A stretch of 64,000 nt of DNA from Martinezella multihospitum (GTDB lineage Bacteria; Pseudomonadota; Alphaproteobacteria; Rhizobiales; Rhizobiaceae). The notes below the pieces were generated by a model. That model did not search any database and had not been told where the DNA came from. It saw nothing but the letters and a program-made list of their open reading frames with translations. This document shows positions 1-64,000 of the stretch, piece by piece (positions within the stretch are counted from its first letter, which is position 1; each line of letters begins with the position of its first letter). The stretch lies in the NCBI RefSeq assembly GCF_900094585.1, contig NZ_FMAG01000012.1, positions 62,001 to 126,000 on the forward strand, written 5' to 3'. Position numbers and translations under genes: made by a program.

Positions 1-367
1 GCGGGATGCCTTCGTGGATCGACAGGATGCAGGTCATGCCTTCCTGGAGGTAGGCCTTCTGGTCGCCCATGGTTTCGACATCGACGACGACCTGATCGTA
101 GGTGGCCGGGTTCATGAAGTGGAAGCCTTCGCCGTCTTCATAAAGGTACTGGAAGTTCACGTCTTCGACGAAGGCGCGCTCGACCTGTTCGGTGGTGCGC
201 CAGCGCTCGGAGACCTTCACGCCATCGACGATGCGGCGCATGTCGACCTGGGTGACCGGGGTGCCTTTGCCCGGATGAAAGTTCTGAGCGGTGAGAACGA
301 CGTAGAGCTTGCCGTCGACGTCGAGAACGTTGCCCTTGCGGACGGAAGAGGCGATGACCTTGACCAT
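1..367 (-). CDS. efp: Elongation factor P (N-terminal part, runs off window)
   Basis: Translation factor that binds the ribosome between the P and E sites and rescues stalling at consecutive prolines. The 122 visible residues begin [13 protein letters not shown] and carry the N-terminal KOW-like domain. The modification loop reads HPGKGTP, placing a lysine at position 34, the residue that receives (R)-beta-lysine in E. coli EF-P. The gene is cut by the left edge, so the two C-terminal OB domains are mostly not visible. It is divergent from epmA and epmB, whose products make that modification, and the start codons are about 150 bases apart. Family assignment is certain; beta-lysylation of Lys34 is inferred from the conserved loop and the neighbours. 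Confidence 0.95.
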
Positions 368-518
368 AAGACTTCCTTGTAACGCTGCGTTTTGCGTCGT
401 AGAGGGACTGTCTGAATGCTCTCCGAGACGCAGCTTTTGTTTGCTTGGGGGCGCAACTACCCTAAATCAACGGAAATTGCCACCCCCAAGGCGGCCGGTG
501 CGCTGAAGAAAGCTAGGA

Positions 519-1583
519 ATGAAGCCAAAGACGAGCAAAGCGTCCCCCTGGTGGACCCGCAATGTCCATGCGGACCGGCGGCCGTTCCTCATTGGCCGCA
601 ATGCCATCCAGGCGGCGCTGCGGGTTTTCTTCGCGCGCAACGACTTCATCGAGGTGGATACGGCGACGCTGCAGGTATCGCCTGGCAACGAGGCGCATCT
701 GCATGCCTTCGAGACCGAGGCGCTGACGACTGACGGCAAGCCATCGCCTCTTTATCTCCACACTTCGCCGGAATTTGCCTGCAAGAAACTGCTGGCGGCC
801 GGCGAAGAGCGCATTGCCTGCTTTGCGCATGTCTATCGCAATCGCGAGCGCGGGCCGCTGCATCATCCGGAATTCACCATGCTCGAATGGTATCGGGCCG
901 GCGAGAGCTACGAGACCTTGATGGCGGATTGTGCCGCGCTGCTGGCGCTGGCGGCCGAAACGGTCGGGGCGAAAAAGCTGACCTATCGCGGCGCGGAGAC
1001 GGATCCTTTCCTGCTGCCCGAGCGCATCAGTGTCGCCGCGGCCTTCGAGCGTTATGCCGGCATCGATCTTTTTGCCTCCATCGGTCTCGATGGCTCGACG
1101 GATCGCGAGCGGCTGGCGGCGGATATGCGCAAGGCGGGCATTCGGGTTGCCGATGACGATCTCTGGCAGGATCTCTTCAGCCGCGTGCTGGTCGAGAAGA
1201 TCGAGCCGAACCTTGGTTTCGGTTGTCCGACCATTCTTGACGAATATCCCGTTTCAGAAGCGGCACTTGCCCGGCCTTCGGCCAGGGATCATCGCGTTGC
1301 CGAGCGTTTCGAGCTTTATGCCTGCGGCGTCGAGCTTGCCAATGCCTTCGGCGAGCTCACCAATGCCGAGGAGCAGCGCCGCCGCTTCGAGATCGAGATG
1401 GCGGAAAAGCAGCGCGTCTATGGCGAGACCTATCCGCTCGACGAGGATTTTCTGGAGGCGCTTGCCGTCATGCCCGATGCCAGCGGCATTGCGCTCGGCT
1501 TCGACCGGCTGGTGATGCTGGCAACCGGCGCCTCGCGGATCGAGCAGGTGCTCTGGGCGCCGGTTGCGGAGTATGACGCATGA
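519..1583 (+). CDS. epmA: EF-P--(R)-beta-lysine ligase EpmA (GenX/PoxA)
   Basis: Class II lysyl-tRNA-synthetase paralogue that activates (R)-beta-lysine with ATP and joins it to the conserved lysine of EF-P. At 354 residues it is the size of a bare LysRS catalytic core, with no N-terminal anticodon-binding domain. Class II motifs are visible: the motif 2 region 'VYRNRERGPLHHPEFTMLEW' and, near the C-terminus, the motif 3 segment 'GIALGFDRLVMLATGA'. It overlaps epmB by four bases (ATGA), so the two are translationally coupled. The efp gene is divergent next door. No epmC hydroxylase is in the window. Identification is firm; substrate is from family knowledge. Confidence 0.93.
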   Translation: MKPKTSKASPWWTRNVHADRRPFLIGRNAIQAALRVFFARNDFIEVDTATLQVSPGNEAHLHAFETEALTTDGKPSPLYLHTSPEFACKKLLAAGEERIACFAHVYRNRERGPLHHPEFTMLEWYRAGESYETLMADCAALLALAAETVGAKKLTYRGAETDPFLLPERISVAAAFERYAGIDLFASIGLDGSTDRERLAADMRKAGIRVADDDLWQDLFSRVLVEKIEPNLGFGCPTILDEYPVSEAALARPSARDHRVAERFELYACGVELANAFGELTNAEEQRRRFEIEMAEKQRVYGETYPLDEDFLEALAVMPDASGIALGFDRLVMLATGASRIEQVLWAPVAEYDA

Positions 1584-2632
1584 ATGTGATGCGACCGATC
1601 CGGACTATCGGCGAGCTTGAGCGTGCCGGACTGATCGATGCCGATCAGGCGGTCGCGCTGGAAGCTGTGGCGGAGCGCTATGCCGTTGCCCTGACACCGA
1701 CCGTGACGCGCCTGATCGACCCCGCGAACCCCGCCGATCCCATTGCCCGGCAGTTCGTGCCGGATGCCGCCGAACTCATCGTCACGCCCGAGGAGCGGGC
1801 CGATCCGATCGGTGATCACGTGCATAGCCCGGTCGAAGGCATCGTCCATCGCTATCCGGACCGCGTGCTTCTGAAGGCCGTGCATGTCTGCCCGGTCTAT
1901 TGCCGCTTCTGCTTCCGCCGCGAGATGGTCGGACCGCAAGGGCTCGGCACGCTGGACGGTGATGCGCTCGACGGTGCCTTTGCCTATATCCGCGAGCATG
2001 ATGAGATCTGGGAGGTCATCCTCACTGGCGGCGATCCGTTGGTTCTCTCGCCGCGGCGGCTCGAAGAGATTCTCAGGCAGCTTGCCGATATCGACCATGT
2101 GAAGATCGTCCGCTTCCATACCCGTATTCCCGTCGTCGACCCGTCAAAGGTGGATGCGGCGCTGATTGCGGCCCTGAAAGCGAGCGGCAAGACCGTCTAT
2201 GTGGCGCTGCATGCCAATCATCCACGCGAGCTGACGGACGAGGCGCGTGCTGCCTGCGCCCGGCTCGTCGATGCCGGCATCGTGCTTGTCAGCCAGTCGG
2301 TTCTCCTCAAGGGCGTCAACGACGATCCGGAGGTGCTGGCGGCGCTGATGAAGGCCTTCGTCGAAACGCGGGTGAAGCCCTATTATCTGCACCATCCGGA
2401 TCTTGCGCCCGGCACCAGCCATTTCCGCCTTGGCATCGCCGAGGGGCAGGCGATCGTCGCCGCACTCCGCGGCCGCATCTCCGGCCTTTGCCAGCCCACC
2501 TACATTCTCGATATCCCCGGCGGTTACGGCAAGGCCGATATCGGCCAGAGCTCGGTGCGCGAGATAGGGGAAGGTTGCTATTCGGTTTCTGACTATCGCG
2601 GCGGCGAACATATCTATCCGCCGCAAGGCTAA
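1580..2632 (+). CDS. epmB: EF-P-linked L-lysine 2,3-aminomutase EpmB
   Basis: Radical SAM, PLP-dependent enzyme that converts L-alpha-lysine into (R)-beta-lysine, the substrate of EpmA. The 4Fe-4S motif is seen as CPVYCRFC, with cysteines at residues 104, 108 and 111, followed by 'FRREMVG' and 'ILTGGDPLVLSPRRL', typical of the lysine 2,3-aminomutase family. The length of 350 residues fits EpmB and is shorter than catabolic KamA enzymes. The start ATG overlaps the epmA stop codon. Together with efp and epmA this forms a nearly complete EF-P beta-lysylation module. Confidence 0.93.
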   Translation: MNVMRPIRTIGELERAGLIDADQAVALEAVAERYAVALTPTVTRLIDPANPADPIARQFVPDAAELIVTPEERADPIGDHVHSPVEGIVHRYPDRVLLKAVHVCPVYCRFCFRREMVGPQGLGTLDGDALDGAFAYIREHDEIWEVILTGGDPLVLSPRRLEEILRQLADIDHVKIVRFHTRIPVVDPSKVDAALIAALKASGKTVYVALHANHPRELTDEARAACARLVDAGIVLVSQSVLLKGVNDDPEVLAALMKAFVETRVKPYYLHHPDLAPGTSHFRLGIAEGQAIVAALRGRISGLCQPTYILDIPGGYGKADIGQSSVREIGEGCYSVSDYRGGEHIYPPQG

Positions 2633-2990
2633 CTTCCAATCTTCCGATCTTATACTTTCACTGACGCTCTGATTGTGATGGCGTTTTTCGAATAAAACGT
2701 GGCGGTGAATTTTGGCGCGTTAACCTTCTTGCGAACTGCGTTCTTCCAAAAATTGGCACGGCTTAATATTAGGTATTCATGATATTTGTGCGTGGGCCGC
2801 GGCTTATATGGCTTATGCTTGGTTAATTTAAATGAGAAAAATATCGACTATAGCAATTTTCTACGAAGTATAAGTTGTTTGTATTTACCACGTCGCTTAG
2901 CGGAATGTTCTATTTTGCCTGTTACTTCTTGGCGAAGGATAAGACGGTGTAACTGCGGTTATGCTTACCATTGCCAGAAGGGACTAGACT
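2633..2990. other. AT-rich intergenic region upstream of the carrier-protein operon
   Basis: 358 bases without a credible gene, visibly richer in A and T than the flanking genes, particularly from 2760 to 2900. It should hold the promoter of the carrier-protein operon, since nothing upstream on the same strand overlaps it. I see no convincing -35/-10 pair, palindromic operator or terminator hairpin after epmB. Short open frames here have neither a Shine-Dalgarno sequence nor protein-like composition. Confidence 0.5.
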
Positions 2991-3242
2991 ATGAACAAGA
3001 CGATTCGCGATTTGCTGGCCAAGTTCGGCGCGCTTCCCGTTGCTATCGATCAAATTGAAGACGATGCTGATCTTTACGCAACCGGACTGTCTTCCTTCGC
3101 TTCCGTACAGCTGATGCTTGGCATCGAGGAAGCCTTCGATATCGAGTTTCCCGACAATCTGCTGAACCGCAAGTCCTTCGCCAGCATCGCCGCGATCGAA
3201 AGAACCGTCGGCATGATCCTCGATAGTAGAAAGGTCGCATGA
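2991..3242 (+). CDS. Aminoacyl carrier protein (atypical ACP-like protein)
   Basis: Small phosphopantetheine carrier of 83 residues. In ordinary ACPs the prosthetic serine lies in a DSL motif at the start of helix II. Here the same place reads GLSSFASVQL, with Ser35 as the likely attachment site and the preceding Asp replaced by Ser. The rest (acidic helices, 'EEAFDIEFPDNLL') has ACP shape. Carrier proteins of this type are known in Bradyrhizobium and Agrobacterium as acceptors for seryl-tRNA-synthetase-like amino acid:[carrier protein] ligases, and such a ligase lies two genes downstream. A start ATG preceded by AGAAGGGAC supports the position. The stop codon overlaps the next start (ATGA). 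It is not the fatty-acid AcpP. Confidence 0.85.
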   Translation: MNKTIRDLLAKFGALPVAIDQIEDDADLYATGLSSFASVQLMLGIEEAFDIEFPDNLLNRKSFASIAAIERTVGMILDSRKVA

Positions 3243-4435
3243 TGAGTGCGGCGGTCGCTTTACTTGAGGTTGGGACGGGCGAGGGAGCGGCGGTGCGCGC
3301 CGCCCGCGTCGCAGCGATCGCCAGCCAGCACGCCGATGCCGTCGATGCCGAGGGCCGGTTCCCGCAGGAAGCCGTTGACGCCATGCGCGCCGAGAAGCTT
3401 CTTTCCATCCAGATTCCCGCCGATCTCGGCGGCGAAGGCGCGTCGATGACCGAAATCGCCGAGCTCTGCTCGATCCTCGGCCAGGCCTGTGCGGCGAGCG
3501 CCATGGTCTTCGCCATGCACCAGATCAAGCTATCGAGCCTGGTCGAGCATGGCGTCGACAGCGACTGGCACCGCGACTTCATGCGCCGCATCGCTAGGGA
3601 ACAGCTTCTTCTCGCTTCGGCAACGACCGAAGGCGGGATCGGCGGCAACCTGCGCAACAGCATCTGCGCCATCAAGGTCGAAGGCGACACCTGCTATCTC
3701 GAAAAAGATGCGACTGTCATTTCCTATGGCGCCCATGCCGACGCCATCCTCATTACATCGCGCAGCCATGCCGAGGCGGCTTCTTCCGATCAGGTGCTGA
3801 CCTGCTTCCTGAAGGACCAATACGATATCAAGCGCACCGTAGAGTGGAACACGCTCGGCATGCGCGGCACCTGCTCCGACGGCTTCCTGTTCAAGGGCGA
3901 GGCTCCGGCCAAGCAGATCCTGCCCAAGCCGTTTGCCGAGATCGCCGCGCAATCGATGCTGGCAAGCTCGCACCTGCTCTGGAGCGGTGTTTGGTATGGC
4001 ATTGCCGCCGATGCGGTTTCCCGCGCACAGGCTTTCGTGCGTGCCGCCGCCCGCAAGTCTCCCGGCGCGCCACCACCCGGCGCCCTGCGCCTCGCCGAGG
4101 CCTCCAGCATGCTGCAGATGGTGAAATCCAATGTGGTTGCCGGGCTGAAGGCCTATGAAGAGGCCAAGCTCGATGCGGACCGCCTGTCGTCTATGGCTTT
4201 CGCCGTGGCGATGAACAACGTCAAGATCGCTTCGTCCGAGATGATCTTGCCGATCATCAACCACGCCATGCTGATCTGCGGCATCATGGGCTACAAGAAC
4301 GGTACGCCCTACAGCCTCGGCCGCCACCTGCGCGACGCGCATTCGGCACAATTGATGATCTCGAATGACCGCATTCTCGGCAATACGTCGACCATGCTGC
4401 TCGTCCACAAACAAGATACCAGCCTGTTGGGGTAA
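3239..4435 (+). CDS. Acyl-CoA-dehydrogenase-like flavoprotein of the aminoacyl-carrier-protein cluster
   Basis: 398-residue member of the acyl-CoA dehydrogenase fold: an N-terminal helical domain ('[16 protein letters not shown]'), a central beta domain ('[15 protein letters not shown]', FAD and substrate side) and a C-terminal helical domain. In short-chain and medium-chain enzymes the catalytic glutamate lies in an EGT motif after an RDA(R/H) sequence. Here '[17 protein letters not shown]' has no Glu at that place, so the chemistry may differ. It overlaps the carrier-protein gene by four bases and is followed after five bases by the ligase gene, so it is clearly co-transcribed with both. 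A plausible substrate is an aminoacyl thioester on the carrier protein, by analogy with prolyl-carrier dehydrogenases of the same superfamily. That role is inferred. Confidence 0.75.
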
Positions 4436-4440
4436 TCGTC

Positions 4441-5349
4441 ATGGATATGCAAACATCGTTTCTCGACCGTCTTTTCGAATCCGGCCTGCTGATCGACACC
4501 GGCGTTGATGGCCTCTACGGTCGCAGCGGCCAGTTCGAAGACGTCATTTCCGCCTTCGAGCGGCTGATCGACAAGTTCGGCGGCGCCGATGGCGCCGAAG
4601 CTATCCGCTTTCCGCCCGGCATGAACCGCGCCTTCTTCGAAACCAGCGGCTACATGAAGAGCTTCCCGCAGCTGGCCGGCACGGTGCACAGCTTCTGCGG
4701 CAACGAGCTCGACCATATGGGCCTGTTGAAGTGCATGGAAGTCGGCGACGACTGGACGAAAGATCAACAGGCGACCGATATCGTGCTGACGCCGGCGGCC
4801 TGCTATCCGCTCTATCCGACGGTTGCCAAGCGCGGCGCCATTCCGGAAGACGGCGCGCTCTACGATCTGCAATCCTATTGCTTCCGTCATGAGCCCTCCA
4901 AGGACCCGGCCCGCCAGCAGCTCTTCCGCATGCGCGAATATGTCTGCATGGGCAGCGAAAAGCATGTGACGGATTTCCGCCAGAGCTGGATGGATCGCGG
5001 TGTCGAGATGATGAAGGCCGTCGGCCTCGATGTGACCATCGATGTCGCCAACGACCCGTTCTTTGGCCGCGCCGGCAAGATGCTTGCCAACAACCAGCGC
5101 GACCAGAATCTGAAGTTCGAGCTGCTGATCCCGATCACCTCTGTCGCCAAGCCGACCGCCTGCATGAGTTTCAACTATCACCAGGATGCCTTTGGCACGA
5201 AGTGGGGTCTGAACTTTGCTGATGGCAGCGTCGTGCACACGGCCTGCGTCGGCTTCGGCCTGGAGCGCATCGCGCTGGCGCTGTTCCATACCCACGGTCT
5301 CGACACCAAGGAATGGCCCGAGAGCGTGCGCAAGGCGCTGTGGGGCTGA
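4441..5349 (+). CDS. Amino acid:[carrier protein] ligase (atypical seryl-tRNA synthetase homologue)
   Basis: Class II aminoacyl-tRNA-synthetase-like enzyme of 302 residues. It would activate a small amino acid with ATP and load it on the phosphopantetheine arm of the carrier protein rather than on tRNA. It resembles the catalytic core of the zinc-containing methanogen-type SerRS and has no tRNA-binding arm. Cys121 (AACYPLYP), Glu166 (MREYVC) and Cys269 (HTACVGFG) have spacings of 45 and 103 residues. From memory these match the zinc ligands Cys131, Glu176 and Cys279 of the characterised Bradyrhizobium ligase. Motif 2 (CFRHEPS...FRMRE) and motif 3 ([12 protein letters not shown]) are visible. 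Characterised homologues activate glycine or alanine; the substrate here cannot be read from sequence. Confidence 0.88.
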
Positions 5350-5357
5350 TCGCTTCC

Positions 5358-6317
5358 ATGGCTGCCGTCTTTCAAGGGTTGGAACCCGCCACCTACAAGC
5401 CACATGCGCTGCACGACAGCGAGCGCATGTGGCCAGAGACGAACTGCTACATCGATCTCTGGATCGAGGTGCTTTCGAGCCTGAAGCTACCGCCGGAAGC
5501 CATGCTCGGCTTCACGGTGACACAGGATTTCGAGGGTGACCAGTTCACCTTCTTCAAGGCACCGCTCGAGGATCTCGAAGCGCTTTACGGCGTTCGCTGC
5601 ACCGAGCTCGCGATCTACGACAAGGTTGAGAACCATGTCGCCGAGCAGATCGGTCGCGGCCGGCTTTGCCTGGTGGAGATGGATTCCTTCTTCATGCCGG
5701 ATACTCAAGGGATCGGCTATCGCCGCGAACACGGCAAGACGACGGTGGCGATCAACCGGCTCGATATGCAGGGTCGCAGGCTCGACTATTTCCACAATGG
5801 CGGCTTCTTCCAGCTGTCGGGTGAGGATTTCGACGGGCTTTTCCAACTGCATCTGACGGATGAGGACCTGCCCTTCCTGCCTTACACGGAATTTGCGAAA
5901 TTCCCGGAGAAGGCACCGGCCGAAGCCGCGATCCGTCAGACGGCGCGGCAGCTTCTGTCCTTTCATTTCCGCCGCCGACCGAAGGCTAATCCGATCCGCG
6001 CCTTCGCGGAGGTCTTCCCTGTGCAGGTGGAAGCGGTCGCCGAACGGCCTTTCGGCTTCTTCCATAAATATGCTTTCAACACGCTGCGCCAGCTCGGCGC
6101 CAATTTCGAACTGGCCGGCAGCCATTTCGATTGGTTCTCGGCCGATTTGTCCGATGCGGCGACAGAAGCGCGGAAAATTTCCGAGACAGCAAAATCGGTG
6201 CAGTTCCAGCTTGCCCGCGCCATCACGCGCAAGAAATTCGAGCCGTTGCGCACGGCCCTTGATCCTGCCGCTGATGCGTGGGATGCCATGATGGGCGAGC
6301 TCGAACGGAAGCTTTAG
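5358..6317 (+). CDS. DUF1839 family protein, possible carrier-protein-dependent aminoacyltransferase
   Basis: 319-residue protein of the DUF1839 family, which regularly accompanies the amino acid:[carrier protein] ligase in rhizobia. I chose the ATG at 5358, eight bases after the ligase stop; a longer frame from 5313 would overlap the ligase. No signal peptide or membrane segment is visible. The N-terminal half has a pattern like papain-fold acyltransferases of the BtrH type: a cysteine in ETNCYIDLW (Cys30), a histidine in RREHGKT (His125), an aspartate in INRLD (Asp136), and a preceding MDSFFMPD segment. BtrH takes an aminoacyl chain from a carrier protein in butirosin synthesis. A similar transfer role here is my inference and would complete the pathway. 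Confidence 0.7.
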   Translation: MAAVFQGLEPATYKPHALHDSERMWPETNCYIDLWIEVLSSLKLPPEAMLGFTVTQDFEGDQFTFFKAPLEDLEALYGVRCTELAIYDKVENHVAEQIGRGRLCLVEMDSFFMPDTQGIGYRREHGKTTVAINRLDMQGRRLDYFHNGGFFQLSGEDFDGLFQLHLTDEDLPFLPYTEFAKFPEKAPAEAAIRQTARQLLSFHFRRRPKANPIRAFAEVFPVQVEAVAERPFGFFHKYAFNTLRQLGANFELAGSHFDWFSADLSDAATEARKISETAKSVQFQLARAITRKKFEPLRTALDPAADAWDAMMGELERKL

Positions 6318-6393
6318 GCGGCTCCCGTTCGATCCGCGGCAGGCTGGGTCATTTCTGAAAATATTGGGGCGGGGAAATCCCCCGGAAGATGTC

Positions 6394-8862
6394 ATGGGCG
6401 GGCGCTTGGCGGATCTCGGCGGTGGAATGCGGCTGAGCGAAGGTTGGAATCTGGTACTGACGGAGGCGGGCACCTGCGTCTCGCCCTCTGACGTGCCGCT
6501 GACATCAGGCTTCATTCCGGCTCCAGTGCCGGGCACGGTGGCGGAAGCGCTGGAAAAGGCCGGGCGTTTCGACCGGACGAGGCCTCAGCCTCTGCATGAT
6601 AGCGATGCCTGGTACATCTGCCGTCTGGTGGATGCGGAGGCCGGCGAGGCGGTCTTGCGGCTCGAAGGGCTGGCGACGCTGTGCGAAGTCTTCCTGAACG
6701 GCCAGCAAATCCTCGTCTCCGAGAGCATGTTCGAAGCGCATGACGTCGACGTTACCTTGCTTGGCGGCGACGAGCTGGCACTTTGCTTCCGCGCGCTGGA
6801 GCCGAGGCTTTCCGAGCCCGGTCCGCGCGCCCGCTGGCGGCCGCAGATGATGACGCCGCAGGGCTTGCGGATGGTGCGCACGACGCTGCTCGGCCATATG
6901 CCCGGCTGGTGCCCGGAGGTTCAGGCGGTCGGCCCGTGGCGGCCGATTTCGCTTCTGCGGCCGAGTGCGCCCGTGATCCGCGATCTCTCCCTGCGGCCGG
7001 ATCTGCTCGATAACGGCGAAGGCAGGCTTTATGCCTCGCTGGCGGCCGAGGGCGATATCAACGAGCTGCTGCTGAAGTGCGGGGAGACGGAACAGGCGTT
7101 CGAGAAGGATGGTCCCGGGCGCTACACCGCAATCCTGAAAATTCCTGGCGTGGCGCCTTGGTGGCCGCATACGCATGGCACGCCGCAGCTTCATGATGTG
7201 ACGCTCATCGTCGATGGCGCCGAACACGCGCTTGGGCAGACCGGCTTTCGCCGGCTGTCCGTCGATCGCGGCGCCAATGGCGAGGATTTCGCTGTGATCG
7301 TCAATGGCGAGCGGATCTTCTGCCGAGGTGCCGTGTGGACCACGGCGGATATCGTGCGCCTGCCCGGCGGCAGCGACGATTACCGGAGCTGGCTGCGGCT
7401 GGCGGCCGAGGCCGGCATGAACATGATCCGCATAGGCGGCACTATGGCCTATGAGACGCCGGAGTTCTTCCGCCTCTGCGATGAACTTGGTCTGCTGGTC
7501 TGGCAGGACTTCATGTTCGCCAATTTCGACTATCCGAAGAACGACGCGGCCTTCAACGCCCATGTCGAATCGGAGGTTTCCGAGCTTCTGAACCGCACCC
7601 GCCTGTCGCCTTCGCTGGCGGTCCTTTGCGGCGGCAGCGAGATCCATCAGCAGGCGGCCATGATGGGCTTGCCCGAACAGTTCTGGAAAAGCCCCATCGT
7701 CGAGGAGATCATCCCGCCGCTGGTGCAAACGCTGCGGCCGGATGTGCCCTATGTGGTCAATTCGCCCTCAGGCGGTGCCATGCCGTTTTCGCCGAATGCC
7801 GGGGTCACGCATTATTATGGCGTCGGCGCTTACATGCGGCCGCTTGCCGACGCGCGCTGTGCCGACGTCCGCTTTGCTGCCGAGAGCCTGGCTTTCGCGC
7901 ATGTGCCGCAAGCCCGCACGCTCGGTCAGCATCTGCCGGTTCCGGCAGTCCATAGCCCGCTATGGAAAGAGCGTGTGCCGCGCGATCGCGGCGCGTCCTG
8001 GGATTTCGAGGATGTGCGCGACCATTATCTTCAAGAACTCTACGGCTTCGAGCCCAATCGGCTGCGGCGGGAAGACCCGGATCTCTATCTCAACCTTTCG
8101 CGCGCCGTGACTGGCGAAGTCGCCGAAGAGACCTATGCCGAGTGGCGCCGCCACGGTTCCGGCTGCAACGGCGCGCTCGTCTGGACGCTGCAGGACCTGC
8201 TTCCCGGCCCCGGTTGGGGTGTGATCGATTCCACCGGGGAGCCGAAGCCAGTCTGGTATGGACTACGCCGCGCCTTCCGGCCCGTGCAGGTGCTGTTGAT
8301 GGATGAGGGCACGAACGGTCTTGATGTTCATGTCATCAATGAAAGCGATACGGCGCTTGACCTGACGGTCGAGGTCTCCTGCCTGCGCGACGGCCGGCAG
8401 ATCGTCGTCGGTGGTGGCCGCGATCTGTTGGTAGAAGCGCGCGGCAAGCAAAAGATAGCCTGCACTGATCTTTTCGGCGCCTTCTTCGACACGACCTACG
8501 CCTTCCGTTTCGGGCCGCCGTCGCATGACGTGACTATGGCGCGGCTGACGGCGCCGGCAACGGGCTCTGTCATCGCTGAGGCCTTCTATTTTCCGCTTGG
8601 GCGCACCAAGGCGTTCCACGACGCTGAGATCACGGCATCGGCGGTACAGGAGGGCGAGGATTGGTATCTGGAGTTAAGAAGCGACCGGCTGGCGCAATCG
8701 GTGCAGATCGATCTGGAAGCCTATCGGGCCGAGGATGACTGGTTCCATCTTGCGCCAGGCAGCCGGCGGATTCGGCTGCACCGGCGAGAGAGTATTCCGG
8801 CCGATGTTGTTCCAGCCGGGCAAATCCGCTCCGTCGGCAGCCGGCGGATCGTGGAGGTGTGA
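6394..8862 (+). CDS. Glycoside hydrolase family 2 protein (beta-mannosidase-like)
   Basis: Large glycosidase of about 822 residues, with sugar-binding and immunoglobulin-like N-terminal domains followed by a TIM barrel. The acid/base glutamate is probably Glu416 in LCGGSEIHQQ, where classical beta-mannosidases have GNNE. The nucleophile is probably Glu497 in FAAESLAF. The C-terminal 'GALVWTLQDLLPGPGWGVID' segment is typical of GH2 mannosidase-like enzymes. No signal peptide is seen, so the enzyme is likely cytoplasmic. Start choice is uncertain: ATG at 6394, a TTG at 6364 or ATG at 6427 are all possible. It follows the DUF1839 gene by 76 bases on the same strand and may belong to the same operon. 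The substrate is unknown. Confidence 0.8.
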   Translation: MGGRLADLGGGMRLSEGWNLVLTEAGTCVSPSDVPLTSGFIPAPVPGTVAEALEKAGRFDRTRPQPLHDSDAWYICRLVDAEAGEAVLRLEGLATLCEVFLNGQQILVSESMFEAHDVDVTLLGGDELALCFRALEPRLSEPGPRARWRPQMMTPQGLRMVRTTLLGHMPGWCPEVQAVGPWRPISLLRPSAPVIRDLSLRPDLLDNGEGRLYASLAAEGDINELLLKCGETEQAFEKDGPGRYTAILKIPGVAPWWPHTHGTPQLHDVTLIVDGAEHALGQTGFRRLSVDRGANGEDFAVIVNGERIFCRGAVWTTADIVRLPGGSDDYRSWLRLAAEAGMNMIRIGGTMAYETPEFFRLCDELGLLVWQDFMFANFDYPKNDAAFNAHVESEVSELLNRTRLSPSLAVLCGGSEIHQQAAMMGLPEQFWKSPIVEEIIPPLVQTLRPDVPYVVNSPSGGAMPFSPNAGVTHYYGVGAYMRPLADARCADVRFAAESLAFAHVPQARTLGQHLPVPAVHSPLWKERVPRDRGASWDFEDVRDHYLQELYGFEPNRLRREDPDLYLNLSRAVTGEVAEETYAEWRRHGSGCNGALVWTLQDLLPGPGWGVIDSTGEPKPVWYGLRRAFRPVQVLLMDEGTNGLDVHVINESDTALDLTVEVSCLRDGRQIVVGGGRDLLVEARGKQKIACTDLFGAFFDTTYAFRFGPPSHDVTMARLTAPATGSVIAEAFYFPLGRTKAFHDAEITASAVQEGEDWYLELRSDRLAQSVQIDLEAYRAEDDWFHLAPGSRRIRLHRRESIPADVVPAGQIRSVGSRRIVEV

Positions 8863-8876
8863 GAAGGCGCGGAGGT

Positions 8877-9135
8877 CTATCTCGCCCCTGGCGGGCGAGA
8901 AAGCAATTTCATTGGTTTAGGAATTGCGACATTGGAGGCTCAGCGCGTTCAAAAGCTCGGCGCAATTTCTAAGCCATTGAAATTGCAAGAGATGGGGTCG
9001 TTTCTTGCGCCAATAAACTGGAAGCTGATTGCGTCCATGCCTACCCCCGCTCTTGTAAAAACTAAGAATTAGACGAGGAACGAGCCCTCGCCTAATCCTA
9101 AGTTTTTACTTTCTCGCCCGCCAGGGGCGAGATAG
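8877..9135. repeat. Structured intergenic element with a perfect 27-bp outer inverted repeat and two inner hairpins
   Basis: Bases 8877-8903 and 9109-9135 are perfect inverted copies of 27 bases (CTATCTCGCCCC... on one side). Each copy can also fold on itself (CTCGCCC / GGGCGAG). Just inside the left arm, 8903-8928 pairs with 8961-8986 (26 bases, 23 matching). Just inside the right arm, 9057-9078 pairs with 9085-9107 (22 bases, about 3 mismatches). The whole could fold as a multi-branched structure. It lies between the convergent GH2 and ABC-ATPase genes, so it may be a MITE-like or REPIN-like element that also acts as a terminator. No open frame fills it. Confidence 0.75.
9057..9107. terminator. 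Bidirectional terminator-like hairpin between convergent genes
   Basis: A 22-bp imperfect stem with a six-base loop, starting with AAAAACT and ending with AGTTTTT, so that each strand has a run of five or more U at its 3' side. Such A-flanked and T-flanked hairpins commonly end both convergent transcripts. It is also the right-hand inner hairpin of the larger structured element. Confidence 0.6.
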
Positions 9136-9159
9136 GCCCCAACCTGCTTCAACATGCTC

Positions 9160-10239
<1,080 letters not shown>

Positions 10240-10283
10240 GGGCGCTCCCTCCTTGTTGGTTCTGATGGTTCGCGGGGCAACGT

Positions 10284-11354
10284 TCATGACGGCCTCCAGC
10301 TCTTGTATTTTTTGGCTTCCGGTCCGACGGGGAAGCGGACTTCGGTGCGGGTTTCCGATGATTCATAGAATGCCGTGACCAGCTCCAGCGCCTGGCGGGC
10401 ATCGACTGTGGTCACCGGCAGCGGTCCGCCCGACACCAGCGCTTCATGGAACAGTTTCATCTGCGTATTGAAACGGTTCGGGATCGGTAACCAGTTGGCG
10501 AGCAGCGCATCGATTTTCGCACCGATTTCATCATTGGCAGGAATGATCTTCCAAGGATCCTGGCCGGGGCTGTAGGGCTCGTGGTTGCTTTCGATCAGGA
10601 CGTTTTCGAAGGCGAGCCGCAGGCGGCTGATCTGCTCCTGCGAGCCGAGCGTCGCGCTGATGGTGGCGAGCGCGCCATTTTCCATCAGCAGACTGGCGCT
10701 GGCGCAATCCTCCACCTCGATATCGTTGACGCGGGTGGCGACGCGGCCGAAGAGGCCCGCGATCGGCCCCATCAGATAGGTCAGCATGTCATGCAGATGG
10801 ATGGAATGGGTCATCAGCACGCCGCCGAGCTCGGTATCCCACTTGCCGCGCCAGGGGACCGCATAATAGTCGGCGCCGCGCACCCAATGCGTCTCCGACG
10901 TGGCGACGTAGGGCTTGCCGGCAATGCCCGAAGCGATGATGCGCTTGGCCTTCTGGATGCCGTCGCCATAGCGATACTGGAAGATCGGCATCAGCCGGCC
11001 CTTGGCCGTCTTTTCGGCGGCGATGACGGCATCGACATCGGCGAGCGATCCAACCAGGGGCTTCTCGCAGACCACATGCTTGCCGGCGGCGAGCGCCTGC
11101 ATGATTAGCTGGAAATGCGAGCCGGGCGGCGTGCAGATGTCGATGATGTCGATATCGGGCATGTTGAGGACTTCGGAGAAATCCTTTAGGCGTCTCGCGA
11201 TGCCGAATTCATCACCGACGGCGTTCAGACGTTCTTCGTTGAGATCGCAGAGGACGGCAACTTCATAGCGATCGGCATGCGGCAGATAGCCTTCGACGAT
11301 ATGGGAGCGGCCGATGCCGAGGCCGATGATTGCGACTTTCTTGATGTCGGACAT
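10284..11354 (-). CDS. Gfo/Idh/MocA family NAD(P)-dependent oxidoreductase
   Basis: 356-residue sugar or polyol dehydrogenase-like enzyme. The Rossmann motif is at the N-terminus (IIGLGIGRSHI), and the family EKP motif reads CEKPLVG, whose lysine contacts cofactor and substrate. The histidine-containing segment THSIHLHDMLTYL contributes to the active site. It lies between another oxidoreductase gene, eight bases upstream, and the transporter ATPase gene, so it is part of the uptake operon and presumably oxidises the imported compound or a derivative. The substrate cannot be read from the sequence. Confidence 0.85.
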   Translation of the reverse strand: MSDIKKVAIIGLGIGRSHIVEGYLPHADRYEVAVLCDLNEERLNAVGDEFGIARRLKDFSEVLNMPDIDIIDICTPPGSHFQLIMQALAAGKHVVCEKPLVGSLADVDAVIAAEKTAKGRLMPIFQYRYGDGIQKAKRIIASGIAGKPYVATSETHWVRGADYYAVPWRGKWDTELGGVLMTHSIHLHDMLTYLMGPIAGLFGRVATRVNDIEVEDCASASLLMENGALATISATLGSQEQISRLRLAFENVLIESNHEPYSPGQDPWKIIPANDEIGAKIDALLANWLPIPNRFNTQMKLFHEALVSGGPLPVTTVDARQALELVTAFYESSETRTEVRFPVGPEAKKYKSWRPS

Positions 11355-11361
11355 AACGCAA

Positions 11362-12387
11362 TTACCTTTGAATGTTCTTGAGCGATGTCGCCTCGGCGAG
11401 CACCTGCGCCTTCAACGCCAGCTCCATGGCCTTGAAGCAATGGTCCTGGCCCATGGCCGTTTCGGTGCGATCGCGGATATCGGCAACCAGCTGGCGACCA
11501 TAGGGTAGTTCCACTCCGGTGCAGTCGATATGCTGCATGCCCTTGCGGTCGGTGAGGAAGAGATGGTCTGTGCCGGGCCTGCCGGCAACGTCGATATACT
11601 TGCGCAGCTCGATCGTGCCTTCGGTGCCGACGATGAAGAGGCGGCCGTCGCCCCATGTCGAAAGACCATCCGGCGTGAACCAGTCGACGCGGACATAGCC
11701 CGTGACGTCAGGCGTCCTCACATGGAAATCGCCATAGTCCTGCAGGCCGGGCGTTTCGGGATTGGCGCGGTTGGACACCGTCGCCGACAGCACTTCGGCT
11801 TCAAGGGAATCGGCGAAGAACAGGAACTGCTCGCACTGATGCGAGGCGATGTCGGCGATGATGCCGCCATAGCGCTTGCGGTCGAAGAACCAGTCCGGCC
11901 GGGTCGGTTTGCGCAGACGGTGGGGGCCGAGGCCTGTCGTGTGGATGACCTTGCCGATGGCGCCGGCCTTGACCAGTTCGCCGGCCTTGACCGTCGATGC
12001 CGTCTCGAAATGCTCGGAATAGAGGATGGAGACGATGCGTTTGGTCTCGGCCCGCACCTTCCGGACGTCAGCGAGCTGATCCAGTGTTACCATGCCGGGC
12101 TTGTCGAGCATCACGTCCTTGCCGTGGTGCATGGCCTCGATGGCAAGGCCGGCACGCTCGCAGGAGATTGCCGCGCTGACGATGAGCGCAATGGAGCCGT
12201 CCTCCAGGATTTCTCTTTTATCTGCAACGCGTTTCGCTTGCGGAAAACGCCCGGCGAAGACGGCGGCGAGATCGTCCTCCTCGGCGTGGAAGGCGACGAG
12301 TTCGGCGCCGGCCCGCAGCATGACGTTGACCTGGCCGTAGATGTGATCGTGATTGAGGCCGATGGCGGCAAAGCGCAGCGCGCTCAT
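11362..12387 (-). CDS. Gfo/Idh/MocA family oxidoreductase
   Basis: 341-residue member of the same superfamily as its neighbour but clearly divergent. The usual EKP motif reads LDKPGMV, keeping the lysine. The N-terminus 'MSALRFAAIGLNHDHIYG' has an altered Rossmann glycine pattern, with a histidine pair where GxGxxG is normal. A Shine-Dalgarno AAGGAA precedes the ATG. It stands between the MalG-type permease and the next oxidoreductase. Two different oxidoreductases in one transport operon suggest successive oxidation and reduction (for example 3-keto sugar chemistry), which is inference. Confidence 0.82.
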   Translation of the reverse strand: MSALRFAAIGLNHDHIYGQVNVMLRAGAELVAFHAEEDDLAAVFAGRFPQAKRVADKREILEDGSIALIVSAAISCERAGLAIEAMHHGKDVMLDKPGMVTLDQLADVRKVRAETKRIVSILYSEHFETASTVKAGELVKAGAIGKVIHTTGLGPHRLRKPTRPDWFFDRKRYGGIIADIASHQCEQFLFFADSLEAEVLSATVSNRANPETPGLQDYGDFHVRTPDVTGYVRVDWFTPDGLSTWGDGRLFIVGTEGTIELRKYIDVAGRPGTDHLFLTDRKGMQHIDCTGVELPYGRQLVADIRDRTETAMGQDHCFKAMELALKAQVLAEATSLKNIQR

Positions 12388-12417
12388 GCGACATTCCTTT
12401 CAATGGGTTTGTTGGTT

Positions 12418-12450
12418 TGCGGTCCCAAATCTTGGGTATTCGGGACCGCA
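12418..12450. other. Perfect 9-bp stem-loop in the operon leader between permease and oxidoreductase genes
   Basis: TGCGGTCCC (12418-12426) pairs with GGGACCGCA (12442-12450) across a 15-base loop. It sits in the only gap of any size (73 bases) inside the minus-strand operon and lacks a U-run on either strand. It is more likely an mRNA-stabilising or processing hairpin than a terminator. Confidence 0.45.
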
Positions 12451-12460
12451 GGGTTCGTAA

Positions 12461-13345
12461 TCAGCGTTTGAGGCCGGCGGTCGCGATGCCGTCGATCAGC
12501 AGCCTCTGGAAGAAGAGGAAGATCAGGAAGACCGGGATCAGCGACAGGCTCGACATGGCGAACAGGCTGCTCCAGTCGGAACTTCCGGTGGAGTCTACGA
12601 AGGAGCGCAAGCCGAGCTGCACCGTGTAGGTGTTGATGTCGGATAGGTAGATCAGCGGCCCGAAGAAATCGTCCCAGGTCCAGATGAAGGAGAAGATGGC
12701 GGCCGTTGCCAGAACGGGAAGCGACAGCGGCAGCATGATGCGCCAGTAGATGCGCCATGGGCTGCAGCCGTCCATCATGGCCGCCTCATCCAGTTCGCGC
12801 GGAATGCCGCGGAAGAACTGCACCATCAGGAAGATGAAGAAGGCGTCGACGGCCAGGAATTTCGGCACGACGAGCGGCAGCATCGTCTTCACCCAGCCAA
12901 GCTTCAGGAACAGGATATATTGCGGGATCAGCGTGACGTGATAGGGCAGCATCAGCGTGCCCAGCATCAGCGCGAACCAGAAATTCTTGCCCCAAAAGTT
13001 CAGCCGCGCGAAGGCGTAAGCTGCCAGCGAGCAGGAAATGACGTTGCCGATGACCGAGAGCACGGCGATAACGGCGGAATTCCAGACGAATTTGCCGAAG
13101 GTCACCTGGCCGCCGAACCAGCCGCGGGCATAAGAGCTGAAATCGAAGTGCGATGGGATCAGCGAGGCCGTGCCGAAGATTTCGTTCTGGTCCTTGATCG
13201 AACCGGACAGCATCCACAGCAGCGGGTAGAGCATCACGATCGACGCGGCGACGAGGGCGATGTGGATGAGGACGGAGAGAAACCACGGGCGCTCGCGCGG
13301 CGGCTTCATGTCCTCGGCAAAATGGGTGAGCTTCGCGTCAGTCAT
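12461..13345 (-). CDS. CUT1 sugar ABC transporter permease, MalG type
   Basis: 294-residue inner-membrane permease with about six membrane segments. The EAA loop that docks the ATPase reads ELDEAAMMDGCSPWRIYW. Its start overlaps the end of the upstream MalF-type permease gene by eight bases, indicating coupled translation. It forms the heterodimeric channel of the uptake system encoded here. The substrate class (oligosaccharide, polyol or similar) follows only from the CUT1 family. Confidence 0.9.
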   Translation of the reverse strand: MTDAKLTHFAEDMKPPRERPWFLSVLIHIALVAASIVMLYPLLWMLSGSIKDQNEIFGTASLIPSHFDFSSYARGWFGGQVTFGKFVWNSAVIAVLSVIGNVISCSLAAYAFARLNFWGKNFWFALMLGTLMLPYHVTLIPQYILFLKLGWVKTMLPLVVPKFLAVDAFFIFLMVQFFRGIPRELDEAAMMDGCSPWRIYWRIMLPLSLPVLATAAIFSFIWTWDDFFGPLIYLSDINTYTVQLGLRSFVDSTGSSDWSSLFAMSSLSLIPVFLIFLFFQRLLIDGIATAGLKR

Positions 13346-14306
13346 CGTAGTGGACCCAATAACGAGCGGAGAGGAAGGAGAAGGCGGTGAAGATCGCGAT
13401 GATGATAACCAGAACCCAGGCCAGCGCCGAGGCGTAGCCCATGCGGAAATAGCCGAAGGCTTCCTGGTAGAGATAGAGCGTGTAGAACAGCGTCGAGTCG
13501 ATCGGGCCGCCAGTGCCGGAGGAAATCACATAGGCCGGCGTGAAAGCCTTGAAGGCGTCGATCGTCTGCACCACGGCGTTGAAGAAGATCACCGGCGTCA
13601 GAAGCGGCAGGGTGATCTTGAAGAATATCCGTGCCTTGGAGGCGCCGTCGAGGCTGGCGGCTTCATAGAGATCGGTCGGGATCTGACGAAGGCCTGCCAG
13701 GAAGATGATCATCGGCGAGCCGAACTGCCAGATGGCGAGAATGACGAGCGTATAGAGCGAATAATCCGGATTGGAGATCCAGCTCGGCCCGTTGATGCCG
13801 AAGGCGTACCAGAGCAGGGTGTTGACGATGCCGTCGGCATCGAAGATCTGCCGCCACAGCACCGCGATCGCGACGCTGGAGCCGAGCAGTGACGGCAGAT
13901 AGAAGATGGCGCGATAGACCGGCAGGCCCTTGATGCCGCGGTTGAGCAGCAGCGCCACCAGCAGCGCGAAGGCGAGCTTCAGCGGCACCGAACAGACGAC
14001 GTAAAACAGCGTCACCTTCATCGACGACAGGAACTTGTCGTCCGCCGTCGCGATCCGCACATAGTTGTCGATGCCGACGAGGTTCGGAGACTGCAGCAGA
14101 TTGTAGTCGGTGAAGGAGAGATAGAGCGAGGCGATCGCCGGCCCGAGGGTCAGTCCGAAGAAGCCGATGAACCACGGCAGAAGGAAGAGATAGCCGGGCG
14201 CATTGCGCGCGAAGGCGCCCGGCGCCTTATAGGTGGTTTCCACGCGCAACGGCGCGCGCGCGCCGACGGCCAAGCCGCCGGCAACGCTCTTGCTGTTTGT
14301 ACCCAC
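13338..14306 (-). CDS. CUT1 sugar ABC transporter permease, MalF type
   Basis: Inner-membrane permease with six predicted membrane segments and EAA loop DLYEAASLDGASKARIFF. The frame is open upstream into the solute-binding gene. I place the start at a GTG at 14306, five bases after that gene's stop, giving 322 residues with the short cytoplasmic N-terminus usual for the family. The Shine-Dalgarno is weak, so the start is uncertain by a few codons. It partners the MalG-type permease that overlaps its 3' end. Confidence 0.87.
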   Translation of the reverse strand: MGTNSKSVAGGLAVGARAPLRVETTYKAPGAFARNAPGYLFLLPWFIGFFGLTLGPAIASLYLSFTDYNLLQSPNLVGIDNYVRIATADDKFLSSMKVTLFYVVCSVPLKLAFALLVALLLNRGIKGLPVYRAIFYLPSLLGSSVAIAVLWRQIFDADGIVNTLLWYAFGINGPSWISNPDYSLYTLVILAIWQFGSPMIIFLAGLRQIPTDLYEAASLDGASKARIFFKITLPLLTPVIFFNAVVQTIDAFKAFTPAYVISSGTGGPIDSTLFYTLYLYQEAFGYFRMGYASALAWVLVIIIAIFTAFSFLSARYWVHYDD

Positions 14307-14310
14307 GGTA

Positions 14311-15594
14311 TCAGCCTCGCGTAATGTTTGCTGCTGCCTGTTCGGTGAACTTCGTGCCAGCGTCCTGCGCACTGGTTTTGCCGAAGGCCACTTCCTCGGC
14401 GATCTTCTTCAGCAGGAATGCATTCTCGCCGGCGCCGTTCGGCGGAGACGGCGGCAGCGCTCCGACATGCGGCGTCAGCCGGCCGATATAATCGACCACC
14501 TTCTTGCTTGTCTCATCAAGAGCTGGGGTCAGAAGATCGCGGATCTTCGGCGAGGCGGGAACGCCGCGTTCGACGCCGAGCGTCTTTGCCCCTTCCGGAT
14601 CCTCCACCAGATAATTGACGAAGGCGACGGCTGCGTCCTTATTCTGGGACGTTGCCGAAACCGACATCAGCATCGAGGGTTTCAGATATTGGCCGGGCTT
14701 GCTGCCAGGGTTGCTCGGATAGGCGACCAGATCGATCTTTTCCTTGACCAAACCCTGAATGGCGACGAACTGGTTGGAATGGGCGTAGCTGACCGCTGCC
14801 TTCTTGGTCACGAGCATGTCGGTTTCGAGGGTCTGCTGGTCCAGCGCCTGGACGTCGGCTGGCGTGCAAGCGCCGATCTTGCGCATATGGCCCCAGAAAT
14901 CGAACCATTCGGTCGCGTCCTTGGCTTCGAAAGCCAGCTTGCCGTCGGCCGTGTAGAGCGCCTTGCCGCGCTGGCGCAGCCAGCATTCCAAGGCCGGCTC
15001 GCCACCGCTTGCATCCGCCGTGCCGTAAAAGCCGCGGCGTTTCTTCGCGGCCGTAACCTTGGCGCAGGCATCCCCGAGATCTTCCCAGGCCATGCCGTCA
15101 TGCGGCGGTTCGACGCCGGCTTCCGTCCAGGCGGCCGAGTTGACGACGACCATCGAGGAATTCACGCCGAGGTTGACGCCATAGATCTTGTTGTCGACCT
15201 TGCCGGAATCGATGTTGGCCGGGCCGAAATCCTCGATCGCCAGGCTCTTGCCGAGATAGGGCGTCATGTCGAGCAAGGCGCCGCGGCGGGCATATTCGAA
15301 GATGTAGCGATAATCCATCTGGATGAGATCGGGCGCGTTGCCGCCGCCGGTCTGGGTGGCCAAGCGCGTCCAATAGCTGTCCCAGCCGAAGGATTCGCCA
15401 GCGATGGTGATATCCGGGTTCTTCGCCTGATAGGCCTTTACGGCTGCAAATGTCCGGTCGCTGCGCTCCTTTGACCCCCACCAAAGAAGGCGCATCGCGG
15501 TTGCCGCATTGGCGCGGGAAAGTCCGATACTGCTGAAAGCTAGCGTGGCTGCCATTCCGGCAAGCAACTGCCGGCGGTCGATCGTCAACGTCAT
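14311..15594 (-). CDS. Sugar ABC transporter substrate-binding protein
   Basis: Periplasmic CUT1 solute-binding protein of 427 residues. The N-terminus (DRRQLLAG followed by a hydrophobic stretch and a cleavage site near SRANA) looks like a twin-arginine signal peptide. The mature part starts with 'MRLLWWGSKERSDRT'. It is clearly similar to the orphan solute-binding protein at 24763 (shared WWGS, NPD, GES and DNK(I/L)YGV blocks), so the two are paralogues. It is the first gene of the minus-strand transport operon and is divergent from a TetR regulator, with an operator-like palindrome 51 bases upstream of its start. Confidence 0.9.
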   Translation of the reverse strand: MTLTIDRRQLLAGMAATLAFSSIGLSRANAATAMRLLWWGSKERSDRTFAAVKAYQAKNPDITIAGESFGWDSYWTRLATQTGGGNAPDLIQMDYRYIFEYARRGALLDMTPYLGKSLAIEDFGPANIDSGKVDNKIYGVNLGVNSSMVVVNSAAWTEAGVEPPHDGMAWEDLGDACAKVTAAKKRRGFYGTADASGGEPALECWLRQRGKALYTADGKLAFEAKDATEWFDFWGHMRKIGACTPADVQALDQQTLETDMLVTKKAAVSYAHSNQFVAIQGLVKEKIDLVAYPSNPGSKPGQYLKPSMLMSVSATSQNKDAAVAFVNYLVEDPEGAKTLGVERGVPASPKIRDLLTPALDETSKKVVDYIGRLTPHVGALPPSPPNGAGENAFLLKKIAEEVAFGKTSAQDAGTKFTEQAAANITRG

Positions 15595-15644
15595 CCTGGT
15601 CTCCTCCCCAGCGAACCGATGATTTACGAACTGCTTTGCATGAT

Positions 15645-15660
15645 ATAACTATTTGGTTAC
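15645..15660. promoter_or_regulatory. Candidate TetR operator upstream of the transport operon
   Basis: ATAACTATTTGGTTAC matches 13 of 16 positions of the perfect palindrome at 16544-16559. It lies between the divergent solute-binding and TetR genes, where an autoregulated TetR operator is expected. Binding is inferred from the shared sequence and location. Confidence 0.55.
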
Positions 15661-15775
15661 AAGTTGGATAGAAACGCGATCGCTGTCAAGCACCAATCGC
15701 GTCACAATGAAAACGAGGCGTGCGGGAGCCGGCAGCATCCATCGCTAATGCTATCGTTCGGGAAGGAGATCGTCC

Positions 15776-16471
15776 ATGGCGGGCAGGGCGAGACAAGAGA
15801 CTGAAAATACAGCACAAGCGGATGCCGACAAGGCCGTCGCGAAGCGATCGAAAAAGGTGTCGCGCAATCCGCAGCGCACCCAGGAAACGATCCTGGAGGC
15901 GGCGACGGAAGAATTTGCCGCGCATGGTTTCGGTGGCGCCAGGGTGGATGCGATTGCAGCGCGGGCGCAGACCAACAAAAGGATGCTCTATCACTATTTC
16001 GGCGACAAGGAGGGCCTATACCTCGCCGTGCTGGAGGCGACCTATGCGACGATCCGCAATGCCGAAAAGCAGCTCGATCTCGCACGCCGCCATCCGGAGG
16101 AAGGAATGCGGGAGCTGGCCCTGTTCACCTGGCGGCATTTCCTTGCGCATCCCGAGTTTCTAAGCCTGCTTGCCACCGAAAACCTGCATCATGCCCATTA
16201 TCTGCAACGCTCCGACAAGGTCTCGGCCATGCATTCGCATCTGATCGACGAACTTGCGGATGTGCTGCGCCGCGGCGAGGCGCTCGGCATTTTCCGGCCG
16301 GCGGTCGATCCGATATCCGTCTATCTCACGATTGCGGCACTCGGCTTTTTCTATCTGTCGAACCGACACACCTTGTCGACGATTTTCGCGCGCAAGCTGA
16401 CGGCGCCGGATGCGCTGAATGAGTGGGGCGAGCATATCGTTGCCGTCACGCTCGCTTCGATCCGCGCATAG
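15776..16471 (+). CDS. TetR family transcriptional regulator
   Basis: 231-residue repressor-type regulator. A basic, low-complexity N-terminal arm of about 30 residues precedes the helix-turn-helix domain ('TILEAATEEFAAHGFGG', 'QTNKRMLYHYFGDKEGLY'). The C-terminal ligand domain ends at 'VTLASIRA'. The ATG at 15776 has AAGGAG seven bases upstream. It is divergent from the six-gene transport operon and followed by an enolase-superfamily gene. Matching palindromes (15645-15660 and 16544-16559) lie upstream of both targets, so it probably controls both in response to the transported compound or a metabolite. Confidence 0.88.
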   Translation: MAGRARQETENTAQADADKAVAKRSKKVSRNPQRTQETILEAATEEFAAHGFGGARVDAIAARAQTNKRMLYHYFGDKEGLYLAVLEATYATIRNAEKQLDLARRHPEEGMRELALFTWRHFLAHPEFLSLLATENLHHAHYLQRSDKVSAMHSHLIDELADVLRRGEALGIFRPAVDPISVYLTIAALGFFYLSNRHTLSTIFARKLTAPDALNEWGEHIVAVTLASIRA

Positions 16472-16543
16472 TGCCCGGCAGTGTGGCGGTTTCGAGAAAT
16501 TTTCAAAAGGTGATTGACAAGGCTGGAGATAACGCGCGATCTT

Positions 16544-16559
16544 GTAACCATATGGTTAC
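16544..16559. promoter_or_regulatory. Perfect 16-bp palindrome, candidate TetR operator
   Basis: GTAACCATATGGTTAC reads identically on both strands. It lies about 73 bases after the TetR gene and upstream of the enolase-superfamily gene. A 13-of-16 relative precedes the divergent transport operon. Length and symmetry are typical of TetR operators. A TTGACA about 25 bases upstream suggests that bound repressor would cover the promoter. Confidence 0.65.
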
Positions 16560-16713
16560 ATTGCCTAGGCGACCAAGCATTTGCTTTTCCTGATTCCGGA
16601 GGGAGTCGGGCATGGAGGAAAATCATGAAGCCTGTCGTACCGACACGATCCATCGCCTGCCACAGGGCGATGCGATTGGCTGACGGCAAACTGCTTCTGC
16701 AATGAACTGAATA

Positions 16714-16854
16714 GCCCCTCACCCCAGCCCTCTCCCCGCTGAAACGGGGAGAGGGGGCGACAGAGCAAGCCAACTCGCTATCGCAATTTTGGGCTGGACG
16801 TAGGCTGGAAGACTCCCTCGCCCCGCATGCGGGGAGAGGGCTGGGGTGAGGGGC
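16714..16854. repeat. REPIN-like paired palindromic repeat
   Basis: Bases 16714-16738 and 16830-16854 are perfect inverted copies of 25 bases (GCCCCTCACCCCAG... on the left). Each side also folds alone (CCCTCTCCCCG with CGGGGAGAGGG). The same CCTCACCC and CTCTCCCCGC words recur in the element at 18388-18513. Elements of this style are common between rhizobial genes. Confidence 0.75.
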
Positions 16855-16914
16855 CATACACGCCAATGTCCTACTTACAGACTTGCCTGACCATCACAGG
16901 AGCCACCTGCCATC

Positions 16915-18336
16915 ATGACCGATCCATTAAAAATCAGGCTCGCCGAGGCTGAAGCATTCGTGCGCCCAGTCAAGCTGCGGCTGCCCTTCCGTTTCGGGGC
17001 GGCGACCTTGCGGGAAGCGCGGCAGATTTTTCTGCACGTGCGCATCGAGGATGGGCAAGGACGTTCGGCTAAGGGCATGGCGGCGGAGCTGATGGTGCCG
17101 AAATGGTTCGATAAATCACCCGAGCTTTCCAATGCCGACAATGAAAACCAGCTGCGGCGGTCGTTGGCGCTGGCGCTCGATTCCCTGAGAGGCGCGGGCG
17201 CTGGAACAGCTTTCGGCCTGCATGCCGCCGTCGAGGCCTCGCATCATGCGCGAGCGGCGGCGGAGAAACTGAATGGGCTTGTCGCATCCTTCGGCCTGGC
17301 GCTTGCCAACCGGGCCATTCTCGATGCGCTCTGCCGGCTGGAGGGGCTGACGGTCGCACAAGCGATCAAGGCGAACCGTCCCGGCATCGATGCTTCCACG
17401 ACGTCCGATCTCTCAGGCTTCGATCTGCCCGGCTTCCTGTCGACCTTGGAGCCGGCGGCAAGCCTTGCCGCGCGCCATACCGTCGGTCTGGTCGATGCCA
17501 TCGTGTCTGGCGATATTCCGGCAAGCGAACGGCTGAACGACGGCCTGCCGGAGAGTTTCGAGGAGGCGATCGACGCCTATGGCCTGACCTTCTTCAAGGT
17601 CAAGGTTTCGGGTGCGCCTGACGCCGATATCGATCGTCTCTGCCGCGTCGCCGCCGTCATAGATGCCAAGGTGCCCAGCTATTCGGTGACGCTCGACGGC
17701 AACGAACAATTCTCATCTGCCGAAGCCGTCGCCGATCTGCTTTCCCGCGTGAGGGAGGAGCCGAGGCTTGCGCGTTTCGCCTCTTCGATCCTGTTCGTCG
17801 AGCAGCCGATCGCCCGCGCTCATGCATTCGAGAAGCCGGTGAAGGCACTGGCTGCCTTCAAGCCGGTGGAGATCGATGAATCCGATGCGGATATCGATGC
17901 CTTCGTCACGGCGAGGGGGCTCGGCTATACCGGCATTTCCTCGAAATCCTGTAAAGGGTTCTATCGCTCGCTATTGAACCGGGCGCGCGTCGCCAAGTGG
18001 AGCGCCGAGGACGGTATCCCCTATTTCATGTCGGCCGAGGATCTGACGACTCAAGGGGGGCTTGCCGTGCAGCAGGACCTGGCGCTGGCTTCCCTCATCG
18101 GCATGACGCATATCGAGCGCAACGGTCATCACTATGTTGACGGCATGGCTGGCGCGCCGGAGGCGGAGCAGGCCGCTTTCGCCAGGGCGCATTCCGATCT
18201 CTATCGCGTCAGTAATGGCCGCACGCGGCTGCGGATCGAAGCGGGGCAGCTTGCGATCGGCTCCGTTGTCGGCGCTGTCGGACTTGGCTCGTCGGTCGAG
18301 CCAGACTGGGCGGCGATGGAGGGGGCTCTGGCGTAG
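16915..18336 (+). CDS. Enolase-superfamily protein (mandelate racemase/muconate lactonising type), function unknown
   Basis: 473-residue protein with an enolase-superfamily barrel. Seen: a KxK catalytic motif in FFKVKVSG, metal-ligand candidates in TLDGNEQF, FVEQPI and EIDESD, and a C-terminal lysine in 'GISSKSCKGFY'. These follow the order expected for muconate-lactonising-like members: general base, three acidic ligands, second base. An N-terminal capping domain ('PFRFGAATLREARQIFLHV') is present. It is longer than typical 370-400-residue racemases or sugar-acid dehydratases, mainly because of an insertion in the first half. It probably lies in the regulon of the upstream TetR. A dehydratase or epimerase acting on the imported sugar acid is possible but unproven. 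Confidence 0.75.
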   Translation: MTDPLKIRLAEAEAFVRPVKLRLPFRFGAATLREARQIFLHVRIEDGQGRSAKGMAAELMVPKWFDKSPELSNADNENQLRRSLALALDSLRGAGAGTAFGLHAAVEASHHARAAAEKLNGLVASFGLALANRAILDALCRLEGLTVAQAIKANRPGIDASTTSDLSGFDLPGFLSTLEPAASLAARHTVGLVDAIVSGDIPASERLNDGLPESFEEAIDAYGLTFFKVKVSGAPDADIDRLCRVAAVIDAKVPSYSVTLDGNEQFSSAEAVADLLSRVREEPRLARFASSILFVEQPIARAHAFEKPVKALAAFKPVEIDESDADIDAFVTARGLGYTGISSKSCKGFYRSLLNRARVAKWSAEDGIPYFMSAEDLTTQGGLAVQQDLALASLIGMTHIERNGHHYVDGMAGAPEAEQAAFARAHSDLYRVSNGRTRLRIEAGQLAIGSVVGAVGLGSSVEPDWAAMEGALA

Positions 18337-18387
18337 GATTTTGGTCAGGGTCATTAGGGTCCGCGTCGGTGTCCTGCCTCGTGCCTG

Positions 18388-18513
18388 GCCCCTCACCCTA
18401 GCCCTAGCCCTCTCCCCGCTCGCGGGGAGAGGGGACTACGGAGCAAGACATTCGAATTCACCGCGCGGATTTGGCACGGAAAGCTCCCTCTCCCCGCGAG
18501 CGGGGTGAGGGGC
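18388..18513. repeat. REPIN-like paired palindromic repeat
   Basis: The left arm begins GCCCCTCACCC at 18388 and continues into a CCCTCTCCCCGC / GCGGGGAGAGGG hairpin. The right arm (about 18486-18513) ends GGGTGAGGGGC and is the inverted copy with an internal shortening. Word content matches the element at 16714-16854, so both belong to one repeat family. It lies just upstream of an oxidoreductase gene. Confidence 0.7.
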
Positions 18514-18575
18514 ATCTCACCGAAGTAGAGGCCTGCGGCCTCACATCGCCATTTGCAGACTCTGGAGGAAGAGAT

Positions 18576-19841
18576 ATGCAGTCGTCATCGAAGAAACGCT
18601 ATGTTCTGGTCGGCACCGGCAATCGCGGCGTGACCATGTGGGGTAAGGACCTTGTCGAGCGCTGGAGCAGCGCGGTTGAACTCGTCGCAGTCTGCGATCT
18701 CAACGCCATGCGGGCTCAGCGGGGGCTCGAATATATCGGTGCCTCCGTGCCTGTTTACACCGATTTCGACGAGCTGCTGCGGGTGGAGAGGCCCGATCTC
18801 GTGATCGTCTGCACCCGCGATTCGACCCATGACGATCTGATCGTCAAGGCGATGGAGGCCGGCGCCGATGTCATCAGCGAGAAGCCGATGACGACGACCG
18901 TCGACAAGATCAAGCGCATCCTCAACGCCGAGGCGCGCACCGGCAAGCGGCTGGATATCTCCTTCAATTACCGTTTTGCGCCGACGGCAGCGAAGATCAA
19001 GGAACTGATCAATTCCGGCGTCATCGGCGACGTCACTTCAGTCGACTTCCATTGGTACCTCGACACCAGTCACGGTGCCGATTACTTCCGCCGCTGGCAT
19101 GCTTTCGTTGAAAACTCAGGCAGCCTCTTCGTTCACAAGGCGACGCATCATTTCGACCTTTTGAACTGGTATCTGGATTCCGATCCGGAAACGGTCGCCG
19201 CTTTTGCCGATCTCAAGCACTATGGCCGCAAGGGTCCGTTTCGCGGCGAGCGCTGTCGCACCTGTCGCTACAAGGACGAATGCGATTATTATCTCGACAT
19301 CAGCGCGACGCCGCTGCTCGAGAGCCTTTACGAGGAGCCTTCCACCGTCGACGGCTATCTGCGCGATGCCTGTGTCTTCCGAGAGGATATCGACATCCCC
19401 GATACGATGGTTGCCTCCATCCGCTATCGCAACGGCGTCAACGTCTCCTATTCGCTCAATACCTACATGCCGATCGAAGGGCATCACATCGCCTTCAACG
19501 GCCATAAGGGTCGCATCGAGCTGCGGCAGTATGAGAAGCAGAACTGGACGACGCCTCCCGCTGATGAGATCGTCGTGATGAAGAATTTCGGTGATGTCGA
19601 GCGGATATGGGTGCCGCATTCATCCGGCGGGCATTATGGCGGCGATGACCGGCTGCGCAACATGCTGTTGCGCTCCGGTCCGAACGACGAGCTCAAACAG
19701 CGCGCCGGCTCGCGGGCAGGGGCGATGTCGGTTCTCTGTGGCATTGCCGCGCTGCAGAGCAGCCGCACGGGCCAGCAGGTATCGGTGGCCGATATCTGGG
19801 GCGAGGATGGCGGGTTGAACTTGCTGGAGCCGCGGCCTTAG
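18576..19841 (+). CDS. Gfo/Idh/MocA family oxidoreductase with cysteine cluster
   Basis: 421-residue oxidoreductase with Rossmann motif VGTGNRG and family motif SEKPMTT. The open frame extends upstream into the repeat element. The ATG at 18576, with GGAGGAAGAG just before it, is the natural start. The catalytic region includes 'VHKATHHFDLLNWYL'. Unusually, about 215 residues in it has a compact cysteine cluster, GERCRTCRYKDECDYY (C-x2-C-x5-C), which could bind a metal. It follows the enolase-superfamily gene and may be in the same TetR regulon. The substrate is unknown. Confidence 0.83.
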   Translation: MQSSSKKRYVLVGTGNRGVTMWGKDLVERWSSAVELVAVCDLNAMRAQRGLEYIGASVPVYTDFDELLRVERPDLVIVCTRDSTHDDLIVKAMEAGADVISEKPMTTTVDKIKRILNAEARTGKRLDISFNYRFAPTAAKIKELINSGVIGDVTSVDFHWYLDTSHGADYFRRWHAFVENSGSLFVHKATHHFDLLNWYLDSDPETVAAFADLKHYGRKGPFRGERCRTCRYKDECDYYLDISATPLLESLYEEPSTVDGYLRDACVFREDIDIPDTMVASIRYRNGVNVSYSLNTYMPIEGHHIAFNGHKGRIELRQYEKQNWTTPPADEIVVMKNFGDVERIWVPHSSGGHYGGDDRLRNMLLRSGPNDELKQRAGSRAGAMSVLCGIAALQSSRTGQQVSVADIWGEDGGLNLLEPRP

Positions 19842-19854
19842 GGCCGCGGTGTTT
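19830..19854 (+). terminator. GC-rich hairpin overlapping the oxidoreductase stop codon
   Basis: CCGCGGCC (19830-19837) pairs perfectly with GGCCGCGG (19842-19849) across a four-base loop that contains most of the TAG stop. A short T-rich TGTTTAAG follows. It is strong as a stem but weak as a U-tract. Confidence 0.5.
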
Positions 19855-19873
19855 AAGTCTTCCGGTTCCGAGA

Positions 19874-20461
19874 TCAGCTGCAGCCCGGGAGCTGCTGTGC
19901 ATAGATTCGTGTCATGCCGTTGAAGCGCCTGGCACCGGCGAGTGCGGTCGCATTGCCGCGCCACGATCCCTGTAGATAGCCTTTGGGTCCCGAATAATAA
20001 GCGAGATAAAGATCGTAGGAATTATTCAGGGCAACCCCTGTCTGCAGATGGGTCTGGTAATGATACCAGCCGACGAAGTCGATGGCGTCGGAGAAATTGG
20101 TGCGGCTTGCCGTCCAGTTGCCGGTCTCGCGCTTATACTTGTCCCATGTGCCGTCGAGGGCCTGCGAATAGCCGTAGGCCGTCGTCGGGCGCTTCCAGGG
20201 AATGAAGCCGAGCAAATAGCGGCGCGGCGGCCGGGCGCGCGGCCGGAAGCCGGATTCGGTATAGATCGTCGCCATCAGGATCGGCACCGGCACGCCGTAT
20301 TTGCGTTCGGTGCGCTCCGCTGCCCGCTGCCAATTGTTGAACCAGCCATCGCGCTGGTCGAAGATCGCGCAGATGTTGCGGGTGCGCGATGGGGCAGTGG
20401 CACAGCCTGCCAGCACACCGAGCAGCATCACGGCCAGAATGGAAAGGACGCGGGTACGCAT
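19874..20461 (-). CDS. SLT-domain lytic transglycosylase lipoprotein
   Basis: Envelope lipoprotein of 195 residues. The ATG at 20461 begins a lipoprotein signal with lipobox LAGC (MRTRVLSILAVMLLG then VLAGC); an upstream ATG at 20542 would put an unrelated cysteine-rich stretch in front. The domain resembles soluble lytic transglycosylases: catalytic Glu in YTESGFRP and 'AYGYSQALDGTWDKY'. It would cleave the glycan strands of peptidoglycan. It is convergent with the upstream oxidoreductase gene and not obviously part of an operon. Confidence 0.85.
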   Translation of the reverse strand: MRTRVLSILAVMLLGVLAGCATAPSRTRNICAIFDQRDGWFNNWQRAAERTERKYGVPVPILMATIYTESGFRPRARPPRRYLLGFIPWKRPTTAYGYSQALDGTWDKYKRETGNWTASRTNFSDAIDFVGWYHYQTHLQTGVALNNSYDLYLAYYSGPKGYLQGSWRGNATALAGARRFNGMTRIYAQQLPGCS

Positions 20462-20671
20462 TACTAGAACCTCTTCCGCCGCGCGTCTTCCAGGCGCGCA
20501 AAGGACGCAGCAACAACTCTGTTGGCGCATGATCCTTTTCAAAAATTCGAAACCGAACTTTTGAGGTCATGCGCTGAGAAGAGTGCTAGCGCGGAATGAT
20601 TAAAAACGGGTTTTTCGCCTGTGCCGAAATGGGGCGATTTCAGGGAGTTTTCATGAATTTGTTGCGTCGCA

Positions 20672-21697
20672 TCATGCCATGCGCGCCATGTCCTCGCGGC
20701 GGATTTCGTAGAGCAACGGCCTGCCTTCGATGAAGCGGATGACTTCGTCGACCGCCATCTCGCCGAGGCGGGTCCGCTCCAGCCCGATGGCGCCGGCGAT
20801 ATGCGGGGTCAGGAAGACATTTGGCAGATCGTAGAAGGCCGATGCCGCTTCCGGAATTTCCGGGTCGGTGACGTCGATGATCGCGTCGATGCGGCCGGTT
20901 TTCAGGATGGTGATCAGGGCCATTTCGTCGACCAAAGCACCGCGCGCCGTGTTGATGAAAGTTGCCCCGTCTCTCATCAGCGACAGGCGGTGAGCGTTAA
21001 TCATATGCCGTGTGGCGGGCAGGGACGGGGCGTGCAGCGAGACGATGTCGGCCGCTGCCATCAGGGCGTCCAGTTCGGTCTTTTCGACGCCAAGGCGTAG
21101 TGCTTCGACTGTATCGACCATCGGATCATAGAGCAGGATGCGGTAGTCGAAAGGCGAAAGCAACTCGATCACCCGCCGGCCGATGCGCGATGCGCCGATG
21201 ATGCCGACGGTTCGTTGGTAGTTGCCGATGGCCTCTGCTTGTATGGGTATCGTCCGCTGGCGGTTGCGATCGGCAACGTAGAAATCGCGGAATCGAAAAA
21301 CCTTCTTGCCGGCAAAGATGATGGCGGCAAGCGTGAATTCGGCAACCGGCAGGGCATTGGCCTGGGCGGCATGGCTGACGAGGACGCCCCGATCGAACAG
21401 GCTGTCGCCGAGCAGGCCCTTCACCGTGCCGGCGGAATGAGCCACCAGCTTCAGATGTGGCGCCAGCGCCAGCGTGGCGGCATCGATGGTCGGCGAGCCC
21501 CAGCCTGTGATCAGGATTTCGGTTTCGGCAAGTAGCTTTGCCGCACGCGCGTCGCCGAAGCTCTGCATCGGCGCGGCGTCCAGCACGCGCCCGATGGTAT
21601 CGAGACGCCGGATCAGCGCTTCCGGCAGCACATGCTGCGTGCGCGATGGCTGCATGGCAAAGGTGATGGCCGGCCGGCCGGAAGCAGATTGCGTCAT
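20672..21697 (-). CDS. D-isomer-specific 2-hydroxyacid dehydrogenase
   Basis: 341-residue NAD-dependent dehydrogenase of the phosphoglycerate/glyoxylate reductase family. The cofactor motif reads VGIIGASRIGRRV, the catalytic Arg lies in NTARGALVDE, the Glu region is 'VTDPEIPEA' and the catalytic His is in LTPHIAGA. The ATG overlaps the stop of the DUF2264 gene by four bases (ATGA), which fixes the start and shows coupled expression. Likely role: reduction or oxidation of a 2-keto acid produced from a glycan-derived sugar acid. Exact substrate unknown. Confidence 0.87.
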   Translation of the reverse strand: MTQSASGRPAITFAMQPSRTQHVLPEALIRRLDTIGRVLDAAPMQSFGDARAAKLLAETEILITGWGSPTIDAATLALAPHLKLVAHSAGTVKGLLGDSLFDRGVLVSHAAQANALPVAEFTLAAIIFAGKKVFRFRDFYVADRNRQRTIPIQAEAIGNYQRTVGIIGASRIGRRVIELLSPFDYRILLYDPMVDTVEALRLGVEKTELDALMAAADIVSLHAPSLPATRHMINAHRLSLMRDGATFINTARGALVDEMALITILKTGRIDAIIDVTDPEIPEAASAFYDLPNVFLTPHIAGAIGLERTRLGEMAVDEVIRFIEGRPLLYEIRREDMARMA

Positions 21698-23550
21698 GGC
21701 AGGCGACCGGGCGCTTCGATGGCGCTGACTGTGATGCCCTTGTCTTTGGCGAGGGCACGCAAGGCGTCGATATCGGGCCGAGCAGGCGGTTTCGCCCAGG
21801 CGTGTTGGACCGCGGAGGGATCCTTTTCCGCCAGCACGGCGGAGACGAGAATGGTTTCGCCTGCGGGAATGCTGCCGCGCAGCTGCGGTACCAGAGTTTT
21901 CGCGGCGATGAGGTTGGTGTTCGGCGGCGCCTTCTGCGCGGTGCCCTCGCGAGCGATGGTCGAGCCAAGGTCGACAATGCCGCTGAAATCCTCTTCGCCG
22001 ATCGCATAGGCGGAACCGGTCGCGGATGAGAGCGTATCGGCTTCCAGATCGCGCCTTGCAATGGCGAAGCCGCCTTCGGCCGTCTGCAGCGGCTGTGGCG
22101 TGCTGATCCTGTGCAGGCGGATATGCCAGGGCGCGGCCGGCACGAGCCATGTCTCCACGGTCACATCCGGATAGGGCGACCATTTGGCGTAGAGCGTATC
22201 GCCGGCGAGCTTGGCTTCTTCATTGGTCTCGCGCACACGGTAGTGCAGGCCGTCGTCGCTGAAGGCGAGCATGCTGTCGAAGGCGCCGCCGGCAAAGATG
22301 CGCTCGTCGCTTTCGACGCTGAAGCCATAACGGGCTGAATAGGCGAATTTCGAGTATTTCTCCGCGCCGAAGCGCATCTGCTGGTTTTCCTGGCCGGAGG
22401 AGAGCGCAACGACATCGGCCTTGCTGCGCATCAACACCATGCCGGGATGCTTTTGCGGGATGATAGCCGGCTCATTCTCCGGCGGCTTTTCTTCCGCTGT
22501 CCAGAAGGGATGCGTTTCAGGCAGCGCCAAGGGCAGGAAGGCCTTGAAGGCCCAATAGGGGGAGCCGGCGGAATTATAGTTTTCCGACATCAAGAGGTTG
22601 GGATAGGCAAAGCCGATCGGCAGGGTGCCGTCGCGATGGGCGATCGGCTTGTCAGCCCACCAACGCAGGTGCCGGAGGCACAAGCCCTTGATCTCGCCCC
22701 ATGGCAGCGCCTCGACATCGGCAAAGGCGAGCGCCGACCAGAAGCCCGCGCAGGCGAAGCGATAGGTGAGGCTGCGGCCGAAGGGGATGGTGGCGCCGTC
22801 TGGCGCGAACCAGTGACGGAAATCCTCGGCGAAGAGGATGGCACGCTCGCGGTAGCGCTTGGCGCGATCGTCATCCACGAGCTTGGAATAGATCAGCCCG
22901 TAAAAGTGCATGGCGAAGGGAATGTAGTGATCGATGCGCCGGACATTGCCGTCGCGATACCAGCCATCAGCGATATAGAAGCCGTCCAGTTCGTTCAGGT
23001 AGCTTTCCGTCAGGCTGCGGTCGAAGGTGGCGCCGAGCCGGTTAAGCGCGATATCCACGAAGATGCGGAAGAACTTCCAGTTGTTGTCGGCATAATCGAA
23101 GCTGCGGGCATGCTTGAGATAGGTGATCAGATTGTCGCGGGCGCGTTGATCGAGCGGCTCCCAGATCTTTTCCGGCACAAGGGCGAGCGCAAAGCCGAGC
23201 GCGGCCAGTTCGACCATCCGCTGATCGCGGCCGTTGACCGTGCCCCAATATTCCGGATGCTTTGGATCGACGCCGTTGGCGAGGCCTTCGGCGTAGCGAC
23301 CCCAATGGCTGAAATCGCCGCCGCCCGCGCCGAGTGGAGCCAAGCCCCAGAGCGGGCGCGCGAAACCTTCGAGATCGGCGGCGGCACGGTCGAAATGGGC
23401 GCCGGCAGCATCGATGCGGACGCGGGCATTGCCCCCGGAGAAATAGGGCAGCAGCGGATTAAACAGGTCGGTCAGCGCGCGGCGCATGTCCGGGAGGGTT
23501 TTCAGCGGGTTGCCGGCAAGCGGATTGGAGCTGGCGGGGTCATAGATCAT
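21694..23550 (-). CDS. DUF2264 family protein, probable glycan-active enzyme
   Basis: 618-residue cytoplasmic protein of the DUF2264 family (N-terminal 'ALTDLFNPLLPYFSGG', 'RPLWGLAPLGAGGG', 'WGRYAEGLANGVDP'). The family is predicted to have an alpha/alpha barrel and is often found with polysaccharide-degradation genes. No catalytic residues can be named with confidence. It is the middle gene of a LacI - DUF2264 - 2-hydroxyacid dehydrogenase operon divergent from a sugar solute-binding protein. It may therefore process the sugar delivered by that protein. Confidence 0.8.
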   Translation of the reverse strand: MIYDPASSNPLAGNPLKTLPDMRRALTDLFNPLLPYFSGGNARVRIDAAGAHFDRAAADLEGFARPLWGLAPLGAGGGDFSHWGRYAEGLANGVDPKHPEYWGTVNGRDQRMVELAALGFALALVPEKIWEPLDQRARDNLITYLKHARSFDYADNNWKFFRIFVDIALNRLGATFDRSLTESYLNELDGFYIADGWYRDGNVRRIDHYIPFAMHFYGLIYSKLVDDDRAKRYRERAILFAEDFRHWFAPDGATIPFGRSLTYRFACAGFWSALAFADVEALPWGEIKGLCLRHLRWWADKPIAHRDGTLPIGFAYPNLLMSENYNSAGSPYWAFKAFLPLALPETHPFWTAEEKPPENEPAIIPQKHPGMVLMRSKADVVALSSGQENQQMRFGAEKYSKFAYSARYGFSVESDERIFAGGAFDSMLAFSDDGLHYRVRETNEEAKLAGDTLYAKWSPYPDVTVETWLVPAAPWHIRLHRISTPQPLQTAEGGFAIARRDLEADTLSSATGSAYAIGEEDFSGIVDLGSTIAREGTAQKAPPNTNLIAAKTLVPQLRGSIPAGETILVSAVLAEKDPSAVQHAWAKPPARPDIDALRALAKDKGITVSAIEAPGRLP

Positions 23551-23591
23551 CGGTTCGGCTTTCTTGATCGTTTCCGCGGCGGGATTGGATT

Positions 23592-24614
23592 TCAGGTTTC
23601 AGGTGGCAGCGTGCCGCCGGCAATCGGCTGCACGCCGTGGCAGATGTGGCGGGCCGGTGCCTCGCGGTCACGGAAGCGCGCGATCATCAGGCCGATGGCT
23701 TCGCGGCCCAGCGCCGCGCGATCGACGCGCATGGTTGCCAGCCGAGGATTGGTCATCAGGGCGCAGGGCAGGTCGTCGAAGCCGACGATGGCGAAATCCT
23801 CCGGCACGCGCAGACCGGCTTCCGTCACGGCGTCAAGCGCGCCGACGGCAATGAAATCGTTCATGCAGAACGCCGCGGTGTAGCCCTCACCGGCGGCAAG
23901 GATCTCGGCGGTCTTGTCATGGGCCTCGTGGCTAGAGCTGCCGCGGAAATTCATCGGCACGAGCCGGCCATGGGCGCCTTCGACCGAAGCGATCGCGGCT
24001 TCGAAGCCGCGCACGCGCTCGCGGATCGTCTGGCGATGCGAGCCGGTCAAATGCAGGATGCGGCGGTGACCGGCATCGAGCAGGCGCCGGGTCGCATTGT
24101 AGGCGCCGAAGAAGTTCGAGGGCGAAACGCCATCGAATCTCAGCTTCGGGTCGGTACCGTTGACAAGCACGGTGGGCGTGCCGCTGGCCTCGAGCCATCG
24201 GCAGAGTTCCTCCGAGGGGTCGATGCCAACGAGGAAGAGGCCTTCCGCGCCGGCCGTCTGCAGATATTCCTTCACCAGCTCCGGTTCCGTCCGCGCCTCG
24301 CGGACGAGGCGGATGTCGAAGCGCATGCCACGCTCGGCGGCTCCTGCGCGCAAGCCCTCCAGGATGCCCTCATAAAAGACGCTCAAGCCGCCGGTGACGC
24401 TGTCGCTGGCGATCAGTGCCAAACCTCCGGTCTCGGCCTCCGGGGCCGTTTTCAACGGATAGCCGAGATCGCTCGCCACCTTGAAGATATGCTGGCGGAT
24501 CGTCTCGCTGATGCCGGGTTCATTGGTGAGGACCCGCGACACGGTCGAAACCGAGACGCCGGCCGCAGCGGCGATGTCGGCCTGTCTGATGCGTTTGGAG
24601 CGAATATCGTTCAT
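23592..24614 (-). CDS. LacI family transcriptional regulator
   Basis: 340-residue regulator with N-terminal LacI helix-turn-helix (RQADIAAAAGVSVSTVSRVL), hinge helix and a periplasmic-binding-protein-like effector domain ('LIASDSVTGGLSVFYEGIL'). The ATG at 24614 is preferred because residues before it (from 24650) are hydrophobic and not part of the fold, though no strong Shine-Dalgarno is visible. It is divergent from the orphan solute-binding gene. Two inverted repeats of the LacI kind lie in the 148-base gap, so it most likely represses both directions until its sugar ligand is present. Confidence 0.88.
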   Translation of the reverse strand: MNDIRSKRIRQADIAAAAGVSVSTVSRVLTNEPGISETIRQHIFKVASDLGYPLKTAPEAETGGLALIASDSVTGGLSVFYEGILEGLRAGAAERGMRFDIRLVREARTEPELVKEYLQTAGAEGLFLVGIDPSEELCRWLEASGTPTVLVNGTDPKLRFDGVSPSNFFGAYNATRRLLDAGHRRILHLTGSHRQTIRERVRGFEAAIASVEGAHGRLVPMNFRGSSSHEAHDKTAEILAAGEGYTAAFCMNDFIAVGALDAVTEAGLRVPEDFAIVGFDDLPCALMTNPRLATMRVDRAALGREAIGLMIARFRDREAPARHICHGVQPIAGGTLPPET

Positions 24615-24637
24615 ATCGCAAATGCTATGCAAAATTA

Positions 24638-24649
24638 TGCAAATTTGCA
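24638..24649. promoter_or_regulatory. Candidate LacI operator 1
   Basis: TGCAAATTTGCA is a perfect 12-bp palindrome 24 bases upstream of the LacI start codon. A second copy with the same half-sites lies 37 bases away (centre to centre). Confidence 0.6.
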
Positions 24650-24673
24650 ATAGAAAGATTTTTTATTGCGCAG

Positions 24674-24688
24674 TGCAAAGAGTTTGCA
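24674..24688. promoter_or_regulatory. Candidate LacI operator 2
   Basis: TGCAAA-GAG-TTTGCA repeats the half-sites of operator 1 with a three-base centre. It lies about 75 bases upstream of the solute-binding protein start. Paired sites spaced a few helical turns apart suit dimer cooperation or a short loop. Confidence 0.55.
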
Positions 24689-24762
24689 TATCCTCGCGCC
24701 ACTTGTCCGCTGAAGGCGTCGGGGAGATCGCCGCGGATGACAACGCAAGAGGGAGGAATCTC

Positions 24763-26058
24763 ATGCGCATGAACCGTCGTACATTCATGATTGGAGCCAC
24801 TGGCGCCGCAGCTGGCCTTGCCTTCGGGGGAGGCGCGATGCCGGCCTTTGCGGATGCGACGCAGCTCAGGGCGATGTGGTGGGGCTCGCCCGATCGCGGC
24901 AAGCGCACGGTCGCCGTGGCAGAGCTGTTCCACAGCAAGAACCCGGATTTGTCCGTCATTGGCGAGAGCATCAGCGGCGACGGCTACTGGGCGAAGCTTG
25001 CAACAGGCATGGCGAGCCAGAACATCGCCGATGTCTTCCAACTCGAGCCGAGCACGATATCCGACTATTCCAAGCGCGGCGCCTGCATGCCGCTCGACCA
25101 GTTCGTGCCCTCGACACTGAATGTCGATAGTTTCGGCAAGGACGTGCTGAAGCTGACCACGGTGGATAACAAACTCTACGGCGTCGGCCTCGGGCTCAAC
25201 TCCTTCGCGATGTTCTATGACGAGGACATGTTCAAGAAGACCGGCCTGACGCCACCCGGTCCGACCACCACATGGGCCGAATATGCCGATCTTGCGGTGG
25301 AGATGACCAAGGCCGCCGGCAAGCGCGGCTATTGGGGCGGCCCTTATGGCGCGCGCTACAATTATGTCCTCGATGTCTGGCTGCGCCAGCGCGGCAAGAG
25401 CCTCTTTACGGAGGAGGGCGGGCTCGGCTTTAGTGTCGACGATGCCAAGGAATGGTACAGTTATTGGGAAGACCTGCGCAAACGTGGCGGCACGGTCTCC
25501 GCCGATGTCCAGACGCTCGACCAGAACGTCATTGAGAGCAATTGCCTGGCGCTCGGCAAATCGGCCATCGGCATGGCCTATTCCAACCAGCTCGTCGGCT
25601 ATCAGCTCGTCGTCAAGAGCAAGCTTGCCGTCACCATGCTGCCGCGCGAGAAGAAGGATGGCCCTTCCGGCCATTATTATCGTCCTGCGCTGATCTGGAG
25701 CGTCGGCGCCACCAGCAAGAACGGCGAAGCGGCGGCGAAATTCATCAATTTCTTCGTCAACGATGTCGAAGCCGGCAAGATCCTCGGCGTCGAGCGCGGC
25801 GTGCCGATGTCGCCTGCCGTGCGCGCCGCCATCCTGCCGACGCTCAATCCGGTCGAGCAGCAGACGGTGCAATATATCGAGCTGTTGAAGGATCAGGTCG
25901 GCACCTATCCTGTGCCGGCACCGCTCGGCTCCGGCGAATTCGACCAGAACGTCGCGCGCCCCGTCGCCGACCAACTCGCCTTCGGCAAGATCACGGTTGC
26001 CGAGGCAGCGAAGCGGCTGGTGGAGGAAGGGGCGACGAAATTGAAGCGGAAGAGCTGA
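24763..26058 (+). CDS. Sugar ABC transporter substrate-binding protein without cognate permease
   Basis: 431-residue periplasmic solute-binding protein. The ATG at 24763 follows GGGAGG. The N-terminus has a twin-arginine motif (NRRTFMIGA) and a hydrophobic core ending near MPAFADA. The mature sequence 'LRAMWWGSPDRGKRT' and later blocks resemble the SBP at 14311, showing paralogy. Unlike other SBPs here, no permease or ATPase gene adjoins it: a repeat and then a convergent phosphatase gene follow. It may dock on the permeases at 12461-14306 or on a transporter elsewhere. It is probably controlled by the divergent LacI regulator. Confidence 0.87.
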   Translation: MRMNRRTFMIGATGAAAGLAFGGGAMPAFADATQLRAMWWGSPDRGKRTVAVAELFHSKNPDLSVIGESISGDGYWAKLATGMASQNIADVFQLEPSTISDYSKRGACMPLDQFVPSTLNVDSFGKDVLKLTTVDNKLYGVGLGLNSFAMFYDEDMFKKTGLTPPGPTTTWAEYADLAVEMTKAAGKRGYWGGPYGARYNYVLDVWLRQRGKSLFTEEGGLGFSVDDAKEWYSYWEDLRKRGGTVSADVQTLDQNVIESNCLALGKSAIGMAYSNQLVGYQLVVKSKLAVTMLPREKKDGPSGHYYRPALIWSVGATSKNGEAAAKFINFFVNDVEAGKILGVERGVPMSPAVRAAILPTLNPVEQQTVQYIELLKDQVGTYPVPAPLGSGEFDQNVARPVADQLAFGKITVAEAAKRLVEEGATKLKRKS

Positions 26059-26097
26059 GCGGAGGCTCAGCTGAGGCTTCACAGTAGGCGGAGAGGC

Positions 26098-26288
26098 TAC
26101 CCCCCTCTGTCGCTGTCGCGACATCTCCCCCACAAGGGGGGGGGATTGGTAACCTGCGGCGCAGCCGCGCCTCAAACCAGCATTGTATCCGTAGAGACTG
26201 AGCGACGTTGCGCTAACGAAAGCGGCTGCGAACTCCCGACGATCTCCCCCCTTGTGGGGGAGATGTCACGAAGTGACAGAGGGGGGTA
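26098..26288. repeat. Paired inverted repeat (REPIN-like) between convergent genes
   Basis: The left arm about 26098-26141 (TACCCCCCTCTGTCGC...) and right arm about 26245-26288 (...GAAGTGACAGAGGGGGGTA) are imperfect inverted copies of over 40 bases. Each arm has its own CCCCC ACAA GGGGG hairpin. The intervening 100 bases hold no gene. The words 'CATCTCCCCCACAAGGGGG' are characteristic of rhizobial intergenic repeats. It may also separate the convergent SBP and phosphatase transcripts. Confidence 0.75.
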
Positions 26289-26319
26289 TTACACTCTCCT
26301 CAAGTTCCACCGCTAATAT

Positions 26320-27174
26320 CTACTTCCCATCCCAGGGCTTCAGCGCATCCTGCTTCAGCTGTCGCTGCGTTTCAGGCGGCAGCTTGTAATCGCCTTTGTA
26401 GGGCGCGCTTTCAAACGAGCCGTAGGTCGGGTTGGCAATGGCGATCCAGTCGTGGCCGAAATGCGCGGCATTGGCTTCGAAGGCCTTCTGACGCTCTTCG
26501 ATGGTGCCCTTGTAGTCGTCGGTGAAGTCGCCGAAATTGTCGCCGAACATCAGGAGAATGCGATAGTTCTTGGCGATGAAGGCGCGGCGCGTGCCCTTGG
26601 CCGAACCCCAGTCCGGCTGCTCCTTGGCGCTGAGGAAAGTGTCGACATTGTCGCCCATCGGGAAGCCGAAACGCTTCAGTTCCTCAACGGTCGGGCCTTC
26701 CTCGTCGACGGTGCGGTTGGTGACGTAGAACACCTTCACACCCTTCGAAGCCGCGTATTGAGTGAATTCCACCGCGCCGGGGATCGGCTTATCTTGCTGG
26801 GCATTCACATATTCCGTCCAGGTCTCCGGCTTGAAGCTGGTGCCAGCTGTGATGTTGCGCGCCTGATAGGGCGACGTATTGAGAATGGTGTCATCGACAT
26901 CGAGGATGATGGCCGGAGGAAAGTCCTGGAAATTACCGGTTTGCTCCACAGGAGCTGCCGTCCAGTTCTTGTCAGCCAGCGCTTCGTCAAGCCGGATACG
27001 GCCGAGCGCATAGGCACCAAGTGCATTGGCCTGCGCCTCCACCGAGGTCTGATCCCAAAGAACGGCATTGAGATTATCGTCGGGCATGGCGGCCGGCAGA
27101 TCGGCGGCCAAAGCCGGCAAGGCGGACGCAAGGCCGATCACGAATGTCAGCTGCCTTAAATATCTGTTTTCCAC
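26320..27174 (-). CDS. HAD-type acid phosphatase / 5'-nucleotidase, lipoprotein e(P4) family
   Basis: 284-residue secreted phosphatase. The catalytic DxDxT motif reads ILDVDDTILN, followed by 'FYVTNRT' (motif II) and the 'LLMFGDNFGDF' acidic motif. The start is a GTG at 27174 with AAGGAG six bases upstream; longer frames are not supported. The N-terminus is a signal peptide (LTFVIGLASALPALAAD), here without the lipobox cysteine of Haemophilus e(P4), so the protein is probably periplasmic rather than a lipoprotein. It would remove phosphate from nucleotides or other monoesters outside the cytoplasm. It is a single gene downstream of, but probably not co-transcribed with, the glycerol transporter, because a terminator precedes it. 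Confidence 0.85.
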   Translation of the reverse strand: MENRYLRQLTFVIGLASALPALAADLPAAMPDDNLNAVLWDQTSVEAQANALGAYALGRIRLDEALADKNWTAAPVEQTGNFQDFPPAIILDVDDTILNTSPYQARNITAGTSFKPETWTEYVNAQQDKPIPGAVEFTQYAASKGVKVFYVTNRTVDEEGPTVEELKRFGFPMGDNVDTFLSAKEQPDWGSAKGTRRAFIAKNYRILLMFGDNFGDFTDDYKGTIEERQKAFEANAAHFGHDWIAIANPTYGSFESAPYKGDYKLPPETQRQLKQDALKPWDGK

Positions 27175-27400
27175 TCGGTTCTCCTTTATGAAATTCCGGA
27201 AATCAACGCGTCGCATCAACGATTTCAAACAGGCGTCAAAGTCTTGATCCGGGTAAGGATAGTTTGCGCGTGGACGGAATGTGTCAAGTATATGACAGCG
27301 CACGAATCCGCGTTCCCTTGGTTTTGGTTTGCGCCGCCGCCTGTGTCGGGCGCCTCTGGGTGAGGGCATTTCTGATAAAGGTCGTGCTTCAGCCCTGGAA

Positions 27401-27434
27401 CAACAAAATGCCGGGGCCTTTCCAGACCCCGGCA
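27401..27434 (-). terminator. Intrinsic terminator after glpV
   Basis: On the minus strand TGCCGGGG pairs with CCCCGGCA across a ten-base loop and is followed by TTTTGTTG. It lies 27 bases past the glpV stop codon and closes the glpSTPQUV transcript. Confidence 0.75.
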
Positions 27435-27460
27435 CCGCCGCATCTCACTGTCGATCAAGC

Positions 27461-29191
27461 CTACTTCTGGGCGTCAGCCCAGCTCTTGACCAGTTCGTCG
27501 TAATTGACGGTGATCGGCTTTTCCTTCTCGGTCGCGATCTTCAGCTGCGGAGCGAGATGGCCGTTCTTGACGGCATCGGCGTTCCAGTAGGCAAGATCGT
27601 GCTCTTCGGCGAGCTTCGGGCCGATGTCGCCCTGAACGCCGGCGCGTTCCAGGCGCTGCAGCACCTTTTCCTGGTCGGCGCAAAGAGCGTCCATCGCACC
27701 TTGAGCGTCCTTGGCACCCGATGCGGCATCGCCGATCGCCTGCCACCAGAGCTGCGCAAGCTTCGGATAGTCAGGAACGTTCGTGCCGGTCGGCGACCAC
27801 TGCACGCGGGCCGGCGAGCGATAGAACTCGATCAGACCGCCGAGTTCCGGCGCGCGCTTGGTGAAGCTCTTGTCGCGGATGGTGGATTCGCGGATGAAGG
27901 TGAGGCCGACATGGCTTTTCTTCACGTCCACCGTCTTCGAGGTGACGAACTGCGCATAGAGCCATGCGGCCTTGGCGCGGTCGACCGGGGTCGACTTCAT
28001 TAGCGTCCAGGAGCCGACGTCCTGATAGCCGAGCTTCATGCCGTCCTTCCAGTAGACGCCATGTGGCGAGGGAGCCATGCGCCACTTCGGCGTACCGTCC
28101 GAATTCATGACCGGCAGGCCGGGCTTGACCATGTCGGCGGTGAAGGCGGTGTACCAGAAGATCTGCTGGGCGACATTGCCCTGTGCCGGAACCGGACCGG
28201 ATTCCGAGAAGGTCATGCCTTGCGCTTCCGCCGGGGCGTAGGCCTTCAGCCAATCGAGATACTTCTGGATCGAGTAGACGGCGGCCGGGCCATTGGTGTC
28301 GCCGCCGCGGGCGACGCAGGAACCGACAGGGCGGGAATTGGCATCGACCTTGATGCCCCATTCATCAACGGGCAGGCCGTTCGGCAGGCCCTTGTCGCCG
28401 TTGCCGGCCATCGACAGCCAGGCATCGGTGAAGCGCCAGCCGAGCGACGGGTCCTTCTTGCCATAGTCCATATGGCCGAAGACCTTCTTGCCGTCGACAT
28501 CGCGACCGGTGAAGAACTGGGCGATATCCTCATAGGCCGACCAGTTGACCGGCACGCCGAGATCATAGCCATACTTGGCCTTGAAATCGGCCTTGTTCTT
28601 CTCGTCGTTGAACCAGTCGTAGCGGAACCAATAGAGGTTGGCGAACTGCTGGTCGGGAAGCTGGTAGAGCTTCTTGTCAGGAGCTGTCGTGAAGCTGGAG
28701 CCGATGTAGTCGGCGATATCGATGCCCGGATTGGTGACGTCCTTGCCTTCACCGGCCATCCAGTCGGTCAGGTTACGAACCTGCTTATAGCGCCAATGCG
28801 TGCCGATGAGATCGGAATCGTTGACCCAGCCGTCATAGAGGTTCTGGCCGGTCTGCATCTGTGTCTGGATCTTCTCGACGACGTCGCCTTCCTGGATGAC
28901 GTCATGGGTGACCTTGATGCCTGTTATGGCGGTGAAGGCCGGAGCGAGAACCTGCGATTCATACTGGTGGGTCGTCAGGGTTTCCGAAACGACCTTGATT
29001 TCCATGCCCTGGAAAGGCTTGGCCGCATCGATGAACCACTGCATTTCCTTTTCCTGGTCGGCGCGCGAGAGCGTCGAAACATCGCCGATCTCCTTGTCCA
29101 GGAATGTCTTGGCTTCGTTCATGCCGGCGTGCGCCGTGCCAGCCAAGGCCAGCAGGGCAACTGCCGTTGTCGTCAAGAGATGCCGTCGCAT
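27461..29191 (-). CDS. glpV: Glycerol ABC transporter substrate-binding protein GlpV
   Basis: Large periplasmic binding protein of 576 residues after choosing the ATG at 29191. The signal peptide is MRRHLLTTTAVALLALAG with cleavage near TAHA, and GAGGAAT precedes the start. Its size and 'IKVVSETLTTHQYESQ' region fit the large SBP that closes glpSTPQUV operons in Rhizobium leguminosarum, where the system imports glycerol. The gene order here (two ATPases, two permeases, a small DUF2160 membrane protein, then SBP) is the same. Substrate assignment rests on this synteny and may differ if this is a paralogous copy. Confidence 0.82.
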   Translation of the reverse strand: MRRHLLTTTAVALLALAGTAHAGMNEAKTFLDKEIGDVSTLSRADQEKEMQWFIDAAKPFQGMEIKVVSETLTTHQYESQVLAPAFTAITGIKVTHDVIQEGDVVEKIQTQMQTGQNLYDGWVNDSDLIGTHWRYKQVRNLTDWMAGEGKDVTNPGIDIADYIGSSFTTAPDKKLYQLPDQQFANLYWFRYDWFNDEKNKADFKAKYGYDLGVPVNWSAYEDIAQFFTGRDVDGKKVFGHMDYGKKDPSLGWRFTDAWLSMAGNGDKGLPNGLPVDEWGIKVDANSRPVGSCVARGGDTNGPAAVYSIQKYLDWLKAYAPAEAQGMTFSESGPVPAQGNVAQQIFWYTAFTADMVKPGLPVMNSDGTPKWRMAPSPHGVYWKDGMKLGYQDVGSWTLMKSTPVDRAKAAWLYAQFVTSKTVDVKKSHVGLTFIRESTIRDKSFTKRAPELGGLIEFYRSPARVQWSPTGTNVPDYPKLAQLWWQAIGDAASGAKDAQGAMDALCADQEKVLQRLERAGVQGDIGPKLAEEHDLAYWNADAVKNGHLAPQLKIATEKEKPITVNYDELVKSWADAQK

Positions 29192-29317
29192 ATATTCCTC
29201 CCTACAGGTTGCGAGTGCATTGTCAGCCGGCCGGATGTCCGGCCGTCTGTATCGATTTGCCTTACTGCTCCGCATGACCGGATGGGCAACGGGGCGGTAA
29301 CGGGTTGAATTTCCGCG

Positions 29318-29605
29318 CTAGACCAGACGGAAGACGCCGATGGCGTAAACAACGGAAAGAGCAAGAGCCCACCACAGGCTTGGGCCTCCCAGACCCAGCC
29401 AGGCGAGATGGATGAAGGCGGCGCCGAGCAGCGAAATGAATAGCCGGTCGCCGCGCGTCGTTTCAAAGCGCAGAATGCCGAGGCGAGGGTTGCCGCCGGG
29501 AGCAAAATACTCCCACACGGCCATGCCGATCAGCAGCAGCAGGATCGTCGCGAAAAACAGCGCCGTCGGCAGCGTCCAGGCCATCCAGGAAAAGTCTGTA
29601 TTCAT
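29318..29605 (-). CDS. glpU: Small integral membrane protein GlpU (DUF2160)
   Basis: 95-residue protein with three hydrophobic segments ('LFFATILLLLIGMAVW', 'LFISLLGAAFIHLAW' and 'WALALSVVYAIGVF'). Proteins of this family occur only between the permease and SBP genes of GlpSTPQUV-type transporters. Their exact role is not known to me; an accessory of the permease complex is likely. It starts 12 bases after glpQ. Confidence 0.8.
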   Translation of the reverse strand: MNTDFSWMAWTLPTALFFATILLLLIGMAVWEYFAPGGNPRLGILRFETTRGDRLFISLLGAAFIHLAWLGLGGPSLWWALALSVVYAIGVFRLV

Positions 29606-29617
29606 GGCGGTTTTCCT

Positions 29618-30534
29618 TTAGACGCGGCCGAGCGCGAAGCCCTTGGCGATGTAGTTGCGGACGAAATAGATGACGAGTGCGCCGGGGATGAGCGTCAGGA
29701 CACCGGCGGCGGCAAGCAGGCCCCAGTCCATGCCGGCAGCCGAGACCGTGCGCGTCATGACGGCGGCGATCGGCTTGGCATCGGTCGTCGTCAAGGTACG
29801 AGCGATCAGGAGTTCCACCCAGGAGAACATGAAGCAGAAGAAGGCGGCGACGCCGATGCCGCTTGCGATCAGGGGAATGAAAATCTTGATGAAGAAGCGC
29901 GGGAATGAATAGCCGTCGATATAGGCCGTCTCGTCGATCTCCTTCGGCACGCCGGACATGAAGCCTTCGAGGATCCAGACCGCCAGCGGCACGTTGAAGA
30001 GGCAATGCGCCAGCGCCACGGCGATATGGGTGTCGATCAGGCCGAAGGCCGAATAGAGCTGGAAGAAGGGGAGCGCAAAGACCGCCGGCGGCGCCATGCG
30101 GTTCGTCAACAGCCAGAAGAACACATGCTTGTCGCCGAGGAAGCGGTAGCGCGAGAAGGCATAGGCTGCTGGAAGGGCGCAGGCGACCGAGATCACCATG
30201 TTCATGACGACATAGGTGATCGAGTTGATATAGCCCTTGTACCAGGACGGATCGGTGAAGATGATCGTGTAATTGCGCAGCGTCGGCTGGTGCGGATAGA
30301 GCGTCAGTCCGCTGATAATCTCTTCGTTCGTCTTGAAGCTCATATTGATGAGCCAGTAGATCGGCAGCAAAAGGAAGATGATGTAGATCGCCGGCACCAG
30401 CCAGGACAAACGCCCCCTTTCGCCATGACGGCGGGCAACCTGCGTGCCTGTCGCAGCAGCCGCATTTACGGCTGCGGAAGCGGCCATCTTGTGCATCGCG
30501 GCGTCATCGGCCGTGGTGGATAGAGGTTTGCCGC

Positions 30535-30538
<4 letters not shown>
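29618..30538 (-). CDS. glpQ: Glycerol ABC transporter permease GlpQ
   Basis: 306-residue permease with an alanine-rich cytoplasmic N-terminal extension of about 45 residues and six membrane segments. The ATPase-docking loop reads EIDETAYIDGYSFPRFF. The start overlaps the glpP stop by four bases. It forms the membrane channel with GlpP. Confidence 0.85.
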
Positions 30539-31407
<869 letters not shown>

Positions 31408-31409
31408 CG

Positions 31410-32480
31410 TCAGGCTCCCATTTCGATGCGCCAGGAGTCGGCGTAGATATTGATGCCGGCGGGATCGAAGGCGATGTGTGGCTCGGCCGGCACCGTCTGG
31501 TCCTCGCCGATGACGGCGACGATGTCCTGGCCGTCGAGCTTGGCGCGGACGACCTTGCGGCGGCCGAGATCCTCGACCTTTGTGACGGTGGCGGGCATGC
31601 CCTCGCGGCCGATACGGACGAATTCGGGGCGGATACCGAGTTCGGAGCGGCCGCCACGCTTTTCCAGCGGTGCGCCGGGCAGCGCGATCGTGCGGTTGCC
31701 GAGGCGTGCGCTGCTGCCTTCGATTTCGATGGGCATGACGTTCATGCCGGGCGAGCCGATGAAATAGCCGACGAAAGTGTGGCGCGGGCGCTCGAACAGG
31801 TCGTTTGGCGTGCCGATCTGCACGACTTCGCCGTTGTACATGACCACTACCTTATCGGCGAAGGTCAGCGCCTCCGTCTGATCGTGGGTGACATAGACCA
31901 TGGTAAAGCCGAAGCGGCGATGGAGCTGCTTCAACTGCGAGCGCAGCACCCATTTCATATGCGGGTCGATAACCGTCAGCGGCTCATCGAACAGGATGGC
32001 GTTGACGTCGGAACGCACCAGGCCGCGACCCAGCGAAATCTTCTGCTTGGCATCGGCCGTCAACCCGCGTGCCTTGCGGTGAGCGCTGTCGGAAAGGCCG
32101 ATCATCTCGATGATCTCGTCGACCTTGCGCTTGACCTCTGCCTCCGGAACATGCCGGTTGCGCAGCGGGAAGGCGAGATTGTCGTAGACGGTCATCGTGT
32201 CGTAGACGACCGGGAACTGGAAGACCTGGGCGATGTTGCGCTCCTGGGTCGACAGCCGCGTCACGTCCTTGCCGTCGAACAGGATGCGGCCCTCGGAGGC
32301 CTGCACGAGGCCCGAGACGATGTTGAGAAGGGTGGTCTTGCCGCAGCCTGAAGGGCCGAGCAGCGCATAGGCGCTGCCATCTTCCCAGCTGTGGTTCACT
32401 TCCTTCAGCGCATAGTCAGCGTCGGATTTCGGGTGGTCGTTGTAGGCGTGCCGGATGTGGTCAAGATCGATGCGGGCCAT
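31410..32480 (-). CDS. glpT: Glycerol ABC transporter ATPase GlpT (degenerate signature motif)
   Basis: 356-residue nucleotide-binding subunit. Walker A GPSGCGKTT (42-50), Walker B ILFDEP with Glu166, and switch His199 in YVTHDQTEA are intact. However, the ABC signature, LSGGQ in ordinary MalK proteins, is replaced by LTADAK at residues 140-145, within GLTADAKQKISLGRGLVR. GlpS, encoded just upstream, has the reverse pattern. As the two should form a heterodimer, one composite site (GlpT Walker A and His with GlpS LSGGQ) would be complete and the other degenerate. Ten bases separate it from glpS and two from glpP. Confidence 0.87.
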   Translation of the reverse strand: MARIDLDHIRHAYNDHPKSDADYALKEVNHSWEDGSAYALLGPSGCGKTTLLNIVSGLVQASEGRILFDGKDVTRLSTQERNIAQVFQFPVVYDTMTVYDNLAFPLRNRHVPEAEVKRKVDEIIEMIGLSDSAHRKARGLTADAKQKISLGRGLVRSDVNAILFDEPLTVIDPHMKWVLRSQLKQLHRRFGFTMVYVTHDQTEALTFADKVVVMYNGEVVQIGTPNDLFERPRHTFVGYFIGSPGMNVMPIEIEGSSARLGNRTIALPGAPLEKRGGRSELGIRPEFVRIGREGMPATVTKVEDLGRRKVVRAKLDGQDIVAVIGEDQTVPAEPHIAFDPAGINIYADSWRIEMGA

Positions 32481-32489
32481 TGTCTCTCC

Positions 32490-33572
32490 TCAGGCGGCTT
32501 GTTGCAGGGCGGGAGTGACGGCGGAGCCATCGGTGTCGAAGACCATGATGTGGCGCGGGTCGATATAGACATCGATCGCATCGTCGACATCGATATCCTG
32601 TACGCCCTGGGTCAGCATGACCCAGCGCTGGCCGGCAAAATCGATGTGGATGAAGCTCTCCGAGCCGGTGATCTCGGTCACCATGACCCTTGCCGGCGCG
32701 GCGACGGCTTCCGGCGTTTGCGGCGCAAGCGCCAGATGATGCGGCTGGAAGGCGATCGTGTAGCGGCCATCCGGCCGGTCTTCCAAACCCTTCGGCACGG
32801 GCAGGCGGATGTTGCCATCAAGCGCGAATTCCCGGCCACGCTTGTCGAGCGTGATCGTGTTCAGCGGCGGGTCGGCAAAGGTGGTGGCGGTGATCAGATC
32901 CCGGGGATTGCGGAAGACGTCGATCGTCGATCCGAATTGGGTGATGCGGCCTTGCGACAAGGTGGCGGTATTGCCGCCGAGAAGCAGGGCTTCGGATGGC
33001 TCGGTGGTGGCATAGACGAAAATCGCGCCGGATTCGGCAAAGATCTTCGGCAATTCGGCACGCAGTTCCTCGCGCAGCTTGTAATCGAGATTGGCAAGCG
33101 GTTCGTCGAGCAGAACCAACCCGGCATTCTTGACGATGGCGCGGGCAAGCGCCGTGCGCTGCTGCTGACCGCCGGAGAGGCTCAAGGGCAGGCGATCAAG
33201 GAAGGGGCCGAGGCGCAGAAGATCGGCCGCTTTCTTTACTTCCTGGTCGATGATATCAGCACTTTTGCCGCTCAACCGCATCGGCGAGGCGATGTTGTCG
33301 TAGACGGTCATCGCGGGATAGTTGATGAACTGCTGGTAGACCATCGCGACGTTGCGGCGCTGCACCGGCTGGCCGGTCACATCGGTGCCGTCGACATGGA
33401 TCGTGCCCGTGGTCGGCTTGTCGAGGCCAGCCATCAGCCGCATCAGCGAGGTCTTGCCCGACAGCGTCGGCCCCAGCAGCACATTCAGCGTGCCACGCTG
33501 CAACGTCAGATTTGTTTCTGCGATATGCGTTTCGCCGCCGACAGACTTCGATACGCCCCTGAGTTCAAGCAC
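32490..33572 (-). CDS. glpS: Glycerol ABC transporter ATPase GlpS (switch histidine replaced)
   Basis: 360-residue nucleotide-binding subunit. The start is a GTG at 33572 preceded by GGAAGGA; upstream residues in the open frame do not belong to the fold. Walker A is GPTLSGKT (34-41), signature LSGGQQQR (132-139), Walker B LVLLDEP with Glu157. The switch region that normally reads VTHD is ATTE, so Thr190 replaces the catalytic histidine. It is the first gene of glpSTPQUV. In R. leguminosarum glpR and glpD precede glpS, but here neither is present. Confidence 0.87.
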   Translation of the reverse strand: MLELRGVSKSVGGETHIAETNLTLQRGTLNVLLGPTLSGKTSLMRLMAGLDKPTTGTIHVDGTDVTGQPVQRRNVAMVYQQFINYPAMTVYDNIASPMRLSGKSADIIDQEVKKAADLLRLGPFLDRLPLSLSGGQQQRTALARAIVKNAGLVLLDEPLANLDYKLREELRAELPKIFAESGAIFVYATTEPSEALLLGGNTATLSQGRITQFGSTIDVFRNPRDLITATTFADPPLNTITLDKRGREFALDGNIRLPVPKGLEDRPDGRYTIAFQPHHLALAPQTPEAVAAPARVMVTEITGSESFIHIDFAGQRWVMLTQGVQDIDVDDAIDVYIDPRHIMVFDTDGSAVTPALQQAA

Positions 33573-33669
33573 GATAGATTCCTTCCATGCGCCGCATATC
33601 AATGCCGCCGCGAGGATTGCGAAGAGACCGATCCGTCCTGTCGTTGCCGGACGGTGCCTGCTGCTGAGA

Positions 33670-33810
33670 TTATGATTGTTCGGAAGTGGATTGTGCCGAT
33701 CTGCCCGCGGAACTGTCGCGCCGGCAAGGATTGCGCCAGGCGACGTCGATGGCCATGCAGACGGTGCCGCCAGCCATGCCATTTTCCGTATCGATCTGAT
33801 GTTCGGACAA
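33670..33810 (-). CDS. Possible 46-residue leader ORF upstream of glpS
   Basis: A TTG codon at 33810 follows GGGGGAGGG at a good distance and opens a 46-residue frame starting MSEHQIDTENGMAGG and ending at a TAA. It lies in the long 5' leader of glpS. The sequence has no recognisable family, contains two cysteines and no membrane segment. It could be a leader peptide, a remnant of a lost gene, or chance. Confidence 0.22.
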   Translation of the reverse strand: MSEHQIDTENGMAGGTVCMAIDVAWRNPCRRDSSAGRSAQSTSEQS

Positions 33811-33866
33811 TTATCCCTCCCCCTGTTTCGATTTGCATCCCTCACGCGAAAACCGAAACAAGAATG

Positions 33867-33894
33867 ACGATAAATGAAGATAAAGGAATGTCAA
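33867..33894 (-). promoter_or_regulatory. Candidate promoter of the glpSTPQUV operon
   Basis: Read on the minus strand: TTGACA (33889-33894), a 16-base spacer, then TATCGT (33867-33872). The -35 is consensus and the -10 matches four of six. TTTCG words flank it on both sides and could be regulator sites. It would give a leader of about 290 bases. Confidence 0.35.
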
Positions 33895-34230
33895 ACGAAA
33901 ACTGATCGCGTTTCAGTTTCGCTTCATTAATCTCATCTTGAGCGTGTTTTAGCGATTTATTGCATGCCAGGTAAGCAATTGATTGGAATTGCAAATGGGG
34001 GCGACGGGCTCTTCGCCGCATCCGCGCGGATCGCGGTTGCCGGGAAGTCCCGTTGTCCGTTTCGACAGTTGAGCGCTTAAAATGGCAGCGGAGCCAGCAC
34101 TGAATGCAAGGCGAGATCTGCAACGCCCGAGGGTAAATTGGGGGAGGCGATCGATAGCGGGATGCAGCAGGGCGGAGCTTCTGGAGAGCTTTCTTCATCG
34201 CGGTCTGTGCGATCGCGCCATTATCGGGCT

Positions 34231-34268
34231 GCAAATGAAAACCGCCCCTCAAACAATATAAGGGGCGG
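34231..34268 (-). terminator. Intrinsic terminator after the ThuA gene
   Basis: On the minus strand CCGCCCCT pairs with AGGGGCGG across an 11-base loop and runs directly into TTTTCATTT. It lies 27 bases past the ThuA stop codon. Confidence 0.8.
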
Positions 34269-34294
34269 CAATGTTCGAAATATGCGGCGCGCGC

Positions 34295-34936
34295 TTAGCG
34301 CGCGGCCCAGTTGGCGCCGCGGCGGAAGATGGTCTTCATTTGCGGCACGTCGAATTCCTTGGCCTGGTGGCCGAGCGAGGAATAGAAGACGCGGCCCTTG
34401 CCGTATTTGCGCTTCCAGGCAACCGGCATGACGACACCGTCGATCCAGTAGGCATGGTCGCCGGTGAAGGTGGTGGTCGCCAGCACCTCGTTCGACGGAT
34501 CGACATGCATGTAATATTGCTCCGACGTGTAGGGGAAATCGGTGATCCCCTCCATGATCGGGTCGTCCGGGCGGGTGATATTGACCGTGTAGTCGATGAT
34601 GTTGCCGGGATGGGCGACCCACTGGCCGCCGATGATGAACTGATACTCGACGCTTTCGCGGAACGAGTCGCCTGCGCCGCCATGATAGCCGGCTATGCCG
34701 ACGCCGCTTTCGATCGCGGCGGCGAAGTTCTTCACCTCTTCCTTCTCGATCTTCGACATGGTGACGATCGGCACGATCAGGCTGAGATCGTGGATCGACG
34801 GATCGGCGAAGGCCTCGGTGCTGTTTTCGAGGTAGACCTTGAAGCCGTCCTCTTCCAGCATGTCGCGGATGATATGGGCGCATTCCTGCGGTTCGTGGCC
34901 GCTCCAGCCGCCCCAGACGATAAGTGCTTCACGCAT
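34295..34936 (-). CDS. ThuA-domain protein (trehalose-utilisation family)
   Basis: 213-residue protein of the ThuA family, which has a class I glutamine-amidotransferase-like fold. Seen: 'ALIVWGGWSGHEPQE', 'GYHGGAGDSF', 'PIMEGITDFPYTSEQYYMH' and 'VFYSSLGHQ'. In Sinorhizobium, ThuA acts with the oxidoreductase ThuB in converting disaccharides through 3-keto intermediates. Here too a Gfo/Idh/MocA gene lies directly upstream in the same operon. The protein is shorter than Sinorhizobium ThuA, and the adjoining transporter is not proven to be a trehalose system, so I do not name it thuA. Confidence 0.85.
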   Translation of the reverse strand: MREALIVWGGWSGHEPQECAHIIRDMLEEDGFKVYLENSTEAFADPSIHDLSLIVPIVTMSKIEKEEVKNFAAAIESGVGIAGYHGGAGDSFRESVEYQFIIGGQWVAHPGNIIDYTVNITRPDDPIMEGITDFPYTSEQYYMHVDPSNEVLATTTFTGDHAYWIDGVVMPVAWKRKYGKGRVFYSSLGHQAKEFDVPQMKTIFRRGANWAAR

Positions 34937-34960
34937 GATAGTCCTCCTGAAATTGTGTCG

Positions 34961-36061
34961 TTAGCGGCCGATCTGCCCATCCACCAGGGATTCGGACAGA
35001 GGTGCCGGACGCTCCGTTTGCGTCGCGATGGTGACCGTGCGCCCACTGTCGGAAGCCGTCTGGAAGGCTTCCATGACCTCAAGCACATGCAGCGCGAGGC
35101 TGCCGTTGGCGCGGTGCGGACGGTTCGAGCGGATGGCGTGCGCCATGTCGGCGACGCCGAGCGAGCGGTAGTTGCCATCGGCATAGGGGGCGGTGATCTC
35201 GCACTCGGCAAATTCGCCGCCCTTTTTCAAAAACTCGACCGGGCCGCCGAAGCGGTTGGGATCGGGCACGATCAGCGTGCCCTCGGTGCCGTAGACTTCG
35301 AGCGGCACATGCTTGTGGCCAGCCACATCGAAGCTCATGCCGATCTGGACGACCGCACCACTGGCAAAGGCCATGACGCCGGCAACATGCGTCGGCACAT
35401 GTACCGGGATGTGCTCGCCGTTGCGCGGCTCGCTGGTGATGACGCGCTCCTTGCGCGGCGTCACCGCAAAGCCGGCGACCTGCGAGACGGGGCCGAGCAG
35501 GTTGACGAGATCGGTGATGTAATAGGGACCCATATCAAGCATCGGGCCGCCGCCAACTTCGTAATAGAAAGCCGGATTCGGATGCCAGCGCTCATGGCCC
35601 GGGCACATGAAGGTGGCGGTGCCGCCGACCGGGATGCCGATCGCGCCCTCGTCGATGATGGCGCGCGCCGTCTGGTGGCCGCCGCCGAGGAAGGTATCGG
35701 GCGCTGCGCCGATGCGCAGGCCCTTGGCGGCAGCCGCATCCGCAAGCTTCTTGCCTTCGGCGAAATTGATGCCGAGCGGCTTTTCCGAATAGGTATGCTT
35801 GCCGGCGTCCAGCGCCTGCAGACCAACGGCGACATGCGCCTTCGGTATGGTCAGGTTGACGATGATCTCGATGGAGGGATCGGCGAGCAGAGTGGCGATA
35901 TCGACCGCCTTCAGGCCGAATTCGGCGGCTTTTGCCTCGGCGAGTTCACGATTGAGGTCGGCGACACCTTTGATGTCGAGAATGGGAAAGGATTTCATGG
36001 CGGTGAGATAGGCGCCGGAAATGTTTCCGCAGCCGATGATGCCGATACCGACCTTGTTCAT
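34961..36061 (-). CDS. Gfo/Idh/MocA family oxidoreductase (ThuB-like context)
   Basis: 366-residue oxidoreductase with Rossmann motif IGIIGCGNISGAY and family motif SEKPLGI. The active-site region 'YYEVGGGPMLDMGPYYI' is well conserved. The ATG at 36061 is chosen with GAGGAAGC before it. It is 24 bases upstream of the ThuA gene and 40 bases after the ROK regulator on the same strand, making a regulator - oxidoreductase - ThuA operon. A 3-keto sugar-forming role with ThuA is suggested by the Sinorhizobium precedent. Confidence 0.86.
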   Translation of the reverse strand: MNKVGIGIIGCGNISGAYLTAMKSFPILDIKGVADLNRELAEAKAAEFGLKAVDIATLLADPSIEIIVNLTIPKAHVAVGLQALDAGKHTYSEKPLGINFAEGKKLADAAAAKGLRIGAAPDTFLGGGHQTARAIIDEGAIGIPVGGTATFMCPGHERWHPNPAFYYEVGGGPMLDMGPYYITDLVNLLGPVSQVAGFAVTPRKERVITSEPRNGEHIPVHVPTHVAGVMAFASGAVVQIGMSFDVAGHKHVPLEVYGTEGTLIVPDPNRFGGPVEFLKKGGEFAECEITAPYADGNYRSLGVADMAHAIRSNRPHRANGSLALHVLEVMEAFQTASDSGRTVTIATQTERPAPLSESLVDGQIGR

Positions 36062-36101
36062 AAGCTTCCTCCAGATGAATTGTCTTTGCTGTCCCGCGAA
36101 A

Positions 36102-37304
36102 TCAAAGGGCCGGTGCCGGTCCCGTCGTTCCCCAGGGCGATTCGTAAAGTTCGCGCAGTGCCACGACCGCAGCACCCTGCGCCCAGGTCTCGTCGGTCGA
36201 CTGGTCGAAAACCAGTTCGGTCACGCCCCTGATCGACGGTGGGATCGCCAGTGAATAGGCCTCCCGCAGGCTGTCGAGGAAGGGCTGTCCGAGCGCCAGG
36301 CTCGATCCCACCAGAATGACGCGCGGTGGGGCAAATAGCGTGACGATGTTGGCGAGCGCCATGCCGCAGGCTTCGCCGGCGCGGATGGCCGCGCTGATCA
36401 GCGAGATATCTTCGGCGTCGATCAGCGTCTTGGCGTGCGCCATTCCCCGGCCGAGGCGGATTGCTTCGGCGAAGCGGCCACTCGGCTGGTCGCCAAGGAT
36501 AGCGCTTTCGCCGGCAAGGCTTGCCAGTCTGATGAGACCCTGGGAACCCATGCCAAGCACGAGATCGCCGAGATTGTGGCTGAGACCGCCGGCGCCGCGA
36601 AAGAGCTGGCCGCCATGCAGCACGCCGAGCCCCAGCGTCTGTTCCAGCGACACCAGCACCATATCGTCGAGGTCTCTCGCCTTGCCGAACCAGTGATGGG
36701 CGAGGGTGATGGCATGCGCATCGCTTTCGACGATGGTGGTCACGCCCAGCCGCTCCGACATTTCCTTGGCGAAATCGACGCCCGTCTCGCGGAAGATCGG
36801 GCTGGTGCGGACATGGCCGGTGCGATGCTCGACGACGCCGGGCAGGCCGAGGCAGACGGAATCGACCTCGTCCAGCGCCAGATTGGCGTCAACGACACAG
36901 CGGCGCACGCCGTCTTCGATCAGATCGGCGATGACGCCGATCGGCTGCCGGTCGACGCGTAATGCCAGTGTCAGCGTCGAGAGAACCTCGCCGCAGAAGT
37001 CGGTGACGACGAAAACCATGCGGTTGGCGGCGATCTTCGCGCCGACGACGCGGGCCGCATCCGGATTGAGTTCCAGCATGACGCGGGGCCGGCCGCGGCT
37101 GGCGGACTCGCGTAGGTCGCCTTCGGTGCGGGCGAGAATCAGCCCGTCATCCAGCAAGGACGCGGTGATCGCCGAGACCGTCGTGGTCGAAAGCTGGGTG
37201 CGGTCGCTGATTTCGATACGTGCGATGGAGCCCGCCCGCCGGATCGTATCCAGCACATTGAAGCGGTTTATCGCCCGCATAAGCTCGGGATCTGCTGTTT
37301 TCAT
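36102..37304 (-). CDS. ROK family transcriptional repressor lacking kinase and zinc motifs
   Basis: 400-residue regulator with an N-terminal winged helix-turn-helix ('TRQ..LSTTTVSAITASLLDDGLI' region) and a ROK sugar-kinase-like domain. The usual phosphate-binding DxGxT is replaced by GAKIAANRMVF. The cysteine-rich zinc motif (CxCGxxGC) is absent: the corresponding stretch reads SHNLGDLVLGMGSQGL. So it is a pure sensor-repressor and not a kinase. It is divergent from the CUT1 transporter operon that begins at 37525 and precedes the oxidoreductase and ThuA genes, which it likely controls. A xylose, glucoside or disaccharide ligand is possible. Confidence 0.85.
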   Translation of the reverse strand: MKTADPELMRAINRFNVLDTIRRAGSIARIEISDRTQLSTTTVSAITASLLDDGLILARTEGDLRESASRGRPRVMLELNPDAARVVGAKIAANRMVFVVTDFCGEVLSTLTLALRVDRQPIGVIADLIEDGVRRCVVDANLALDEVDSVCLGLPGVVEHRTGHVRTSPIFRETGVDFAKEMSERLGVTTIVESDAHAITLAHHWFGKARDLDDMVLVSLEQTLGLGVLHGGQLFRGAGGLSHNLGDLVLGMGSQGLIRLASLAGESAILGDQPSGRFAEAIRLGRGMAHAKTLIDAEDISLISAAIRAGEACGMALANIVTLFAPPRVILVGSSLALGQPFLDSLREAYSLAIPPSIRGVTELVFDQSTDETWAQGAAVVALRELYESPWGTTGPAPAL

Positions 37305-37417
37305 GAAAATCGTGCCGAATGATGAACCCGCTCGGCTGCGGCCTGGTATTTTTAACGGAGTGCGAATTAAATAACCTATGGCACTTGCCCAATGTCAAGC
37401 CATTTTGCGGTCAATCT

Positions 37418-37445
37418 GCCGAAAATTTGGCGGTGGCGGTTGACA
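37418..37445 (+). promoter_or_regulatory. Candidate operator and -35 element of the second CUT1 operon
   Basis: GCCGAAAATTTGGC (37418-37431) is an imperfect inverted repeat (10 of 14), followed at 37440 by TTGACA. A convincing -10 is not seen at the right spacing. It lies between the divergent ROK and solute-binding genes, where the ROK repressor should bind. Confidence 0.35.
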
Positions 37446-37524
37446 TTTCGGCAAAGCTCCGCTGAATTATTCCGCATAAGGGAAAAAATATTGAGGCTCT
37501 TGGTTCCCTTGGGAGGAGAACATC

Positions 37525-38826
37525 ATGATCCATCTACGTGGGGCCAAGGCCCTTCGAATCGCCGCTATTGCCGCCACGACCGGACTGGCGATTCTCGCCG
37601 GCGCGACGGGCGCTGCCGCCGACACCGTCGTCAAATGGCTGCATCTGGAAACCGATCCGACCTATGTCGCCGTCTGGCGCAAGATCGCCGACCAGTATGA
37701 GGCCAAGCACCCCGGCACGAAGATCGAGATGCAGTTCCTGGCCAACGAGGCCTTCAAGGCGAAGCTGCCGACATTGCTGCAATCGAAGGATGCTCCCGAT
37801 TTCTTCTTCAGCTGGGGCGGTGGTGTGCTCAAGCAGCAACAGCAGACCGGCACGCTGCTGGACCTGACCGCGGCGATGAACGCCAAGGATGGCGCCTGGC
37901 TGAAGAGCTATAATCAGGCGGCGGTCAAGGGCCTGACCTTCGATAACAAGATCAGCGCCGTACCCTACAAGCTCGGCACGGTTTCCTTCTTCTACAACAA
38001 GGCGCTGTTCGCCAAGGCCGGCGTCGATGCTAGTGCCATCAAAACCTGGGACGATTATCTGGCCGCGGTCAAGAAGATCAAGGCTGCCGGTATCGCGCCG
38101 ATCGCCGGCGGCGGCGGCGAGAAGTGGCCGATCCATTTCTACTGGAGCTATCTGGTGATGCGCGACGGCGGTCAGCAGGTCTTCAACGACGCCAAGAACG
38201 GCAAGGGCAACGGTTTCAACGATCCGGCCATTATCAAGGCCGGTGAGCAGCTTGCCGAACTCGGCAAGCTTGAACCCTTCCAGCCCGGCTATCTCGGCAC
38301 CACCTGGCCGCAGGCGCTCGGTGTCTTCGGTGACGGCAAGGCTGCTATGATCCTCGGCTTTGAAAATACGGTTGCCAACCAGCGCACCAATGCCGGTGAC
38401 GGCAAGGGTCTGGCGGATGACAATATCGGCCGCTTCGCCTTCCCGGCCGTGACCGGCGGTGCCGGCCTTCCGACCGATACGCTCGGCGGCCTGAACGGCT
38501 GGGCCGTCACCAAGAAGGCCCCGCCCGAGGCGCTCGATTTCCTTGCCTATCTGACCAATGCCGAAAACGAGCGCACCATGGCGCAAGCCGGCATGATCAT
38601 CCCGGTCGCCGTCGGCGCCGAAGACGGCGTCAAGGGTCCGCTGATGCACGAAGCTGCCGACCAGCTGGCGCATTCGACCTGGCACCAGAACTTTTTCGAC
38701 CAGGATCTCGGCCCCTCCGTCGGCCGCGTCGTCAACGATGTGGCCGTCGGTATCGTCTCCGGCCAGATCACGCCGAAGGATGGCGCGCAGCAGGTCCAGG
38801 ACGCCTTCGAACAGGACCAGCTCTAG
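37525..38826 (+). CDS. Carbohydrate ABC transporter substrate-binding protein
   Basis: 433-residue periplasmic binding protein with signal peptide 'LRIAAIAATTGLAILAG' and cleavage near GAAADT. The mature protein begins 'VVKWLHLETDPTYVAVW'. The start ATG follows GGGAGGAGAA. It is the first gene of a complete CUT1 operon with MalF-type permease, MalG-type permease and ATPase. A strong hairpin with a T-run lies directly behind it, which should reduce transcription of the downstream genes relative to this one. Confidence 0.9.
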   Translation: MIHLRGAKALRIAAIAATTGLAILAGATGAAADTVVKWLHLETDPTYVAVWRKIADQYEAKHPGTKIEMQFLANEAFKAKLPTLLQSKDAPDFFFSWGGGVLKQQQQTGTLLDLTAAMNAKDGAWLKSYNQAAVKGLTFDNKISAVPYKLGTVSFFYNKALFAKAGVDASAIKTWDDYLAAVKKIKAAGIAPIAGGGGEKWPIHFYWSYLVMRDGGQQVFNDAKNGKGNGFNDPAIIKAGEQLAELGKLEPFQPGYLGTTWPQALGVFGDGKAAMILGFENTVANQRTNAGDGKGLADDNIGRFAFPAVTGGAGLPTDTLGGLNGWAVTKKAPPEALDFLAYLTNAENERTMAQAGMIIPVAVGAEDGVKGPLMHEAADQLAHSTWHQNFFDQDLGPSVGRVVNDVAVGIVSGQITPKDGAQQVQDAFEQDQL

Positions 38827-38832
38827 CGGCAT

Positions 38833-38874
38833 CCGGCGCCGGCCGCTCCCTTGTGCCGGCGCCGGTTTTTCTTT
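38833..38874 (+). terminator. Terminator or attenuator between SBP and permease genes
   Basis: CCGGCGCCGG (38833-38842) pairs with CCGGCGCCGG (38856-38865) across a 13-base loop and is followed by TTTTTCTTT. It is a textbook intrinsic terminator inside an operon, seven bases after the SBP stop. Read-through would set the usual excess of binding protein over permease. Confidence 0.75.
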
Positions 38875-38898
38875 GAACTGCAATCGTCGAGACTGCCC

Positions 38899-39837
38899 AT
38901 GACCGATGTCAGCGCCACGACCACTATGCCCTCTGTCGCAAGAGCGAGACCCGCCGCGAAGCGAAAATCGCCGGCCGCGCGCGGCCGCATGCCCGTTATC
39001 CTGCTATTCCTGCCGCCTGCTCTTCTGCTCTTCACCATCTTTGTCATCCTGCCGATGGGGGAAGCGGCCTGGTACAGCCTCTATCGCTGGAACGGCTATG
39101 GGCCGCCGACCGAGTTCGTGGGCTTGCGCAATTTCCAGGTGCTCTTCAAGAACGGCGCCTTTCTGACGTCGCTGAAGAACAATGCTTTGATCATCGTCGT
39201 GTCGATCGCGGTCCAGGTGCCGCTTGCCATTTGGCTGGCGACGATGCTGGCGCACCGCATTCGCGGCGTCGTGCTCTTCCGGCTGATCTTCTTCCTGCCC
39301 TATGTACTCGCCGAAGTGGCCGCCGGCCTGATCTGGCGCTTCGTCTATGACGGTGACTACGGCCTGTTCGCCGCGATCGCGCATTTCCTCGGCACGCCGA
39401 CGCCCTATGTGCTCGCCGACAAGGACCTGGCGATGTACGCCGTGCTCGGCGTGATCGTGTGGAAATATTTCGGCTTTCACATGATGCTGTTCATCGCCGG
39501 CATGCAGTCGCTGGACAAGAGCGTGCTGGAGGCGGCCGAGATCGACGGCGCCACCGGCTGGCAGAAGTTCCGCTATGTGACGCTGCCGCTCTTAGGCTCG
39601 ACGCTGCGTCTTTCCGTGTTCTTCGCCGTTGTCGGATCGCTGCAGCTCTTCGACATGATCATGCCGCTCACCGGCGGCGGCCCGTTCAACTCGACCCAGA
39701 CGATGGTGACCTTCCTCTACAATTTCGGCGTCACCCGCATGCAGGTCGGCCTCGGCAGCGCCGTCGGCGTCGTGCTGTTCGTGATCTGCGTCACCCTCGC
39801 CTTCGGCTACAAACGGATATTTATGCGCAATGACTGA
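38899..39837 (+). CDS. CUT1 sugar ABC transporter permease, MalF type
   Basis: 312-residue permease with six predicted membrane segments after a basic cytoplasmic N-terminus. The ATPase-docking loop reads VLEAAEIDGATGWQKF. The ATG at 38899 is preferred over an in-frame upstream codon at 38851 that lies in the terminator hairpin. Its end overlaps the next permease gene by eight bases. Confidence 0.88.
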   Translation: MTDVSATTTMPSVARARPAAKRKSPAARGRMPVILLFLPPALLLFTIFVILPMGEAAWYSLYRWNGYGPPTEFVGLRNFQVLFKNGAFLTSLKNNALIIVVSIAVQVPLAIWLATMLAHRIRGVVLFRLIFFLPYVLAEVAAGLIWRFVYDGDYGLFAAIAHFLGTPTPYVLADKDLAMYAVLGVIVWKYFGFHMMLFIAGMQSLDKSVLEAAEIDGATGWQKFRYVTLPLLGSTLRLSVFFAVVGSLQLFDMIMPLTGGGPFNSTQTMVTFLYNFGVTRMQVGLGSAVGVVLFVICVTLAFGYKRIFMRND

Positions 39838-40678
39838 TCTGGCCTCATCCGTTCGACTGACCACCGGCACGAAGATTTATCTCTATGTGTCGCTGACCAT
39901 CATTGCCGCCATCGTGCTGATCCCGCTGCTGACGACCGCGCTCGGCGGCTTCAAGACGCTCGGCGATCTCCGCACCAACCCCTTCGGCCTGCCGGCCGAG
40001 TGGCATTTCGAGAACTATACCGGCATCCTGTTCGGCGACCGCTACTGGCGGCAGATGATGAATTCCCTGATCATCGCTGTGCTGACCGTGTTCCTGACGC
40101 TGTCAGTTTCAGCGATGGCGGCCTTCGCCTTCGCGCATGTGAAGTTCTTCGGCTCGAACTTCCTGCTGAACTATTTCCTGATCGGCCTGATGTTTCCGGC
40201 CGCGACCGCCATCCTGCCGCTTTTTATCCGCATCCGCGATCTCGGCCTGCTCAATACCTATTGGGGCGTGGTGCTGCCGCAGGTGGCTTTCGGCCTCGGC
40301 ATGAGCATTCTGCTCTTCCGGAATTATTTTCGAAACCTTCCGGAAGAATTGTTCCAGGCGGCCTTTGTCGACGGCTGCGGCTACATCCGCTTCTTCTGGC
40401 ACATCTCGCTGCCGCTCTCGCGGCCGATCATTGCGACCGTCAGCATCATCTCCTTCGTCGGCAGCTGGAACAGCTACATCCTGCCGCTGATCATGCTGAA
40501 TTCGGATTCGATCTACCCCTGGCCGCTCGGCATGATGGTCTATAGCGGCGAATTCGGTACCGAATGGGAGCTGGTGCTCGCCTTCATCACGCTCACCATC
40601 CTGCCCACCGTCATCGTCTTCTTCCTGGCGCAGAAGCACATCATTGCCGGCCTCACCGCCGGCGCTGTGAAATCCTGA
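39830..40678 (+). CDS. CUT1 sugar ABC transporter permease, MalG type
   Basis: 282-residue permease with six membrane segments and docking loop ELFQAAFVDGCGYIRFF. It overlaps the preceding permease gene by eight bases and is followed after 21 bases by the ATPase gene. It is the channel partner of the MalF-type protein. Confidence 0.9.
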   Translation: MTDLASSVRLTTGTKIYLYVSLTIIAAIVLIPLLTTALGGFKTLGDLRTNPFGLPAEWHFENYTGILFGDRYWRQMMNSLIIAVLTVFLTLSVSAMAAFAFAHVKFFGSNFLLNYFLIGLMFPAATAILPLFIRIRDLGLLNTYWGVVLPQVAFGLGMSILLFRNYFRNLPEELFQAAFVDGCGYIRFFWHISLPLSRPIIATVSIISFVGSWNSYILPLIMLNSDSIYPWPLGMMVYSGEFGTEWELVLAFITLTILPTVIVFFLAQKHIIAGLTAGAVKS

Positions 40679-40699
40679 GCCTTATTGGAGCACAAACAA

Positions 40700-41770
40700 A
40701 TGGCATCCGTCGAACTGCACAATATCCACAAGGCCTATGGGGCGCTGACCGTCATCCACGATATCTCGCTTTCGATCGAGGATGGCGAGTTCATCGCGCT
40801 CGTCGGCCCTTCCGGCTGCGGCAAGTCCACGCTGTTGCGGATGATCGCCGGGTTGGAAGAAATCACTGATGGCGACGTGTCGATCGGCGGTCAGGTGGTC
40901 AACGCCATGACACCGCGCGAGCGCAACATCGCCATGGTCTTCCAGTCCTACGCGCTCTATCCGCATATGACGGTCGCCGAGAACATGGGCTTCAACCTGA
41001 AGCTCTCGGGCGAGACCAAGCAGGTGATCGAACAGCGGGTCAATGAAGCCGCGCGCATGCTCGATCTCACCAAGCTGCTCGACCGCAAGCCGGCGCAGCT
41101 TTCCGGCGGCCAGCGCCAGCGCGTCGCCATGGGGCGCGCCATCGTGCGCAACCCCGCCGTCTTCCTGTTCGACGAGCCACTCTCCAACCTCGATGCGAAG
41201 CTGCGCGTCCAGATGCGCTCCGAAATCAAAGCGCTGCATCAGAAGGTGCAGACCACCTCGATCTACGTCACCCACGACCAGATCGAGGCCATGACGCTTG
41301 CCGACCGGATCGTGGTGCTGAACCAGGGGAAGATCGAGCAGCAGGGCACGCCGATCGAGCTTTACCGCAAGCCGGCCAATCTCTTCGTCGCCGGCTTCAT
41401 CGGCTCGCCGGCCATGAATTTCCTCGACGGTACGGTCGAGGGCCTCGACGGTGCGCCGGCCGTACGGCTGAAGGACAGCACGCCGATCCGCATTGCCGGG
41501 GAACGCAAGGTGAAGGTGGGCCAGAGCGTGAAGGTTGGTTTGAGGCCCGAGCATCTGAGCCTTGCAAGTGCCGGTTCGCCACTCACGGGCCAGACGCTGC
41601 TCGTCGAGCCGACCGGCGCCCAGACGCATGTGCTTTTCGACCTTGCCGGCGAACAGGTGACGGCTGTTGTCGATGGCGAGGCGCCGGTCCGCTACGGGCA
41701 GCCGCTGAACGTCTCCGTCAGCCCGGAACAGGTCTATGTCTTCGATGCCGCGAGTGGCCTGGCTCTTTAA
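40700..41770 (+). CDS. CUT1 sugar ABC transporter ATP-binding protein (MalK/UgpC type)
   Basis: 356-residue ATPase with all motifs intact: Walker A GPSGCGKST, Q-loop VFQSYALYP, signature LSGGQRQR, Walker B FLFDEP, switch His in YVTHDQIEA. A C-terminal TOBE domain (GLRPEHLSL) follows. The ATG at 40700 with TTGGAG upstream is chosen. It closes the operon. Its TAA stop overlaps, by shared bases 41767-41770, the stop codon of the convergent DUF427 gene. Confidence 0.9.
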   Translation: MASVELHNIHKAYGALTVIHDISLSIEDGEFIALVGPSGCGKSTLLRMIAGLEEITDGDVSIGGQVVNAMTPRERNIAMVFQSYALYPHMTVAENMGFNLKLSGETKQVIEQRVNEAARMLDLTKLLDRKPAQLSGGQRQRVAMGRAIVRNPAVFLFDEPLSNLDAKLRVQMRSEIKALHQKVQTTSIYVTHDQIEAMTLADRIVVLNQGKIEQQGTPIELYRKPANLFVAGFIGSPAMNFLDGTVEGLDGAPAVRLKDSTPIRIAGERKVKVGQSVKVGLRPEHLSLASAGSPLTGQTLLVEPTGAQTHVLFDLAGEQVTAVVDGEAPVRYGQPLNVSVSPEQVYVFDAASGLAL

Positions 41771-42144
41771 GTTCTCACATCGATCGCATCGACGCGATCC
41801 GGATAGAAGGCCATGTAATCCTTGATCCGGCTGACGGACGTATAGGGGGTTTCATAGCTCCAGATGGCGTTTACCGAGCGCTCGCCGCCGGCCGGGATGC
41901 TGTAATAGGAGCATTCGCCCTTGTAAGGGCAGTAGGTTTCATGGCTGGTCTTTTCCAGCAACGACATATCGACATCCTTGCGTGGGATATAGATGACGGC
42001 TGGATAGGACGCTTCCTTGAGCGATAACGCCTCATGCGTATCGGCGATGACCTTGCCGGCGGCGGAGACGATGACATGGGCCTGCTTGTCCTCGATCGTG
42101 ATCGGATGATCCGGACCGGGGATCTTGACTGCTCTTTCCGACAT
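41767..42144 (-). CDS. DUF427 domain protein
   Basis: 125-residue cytoplasmic protein of the DUF427 family (N-terminal 'IPGPDHPITIEDK', central 'SYPAVIYIPRKDV', conserved 'TYCPYKGECSYYS' and 'AIWSYETPY'). The family is widespread, and its biochemical role is unknown to me. The ATG at 42144 is chosen because the family starts there. A TetR-type gene lies 112 bases upstream on the same strand. It is convergent with the transporter ATPase gene, and their stop codons overlap. Confidence 0.85.
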   Translation of the reverse strand: MSERAVKIPGPDHPITIEDKQAHVIVSAAGKVIADTHEALSLKEASYPAVIYIPRKDVDMSLLEKTSHETYCPYKGECSYYSIPAGGERSVNAIWSYETPYTSVSRIKDYMAFYPDRVDAIDVRT

Positions 42145-42256
42145 GATTGGATTTCCTGAGATGAGTTGCAAGGGCGGCTGGGCGCATCTTTCTCCGTAGG
42201 GAACCGGCCCAGGCTGACTTTGTTCCAGAAGATGTAGGGATGCCCCGCCCGGATTA

Positions 42257-42871
42257 TCAGCCCTTGCGCGCACCCCAACGCAATCCATCCATCAGGAGAC
42301 GCACGAGGCGGCGGGAGCGCTCATACCATTCCGGCGAACTGGGCATGGAATAGGTGCCGGAAAGCGCCTGCAGCACGTCGGTACTGTCGACGTCGGTGCG
42401 GATCGAGCCGGCGGCAACTGCGCGCTCGATCAGGCTTGCGAGCACGACCGGCACCTTGCCGTAACTGTCGGCGAAGAGCTTGGAATTGCTGTTGAAAAGG
42501 ATGCGCAGGCTATCGGCCATGCCCCGTTTCGTCGCGATGTAACCGACGAAGCGATGCATCCATTCCTCCAGGGCTTCATCCGGTGCGCGCTCGCGTGAAA
42601 GCTCCTCGGCGGCATCGCACAGCGCTTCGACTTCGTGATGATAAACAGCTTCCACCAGATGTTCCCGGCTCGGAAAATGGCGATAGAGCGTTCCGATCCC
42701 AACATCCGCGCGGCGAGCTATGTCTTCCAGTGAGGCGGCGGTGCCGTGGCTGGCGAAGGCTTGTGCAGCCACTTCGATCAGCTTGTCATAGTTGCGGCGC
42801 GCATCGGCGCGCAGACGCTTGCTTTCATTCGGCAGCATAGGCTTTGGTTCCGGCAACGGCTTGCGTGCCAA
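42257..42871 (-). CDS. TetR family transcriptional regulator
   Basis: Regulator of about 204 residues with helix-turn-helix 'SLEDIARRADVGIGTLYRHF' and a C-terminal ligand domain. I start at a TTG at 42871 because AAGGAG lies six bases before it; a GTG at 42895 without Shine-Dalgarno would add eight residues. It lies upstream of the DUF427 gene on the same strand and may control it. No palindromic operator is obvious in the 112-base gap. Confidence 0.82.
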   Translation of the reverse strand: MARKPLPEPKPMLPNESKRLRADARRNYDKLIEVAAQAFASHGTAASLEDIARRADVGIGTLYRHFPSREHLVEAVYHHEVEALCDAAEELSRERAPDEALEEWMHRFVGYIATKRGMADSLRILFNSNSKLFADSYGKVPVVLASLIERAVAAGSIRTDVDSTDVLQALSGTYSMPSSPEWYERSRRLVRLLMDGLRWGARKG

Positions 42872-43058
42872 TTTCTGCTCCTTGCGGATTGCCACGTGAT
42901 GATATCCGGCATTCGCGTCAGATAGTGCGCGGCGATATCTTCTCCATGGCCAAATACAGGAGGATTGTTATCGCATTCGGCAGCGAGACGCCATTGCCGC
43001 AAGCGGGAATCGGGCTTGCGAGAATCGGGAAGGACGTTCGTGCGGATTTCTGGCCGAC

Positions 43059-44933
43059 TTATGGAGACGGTGCGCCGAAATGATTTGGCCCAAAGCCTGG
43101 TCCCAAGTTCGGTCCGAAATCAGATCCTGAATTCGGCCCGAAGCTCGGGCCTTGCTCGAAGTTGGCAAAGGGGGTGGGCGGATTGTCGCGAGCCGGCGGA
43201 ACGTCGAGGTAGCTCATGATGTTCTCGACATGGTTGACCTGCGAGCGCAGGCTGTCGAGCGACTTGCCCGTCAGATTGGTGCCGGCAGGCAACTGCGCTG
43301 TCAGCGGATTTTCGTAACGGCCGTTGACGCGCAGCTCGTAGTAGAGATGCGGCCCGGTGGAGTAGCCCGTCGAGCCGACATAGGCGATGACCTGGCCCTG
43401 GGTGACGCGCTGTCCGACGCGCAGATCCGACGGCGTTGCCGAAATATGGGCATAGGTGGTTTCGTAGCCGCCGTCGTGGCGGATGCGTACATATTTGCCG
43501 TAGCCGGTTTCCCAGGAGATCTTTTCGACGACGCCGTCACCGGCGGCCTGGATGGGGCTACCCATCGGGGCGCGGAAATCGACGCCATTGTGGAATTTCT
43601 TCACGCCGAGAATGGGATGGATGCGCCAGGCAAAGCCATCGCCAAGCGTGCCGTTTGGCACGGGGCGGTGCACGAGCGATTTGGCGATCGAGTGGCCGCT
43701 CTCGTCGTAGAATTCCGAGGGGCCTTCGCCTTCGTTCTTGTGCAGATAAAAGCGGTGCGTGTCGCCATCGGCATGGAATTCGATGAACATCAGCTCGCTC
43801 CGGCCGTCGTCTGCCTTGCGGAAGAGCAGGTCGACGCTGTCGGGAGCCTCATCGATGCTGGTCAGCGAAATGCCCTTGGCCTTGGCGAGCTTTATGAGCT
43901 GCGAGGCATATTCCTTGGTCAGGCCGGCTCTTTCGAGCTTGTCGCTAACCGCCCTCTCGTCACTTTCGTCGACGCCTTTGAGATCGACCGCGGCAACCTC
44001 CGTCGAGGATGGAGCGTCGGCCTGGCTTTCGCTATAGAGCGTGGAAAACAGCCTGTCATTGGCCATCGGCACGAAGCCATTGGCATCGTCGCGGGCAACG
44101 ACGCGCTCCGGCGTCTTGTCGCCGCTGAGGCGCGCCATGATCAGCTTGGGCCGGGCATTGGGGCCTTTCTTCTCAAGCAGCAGTTCCAGGCTGTCGCCCG
44201 GGGAAACAGTATCGGTCTCTAGGGCGCGCTGCAGCTCGTCTCCAGCATCGCTGCCGAGGCCTGCCGAGGCGAGGATGTCTTGCAGATCCTGCTTGTCCTT
44301 CGGCATGGAGACCAGGCGGTGGAATTCGCGCCCGGCTTCGCCGGTCGTGGCGCGTGATACGCTGACGTTCAGAGGCACACCGCGAACGGGGAAGCGGGAA
44401 CGGCGGACCGCATCATAGCGCGTGCTGCTCTGCGGATAGATACCGTGGCGGATATCGGAAAGCGACGGCGGCGAAAATGCCACGTTGTCGGCGCGCTCGT
44501 CGCCATAGGAGGCATTGATGGCGCGAGCGCCGTCACGCGCCAGGGCGGTTTCGTCGGATTTGAAGACCAGCGTCGTGCGATGATAGGTGAAGATACGGGT
44601 TTCGCCGCTGGATAGTTTTTCGGCCACCTGCGCAAAGCGGGCACCGTCGAAACGCTGTTTTGCAGCCAGCCTGCTGGCTTTGCGCATGGCTGGCTGAGAG
44701 CGCGCGAGCTGGGAGGTGCGCACCGGCGTTGCCCGTTCGATCGCGTGACGCGCCAGCAAGGGATAGAGCACGGTGGCGAGCAGGCCGAAGGACGCAGTGC
44801 CAGCGAGACCGATGATGATCAGATGGCGAAGATGGGCGGAGCGGGGCAGAAAGGGAATATGAAAATCGTGATGTGGCCGCGCCTGGATCGCAGCCTCTGC
44901 AGGAAATTGAACGCGCAATGGACTTTCGGCCAT
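43059..44933 (-). CDS. M23 (LytM-like) envelope peptidase with altered HxH motif
   Basis: 624-residue membrane-anchored protein: a cytoplasmic N-terminus, one membrane segment around residues 37-60 ('LIIIGLAGTASFGLLA'), a long periplasmic region, a C-terminal M23 domain and a Gly-Pro-Asn-rich tail. In M23 peptidases zinc is held by HxxxD and the second His of HxH. Here HNGVD (His448, Asp452) is intact, but the HxH motif reads GPHLYYEL: His529 is kept and Tyr531 replaces the zinc-ligand His. The codon is TAC, unambiguous in the sequence. The protein may therefore be a non-catalytic regulator of other peptidoglycan hydrolases, or may use another ligand. It is a single gene. Confidence 0.85.
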   Translation of the reverse strand: MAESPLRVQFPAEAAIQARPHHDFHIPFLPRSAHLRHLIIIGLAGTASFGLLATVLYPLLARHAIERATPVRTSQLARSQPAMRKASRLAAKQRFDGARFAQVAEKLSSGETRIFTYHRTTLVFKSDETALARDGARAINASYGDERADNVAFSPPSLSDIRHGIYPQSSTRYDAVRRSRFPVRGVPLNVSVSRATTGEAGREFHRLVSMPKDKQDLQDILASAGLGSDAGDELQRALETDTVSPGDSLELLLEKKGPNARPKLIMARLSGDKTPERVVARDDANGFVPMANDRLFSTLYSESQADAPSSTEVAAVDLKGVDESDERAVSDKLERAGLTKEYASQLIKLAKAKGISLTSIDEAPDSVDLLFRKADDGRSELMFIEFHADGDTHRFYLHKNEGEGPSEFYDESGHSIAKSLVHRPVPNGTLGDGFAWRIHPILGVKKFHNGVDFRAPMGSPIQAAGDGVVEKISWETGYGKYVRIRHDGGYETTYAHISATPSDLRVGQRVTQGQVIAYVGSTGYSTGPHLYYELRVNGRYENPLTAQLPAGTNLTGKSLDSLRSQVNHVENIMSYLDVPPARDNPPTPFANFEQGPSFGPNSGSDFGPNLGPGFGPNHFGAPSP

Positions 44934-45065
44934 GAAGTGAGGAACCCTGCAGATTGCGGTGGGCCCAAACTAGGGCAAATCATGGCAAAATCTAGGCAAA
45001 TATTACGAGTCGGTTAACTGCCGTGATCATCCACAGGGCGAGATTCGCGCGTTCAAGATGATTCG

Positions 45066-46424
45066 TCAACCGAAGATGGTGTCGTAGAGCAGTTTGAAGT
45101 TCAGCGCCAGGATGATCGCGGCAACTATCCAAGACAGAATGGCGATGCTTCTGGAGATGACGAAACTGCCCATTTTCTCGCGATTCGTGACGAATTGGAC
45201 CAGGGGGATGACGGCAAAGGGCAATTGCATTGATAGCACGACCTGGCTCAGCACGAGCAAGTTCGCAGTGCCCTTTTCACCATAAATGGCGGTCACGCAC
45301 ACAACCGGAATAATTGCGAGGCCGCGGGTCAAAAGTCGCCTTGCCCAGTGCGGAATCCTGAGCCGGAGAAAGCCCTCCATCACGATCTGGCCGGCAAGCG
45401 TCGCCGTCACGGTCGAGTTGAGGCCGGATGCGAGCAACGCGATCGCAAAAAGGGTGGAGGCGATACCGAGGCCGAGCAGCGGCGACAACAGCTCGTAAGC
45501 CTGGCTGATCTCGGCGACATCGGAATGGCCACTGGTGTGGAAGGCGGCGGCTGCGACGATCAGGATCGCGGCATTGACGAAGAGTGCCAGCATCAGCGCG
45601 ACGGTGCTGTCGATCGTTGCCCATTTGATGGCGTCGCGGCGACCTTCTTCGGTGCGCTTGTAGGCGCGGGTCTGCACGATCGAGGAATGCAGATAGAGGT
45701 TATGCGGCATGACTGTCGCGCCGATGATCCCCATGGCGATATAGAGCATCTCGTGATTGGTGACGATTTCGGGCGAGGGGATGAAGCCCTGGAGGATCGC
45801 TGCTACCGGCGGCGCCGCGGCTGCGATCTGGATCGCAAAACAGGTGGCGATGACGATCAGCAGCGCGATGACGAAAGCTTCGAGGTAGCGGAAGCCCTTG
45901 CTCATCAGCAACAGCAATAAGAAGGCGTCCAGCGCGGTGATCAGCGCGCCGCCGATCAGCGGAATTCCAAAGAGCAACTGCAGGGCAATCGCCGTGCCGA
46001 TGACTTCGGCAAGATCGCAGGCGATAATGGCGAGCTCACAGGCAAACCACAGCGCCAGATTGACCGGCCGCGGATAGTGATCGCGACAGGCCTGGGCGAG
46101 ATCGCGGCCGGTGGCGATGCCGAGCCTTGCCGACAGCGCCTGCAGCAGGATCGCCATCAGGTTCGACAGCATGATCACGGTGAGAAGCGTATAACCGAAC
46201 TGCGCGCCGCCGGCGAGATCGGTCGCCCAGTTGCCGGGGTCCATATAGCCGACGGAAATCATGTAACCGGGGCCGACGAAAGCCAGCAGGCGTCGAATCC
46301 AGCTGCCGCCATGAGGAACCTTGACCGTGGCGTTGACTTCCGGAAGGCTCGGACGATCGTCCTCGTCGCGGCTGGCAAACTGCCATGCGCGCCGCTCTAC
46401 TGCAGCTTCCTGAACTTGCGTCAT
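45066..46424 (-). CDS. mntH: Nramp-family divalent metal transporter MntH
   Basis: Proton-coupled manganese/iron importer with about 11 membrane segments. The metal-binding motifs are DPGNWATD in the first segment and '[13 protein letters not shown]' in the sixth. I prefer the ATG at 46424, with GGAG upstream (452 residues), over one at 46445 that has no Shine-Dalgarno. A cytoplasmic N-terminus of about 45 residues precedes the first membrane helix. Upstream, ATGCAAT and ATTGCAT (46486-46518) form a spaced inverted repeat, a conceivable Mur or MntR target, but this is weak. Confidence 0.88.
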
Positions 46425-46781
46425 GCGGGGCTCCGGGAGGGTCATGCTATGAGACTACTAAATAAATATGACCGATATCAGAATTATGCAATAGGCTATA
46501 TTTCAATGGTCATTGCATCGTCTCCGGCCGAAGCCTTGGCCTGCCGGTCGTTTGCCTAGGAGACGGGTGTCGAGATGGGCGGCGCTGGTAATGCCTGCGT
46601 CTGTGAAGGGAAAGTTGGATCAACCAGGGGGATGCGAGCGGCGAGACGGTGTCGTTTCGCCCATGGCGGGCCGATGCGTCTTGGAGCGAGAGAGCCGAGG
46701 CTTGGCGCAGCTCGCTAAATCTCGTCCGAGCAAGGAGGCCCTCCGCTACCGAAGCAGCGGAAGGCGGTCGCCGGTCAGAGC
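46425..46781. other. Intergenic region between mntH and tryptophan 2,3-dioxygenase
   Basis: About 357 bases with no supported gene. The left third (46440-46520) is AT-rich and must carry the mntH promoter. Positions 46486-46492 and 46512-46518 are inverted ATGCAAT/ATTGCAT copies. The right two thirds is GC-rich and unremarkable, with no terminator-like hairpin for the dioxygenase gene that ends there. Confidence 0.4.
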
Positions 46782-47531
46782 CTATTCGGCGGCGTCATGC
46801 TTGGAAATGGAATCGCGGACGATGCCATATTGGCCACCCCAGCGATCGGTCATTTCGTGGCGAATATCCCATAGATCGGGGAAGAAGCGATGGCGCGTGC
46901 CGGCCTGCAGCAGCTCGACGGGACGGCCTTTCAACGATTTCGAGCCGAGGCCGATGGAACGCTGGATCAGATAGAGGTGATTGGCGCGGAACTTCTGGAA
47001 CAACTCGTCATATTCCACTAGCGCCTCGGCGACCACGTAACTGTCGCCGTGATCGTATTTGCCGTCATAGATATCCGCGACCGTCAGGCCGGCAGCATCG
47101 AGATAGTTCGCCTTGAAGGCATGCCACAGATCCGGCGGCATGCGCAGCAGAAACCCGAAGCCGGGCGATTCCTGGCCGCTGCCATTGCCGAGCTGCAGGC
47201 GGATTTGCTGATATTCCTTCGGCGACATGGTTTCCAGAAGATCGAGCTGAGTCGTCATCATGCGCATGATCCGATGCACGCGACCCATAAGGGTCACGAC
47301 GCGATGCGTATTGCGCTCCTGCATGAAACCGATGACATCGACTAGCGTATAGGCCATCAGCTTCATCCAGAGTTCTTCGACCTGATGGACGATCTGGAAC
47401 TGCAGTTCGTCGCCGTTGACCATGCCGTTCAACGGTTTCTGACAGGCGAGCAGCTTGTCGCACTGCAGGTAGACGCCATAGTCGCGCATTTCGGGCGCCT
47501 CGATGCGCGCGTAATAATCTTTCTTCTGCAT
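46782..47531 (-). CDS. kynA: Tryptophan 2,3-dioxygenase family protein
   Basis: 249-residue haem enzyme that opens the indole ring of L-tryptophan to N-formylkynurenine, the first step of the kynurenine pathway. The family motif 'FQIVHQVEELWMKLM' holds the substrate-contacting His, and 'FRANHLYLIQRSIG' the haem-ligand His. 'RHRFFPDLWDIRHEM' near the C-terminus is also typical. It is slightly shorter than Xanthomonas or human enzymes, mainly at the N-terminus. It is divergent from an Lrp/AsnC regulator. No kynB or kynU is in the window. Confidence 0.83.
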   Translation of the reverse strand: MQKKDYYARIEAPEMRDYGVYLQCDKLLACQKPLNGMVNGDELQFQIVHQVEELWMKLMAYTLVDVIGFMQERNTHRVVTLMGRVHRIMRMMTTQLDLLETMSPKEYQQIRLQLGNGSGQESPGFGFLLRMPPDLWHAFKANYLDAAGLTVADIYDGKYDHGDSYVVAEALVEYDELFQKFRANHLYLIQRSIGLGSKSLKGRPVELLQAGTRHRFFPDLWDIRHEMTDRWGGQYGIVRDSISKHDAAE

Positions 47532-47680
47532 CTTCGTTCCCTTTGTTCCGGCTCTCGGCCGTCAAGCATATTTGCCCGCTTTCAAGGATACGAAATTCAG
47601 CTTGAACATTGTTCCTATTTGTCATTCAAATCTGGAAAAATGGAGTACGATCGATCATTCTTGCGGTCATGGAGAGAACG

Positions 47681-48151
47681 ATGGAATTGGACGCGCTCGA
47701 CCATAAGATCATTACCGCGCTGGAGGCCGACGCCCGCCTCTCCTTCGCGGCGCTTGCCGATCTGGCCGGTCTCAGCAAGACGCCATGCTGGAAGCGCGTA
47801 AAGGCGCTGGAGGAAGCGGGCGTGATCCGGGGGTACAGGACGCTTCTCGACCCGGCCAAGCTCGGCTTCGGGCTGGAGGCCTTCGTGCAGGTGTCGATCG
47901 ATGTCGAGCGTTTCGATGCGTTTGAGGCCGCCGTGCGCCGCCATCCGCTGATCTGGCGTTGCCATGCGACGACGGGCGAGGCCGACTATCTCCTGCATAT
48001 TCTGGCGACCGACATGGCGGCCCTCGACCGGTTGCTTCGGCAGGAGCTGAACAGGCTGCCCGGCGTCCGGCACACCGTGACGTCGATGTCGACGCGGGAG
48101 ATCAAGTCGGACATCTCGCTTGCAGAGGCGGTGCGGCACGCCGAAGGATAG
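47681..48151 (+). CDS. Lrp/AsnC family regulator, probable regulator of tryptophan catabolism
   Basis: 156-residue regulator with N-terminal helix-turn-helix ('FAALADLAGLSKTPCWKRV') and C-terminal RAM ligand-binding domain ('TGEADYLLHILATDM'). The ATG at 47681 with GGAG before it is chosen over upstream codons. It is divergent from tryptophan 2,3-dioxygenase. In Pseudomonas an Lrp-type KynR activates kyn genes in response to kynurenine, so a similar role is likely. GAACATTGTTC (47604-47614) in the gap is a possible half-palindromic site. Its stop codon abuts the stop of the convergent TetR gene with no base between. Confidence 0.83.
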   Translation: MELDALDHKIITALEADARLSFAALADLAGLSKTPCWKRVKALEEAGVIRGYRTLLDPAKLGFGLEAFVQVSIDVERFDAFEAAVRRHPLIWRCHATTGEADYLLHILATDMAALDRLLRQELNRLPGVRHTVTSMSTREIKSDISLAEAVRHAEG

Positions 48152-48775
48152 CTACTGCTTGCCGCCGCTCCGCATCGAGCCGACCAGGCTACGTATCAGC
48201 CGTTCGCCGACATCGACCAAGGGGAAGGATTTGCCGGATCGAAGCCACTCGGCCAGGAGCCCATTCATCGAGCATTGAATGGCGCGGGCGGCGGAATCGG
48301 CGGTCCATAGCGGTGCAAGCGCGCTCTGCCCATCCGCCATCTCGATCAGTTTCTGCAGCTTGCCGAACATTTCGGCATTGGCCGTAATGATACGCTGGGC
48401 TGCATCGGACAGGTGTTCCGTAAACTCGCAGCCGAGGATCATGATGGCGAAGACGCGCTGCTGATGCTCGTCGTTCACCAGGATCTGCAGGACGTCGATT
48501 GCAGCATTCTCGATCAGGCCGAGGGGATCGTCATGGCCGTGAGCAATCGCATAGTCGACGATTGTCTCCTGCGGCAGGCGGATCTCCTTATGCAGCGCCG
48601 TCAAGACCTCGGCCTTGTCCTTGAAATGCCAGTAGATCGCACCGCGCGTAACGCCGGCGCGCTGGGCGATCTTCTCGAGGCTCGATCCGCTGACGCCATT
48701 TTCATAGAAGATCTCGGCGGCGGCGCTAAGGACTTCCTCGCGGGTCTTGGCGGCATCTTCCTTCGTTCTGCGCAT
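48152..48775 (-). CDS. TetR family repressor of the RND efflux pump (AcrR/AmeR type)
   Basis: 207-residue repressor. The ATG at 48775 follows GAGGAGG. The N-terminus 'MRRTKEDAAKTREEVL' and helix-turn-helix 'GVTRGAIYWHFKDKAEVL' are typical of AcrR-like regulators, which have a large hydrophobic ligand pocket. It is divergent from the pump genes. A 22-bp near-palindrome (48911-48932) with AcrR-box character lies between them. It should repress the pump and itself until a drug or plant compound binds. Confidence 0.88.
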   Translation of the reverse strand: MRRTKEDAAKTREEVLSAAAEIFYENGVSGSSLEKIAQRAGVTRGAIYWHFKDKAEVLTALHKEIRLPQETIVDYAIAHGHDDPLGLIENAAIDVLQILVNDEHQQRVFAIMILGCEFTEHLSDAAQRIITANAEMFGKLQKLIEMADGQSALAPLWTADSAARAIQCSMNGLLAEWLRSGKSFPLVDVGERLIRSLVGSMRSGGKQ

Positions 48776-48910
48776 GCGCCTCCTCAAAACTTTTGCGGGC
48801 GAAAAGGGGGAATTTCGCCTCGTCTTATGTCCATGATTTCATGCGTTAATATCTGAAGCCGTCGGGCGACTTCCGATCTTAGTCGCAAAAGTCACATCGA
48901 TTTGATGTTT

Positions 48911-48932
48911 ACAATCATTCATGTATGTTTGT
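48911..48932. promoter_or_regulatory. Candidate AcrR-type operator
   Basis: A 22-bp near-palindrome, ACAA at the left end, CATG at the centre and TTGT at the right end, with 18 of 22 positions symmetrical. CATTCATGTATG in its middle resembles the ACATNCATG-type boxes of AcrR/AmeR regulators. It lies 46 bases upstream of the adaptor start, between the divergent genes. Confidence 0.65.
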
Positions 48933-48977
48933 ATATTGCGCCGCAACAAGAATGTCGAATCTCGCGGTGATTTTCCC

Positions 48978-50147
48978 ATGACGACGCATAAATCCCTCCT
49001 CCTGCGCAGCAGTCTCATTGCAGCCGGACTGCTCTTTTTCTGCGCGTCTTCCTCCTTCGCGCAGCAAGCCGGACAGATGCCGCCGCCGCAGGTGACGGTG
49101 GTCGATGTCAAGCCGCAGACCGTGGCGCTCTCTTATGAATATGCTGCGCGCATCTCTGCCTTTAGGCAAGTCGATGTGCGGGCGCGCGTTGGCGGTATCC
49201 TGTTGAAAAGGAACTTTATCGAAGGTGCGGAAGTGAAGGCCGGCGACGTGCTGTTCCTCATCGATCCGGCAACGTACAAGGCAGCGCTTGCCCAGGCCCA
49301 GGCGCAATTGCAGCAGAGCCAGGCTCAGCTGACCCAGACGCAGCGCGAAGAGAAGCGCAACGTCACGCTCTTCCAGCAGAATGCCGCGACGCAGAAGGCT
49401 CGCGATGATGCCATTTCGGCGCGGGAGCTGGCGGACGCCGCTGTCGCTGCCGCGCAAGCGCAGCTGCAGACGGCCCAACTCAATCTCGACTATACGCAGG
49501 TCACCGCGCCGGTCGGCGGTATTACCAGCCTGGAGCAGGTCTCCGAAGGCAGTCTCATCGGCACGACGGGCGATAGCGGCCTGCTAACCAGCATCACCCA
49601 GCTCGACCCGGTCTATGTCAACTTCTCCTTTTCCGATGCGGAAGCTGCCGAAGTGCGCCGGCTGATCGACATGAAGAAGGCTAAGGGCGAGGCGCCGAAC
49701 CTCGGCGTCAAGATCTCGTTCGGCGACGGCTCGTCCTACGATCATGACGGTGTCGTCGACTTCACGTCATCCACGATCGATGTGTCCACCGGCACCCTGC
49801 AGGCTCGCGCCGTGGTCGACAATCCCGATCGCCGTCTGCTGCCGGGTCAGTTCGTGCGCGCGAAGGTGACGGGCGTTTCGCTCGACAACGCCATCACCAT
49901 CCCGGAAGTGGCGCTGATGCAGAGCCCGCAGGGACAGTTCGTCTATACGATCGACCAGGACGGCAAGGCGCACGTCAATCCCGTGACGCTCGGCCAGAAG
50001 ATCGGCAATAGCTGGCTGGTGCTGTCCGGCCTCAAGGCCGGCGACAGGCTGATCACCGAAGGCATCATCAAGGTGCGCCCGGGCGCACCGGTGCAGGCGA
50101 CGGCGGATGCATCGCCCAAGGATACGAACAAGGTGGCGCAGAACTGA
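48978..50147 (+). CDS. RND efflux periplasmic adaptor subunit (AcrA-like)
   Basis: 389-residue membrane-fusion protein. The ATG at 48978 begins a signal peptide ([16 protein letters not shown], cleavage near SSFAQQ). Domains follow in order: lipoyl-like half ('[19 protein letters not shown]'), an alanine/glutamine-rich coiled coil of about 100 residues, the second lipoyl half, a beta-barrel and a membrane-proximal domain. It bridges the inner-membrane pump and an outer-membrane channel. The stop overlaps the pump start (TGATG). No outer-membrane factor gene follows, so a TolC-like protein encoded elsewhere must be used. Confidence 0.9.
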
Positions 50148-53100
50148 TGTTGGGCAACAGATTCTTTATCGACCGCCCCGTCTTCGCGGCGGTGATCTCG
50201 ATCGTCATCCTGCTTGCGGGCGCGGTCTGCCTGCGCATCCTGCCGATCGCGCAATATCCGGAGCTGACGCCGCCGCAGGTGGTGGTGACGGCCACCTATC
50301 CCGGCGCCAGCGCCGAGACGGTGGCGCAGACCGTTGCGGCTCCGCTGGAGCAGCAGATCAACGGCGTCGAAAACATGCTCTACATGCAGTCGACGAACTC
50401 CAACAGCGGCTCCATGCAGATCACGGTGACCTTCGCGCTCGGCACGGACCCGGACCAGGCGGCGATCAACGTCAACAACCGTGTGCAGCGCGCAGTCTCG
50501 ACTTTGCCTCAGGATGTGACGCGCCTCGGCGTCGTCGTCACCAAGCGCTCGACCTCGATCCTCGGCTTCATCGCCATGTATTCGACCGACAGCCGCTACG
50601 ACCGCGCCTATGTCGGCAATTATGCGCTGCTCAACGTCATCGACGATCTCAAGCGCATTCCGGGCGTGGGCGATGTCAACCTGCTTGGCGATATCGACTA
50701 TTCGATGCGTATCTGGCTGCGGCCGGACAAGCTGGCACAGTATAATCTGACGCCGAGCGATGTCGCGACCGCCATCCAGGAGCAGAACTCGCAGTTTGCC
50801 GCCGGCCGATTCGGCGATCAGCCGAGCAACAATCCGCAGGCCTTCACCTATACCGTGACGACGCAGGGGCGCCTGCCCGATGTCGACGCCTTCGGCGAAA
50901 TCATCCTGCGTTCGACCGCCAATGCCGCGACACTCAGGTTGAAGGACGTAGCGCGCATCGAACTCGGCACCAAGAGCTATTCCGTTCAGAGCAGTCTCAA
51001 TGGTACGCCGGCGATCCCGATCGCCGTCTATCTGCAGCCCGGCGCCAATGCCTTGAACACGATGAAGGCGCTGAAAACGCGTCTGGATGAGCTGCAGAAG
51101 TCATTCCCGCAGGGCGTCGCCTACGAGATTCCCTACGACACGACGAAATTCATCCAGGTGTCGATCGAGGAGGTGATCAAGACCTTCATCGAGGCGATCC
51201 TCCTCGTCATCATCGTCGTCTTCGTCTTCCTGCAGAACTGGCGGGCGACGCTGATTCCCGTGATCGCCGTTCCGATCTCGATCATCGGCACCTTCGCCGG
51301 CATGTACATACTCGGCTTCTCGATCAACCTGCTGACGCTGTTCGGACTGGTGCTCGCGATCGGTATCGTCGTCGACGACGCCATCGTCGTGCTCGAAAAC
51401 GTCGAGCGTCTGATGTCGACCGAGAAGCTGTCGCCGAGGAAGGCAGCCATCAAGGCGATGGGCGAGGTAACGGGTCCGGTCATCGCCATCGTGCTCGTGC
51501 TCTGCGCGGTCTTCATTCCCGTGTCCTTCATGGGCGGCCTCGCCGGTCAGATGTACAAGCAGTTCGCCGTCACCATCGCGATCTCGGTCACGCTCTCCGG
51601 TATCGTGGCGCTGACACTGACGCCGGCACTCTGCGCGCTGATCCTGAAGCCCGGCCATCACGAACCGGTCCTGCCGTTCCGCATCTTCAACCGCGCCTTC
51701 GACCGGCTGACTGAGGGTTACGCCGCGGGCGTCGCCTTCTTCCTGAAGCGCGTCATCGTCGGCTGCGTTCTGGTTGCCGGCCTGCTCGGCGTGACCGGCT
51801 ATCTCTTCTATACGCTGCCGGGATCGCTGGTGCCGGACGAAGATCAGGGATCGCTGTTCCAGATCGCCATCCTGCCGCCGGCGGCGTCGCTGACGCGCAC
51901 GCAGGCGGTCATGGATGAGGCGATGGTCAACACCCAGAAACTGCCCGGTGTCGAGAACGTCTTTGCGGTCTCGGGCTTCGACCTCTTGTCGGGCGGCCTG
52001 AAAAGCAGTGCCGGCGTCGCCTTCGTGACGCTGAAGGACTGGAGCGAGCGCAAGACGCCGGAACTCGACGCCCGCAATCTCGCAGGCCCGATGATCGGGG
52101 CCAATATGGGCATCAAGGATGCCATGGTGCTCGCCTTCAACCCGCCGCCGATCATGGGTCTTTCGACGACCGGCGGTTTCGAGGTCTATCTGCAGGACCG
52201 CAGCGGCAAGGGCGTCGCAGGGCTTTCCGATGAGGCGCAGAAGCTTGTCGCGGCAGCCTCCAAGCGGCCGGAGCTTGCCGGTGTCCGCACGACGCTCGAC
52301 ACCAACGTTCCGCAGTTCCGCGCCGATCTCGACCGCGAGAAGGCCAAGGCGCTCGGCGTGCCGATCAACTCCGTCTTCGACGCCATGCAGGCGACCTTCG
52401 GCAGCCTTTACGTGAACGATTTCACGCTCTATGGCCGCAACTATCAGGTCAACCTGCAGTCGGAAGCGCCATTCCGCGAGTCGCCCGACGATCTGCGCCA
52501 GGTCTTCGTTCGCTCCGACAGCGGCAAGATGATCCCGCTCGACACGCTCATCAAGGTGACGCGTGCTATCGGGCCGGACCAGCTCGAACGCTACAACGCC
52601 TTCAATGCCGCCAAGATCACCGGCAATCCGGCGCCCGGCTATACGTCAGGCGATGCGATCAAGGCGATGCAGCAAGTGGCGGCCGAGACCTTGCCGCAAG
52701 GTTTCCAGATCGCCTGGACGGGGTCTGCCTATCAGGAGCTGGAGACGAGCGGCGCTGGCACGCAGGCGATGATCTTCGGCGTCATCATGGTGTTCCTGAT
52801 CCTCGCTGCGCAGTATGAAAAGTGGAGCCTGCCGCTTGCCGTCATCACTGCGATCCCCTTCGCGCTGTTCGGTGCGTTGCTGGCCACCTATCTGCGCGGG
52901 CTCACCAACGACGTCTACTTCCAGATCGGCATGGTGACTCTGATCGGCTTGGCGGCAAAGAACGCCATTCTGATCGTCGAGTTCGCCGTGCTGAAGCGCA
53001 AGGACGGCATGAGCGCGGCGGAAGCAGCACTTGAGGCGGCGCGACTGCGCTTCCGCCCGATCGTGATGACCTCGCTCGCCTTCATCCTCGGTGTCGTGCC

Positions 53101-53305
53101 GCTGGCCATCAGCACGGGCGCAGGCTCGGCGAGCCGCCATGCCATCGGCACCGGCGTCATCGGCGGCATGCTGGCGGCGACCTTCATCGCCACCTTCTTC
53201 ATTCCGATGTTCTACCGCCTGATCGCCTGGAAACAGCCGAAGCCGGTAGAGGATGACGAGGACGATGCAATCGAGCATCGCCCGCATGCGCAGGCGGCGG
53301 AATAG
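50147..53305 (+). CDS. RND multidrug efflux transporter, HAE1 family (AcrB-like)
   Basis: 1052-residue inner-membrane pump, full family length, with 12 membrane segments and two large periplasmic loops. The proton-relay aspartate pair is in '[17 protein letters not shown]', and the matching lysine in '[13 protein letters not shown]'. The N-terminus '[20 protein letters not shown]' is typical. It exports hydrophobic drugs, bile-like or plant defence compounds. It is coupled to the adaptor gene by a one-base overlap and regulated by the divergent TetR protein. A repeat element follows 31 bases after the stop. Confidence 0.93.
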
Positions 53306-53336
53306 GATTTCCTGTTTCGTCCCGCCTCAGCTTTCC

Positions 53337-53440
53337 TAGAGCCTTTTCGCTTTTCTTCGAATCGCGAAAAGGCTCTACCTCTTTGTATTCGCGCAATTCC
53401 GGACGGAAAACCGCTGCCCACTTTTCCTGGAATTGCTCTA
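53337..53440. repeat. Rhizobial intergenic mosaic repeat with 14-bp hairpin
   Basis: TAGAGCCTTTTCGC (53337-53350) pairs perfectly with GCGAAAAGGCTCTA (53364-53377). It is followed by a CGCAATTCCGGACGGAAAACC segment ending CTTTTCCTGGAATTGCTCTA at 53440, a sequence type I recognise as widely repeated between genes in Rhizobiaceae. Its last three bases form the vapC stop codon. It may terminate the convergent pump and vapC transcripts. Confidence 0.7.
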
Positions 53441-53836
53441 AGGGCTGATGAGCGTGACCGATCTGAAATAGGTCTGGAAGCGACTCGTATCGTGCGTCAG
53501 GAGAGATAGTCCGCTGACGGCCGCGTGGGCGCCAATGAAAAAATCGGGCAGAACACCGCTACGTGTTCCACCCGATTTTCTATATTGAGCGAAAACTTTG
53601 GCGGCGAGAAAAAGCGCTGCACGCGGGATCGGCTCAATGCGAAGGCCGGTCTCTGCAAGCATTTCGTCGAGGTCTTCGATCCTGTCGTAACGCACGGATA
53701 TTTCGGCATAGACCACGTCGTTGATGCATAAGGGCCCGAGAAGACTTGCGGCATCAAGCTGCGCGATCGACCAATCGTACCAGACAGGGTCGTTCGTGAT
53801 GATATCCAGCAGCACGTTGGAATCGACGAAAATCAC
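53438..53836 (-). CDS. vapC: Type II toxin VapC (PIN-domain ribonuclease)
   Basis: 132-residue PIN nuclease. The four acidic metal ligands are seen: Asp5 (FVDSNVLLD), Glu45 (VYAEISVRY), Asp98 (LPDFFIGAHA) and Asp116 (THDTSRF). The start is a GTG, one base after the antitoxin stop, so the pair is tightly coupled. It would cleave RNA when freed from the antitoxin. The C-terminus is set by a TAG supplied by the neighbouring repeat element, so the last residues may have been altered by insertion. Confidence 0.88.
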   Translation of the reverse strand: MIFVDSNVLLDIITNDPVWYDWSIAQLDAASLLGPLCINDVVYAEISVRYDRIEDLDEMLAETGLRIEPIPRAALFLAAKVFAQYRKSGGTRSGVLPDFFIGAHAAVSGLSLLTHDTSRFQTYFRSVTLISP

Positions 53837-53837
53837 G

Positions 53838-54071
53838 TCACTTGTCGCCGCGCGTCAAAGCCATGATTTCGTCCGTGGTCATTCCTTTTCCGGCATGACC
53901 ACGGAATTTTGTGAACCGGCTCGTCTGCTTCTGCGCGTCAACCGGGACGACAACGATACTACCGTCGGACATACGGCGAAAATCGACCTGGCTTCCAGGT
54001 CCGATCCCGAGCATGTCGCGAACGGCCTTTGGAATTGTAACCTGTCCCTTTGCTGTGACGGTCGTACTCAT
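53838..54071 (-). CDS. vapB: AbrB/MazE-type antitoxin VapB
   Basis: 77-residue antitoxin with an N-terminal swapped-hairpin DNA-binding domain ('TTVTAKGQVTIPKAVRDML', 'GPGSQVDFRRM'). A C-terminal tail (SRFTKFRGHAGKGMTTDEIM) would wrap the toxin. The ATG at 54071 is chosen because the domain begins there; the open frame extends upstream without support. It is the first gene of the vapBC operon and should autoregulate it. Confidence 0.88.
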   Translation of the reverse strand: MSTTVTAKGQVTIPKAVRDMLGIGPGSQVDFRRMSDGSIVVVPVDAQKQTSRFTKFRGHAGKGMTTDEIMALTRGDK

Positions 54072-54159
54072 CGCGTGCCTCGGTAATGATCTCTGAGAAA
54101 GAGGTATTACTTTTGGCAATCGAGTTCAAGATGACGGACTGGCCGCTACGCAGGAGCTA

Positions 54160-54774
54160 TCACATCGGCGGCATGGTGCCGTTGAGGCCGACGGCGACGC
54201 GGTCGGCGGAGACTGTGGTCTCGCCGGTTTGCTCGCCTGTGATGAAGACGCCGGCACCGGGCTTCAGATCGGCTTTCGTTGCTGACGTCAGCGTTACGAC
54301 GGGGGTGCCGTCGGGTATCTTGATCTTTCGTTCGCCGCCCTTGTAGGTGAGCGTCAAGGTCGGACCGTTGACAGAGGTCACGGCGTTGGAGACCGTGGCG
54401 TTGGTCATCGAGCCGTTCGGTGCAGAATCCCAGGGACGGTCGCCTTCGCCCGTTCCCTTCATCGAGGCCGGGAAGATAACGACTTCGATCGCGCCATTGA
54501 TGCCGCTATCGGTCGGCTGCGAGGCGATGCCGACGAAATCGCCGGGCTTTATGTCGCTGACCGCGGCTTTGATGACACCACCGACATTCCAGCCGGATTT
54601 CAGCGCAACAGTAATGTCCTTGCCGTCGCGAGACTTGACCTTGAGCGTGTCGCCATCGAGGCTTTCCACGGTGCCGCGCACCCTTACACGTTCGGCGGTC
54701 TCGGCGCTTTGAAACGCGGCAAGCGTGGCGACGGAGAGCGTCAGCGCAGCCGCGATCAGACGTTTGCGATCCAT
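54160..54774 (-). CDS. Secreted DUF5666-like protein with two beta repeats
   Basis: 204-residue exported protein. The ATG at 54774 follows AAGGGAG and begins a signal peptide ('LIAAALTLSVATLAAF', cleavage near ETAE). The mature part has two related beta-rich units, 'VRGTVESLDGDTLKVKSRDG' and later 'VTSVNGPTLTLTYKGGERK', each followed by a metal- or ligand-like 'IKPGDFVGI' / 'LKPGAGVFI' turn. This is the pattern of DUF5666 periplasmic domains, whose function I do not know. It is a single gene between vapBC and a long gap. Confidence 0.7.
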   Translation of the reverse strand: MDRKRLIAAALTLSVATLAAFQSAETAERVRVRGTVESLDGDTLKVKSRDGKDITVALKSGWNVGGVIKAAVSDIKPGDFVGIASQPTDSGINGAIEVVIFPASMKGTGEGDRPWDSAPNGSMTNATVSNAVTSVNGPTLTLTYKGGERKIKIPDGTPVVTLTSATKADLKPGAGVFITGEQTGETTVSADRVAVGLNGTMPPM

Positions 54775-55084
54775 GGGTGGGGTCTCCCTTGAGATATCGG
54801 CCGAGCGATGCGCCGGTCGTCCTTGACAAGAAGGTTGGAATTGGTCGACGGAAGCCGCGGAACGGCTTCGAAGCCATCTACATCGCGATCCTATGCGCCG
54901 CCTGCGCTGTCCGCCATTCAAACAAGCGTGAGAGTGATCTTATCCGGCGCGGCCAGAAATTCTTGGAAAAGGCCTGTTATTTCCCGGAACATCAAGCATT
55001 ACTTAACATTTGCCGTTAGACTGCGCTGGTTATCTCGAATTCCCTATCGCGCTTGGCGCTGGGCTGGGGAGATTGGAGAACGAA
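54775..55084. other. Intergenic region, no gene seen
   Basis: 310 bases between divergent genes. It contains a TTGACA at about 54830 but no matching -10, and AT-rich sequence near 54985-55020 that may be the promoter of the small membrane protein. No hairpin or repeat stands out. Confidence 0.4.
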
Positions 55085-55237
55085 ATGACCGCGATTCGTC
55101 CCCTTCTGATCGGAATCCTGTTGATTCTGGCATTGGTTCTGATTGCGCTCAGTATCCTGCTGGTCGATCCCGCCCAGCCTGTCCGTCAATCCGAAAGCCT
55201 CATTCCGCCGCCAACCGAGTCTCCGCAGCGCCCCTGA
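55085..55237 (+). CDS. Small single-pass membrane protein
   Basis: 50-residue protein: a short N-terminus, one strongly hydrophobic segment ('LLIGILLILALVLIALSILL') and a proline-rich tail. The ATG at 55085 has TTGGAGA before it, a good Shine-Dalgarno. No family is recognised. It is convergent with hutC, 19 bases apart. Translation seems likely from composition and the ribosome-binding site; function is unknown. Confidence 0.5.
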   Translation: MTAIRPLLIGILLILALVLIALSILLVDPAQPVRQSESLIPPPTESPQRP

Positions 55238-55256
55238 GACAGCGCTGGGAAAACGG

Positions 55257-56003
55257 TCAGCTTGCCGGTGTGAAACGAGCCACAAGGCTGTGGCGATCAC
55301 CGGGATAGGTGAGGCGAACGTGGGTTATCGGGCCGGCGGCGCTCCAGGTGCGTCGTTCGACGACGAGGCAGGCCGTCCCTTTCTGAATATCGAGGTTCGC
55401 GGCCGCGTCGCCTTCGGCCGATATCGCGCGAATCTGGTGTTCGGCGGTGCTCCATGGCACCTGGTTGAGTAGCCAGGGACCTGGTGGCAATGTCTCGAAA
55501 TCGGCCTTTGCCGCTTCCGGCACCGCATCGAGATTGATGAGGCGATCTTCCAGACAGAAGGGGCGCGGACCGGCATAGTGGATGCAGATGATCTCCATCA
55601 CCGGAATAGAACCGACAAACTGCAGCCTGCGCGCGTCCTCCGGCCGTCCGCGCCGCGCGGCAAGCTTTATCAGCCTGTGTGAATAGGGCAGATTGAGCGA
55701 CAGGACCTCGGACTTGATGTCATGGATCTCAAGCACGGCCGATTGTGCCTGCGGATGGGTGACGAAGCTGCCCGAGCGCTTCCGCCGCTCGATCAGTCCG
55801 GCGCGGGCAAGCTGGGTCAGCACCTTATTCACCGTCATGCGCGAGCAGTCGTATTGTTCGGCCAGATCCATCTCGAACGGGATGCGATGCCCCGGAGGCC
55901 AGGCGCCGGAGACGATCTGGCCCTCGATATCGCTCAGGATACGCTGATGCAGGGTCGCATCTTTGCTCGTGGTCATACCGCCCATCTGTTCCGTGTGAGA
56001 CAT
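55257..56003 (-). CDS. hutC: Histidine-utilisation repressor HutC (GntR/UTRA family)
   Basis: 248-residue repressor with GntR winged helix ('HRIPFEMDLAEQYDCSRMTV', 'QLARAGLIERRKRSGSFV') and a C-terminal UTRA domain that binds urocanate in characterised HutC proteins. It follows hutF on the same strand, 52 bases away, and presumably represses both hut transcripts. The 12-bp palindrome at 57459-57470 between hutF and hutI resembles HutC sites. Confidence 0.9.
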   Translation of the reverse strand: MSHTEQMGGMTTSKDATLHQRILSDIEGQIVSGAWPPGHRIPFEMDLAEQYDCSRMTVNKVLTQLARAGLIERRKRSGSFVTHPQAQSAVLEIHDIKSEVLSLNLPYSHRLIKLAARRGRPEDARRLQFVGSIPVMEIICIHYAGPRPFCLEDRLINLDAVPEAAKADFETLPPGPWLLNQVPWSTAEHQIRAISAEGDAAANLDIQKGTACLVVERRTWSAAGPITHVRLTYPGDRHSLVARFTPAS

Positions 56004-56055
56004 GGGATTTCCCGCAGGTTATTTAGGGGCCAATCGATGGGAGGAAAAGCGATAT

Positions 56056-57399
56056 TTAAGCAATGAGTTCAGCCATCGCCTTGCGGAATCGCGCCGATAT
56101 TGCCTCGCGTTTGATATGATGACCGCCTTCGACTTGCTTGCGGCCCAGCGCCCAAACACCATCGACCTCGACGCCGCCGGCAAAGGTCCAGTGATCGAGA
56201 ATACGGTCGCCGGAGAGGTAGGGCACGGCACTAACATCGAGCGAAACGATATCGGCGTGATTGCCGACGGCAAGGCCTGCCGGCGCCTTCAGGGCGGCGC
56301 CGCCGCCGGCCAAAGCACCATCGAACAGCATGCGGGCGGTCGAACCGCCTGTTGTCGCGATGACGTTGCGGGCGCGCAGCGCCAGGCGCTGCGAATATTC
56401 GAGCTGCCGCAACTCCTCGGGCACCGAAATCAGGATGTTGGAATCCGAGCCGACGCCATAGCGGCCGCCTTCCTCCAGGAAGAGCGGCGCTGCAAAAACG
56501 CCGTCGCCGAGATTGGCTTCGGTGATCGGGCAAAGTCCGGCAATCGCGCCGCTCCTTGCCATGCGCCGGGTTTCGTCCTCGGTCATGTGCGTGGCGTGGA
56601 TCAGGCACCAGCGTTCGTTCATCGGCGTGTTGTCGAGCAGCCATTGCACCGGGCGGGCACCCGACCAGGCGATGCAGTCTTCGACTTCCTTCACCTGCTC
56701 GGCGACATGGATGTGGATCGGCCCGTCGCCGGCGATCGGCACGAGCTTGGTCAGTTCTTCCGGCGTGACGGCGCGCAGGCTATGCGGCGCGATGCCGAGC
56801 TCGGCGCCGGGCAGACGGCTCGTGACTGAGCGGCAACCGGCCATGAGGGCTTCGAAGCTCTCGACGGAATTGATGAAGCGGCGCTGACCTTCAATGGGGG
56901 CAGCACCGCCAAAGCCGGAATGGGCGTAGAAAACGGGCAGAAGCGTCAGCGCAATACCGGTTTCGGCGCTGGCGGCGCCGATACGTTCGGCCAGTTCGGC
57001 GACATTGGCATAATGACTGCCGTCCTTGTCGTGATGCAGATAGTGGAATTCGCCGACGCGGGAGAAGCCGGCTTCCAGCATTTCCATGTAGAGCTGCGCG
57101 GCGACCGCCTCGACATGGTCGGGGGTCATCGACAGGGCGAACTTGTACATGACGGTGCGCCAGCTCCAGAAGCTGTCATTGGCCGGGCCGCGAACTTCGG
57201 CTAGGCCGGCCATGGCGCGCTGGAAGGCGTGGCTGTGCAGGTTCGGCATGGCCGGCACCAGAACGCCCTGCCTGTCGTCACCGGCTTCGGGAGCGACATC
57301 CGTCGCGATCTCGGCGATGCGGCCACCTACGAGGGTCAGTCGCACATTCTCGTGCCATCCGTCGCCAAGCAGTGCCGAGCGTGCATGAAGTGTCGTCAT
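56056..57399 (-). CDS. hutF: Formimidoylglutamate deiminase HutF
   Basis: 447-residue amidohydrolase that converts N-formimidoyl-glutamate to N-formyl-glutamate and ammonia, the fourth step of the five-step histidine pathway. Metal ligands: HSHAFQ (residues 55-60 region), the histidine in '[16 protein letters not shown]', and the Asp in '[12 protein letters not shown]'. Length and motifs fit HutF and not imidazolonepropionase. It is divergent from hutI across 101 bases. The last enzyme, an N-formylglutamate amidohydrolase (HutG), is not in the window. Confidence 0.9.
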
Positions 57400-57458
57400 G
57401 GTCTCACCCTTTCCTTTTGGACGCGGAGTCCAAAATCCCTCTTGTCAGCCTTTCGATT

Positions 57459-57470
57459 ATGTATATACAT
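57459..57470. promoter_or_regulatory. Candidate HutC operator
   Basis: ATGTATATACAT is a perfect 12-bp palindrome in the hutF-hutI divergent gap, 31 bases before the hutI start. HutC sites in other bacteria have a TGTATANACA core, which this matches. Confidence 0.65.
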
Positions 57471-57500
57471 TATGAGCCAACGAGGAAAGGCGTAAAGCTG

Positions 57501-58757
57501 ATGGGTGGGAACAATTTTTCCGAAGATGGCAGACAAGATAGCGCGGCGAGCCGCGTCTGGCGCAATGCCCGCCTTGCGACCTTGAAAGAGGGCGAGGGAC
57601 GGCTCGGTGCGATCGAGAACGGCGCAATCCTGACCAAAGGTGGCCGTATCGTCTTTGCCGGCCATGAAGCCGATCTGCCCGATACGTCAGGCGCTGAAAT
57701 CATCGATCTCGAAGGACGCTGGGTGACCCCCGGCCTCGTCGATTGCCACACCCATATCGTCTATGGCGGCAATCGTGCCCGCGAATTCGAAATGCGGCTG
57801 GAGGGCGCGAGCTACGAAGAAATCGCCCGTGCCGGCGGCGGTATCGTCTCTTCCGTCAAGGCGACGCGGGCATTGTCGGTGGACGAGCTTGTTGCTGCTG
57901 CCTTGCCGCGCCTCGATACGCTGTTGTCCGAGGGCGTTACCACCATCGAAGTGAAGTCGGGCTACGGCCTGAATATTGAATCCGAATTGAAGATGCTGCG
58001 GGCCGCACGCCGGCTTGAAGAGGTTCGCCCGGTCCGCGTCGTCACCTCCTATCTCGGCGCGCATGCGACGCCAGCCGAGTATAAAGGTCGTAACGGCGAT
58101 TATATCGATGAAGTCGTGTTGCCCGGCTTGCGGCAGGCGCATGCCGAAGGCCTTGTCGATGCGGTCGACGGCTTCTGCGAAGGGATTGCTTTTTCGACGG
58201 CGGAAATCGGCCGTGTTTTCGATCTCGCCAAATCGCTCGGCATTCCGGTGAAGCTGCACGCCGAGCAGCTTTCCAATCTCGGCGGCGCCAAGCTTGCGGC
58301 CTCCTACGGCGCGCTTTCGGCCGATCATGTCGAATATCTCGATGAGGATGGCGTCAAGGCGATGGCTGCGGCGGGAACCGTTGCGGTGCTCCTGCCCGGC
58401 GCCTTCTATGCCATCAACGAGAAGCAGAAGCCGCCGGTTCAGGCTCTGCGCGAGGCGGGCGTCTCGATCGCTATCGCCACGGACTCCAATCCCGGCACCT
58501 CGCCGCTGACTTCGCTGCTCTTGACCATGAACATGGCCGCTACCCTTTTCCGCCTGACGGTCGAGGAGTGCATCGCCGGCGCCACCCGCGAAGGCGCGCG
58601 TGCCCTTGGTCTGCGGAGCGAAACCGGCACGCTCGAGGCCGGCAAGTCGGCCGATTTTGCCATCTGGGATGTCGAAAGCCTGGCGGAGCTCGTCTACCGC
58701 ATCGGCTTCAATCCCCTCCATGCCCATGTCTTCAAGGGAAAAAGGTTCCACCGATGA
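57501..58757 (+). CDS. hutI: Imidazolonepropionase HutI
   Basis: 418-residue metal-dependent amidohydrolase that opens 4-imidazolone-5-propionate to N-formimidoyl-glutamate. Seen: metal motif [11 protein letters not shown], '[16 protein letters not shown]', '[14 protein letters not shown]', '[14 protein letters not shown]' and the Asp in '[11 protein letters not shown]'. The ATG at 57501 is chosen; the frame is open upstream over the operator but without a good ribosome site. It overlaps hutH by four bases (ATGA). Confidence 0.93.
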
Positions 58758-60289
58758 CCGTCGTTCTCCATCCCGGCTCCGTTTCGCTGCAGCAATTGGC
58801 GGCAATCTATTGGACCGGTGAGCCCGCCAAACTCGATGCCTCCTTCGATGCCGGTATCGCCAAGGCGGCTGCTCGCATCGCCGAAATCGCAGCCGGCAAT
58901 GCGCCGGTCTATGGCATCAATACCGGCTTCGGCAAACTTGCATCCATCAAGATCGACAGCGCCGATGTCGCGACGCTGCAGCGCAACCTCATTCTGTCGC
59001 ATTGCTGTGGCGTCGGCCAGCCGCTGCCCGAGAACGTTGTTCGTCTCATCATGTCGCTGAAGCTCGTTTCGCTCGGCCGTGGCGCCTCCGGCGTGCGGCT
59101 GGAACTGGTGCGGTTGATCGAAGGCATGCTCGACAAGGGCGTCGTCCCCGTCATCCCTGAAAAAGGTTCCGTCGGCGCATCGGGCGACCTTGCTCCGCTG
59201 GCACATATGACTGCGGTCATGATGGGTCACGGCGAAGCCTTTTATGCCGGCGAGCAACTTTCTGGCGCGGCGGCGCTCGAAAAGGCTGGCCTGAAGCCGG
59301 TCGTGCTCGCCGCCAAGGAAGGCCTGGCGCTCATCAACGGCACCCAGGTGTCGACCGCACTGGCGCTTGCCGGCCTCTTCCGCGCTCATCGCGCCGCCCA
59401 GGCAGCTCTCATCACCGGCGGCATGTCGACGGATGCGGCCATGGGTTCCTCGGCACCGTTCCATCCCGATATCCATACGCTGCGTGGCCACAAGGGCCAG
59501 ATCGATACCGCCGCCGCCCTTCGCGGTCTGCTCGCCGGCTCGGTGATCCGCCAGAGCCATATCGAAGGCGACGAGCGCGTGCAGGACCCCTATTGCATCC
59601 GCTGCCAGCCGCAGGTCGATGGCGCTTGCCTCGATCTCCTGCGCTCCGTCGGACGCACGCTGGAAATTGAAGCCAATGCCGTCACCGACAATCCGCTCGT
59701 GCTGTCTGACAATTCCGTCGTTTCCGGCGGCAATTTCCACGCCGAGCCGGTTGCCTTCGCCGCCGACCAGATCGCCATCGCCGTCTGCGAAATCGGCGCG
59801 ATCGCCCAACGCCGTATCGCGCTGCTGGTCGACCCGGCGCTGAGCTACGGCCTGCCGGCCTTCCTTGCGAAGAAACCGGGCCTGAACTCGGGCTTGATGA
59901 TTGCCGAAGTGACGTCGGCAGCGCTGATGTCCGAAAACAAGCAGATGTCGCATCCGGCTTCGGTCGACTCGACGCCGACCTCGGCCAACCAGGAAGACCA
60001 TGTGTCCATGGCCTGCCACGGAGCGCGCCGTCTGCTGCAAATGACCGAGAACCTCTTCGGCATTATCGGCATCGAAGCGCTGACCGCCGCTCAGGGCGTC
60101 GAGCTGCGCGCGCCGCTGACGACCAGCCCGGAACTGACCCTTGCCATTGCTGCCATCCGCGCCGCCGTGCCGTCGCTGGAAGAAGACCGCTACATGGCAA
60201 ATGACCTGAAGGCCGCCAGCGACCTCATCGCTTCCGGCGCGCTCAATGCCTCGATTTCAACCGACATCCTGCCCTCCTTGGAGATGTGA
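58754..60289 (+). CDS. hutH: Histidine ammonia-lyase HutH
   Basis: 511-residue lyase that removes ammonia from L-histidine to give urocanate, the first step of the pathway. The Ala-Ser-Gly triad that cyclises to the MIO cofactor is in [12 protein letters not shown]. '[11 protein letters not shown]' near the N-terminus and '[13 protein letters not shown]'-like '[13 protein letters not shown]' are also typical. Start overlaps the hutI stop. One base separates it from hutU. Urocanate made here is probably the inducer that releases HutC. Confidence 0.95.
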
Positions 60290-60290
60290 C

Positions 60291-61976
60291 ATGACCAACC
60301 CACGCCATAATATCCGCGAAATCCGCGCACCCCGTGGCCCGGAGCTCAACGCCAAGAGCTGGCTGACCGAAGCGCCGCTGCGCATGCTGATGAACAATCT
60401 CGACCCGGACGTTGCGGAAAACCCGAACGAGCTGGTCGTCTATGGCGGCATCGGCCGCGCTGCCCGGACCTGGGACGATTTCGACCGTATCGCTGCGACG
60501 CTGAAGACGCTGAACGAAGACGAGACGCTGCTCGTGCAGTCGGGCAAGCCGGTCGCCGTGTTCCGCACCCACAAGGATGCGCCGCGCGTATTGATCGCCA
60601 ACTCCAACCTCGTGCCGCATTGGGCGACCTGGGATCACTTCAACGAGCTCGATAAGAAGGGCCTTGCCATGTACGGCCAGATGACGGCCGGCTCGTGGAT
60701 CTATATCGGCACGCAGGGCATCGTGCAGGGCACCTACGAGACCTTCGTCGAAGCCGGTCGCCAGCACTACGAAGGCAACCTCAAGGGCAAGTGGATCCTG
60801 ACCGGCGGTCTCGGCGGCATGGGCGGCGCACAGCCGCTGGCGGCCGTCATGGCCGGCGCTTGCTGCCTCGCTGTCGAGAGTGACGAAACCCGTATCGATT
60901 TCCGCCTGCGCACCCGCTATGTCGACGAGAAGGCGAAGACGCTCGACGAAGCGCTGGCCCTCATCGACAAGTGGACGAAGGCTGGCGAAGCCAAGTCCGT
61001 CGGCCTGCTCGGCAATGCCGCCGAAATTTTCCCCGAGCTGGTGAAGCGCATGAAAGCCGGCGGCCCGCGCCCGGATATCGTCACCGACCAGACCTCTGCC
61101 CACGACCCGCTGAACGGCTACCTGCCGGCCGGCTGGACTGTGGCCGAACACAGAGCCAAGCGCGAGAGCGATCCGAAGGCCGTCGAAGCTGCTGCCCGCG
61201 CCTCGATGAAGGTGCATGTCGAAGCCATGGTCGACTTCTGGAATGCCGGTGTGCCGACGCTCGACTACGGCAACAACATCCGCCAGGTCGCCAAGGACGA
61301 AGGCTTTGAAAACGCCTTCGCCTTCCCGGGCTTCGTGCCGGCCTATATCCGTCCGCTGTTCTGCCGCGGTATCGGCCCGTTCCGTTGGGCTGCTCTCTCC
61401 GGCGACCCGGAAGATATCTACAAGACCGACGCCAAGGTGAAGGAACTCACCCCCGGCAACACCCATCTGCACAACTGGCTGGACATGGCGCGCGAGCGCA
61501 TCGCCTTCCAGGGCCTGCCGGCACGCATTTGCTGGGTCGGTCTCGGCGATCGCCACCGCCTCGGCCTCGCCTTCAACGAAATGGTCAGGAATGGCGAGCT
61601 GAAGGCCCCCGTCGTCATCGGCCGCGACCATCTCGACTCCGGCTCGGTCGCCTCGCCGAATCGCGAGACAGAAGCGATGAAGGACGGCTCGGATGCCGTT
61701 TCCGACTGGCCGCTCTTGAACGCCCTGCTCAACACCGCATCGGGTGCCACCTGGGTATCGCTGCACCACGGCGGCGGCGTCGGCATGGGCTTTAGCCAGC
61801 ACTCCGGCATGGTCATCTGCGCCGACGGCACGGATGATGCGGCCAAGCGCCTGGAGCGCGTGCTCTGGAACGACCCGGCAACCGGCGTCATGCGCCACGC
61901 CGATGCCGGCTATGACGTCGCGCTTGATTGGGCCAAGCAGCAGGGCCTGCGCCTGCCGGCCATCCTGGGGAACTGA
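60291..61976 (+). CDS. hutU: Urocanate hydratase HutU
   Basis: 561-residue NAD-containing urocanase that converts urocanate to imidazolonepropionate, the second step. Seen: '[17 protein letters not shown]', the NAD-binding '[14 protein letters not shown]', the conserved cysteine in '[16 protein letters not shown]', and '[19 protein letters not shown]'. It is full length for the family. It starts two bases after hutH and is followed by hutD. Confidence 0.96.
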
Positions 61977-61977
61977 G

Positions 61978-62541
61978 ATGAAGCTGCTGCGCGACAGTGA
62001 CCACAAGCGCATGCCCTGGAAAAACGGCGGCGGGGAAACGGTTGAAATCGCCGTTTCGCCCGACGGCGTGGGGCTTGCCGACTTCGACTGGCGCGTCAGC
62101 ATGGCGACCGTTGCCTCGGACGGACCGTTTTCGGTCTTTCCGGGCATCGATCGCACGCTATCCATTCTCGAGGGAGAGGGCATGACCCTCTTAATCGAGG
62201 GGCGCGCGCCCGAACGCCTGACGCAGGCAAGCGAGCCACTGTCCTTTGCCGCCGACGCGCCGACCTCGGCGACTTTGGTCGACGGGACAATCACGGACCT
62301 CAACGTGATGACACGGCGGGGACGTTTCAAGCATTCGGTGCGGCGGGTTTCAGTCGATGGGCACACTGAAGTTGCGTTCGAGGTGGGGACCAGTCTCGTT
62401 CTTTGCCATCGCGGTAATGCCGATATCGATGGCGCCGGGCTCGGTGCAGGCGATTGCCTTTTGATTTCCAACGACAGCGCCAAGCGACACTCGATCTCGG
62501 GCGAGGCGCAGCTGTTCTGTATCGCCATCGCGGCAATATAG
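61978..62541 (+). CDS. hutD: HutD family protein
   Basis: 187-residue cupin-like protein of the HutD/Ves family ('RMPWKNGGGETVEIAVSP', 'FSVFPGIDRTL', 'DLNVMTRRG'). HutD is regularly found in hut operons and is thought to modulate high-level hut activity, possibly by binding N-formylglutamate. Its exact action is not established. The ATG at 61978 comes right after the hutU stop. It closes the hutIHUD operon. Confidence 0.9.
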   Translation: MKLLRDSDHKRMPWKNGGGETVEIAVSPDGVGLADFDWRVSMATVASDGPFSVFPGIDRTLSILEGEGMTLLIEGRAPERLTQASEPLSFAADAPTSATLVDGTITDLNVMTRRGRFKHSVRRVSVDGHTEVAFEVGTSLVLCHRGNADIDGAGLGAGDCLLISNDSAKRHSISGEAQLFCIAIAAI

Positions 62542-62618
62542 TCGACTATCAACTACCTTCGACTTGACATGGACATGCACCGATTATCCTATCTCTGTGC
62601 CGCAGAGAGGATAGCTGC

Positions 62619-63281
62619 ATGAGCGACGACCAGATCCCCGCCGATAGCAAGCTCACCACCTCCAAACGCCGCTGGGCGGCGGAGGGCAAGTTTCTGACGG
62701 GGCGTATCAGCCGGCCCGAGACGGAGCGGCTGCCGCCGGGGCAGCATCTCGTGAAGAACTGGCCGGTGCTCGATCTCGGCGTGCAGCCGCAGGTATCCTT
62801 GTCGAGCTGGCGGCTCGATGTGTTCGGCTTCGTGGAAAAGCGGCTGAGCCTCGATTGGGCGGCTTTCCAGGCGATCGAGCAGAGCACCCGTGTCAGCGAC
62901 ATTCATTGTGTGACGACCTGGTCGCGCTACGACAATCGCTGGGAAGGGGTTTCGACACGCGATCTGCTCAATCTCGTCATGCCGACCGCAGAGGCGCAGC
63001 ATGTGCTGCTGACGAGCTACGACGGCTACACCACCAATCTGCCGCTTGCTGACTTCGCGGCCGAAGATGCGATCCTGGCGACCGCCTGGGAGGGGCAGCC
63101 GCTGACCGGCGAACATGGCGGCCCAATGCGCCTCGTCGTGCCGCATCTCTACTTCTGGAAGAGCGCCAAATGGCTGAACCGCATCGAGCTTATCGGTGCT
63201 GACAGGGCCGGCTTCTGGGAGAAAAACGGCTATCACATGTATGGAGATCCGTGGCGGGAGCAGCGCTACTCGGACGATTGA
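62619..63281 (+). CDS. Cytoplasmic molybdopterin-dependent oxidoreductase (sulfite-oxidase fold)
   Basis: 220-residue protein of the sulfite oxidase/MsrP molybdopterin fold. The cysteine expected to ligate molybdenum is in SDIHCVTTWSRYDN, followed by 'GVSTRDLLNLV', 'YTTNLPLADF' and 'HGGPMRLVVPHLYFWKSAKW'. No signal peptide is visible, unlike periplasmic MsrP, and no cytochrome or dimerisation domain is attached. The physiological substrate is unknown. It stands alone between the hut operon and an MFS exporter gene. The ATG follows GAGAGGATAGC. Confidence 0.83.
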   Translation: MSDDQIPADSKLTTSKRRWAAEGKFLTGRISRPETERLPPGQHLVKNWPVLDLGVQPQVSLSSWRLDVFGFVEKRLSLDWAAFQAIEQSTRVSDIHCVTTWSRYDNRWEGVSTRDLLNLVMPTAEAQHVLLTSYDGYTTNLPLADFAAEDAILATAWEGQPLTGEHGGPMRLVVPHLYFWKSAKWLNRIELIGADRAGFWEKNGYHMYGDPWREQRYSDD

Positions 63282-63484
63282 TTTCCGCCATGAGGTACCC
63301 GCACGCGGTGCTGCCAAAGCAGATGCGGCAAGCGTCGCGATTTCTTTGTCACTATGCCAATTTTTGATGGCGCCGGTTCGGGTTGCGGCTTTGCAAGCCG
63401 CTATCATGGGCGTATTCAATGATCGTATGATTGTTGTCGGCAACTTCCGGCCCGTTTGATCGCTATCTTCTGAAATTTCACGTC

Positions 63485-64000
63485 ATGACCATTGCCAGGA
63501 CCACAGAACAGCCTTCCGAAGACAATTTCGGCCGGCAATCCCGCGTCATCGCCTTTGTCGTCGCCGTCTCCTTTTTCATGCAGTTTCTGGACGGGACGAT
63601 CATCACCACCTCGTTGCCGCAGATGGCGGTAAGTTTTGGCGTCGAGCCGGTCTCGATGAGCATCGGCATCACCGTCTATCTGCTGACCATGGCGGCTTTC
63701 GTGCCGCTTGCCGGCTGGACTGGCGATCGTTATGGCGCCCGGCGGGTGTTCCTGGCATCCATCGCCATCTTCACCGTGGCGTCGCTGTTCTGCGGCCTCT
63801 CGGGCAATCTCACCGAGTTCATCATCGCTCGTGCGGTCCAAGGCCTCGGCAGCGCGCTGATGACGCCTGTCGGACGCATCATCGTGTTGCGCAATGCCCG
63901 CAAGTCCGATCTCGTGAATGCGATGTCGATGATCGTATGGCCGGCGCTGACGGCCCCAGTCATCGGCCCGGTGCTCGGCAGCTTCATCACCACCTATCTC
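63485..64000 (+). CDS. MFS transporter, DHA2 (14-TM drug exporter) type, N-terminal part
   Basis: 172 residues are visible before the right edge. A short cytoplasmic N-terminus is followed by membrane segment 'VIAFVVAVSFFMQFLDGTII', whose Asp is the family's TM1 motif, and by the A-motif GWTGDRYGARR. Later segments read 'IARAVQGLGSALMTPVGR' and 'VWPALTAPVIGPVLGSF' (C-motif-like). This fits EmrB/QacA-type proton-drug antiporters. The ATG at 63485 is the first in frame. The rest lies outside the window. Confidence 0.85.
   Translation, partial: MTIARTTEQPSEDNFGRQSRVIAFVVAVSFFMQFLDGTIITTSLPQMAVSFGVEPVSMSIGITVYLLTMAAFVPLAGWTGDRYGARRVFLASIAIFTVASLFCGLSGNLTEFIIARAVQGLGSALMTPVGRIIVLRNARKSDLVNAMSMIVWPALTAPVIGPVLGSFITTYL

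What the first reader, a model, noticed from the sequence alone, without database searches (positions are those of the whole stretch)
2991..8862. Aminoacyl-carrier-protein gene cluster with unknown product
Carrier protein, acyl-CoA-dehydrogenase-like flavoprotein, seryl-tRNA-synthetase-like ligase, DUF1839 protein and a GH2 glycosidase lie on one strand with overlaps or gaps of 5-76 bases. The ligase has Cys121, Glu166 and Cys269, whose spacings (45 and 103) equal those of the zinc ligands I recall for the characterised Bradyrhizobium amino acid:[carrier protein] ligase. Established: such ligases load glycine or alanine on carrier proteins. Not established, to my knowledge: what the loaded amino acid is used for. 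My proposal is load (ligase), oxidise (flavoprotein), transfer (DUF1839), perhaps onto a glycan related to the GH2 substrate.
Basis: partly seen in the sequence, partly recalled or inferred. Interest (0 to 1): 0.85.

Follow-up and report, generated by a model that had tools for sequence, protein, structure and literature searches.

The report
Aminoacyl cassette tied to biofilm exopolysaccharide
Five adjacent genes in a Rhizobium genome probably load a small amino acid onto a carrier protein, oxidise it and hand it to a sugar, and relatives of the same gene set sit inside gene clusters for the sticky sugar polymers of bacterial biofilms, which gives a testable purpose to loading enzymes whose use has been unclear.

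Summary
Carrier, ACAD-fold flavoprotein, amino acid:[carrier protein] ligase and DUF1839 lie in that order in 80 of 80 close loci. In 297 genomes of the order, 49 of 49 with DUF1839 carry the ligase 31-455 bases away. The load, oxidise, transfer proposal is partly supported, with four additions. (1) The DUF1839 model matches CcbD, AziU2/U3 and CtaG over nearly its whole length (Z 16-18, next fold 7.7). CcbD moves a carrier-bound amino acid onto an aminosugar. (2) The flavoprotein lacks both known catalytic glutamates of acyl-CoA dehydrogenases (0 of 55); oxidation at nitrogen is likelier but unproven. (3) Many relatives lie in exopolysaccharide loci. In Burkholderia cenocepacia the five genes sit between two regulators resembling BerA and BerB of the Bep biofilm polysaccharide. 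(4) The crystallised Bll0957 ligase belongs to a sister clade whose loci lack DUF1839 and GH2. Amino acid, acceptor, kind of oxidation and GH2's role are inferred. DUF1839's papain fold and a guess about glycans were already published (PMC10318531).

The parts
2991..3242 (+). carrier protein, 83 aa; Ser35 (codon 3093-3095) for phosphopantetheine
   Evidence: Ser35 in 59 of 59
3239..4435 (+). ACAD-fold flavoprotein, 398 aa; Ser244 and Ile374 where dehydrogenases have Glu
4441..5349 (+). amino acid:[carrier protein] ligase, 302 aa; Cys121, Glu166, Cys269
5313..6317 (+). DUF1839, papain-like fold (start 5313 or 5358); Cys31 (codon 5445-5447), Thr129/130, His147, counted from codon 5355
6364..8862 (+). 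GH2 protein, beta-mannosidase type, Glu426 and Glu507 (counted from TTG 6364); start 6364 or 6394

Best explanation
The genes form one cytoplasmic pathway that puts an amino-acid-derived acyl group on a sugar building block of an exopolysaccharide. Step 1: the ligase activates glycine or alanine with ATP and loads it on Ser35-phosphopantetheine of the carrier (family function established; substrate inferred). Step 2: the ACAD-fold flavoprotein oxidises the carrier-bound aminoacyl group, most likely at nitrogen or at the C-N bond, because neither glutamate used for alpha,beta-dehydrogenation is present and glycine has no beta carbon (inferred). Step 3: DUF1839 takes the acyl group onto Cys31 and hands it to an amine or hydroxyl of a sugar, lipid-linked sugar or nucleotide sugar, as CcbD does with an aminosugar (fold and residues tested; acceptor inferred). 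Step 4: GH2 trims or proofreads the glycan (inferred). It works like the Dlt and Alm systems, which decorate teichoic acid and lipid A with carrier-borne amino acids (recalled), but is built from other parts.
For: Fixed order in 80 of 80 close loci for four genes, 79 of 80 with GH2 (loci chosen by ligase similarity, not independent). 49 of 49 DUF1839 genomes of the order with adjacent ligase. DUF1839 model pLDDT 85 matches CcbD Z 18.4, AziU2/U3 17.9, CtaG 16.9, next fold 7.7; CcbD mechanism from passages of PMC12945683. Cys31 in 47 of 49; in three loci with two copies the cassette copy lost Cys31 and altered Thr129/130 while the other copy keeps them. Exopolysaccharide-type genes or the alpha/beta hydrolase in 35 of 53 DUF1839-type loci against 5 of 18 others. 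Burkholderia cenocepacia: CRP regulator, the five genes, sigma-54/VpsR regulator, ManC, two glycosyltransferases, Wzc, matching BerA/BerB and Bep of PMC3584217 and PMC5552954. PMC5507470: becG (acyl-CoA dehydrogenase domain) mutant has reduced biofilm.
Against: No product or acceptor is known. The becG defect (0.84) is the mildest of the bec mutants printed in its table, and becF, by position perhaps the carrier, was in the library but not found in the screen. In 18 of 53 DUF1839-type loci, the R. tropici group among them, none of the counted exopolysaccharide classes was picked nearby, and 5 of 18 loci of the other version have one. GH2 is broken in 4 of 7 nif-linked copies. A solved B. cenocepacia biofilm polysaccharide has no amino sugar or acyl group in the passages seen, though it was measured in NaOD, which strips esters. 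No sugar-acceptor site was tested.
Confidence: 0.55

Rival explanations
1. The cassette makes a free small molecule, for instance an amide of an oxidised amino acid with an aminosugar, that is only co-regulated with the polysaccharide. Load, oxidise and transfer are as in the best explanation, but the acceptor is a soluble metabolite.
For: The three closest folds of DUF1839 act in natural-product pathways (the roles of CtaG and AziU2/U3 are recalled). In the R. tropici group no exopolysaccharide locus lies beside it. The sister clade carries carrier, ACAD and ligase with AMP ligases, TPP enzyme and aminotransferase, which looks like small-molecule chemistry.
Against: No dedicated exporter or further biosynthetic genes are conserved with the five; exopolysaccharide genes recur instead.
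Confidence: 0.27
2. DUF1839 is a hydrolase that edits or releases the carrier-bound group, not a transferase.
For: The papain fold is mostly hydrolytic (PMC10318531, passages).
Against: Full-length match to carrier-dependent amide-forming enzymes stands far above single-domain papain folds (18 against under 8).
Confidence: 0.1
3. GH2 is a passenger from sugar catabolism and not part of the pathway; the unit is four genes.
For: GH2 is broken in 4 of 7 nif-linked copies while the other four genes are open; a sugar ABC transporter follows in 28 of 80 close loci.
Against: GH2 follows DUF1839 in Azospirillum, Mycetohabitans, Shinella, Burkholderia and Cupriavidus and keeps both catalytic Glu in 47 of 47.
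Confidence: 0.12

Closest known systems
Amino acid:[carrier protein] ligase Bll0957 (PDB 3mey, 4h2w)
   Same: Same family, same three zinc-site residues, loads a carrier (activity recalled)
   Different: Sister clade; the L207 locus that holds the near-identical ligase has carrier and ACAD but no DUF1839 or GH2
CcbD/LmbD, CtaG and AziU2/U3 (papain-fold enzymes of natural-product pathways)
   Same: Whole-length fold; Cys nucleophile
   Different: 10-15% identity; CcbD has a Cys-His-Glu triad, DUF1839 a Cys-Thr/Ser-His one; no assembly line nearby
Dlt and Alm systems (recalled)
   Same: Amino acid loaded on a small carrier and moved to a surface glycan or lipid
   Different: Other activating enzyme (aaRS-like), other transferase, extra flavoprotein; no DltB-type membrane enzyme among the five
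Bep (B. cenocepacia) and bec polysaccharide clusters
   Same: The cassette lies between BerA-like and BerB-like regulators
   Different: Published Bep cluster Bcam1330-1341 does not include these genes; Rhizobium copies stand apart from a polysaccharide locus
ACAD-fold N- and S-oxygenases (KijD3, DnmZ, TdsC) and carrier-acting ACADs (RedW, ColB1)
   Same: Fold; no Glu at the dehydrogenase positions in this protein
   Different: About 15-21% identity; reaction unknown here

Membership tests
Amino acid:[carrier protein] ligase (NF005479) | Score over curated cut-off | tested here: met
   516 bits against 357
Amino acid:[carrier protein] ligase (NF005479) | Cys/Glu/Cys zinc site | tested here: met
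   aligned to 4h2w, 59 of 59
Amino acid:[carrier protein] ligase (NF005479) | Loads Gly or Ala on a carrier | not testable with these tools
   needs purified proteins
Classical acyl-CoA dehydrogenase | Catalytic Glu at the MCAD or IVD position | tested here: not met
   0 of 55 at either place; 4 of 12 aligned paralogues of the same genome have it
ACAD-fold flavin monooxygenase | DszC-type RN-x-R-x-H-x-LH motif | tested here: not met
   present in 5 of 12 aligned paralogues, not in this protein
ACAD-fold nitrososynthase (KijD3, DnmZ) | Fold and amine N-oxygenation | tested here: inconclusive
   fold matches tied with dehydrogenases; reaction not testable
DUF1839 (PF08893) | Score over cut-off and Cys-Thr/Ser-His residues | tested here: met
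   448 bits; Cys31, Thr129/130, His147
CcbD-type carrier-dependent amide synthetase | Whole-length fold | tested here: met
   Z 18.4, 283 residues, 3.6 A
CcbD-type carrier-dependent amide synthetase | Cys-His-Glu triad | tested here: inconclusive
   Cys present; the published triad of DUF1839 is Cys-Thr/Ser-His; no residue superposition was possible
CcbD-type carrier-dependent amide synthetase | Acyl transfer from carrier to amine | not testable with these tools
   needs assay
GH2 beta-mannosidase type | Acid/base and nucleophile Glu | tested here: met
   Glu426, Glu507 in 47 of 47; best solved relatives are beta-mannosidases; assignment of the two Glu is recalled
Dlt system | DltA, DltB and DltD with the carrier | tested here: not met
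   none of the five gives these families; the carrier scores 26 bits for DltC, cut-off 68

The most novel reading that the evidence does not exclude
Biofilm- and nodule-related exopolysaccharides of many Proteobacteria carry a so far unseen substituent, an N-oxidised glycyl or alanyl group, made on a carrier protein by an aaRS-like ligase and an ACAD-fold enzyme and placed by a CcbD-like transferase.
Probability: 0.25. Interest if true: 0.9.

Novelty: new variant of a known kind. Interest (0 to 1): 0.74.

Why it matters
The cassette gives them a partner of known chemistry and a place to look for the product: polysaccharides under c-di-GMP control in Burkholderia, and symbiotic plasmids of bean rhizobia. 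It also suggests what the unexplained genes between BerA and BerB do.

Tried and rejected
Sigma-54 promoter upstream of the carrier gene: 350 bases in 80 loci scanned; scores no better than shuffles. BtrH family for DUF1839: no BtrH_N match in the window's genome; BtrH is not among the fold matches, which does not exclude it. Sequence search of DUF1839 against solved structures: best E 0.25. EpmA/KamA upstream (EpmA in 71 of 80 close loci) and the sugar ABC transporter downstream (28 of 80) as parts: not kept outside the Rhizobiaceae loci. First gene picking by ORF length took antisense ORFs for genes in high-GC loci and was replaced by profile-guided picking, which still misses genes (for example the ligase of L204, found); absences are weak evidence. 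Fold search for the flavoprotein did not separate dehydrogenases from oxygenases. Rows dropped before conservation counts: of 62, 63, 70, 55 and 59 hits for carrier, ACAD, ligase, DUF1839 and GH2, those below a bit limit or outside length limits; the window row was added, giving 59, 55, 59, 49 and 47. Three of 16 ACAD-family matches of the genome (L240-L242) were not in the alignment.

Full report
What is there. Five adjacent + strand genes: carrier 2991-3242, ACAD-fold flavoprotein 3239-4435, amino acid:[carrier protein] ligase 4441-5349, DUF1839 (start 5313 or 5358) to 6317, GH2 (start 6364 or 6394) to 8862 (families). The closest ligases (98-99% identity) are in Rhizobium dioscoreae, R. miluonense and R. 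tropici.

Is it a unit? Of 334 confirmed relatives the best 80 loci were kept. Carrier, ACAD, ligase and DUF1839 lie in that order in 80 of 80, followed by a GH2 match in 79 of 80 (chosen by ligase similarity, so not independent; L072 falls under the coverage limit and L067 is broken). EpmA is near in 71 of 80, the downstream transporter gene in 28 of 80. Wider: of 297 genomes of the order, 49 have DUF1839 and 64 a ligase over the cut-off; 49 of 49 have the two on one contig, 31-455 bases apart by profile edges. Of 385 genomes of the class the numbers are 5 and 10, with 5 of 5 adjacent. Of 398 of the phylum 16 have DUF1839. The samples overlap.

Two versions. In a tree of 70 ligases the 52 from DUF1839 loci share one branch (support 95/90) with 2 ligases from loci without DUF1839; the Bll0957-like ones form another. 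The ligase of L207 is nearly identical to the crystallised Bll0957 (E 1.5e-203), and its locus has carrier and ACAD but no DUF1839 or GH2. Neighbours in that clade include two AMP ligases, an SDR, a TPP enzyme, an aminotransferase and cupins. Carrier, ACAD and ligase are thus the shared core; DUF1839 and GH2 mark the version in the window.

DUF1839. A model from 38 sequences has mean pLDDT 85.4 and pTM 0.86. Its 11 Foldseek matches with E up to 0.001 are chains of AziU2/U3, CtaG and CcbD. VIA gives CcbD Z 18.4 (3.6 A, 283 residues), AziU2/U3 17.9, CtaG 16.9, then 7.7 for an unrelated fold. A review (PMC12945683, passages) says CcbD takes carrier-bound proline on its cysteine and passes it to the amino group of a thiooctose, and that arginines near its C-terminus bind the carrier; DUF1839 keeps Arg288 in 49 of 49 (equivalence not tested). 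The papain fold, a Cys-Thr/Ser-His triad and a guess that DUF1839 processes glycans at the cell wall were already printed (PMC10318531, passages); its text does not contain CcbD, AziU3 or CtaG. Cys31 is in 47 of 49. The two exceptions (L200, L202) and a third case in Cupriavidus metallidurans (L234) belong to genomes with a second copy: there the cassette copy has Gln or Arg for Cys31, Ser or Ala for Thr129 and Cys for Thr130, and the second copy keeps all.

Flavoprotein. In 55 sequences the MCAD glutamate position holds Ile or Val, the IVD position Ser, Ala, Cys or Thr; His94, His245 and Arg378 are invariant. Of 12 paralogues of the same genome aligned with it, 4 have Glu at one of these places, one Asp, 5 a DszC-like motif and 2 neither. 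Fold searches tie dehydrogenases with oxygenases. I reject classical Glu-dependent dehydrogenation and leave C-N oxidation and N-oxygenation open.

GH2. The best solved relatives are beta-mannosidases; Glu426 and Glu507 are in 47 of 47; a crude hydropathy check shows no leader. Seven copies lie next to nif genes (L053, L067, L072, L231, L254, L255, L256). In these the first four genes are open in 7 of 7, GH2 in 3 of 7; in 4 it is broken by frame changes or stops. GH2 is the most expendable member.

Context. Neighbours of DUF1839-type loci include Wzz/Wzc, GT4, Wzx, WbaP, ManC, Wza and a membrane acyltransferase. Of 53 such loci 35 have one of the counted classes or the alpha/beta hydrolase, against 5 of 18 in the other version (Fisher p 0.006, with related rows, two loci from one genome and a common class, GT4). 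The hydrolase resembles exosortase-associated hydrolases 1 and 2 below cut-off and is the sixth gene in two Azospirillum and one Mycetohabitans record. In the window's genome a 49% relative lies on another contig beside a flippase and a glycosyltransferase.

Burkholderia. In B. cenocepacia record NZ_CP091013 the order is CRP-type regulator, carrier, ACAD, ligase, DUF1839, GH2, then a reversed sigma-54/VpsR regulator, an ORF without Pfam match, ManC, two glycosyltransferases and Wzc. Published: Bep cluster Bcam1330-1341 with ManC as Bcam1340, BerB Bcam1342, BerA Bcam1349 (PMC3584217, PMC5552954, passages). The cassette thus fills the stretch between BerB and BerA; that this record's regulators are BerA and BerB is inferred from domains and order. 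In the related bec cluster 15 of 18 genes turned up in a biofilm screen; becG (acyl-CoA dehydrogenase domain) gave reduced biofilm, the mildest of the bec values printed (0.84), and smooth colonies; becF was in the library and not found (PMC5507470, section 17 and passages). That becF-K are these genes is inferred from position.

Mechanism and doubts. I propose load, oxidise, transfer to a sugar of the polysaccharide, then trimming. Tested here: families, conserved residues, shared occurrence, fold of the transferase. Inferred: amino acid, kind of oxidation, acceptor, GH2. A solved B. cenocepacia biofilm polysaccharide has Gal, Glc and Man only, measured in NaOD (PMC7084887, passages); whether it is Bep I did not establish. 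A free small molecule is the main rival.

Literature. Ten searches of the open-licence library showed one paper naming DUF1839 and, among the rows listed, none joining the ligase to exopolysaccharide. The primary ligase paper was not held; its results are recalled.

Noticed in passing
519-2632: EpmA-like EF-P lysine ligase and a KamA-like aminomutase lie just upstream; EpmA is another tRNA-synthetase relative beside the ligase, in 71 of 80 close loci.
   Followed up: partly
L053, L067, L072, L231, L254-L256: Second copies of the cassette on bean-nodulating symbiotic plasmids, after nifDKENX and fdxB, in three annotated records after an exopolysaccharide repressor gene and in two before ACC deaminase.
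   Followed up: partly
L200, L201/L202, L234: Two DUF1839 copies; the cassette copy has lost Cys31, the other keeps it, which suggests a mixed dimer.
   Followed up: partly
L207, L209, L212-L218: Other version of the carrier-ACAD-ligase trio, with AMP ligases, TPP enzyme, SDR and aminotransferase: an unknown small-molecule pathway.
   Followed up: partly
plasmid collection: More distant ligases on Streptomyces (22 records), Apilactobacillus (6) and Priestia (3) plasmids; these genera are absent from the DUF1839 list.
   Followed up: no
L253 3357-8884: In the window's genome a two-domain hydrolase, a flippase and a glycosyltransferase lie together on another contig, a candidate partner polysaccharide locus.
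   Followed up: partly
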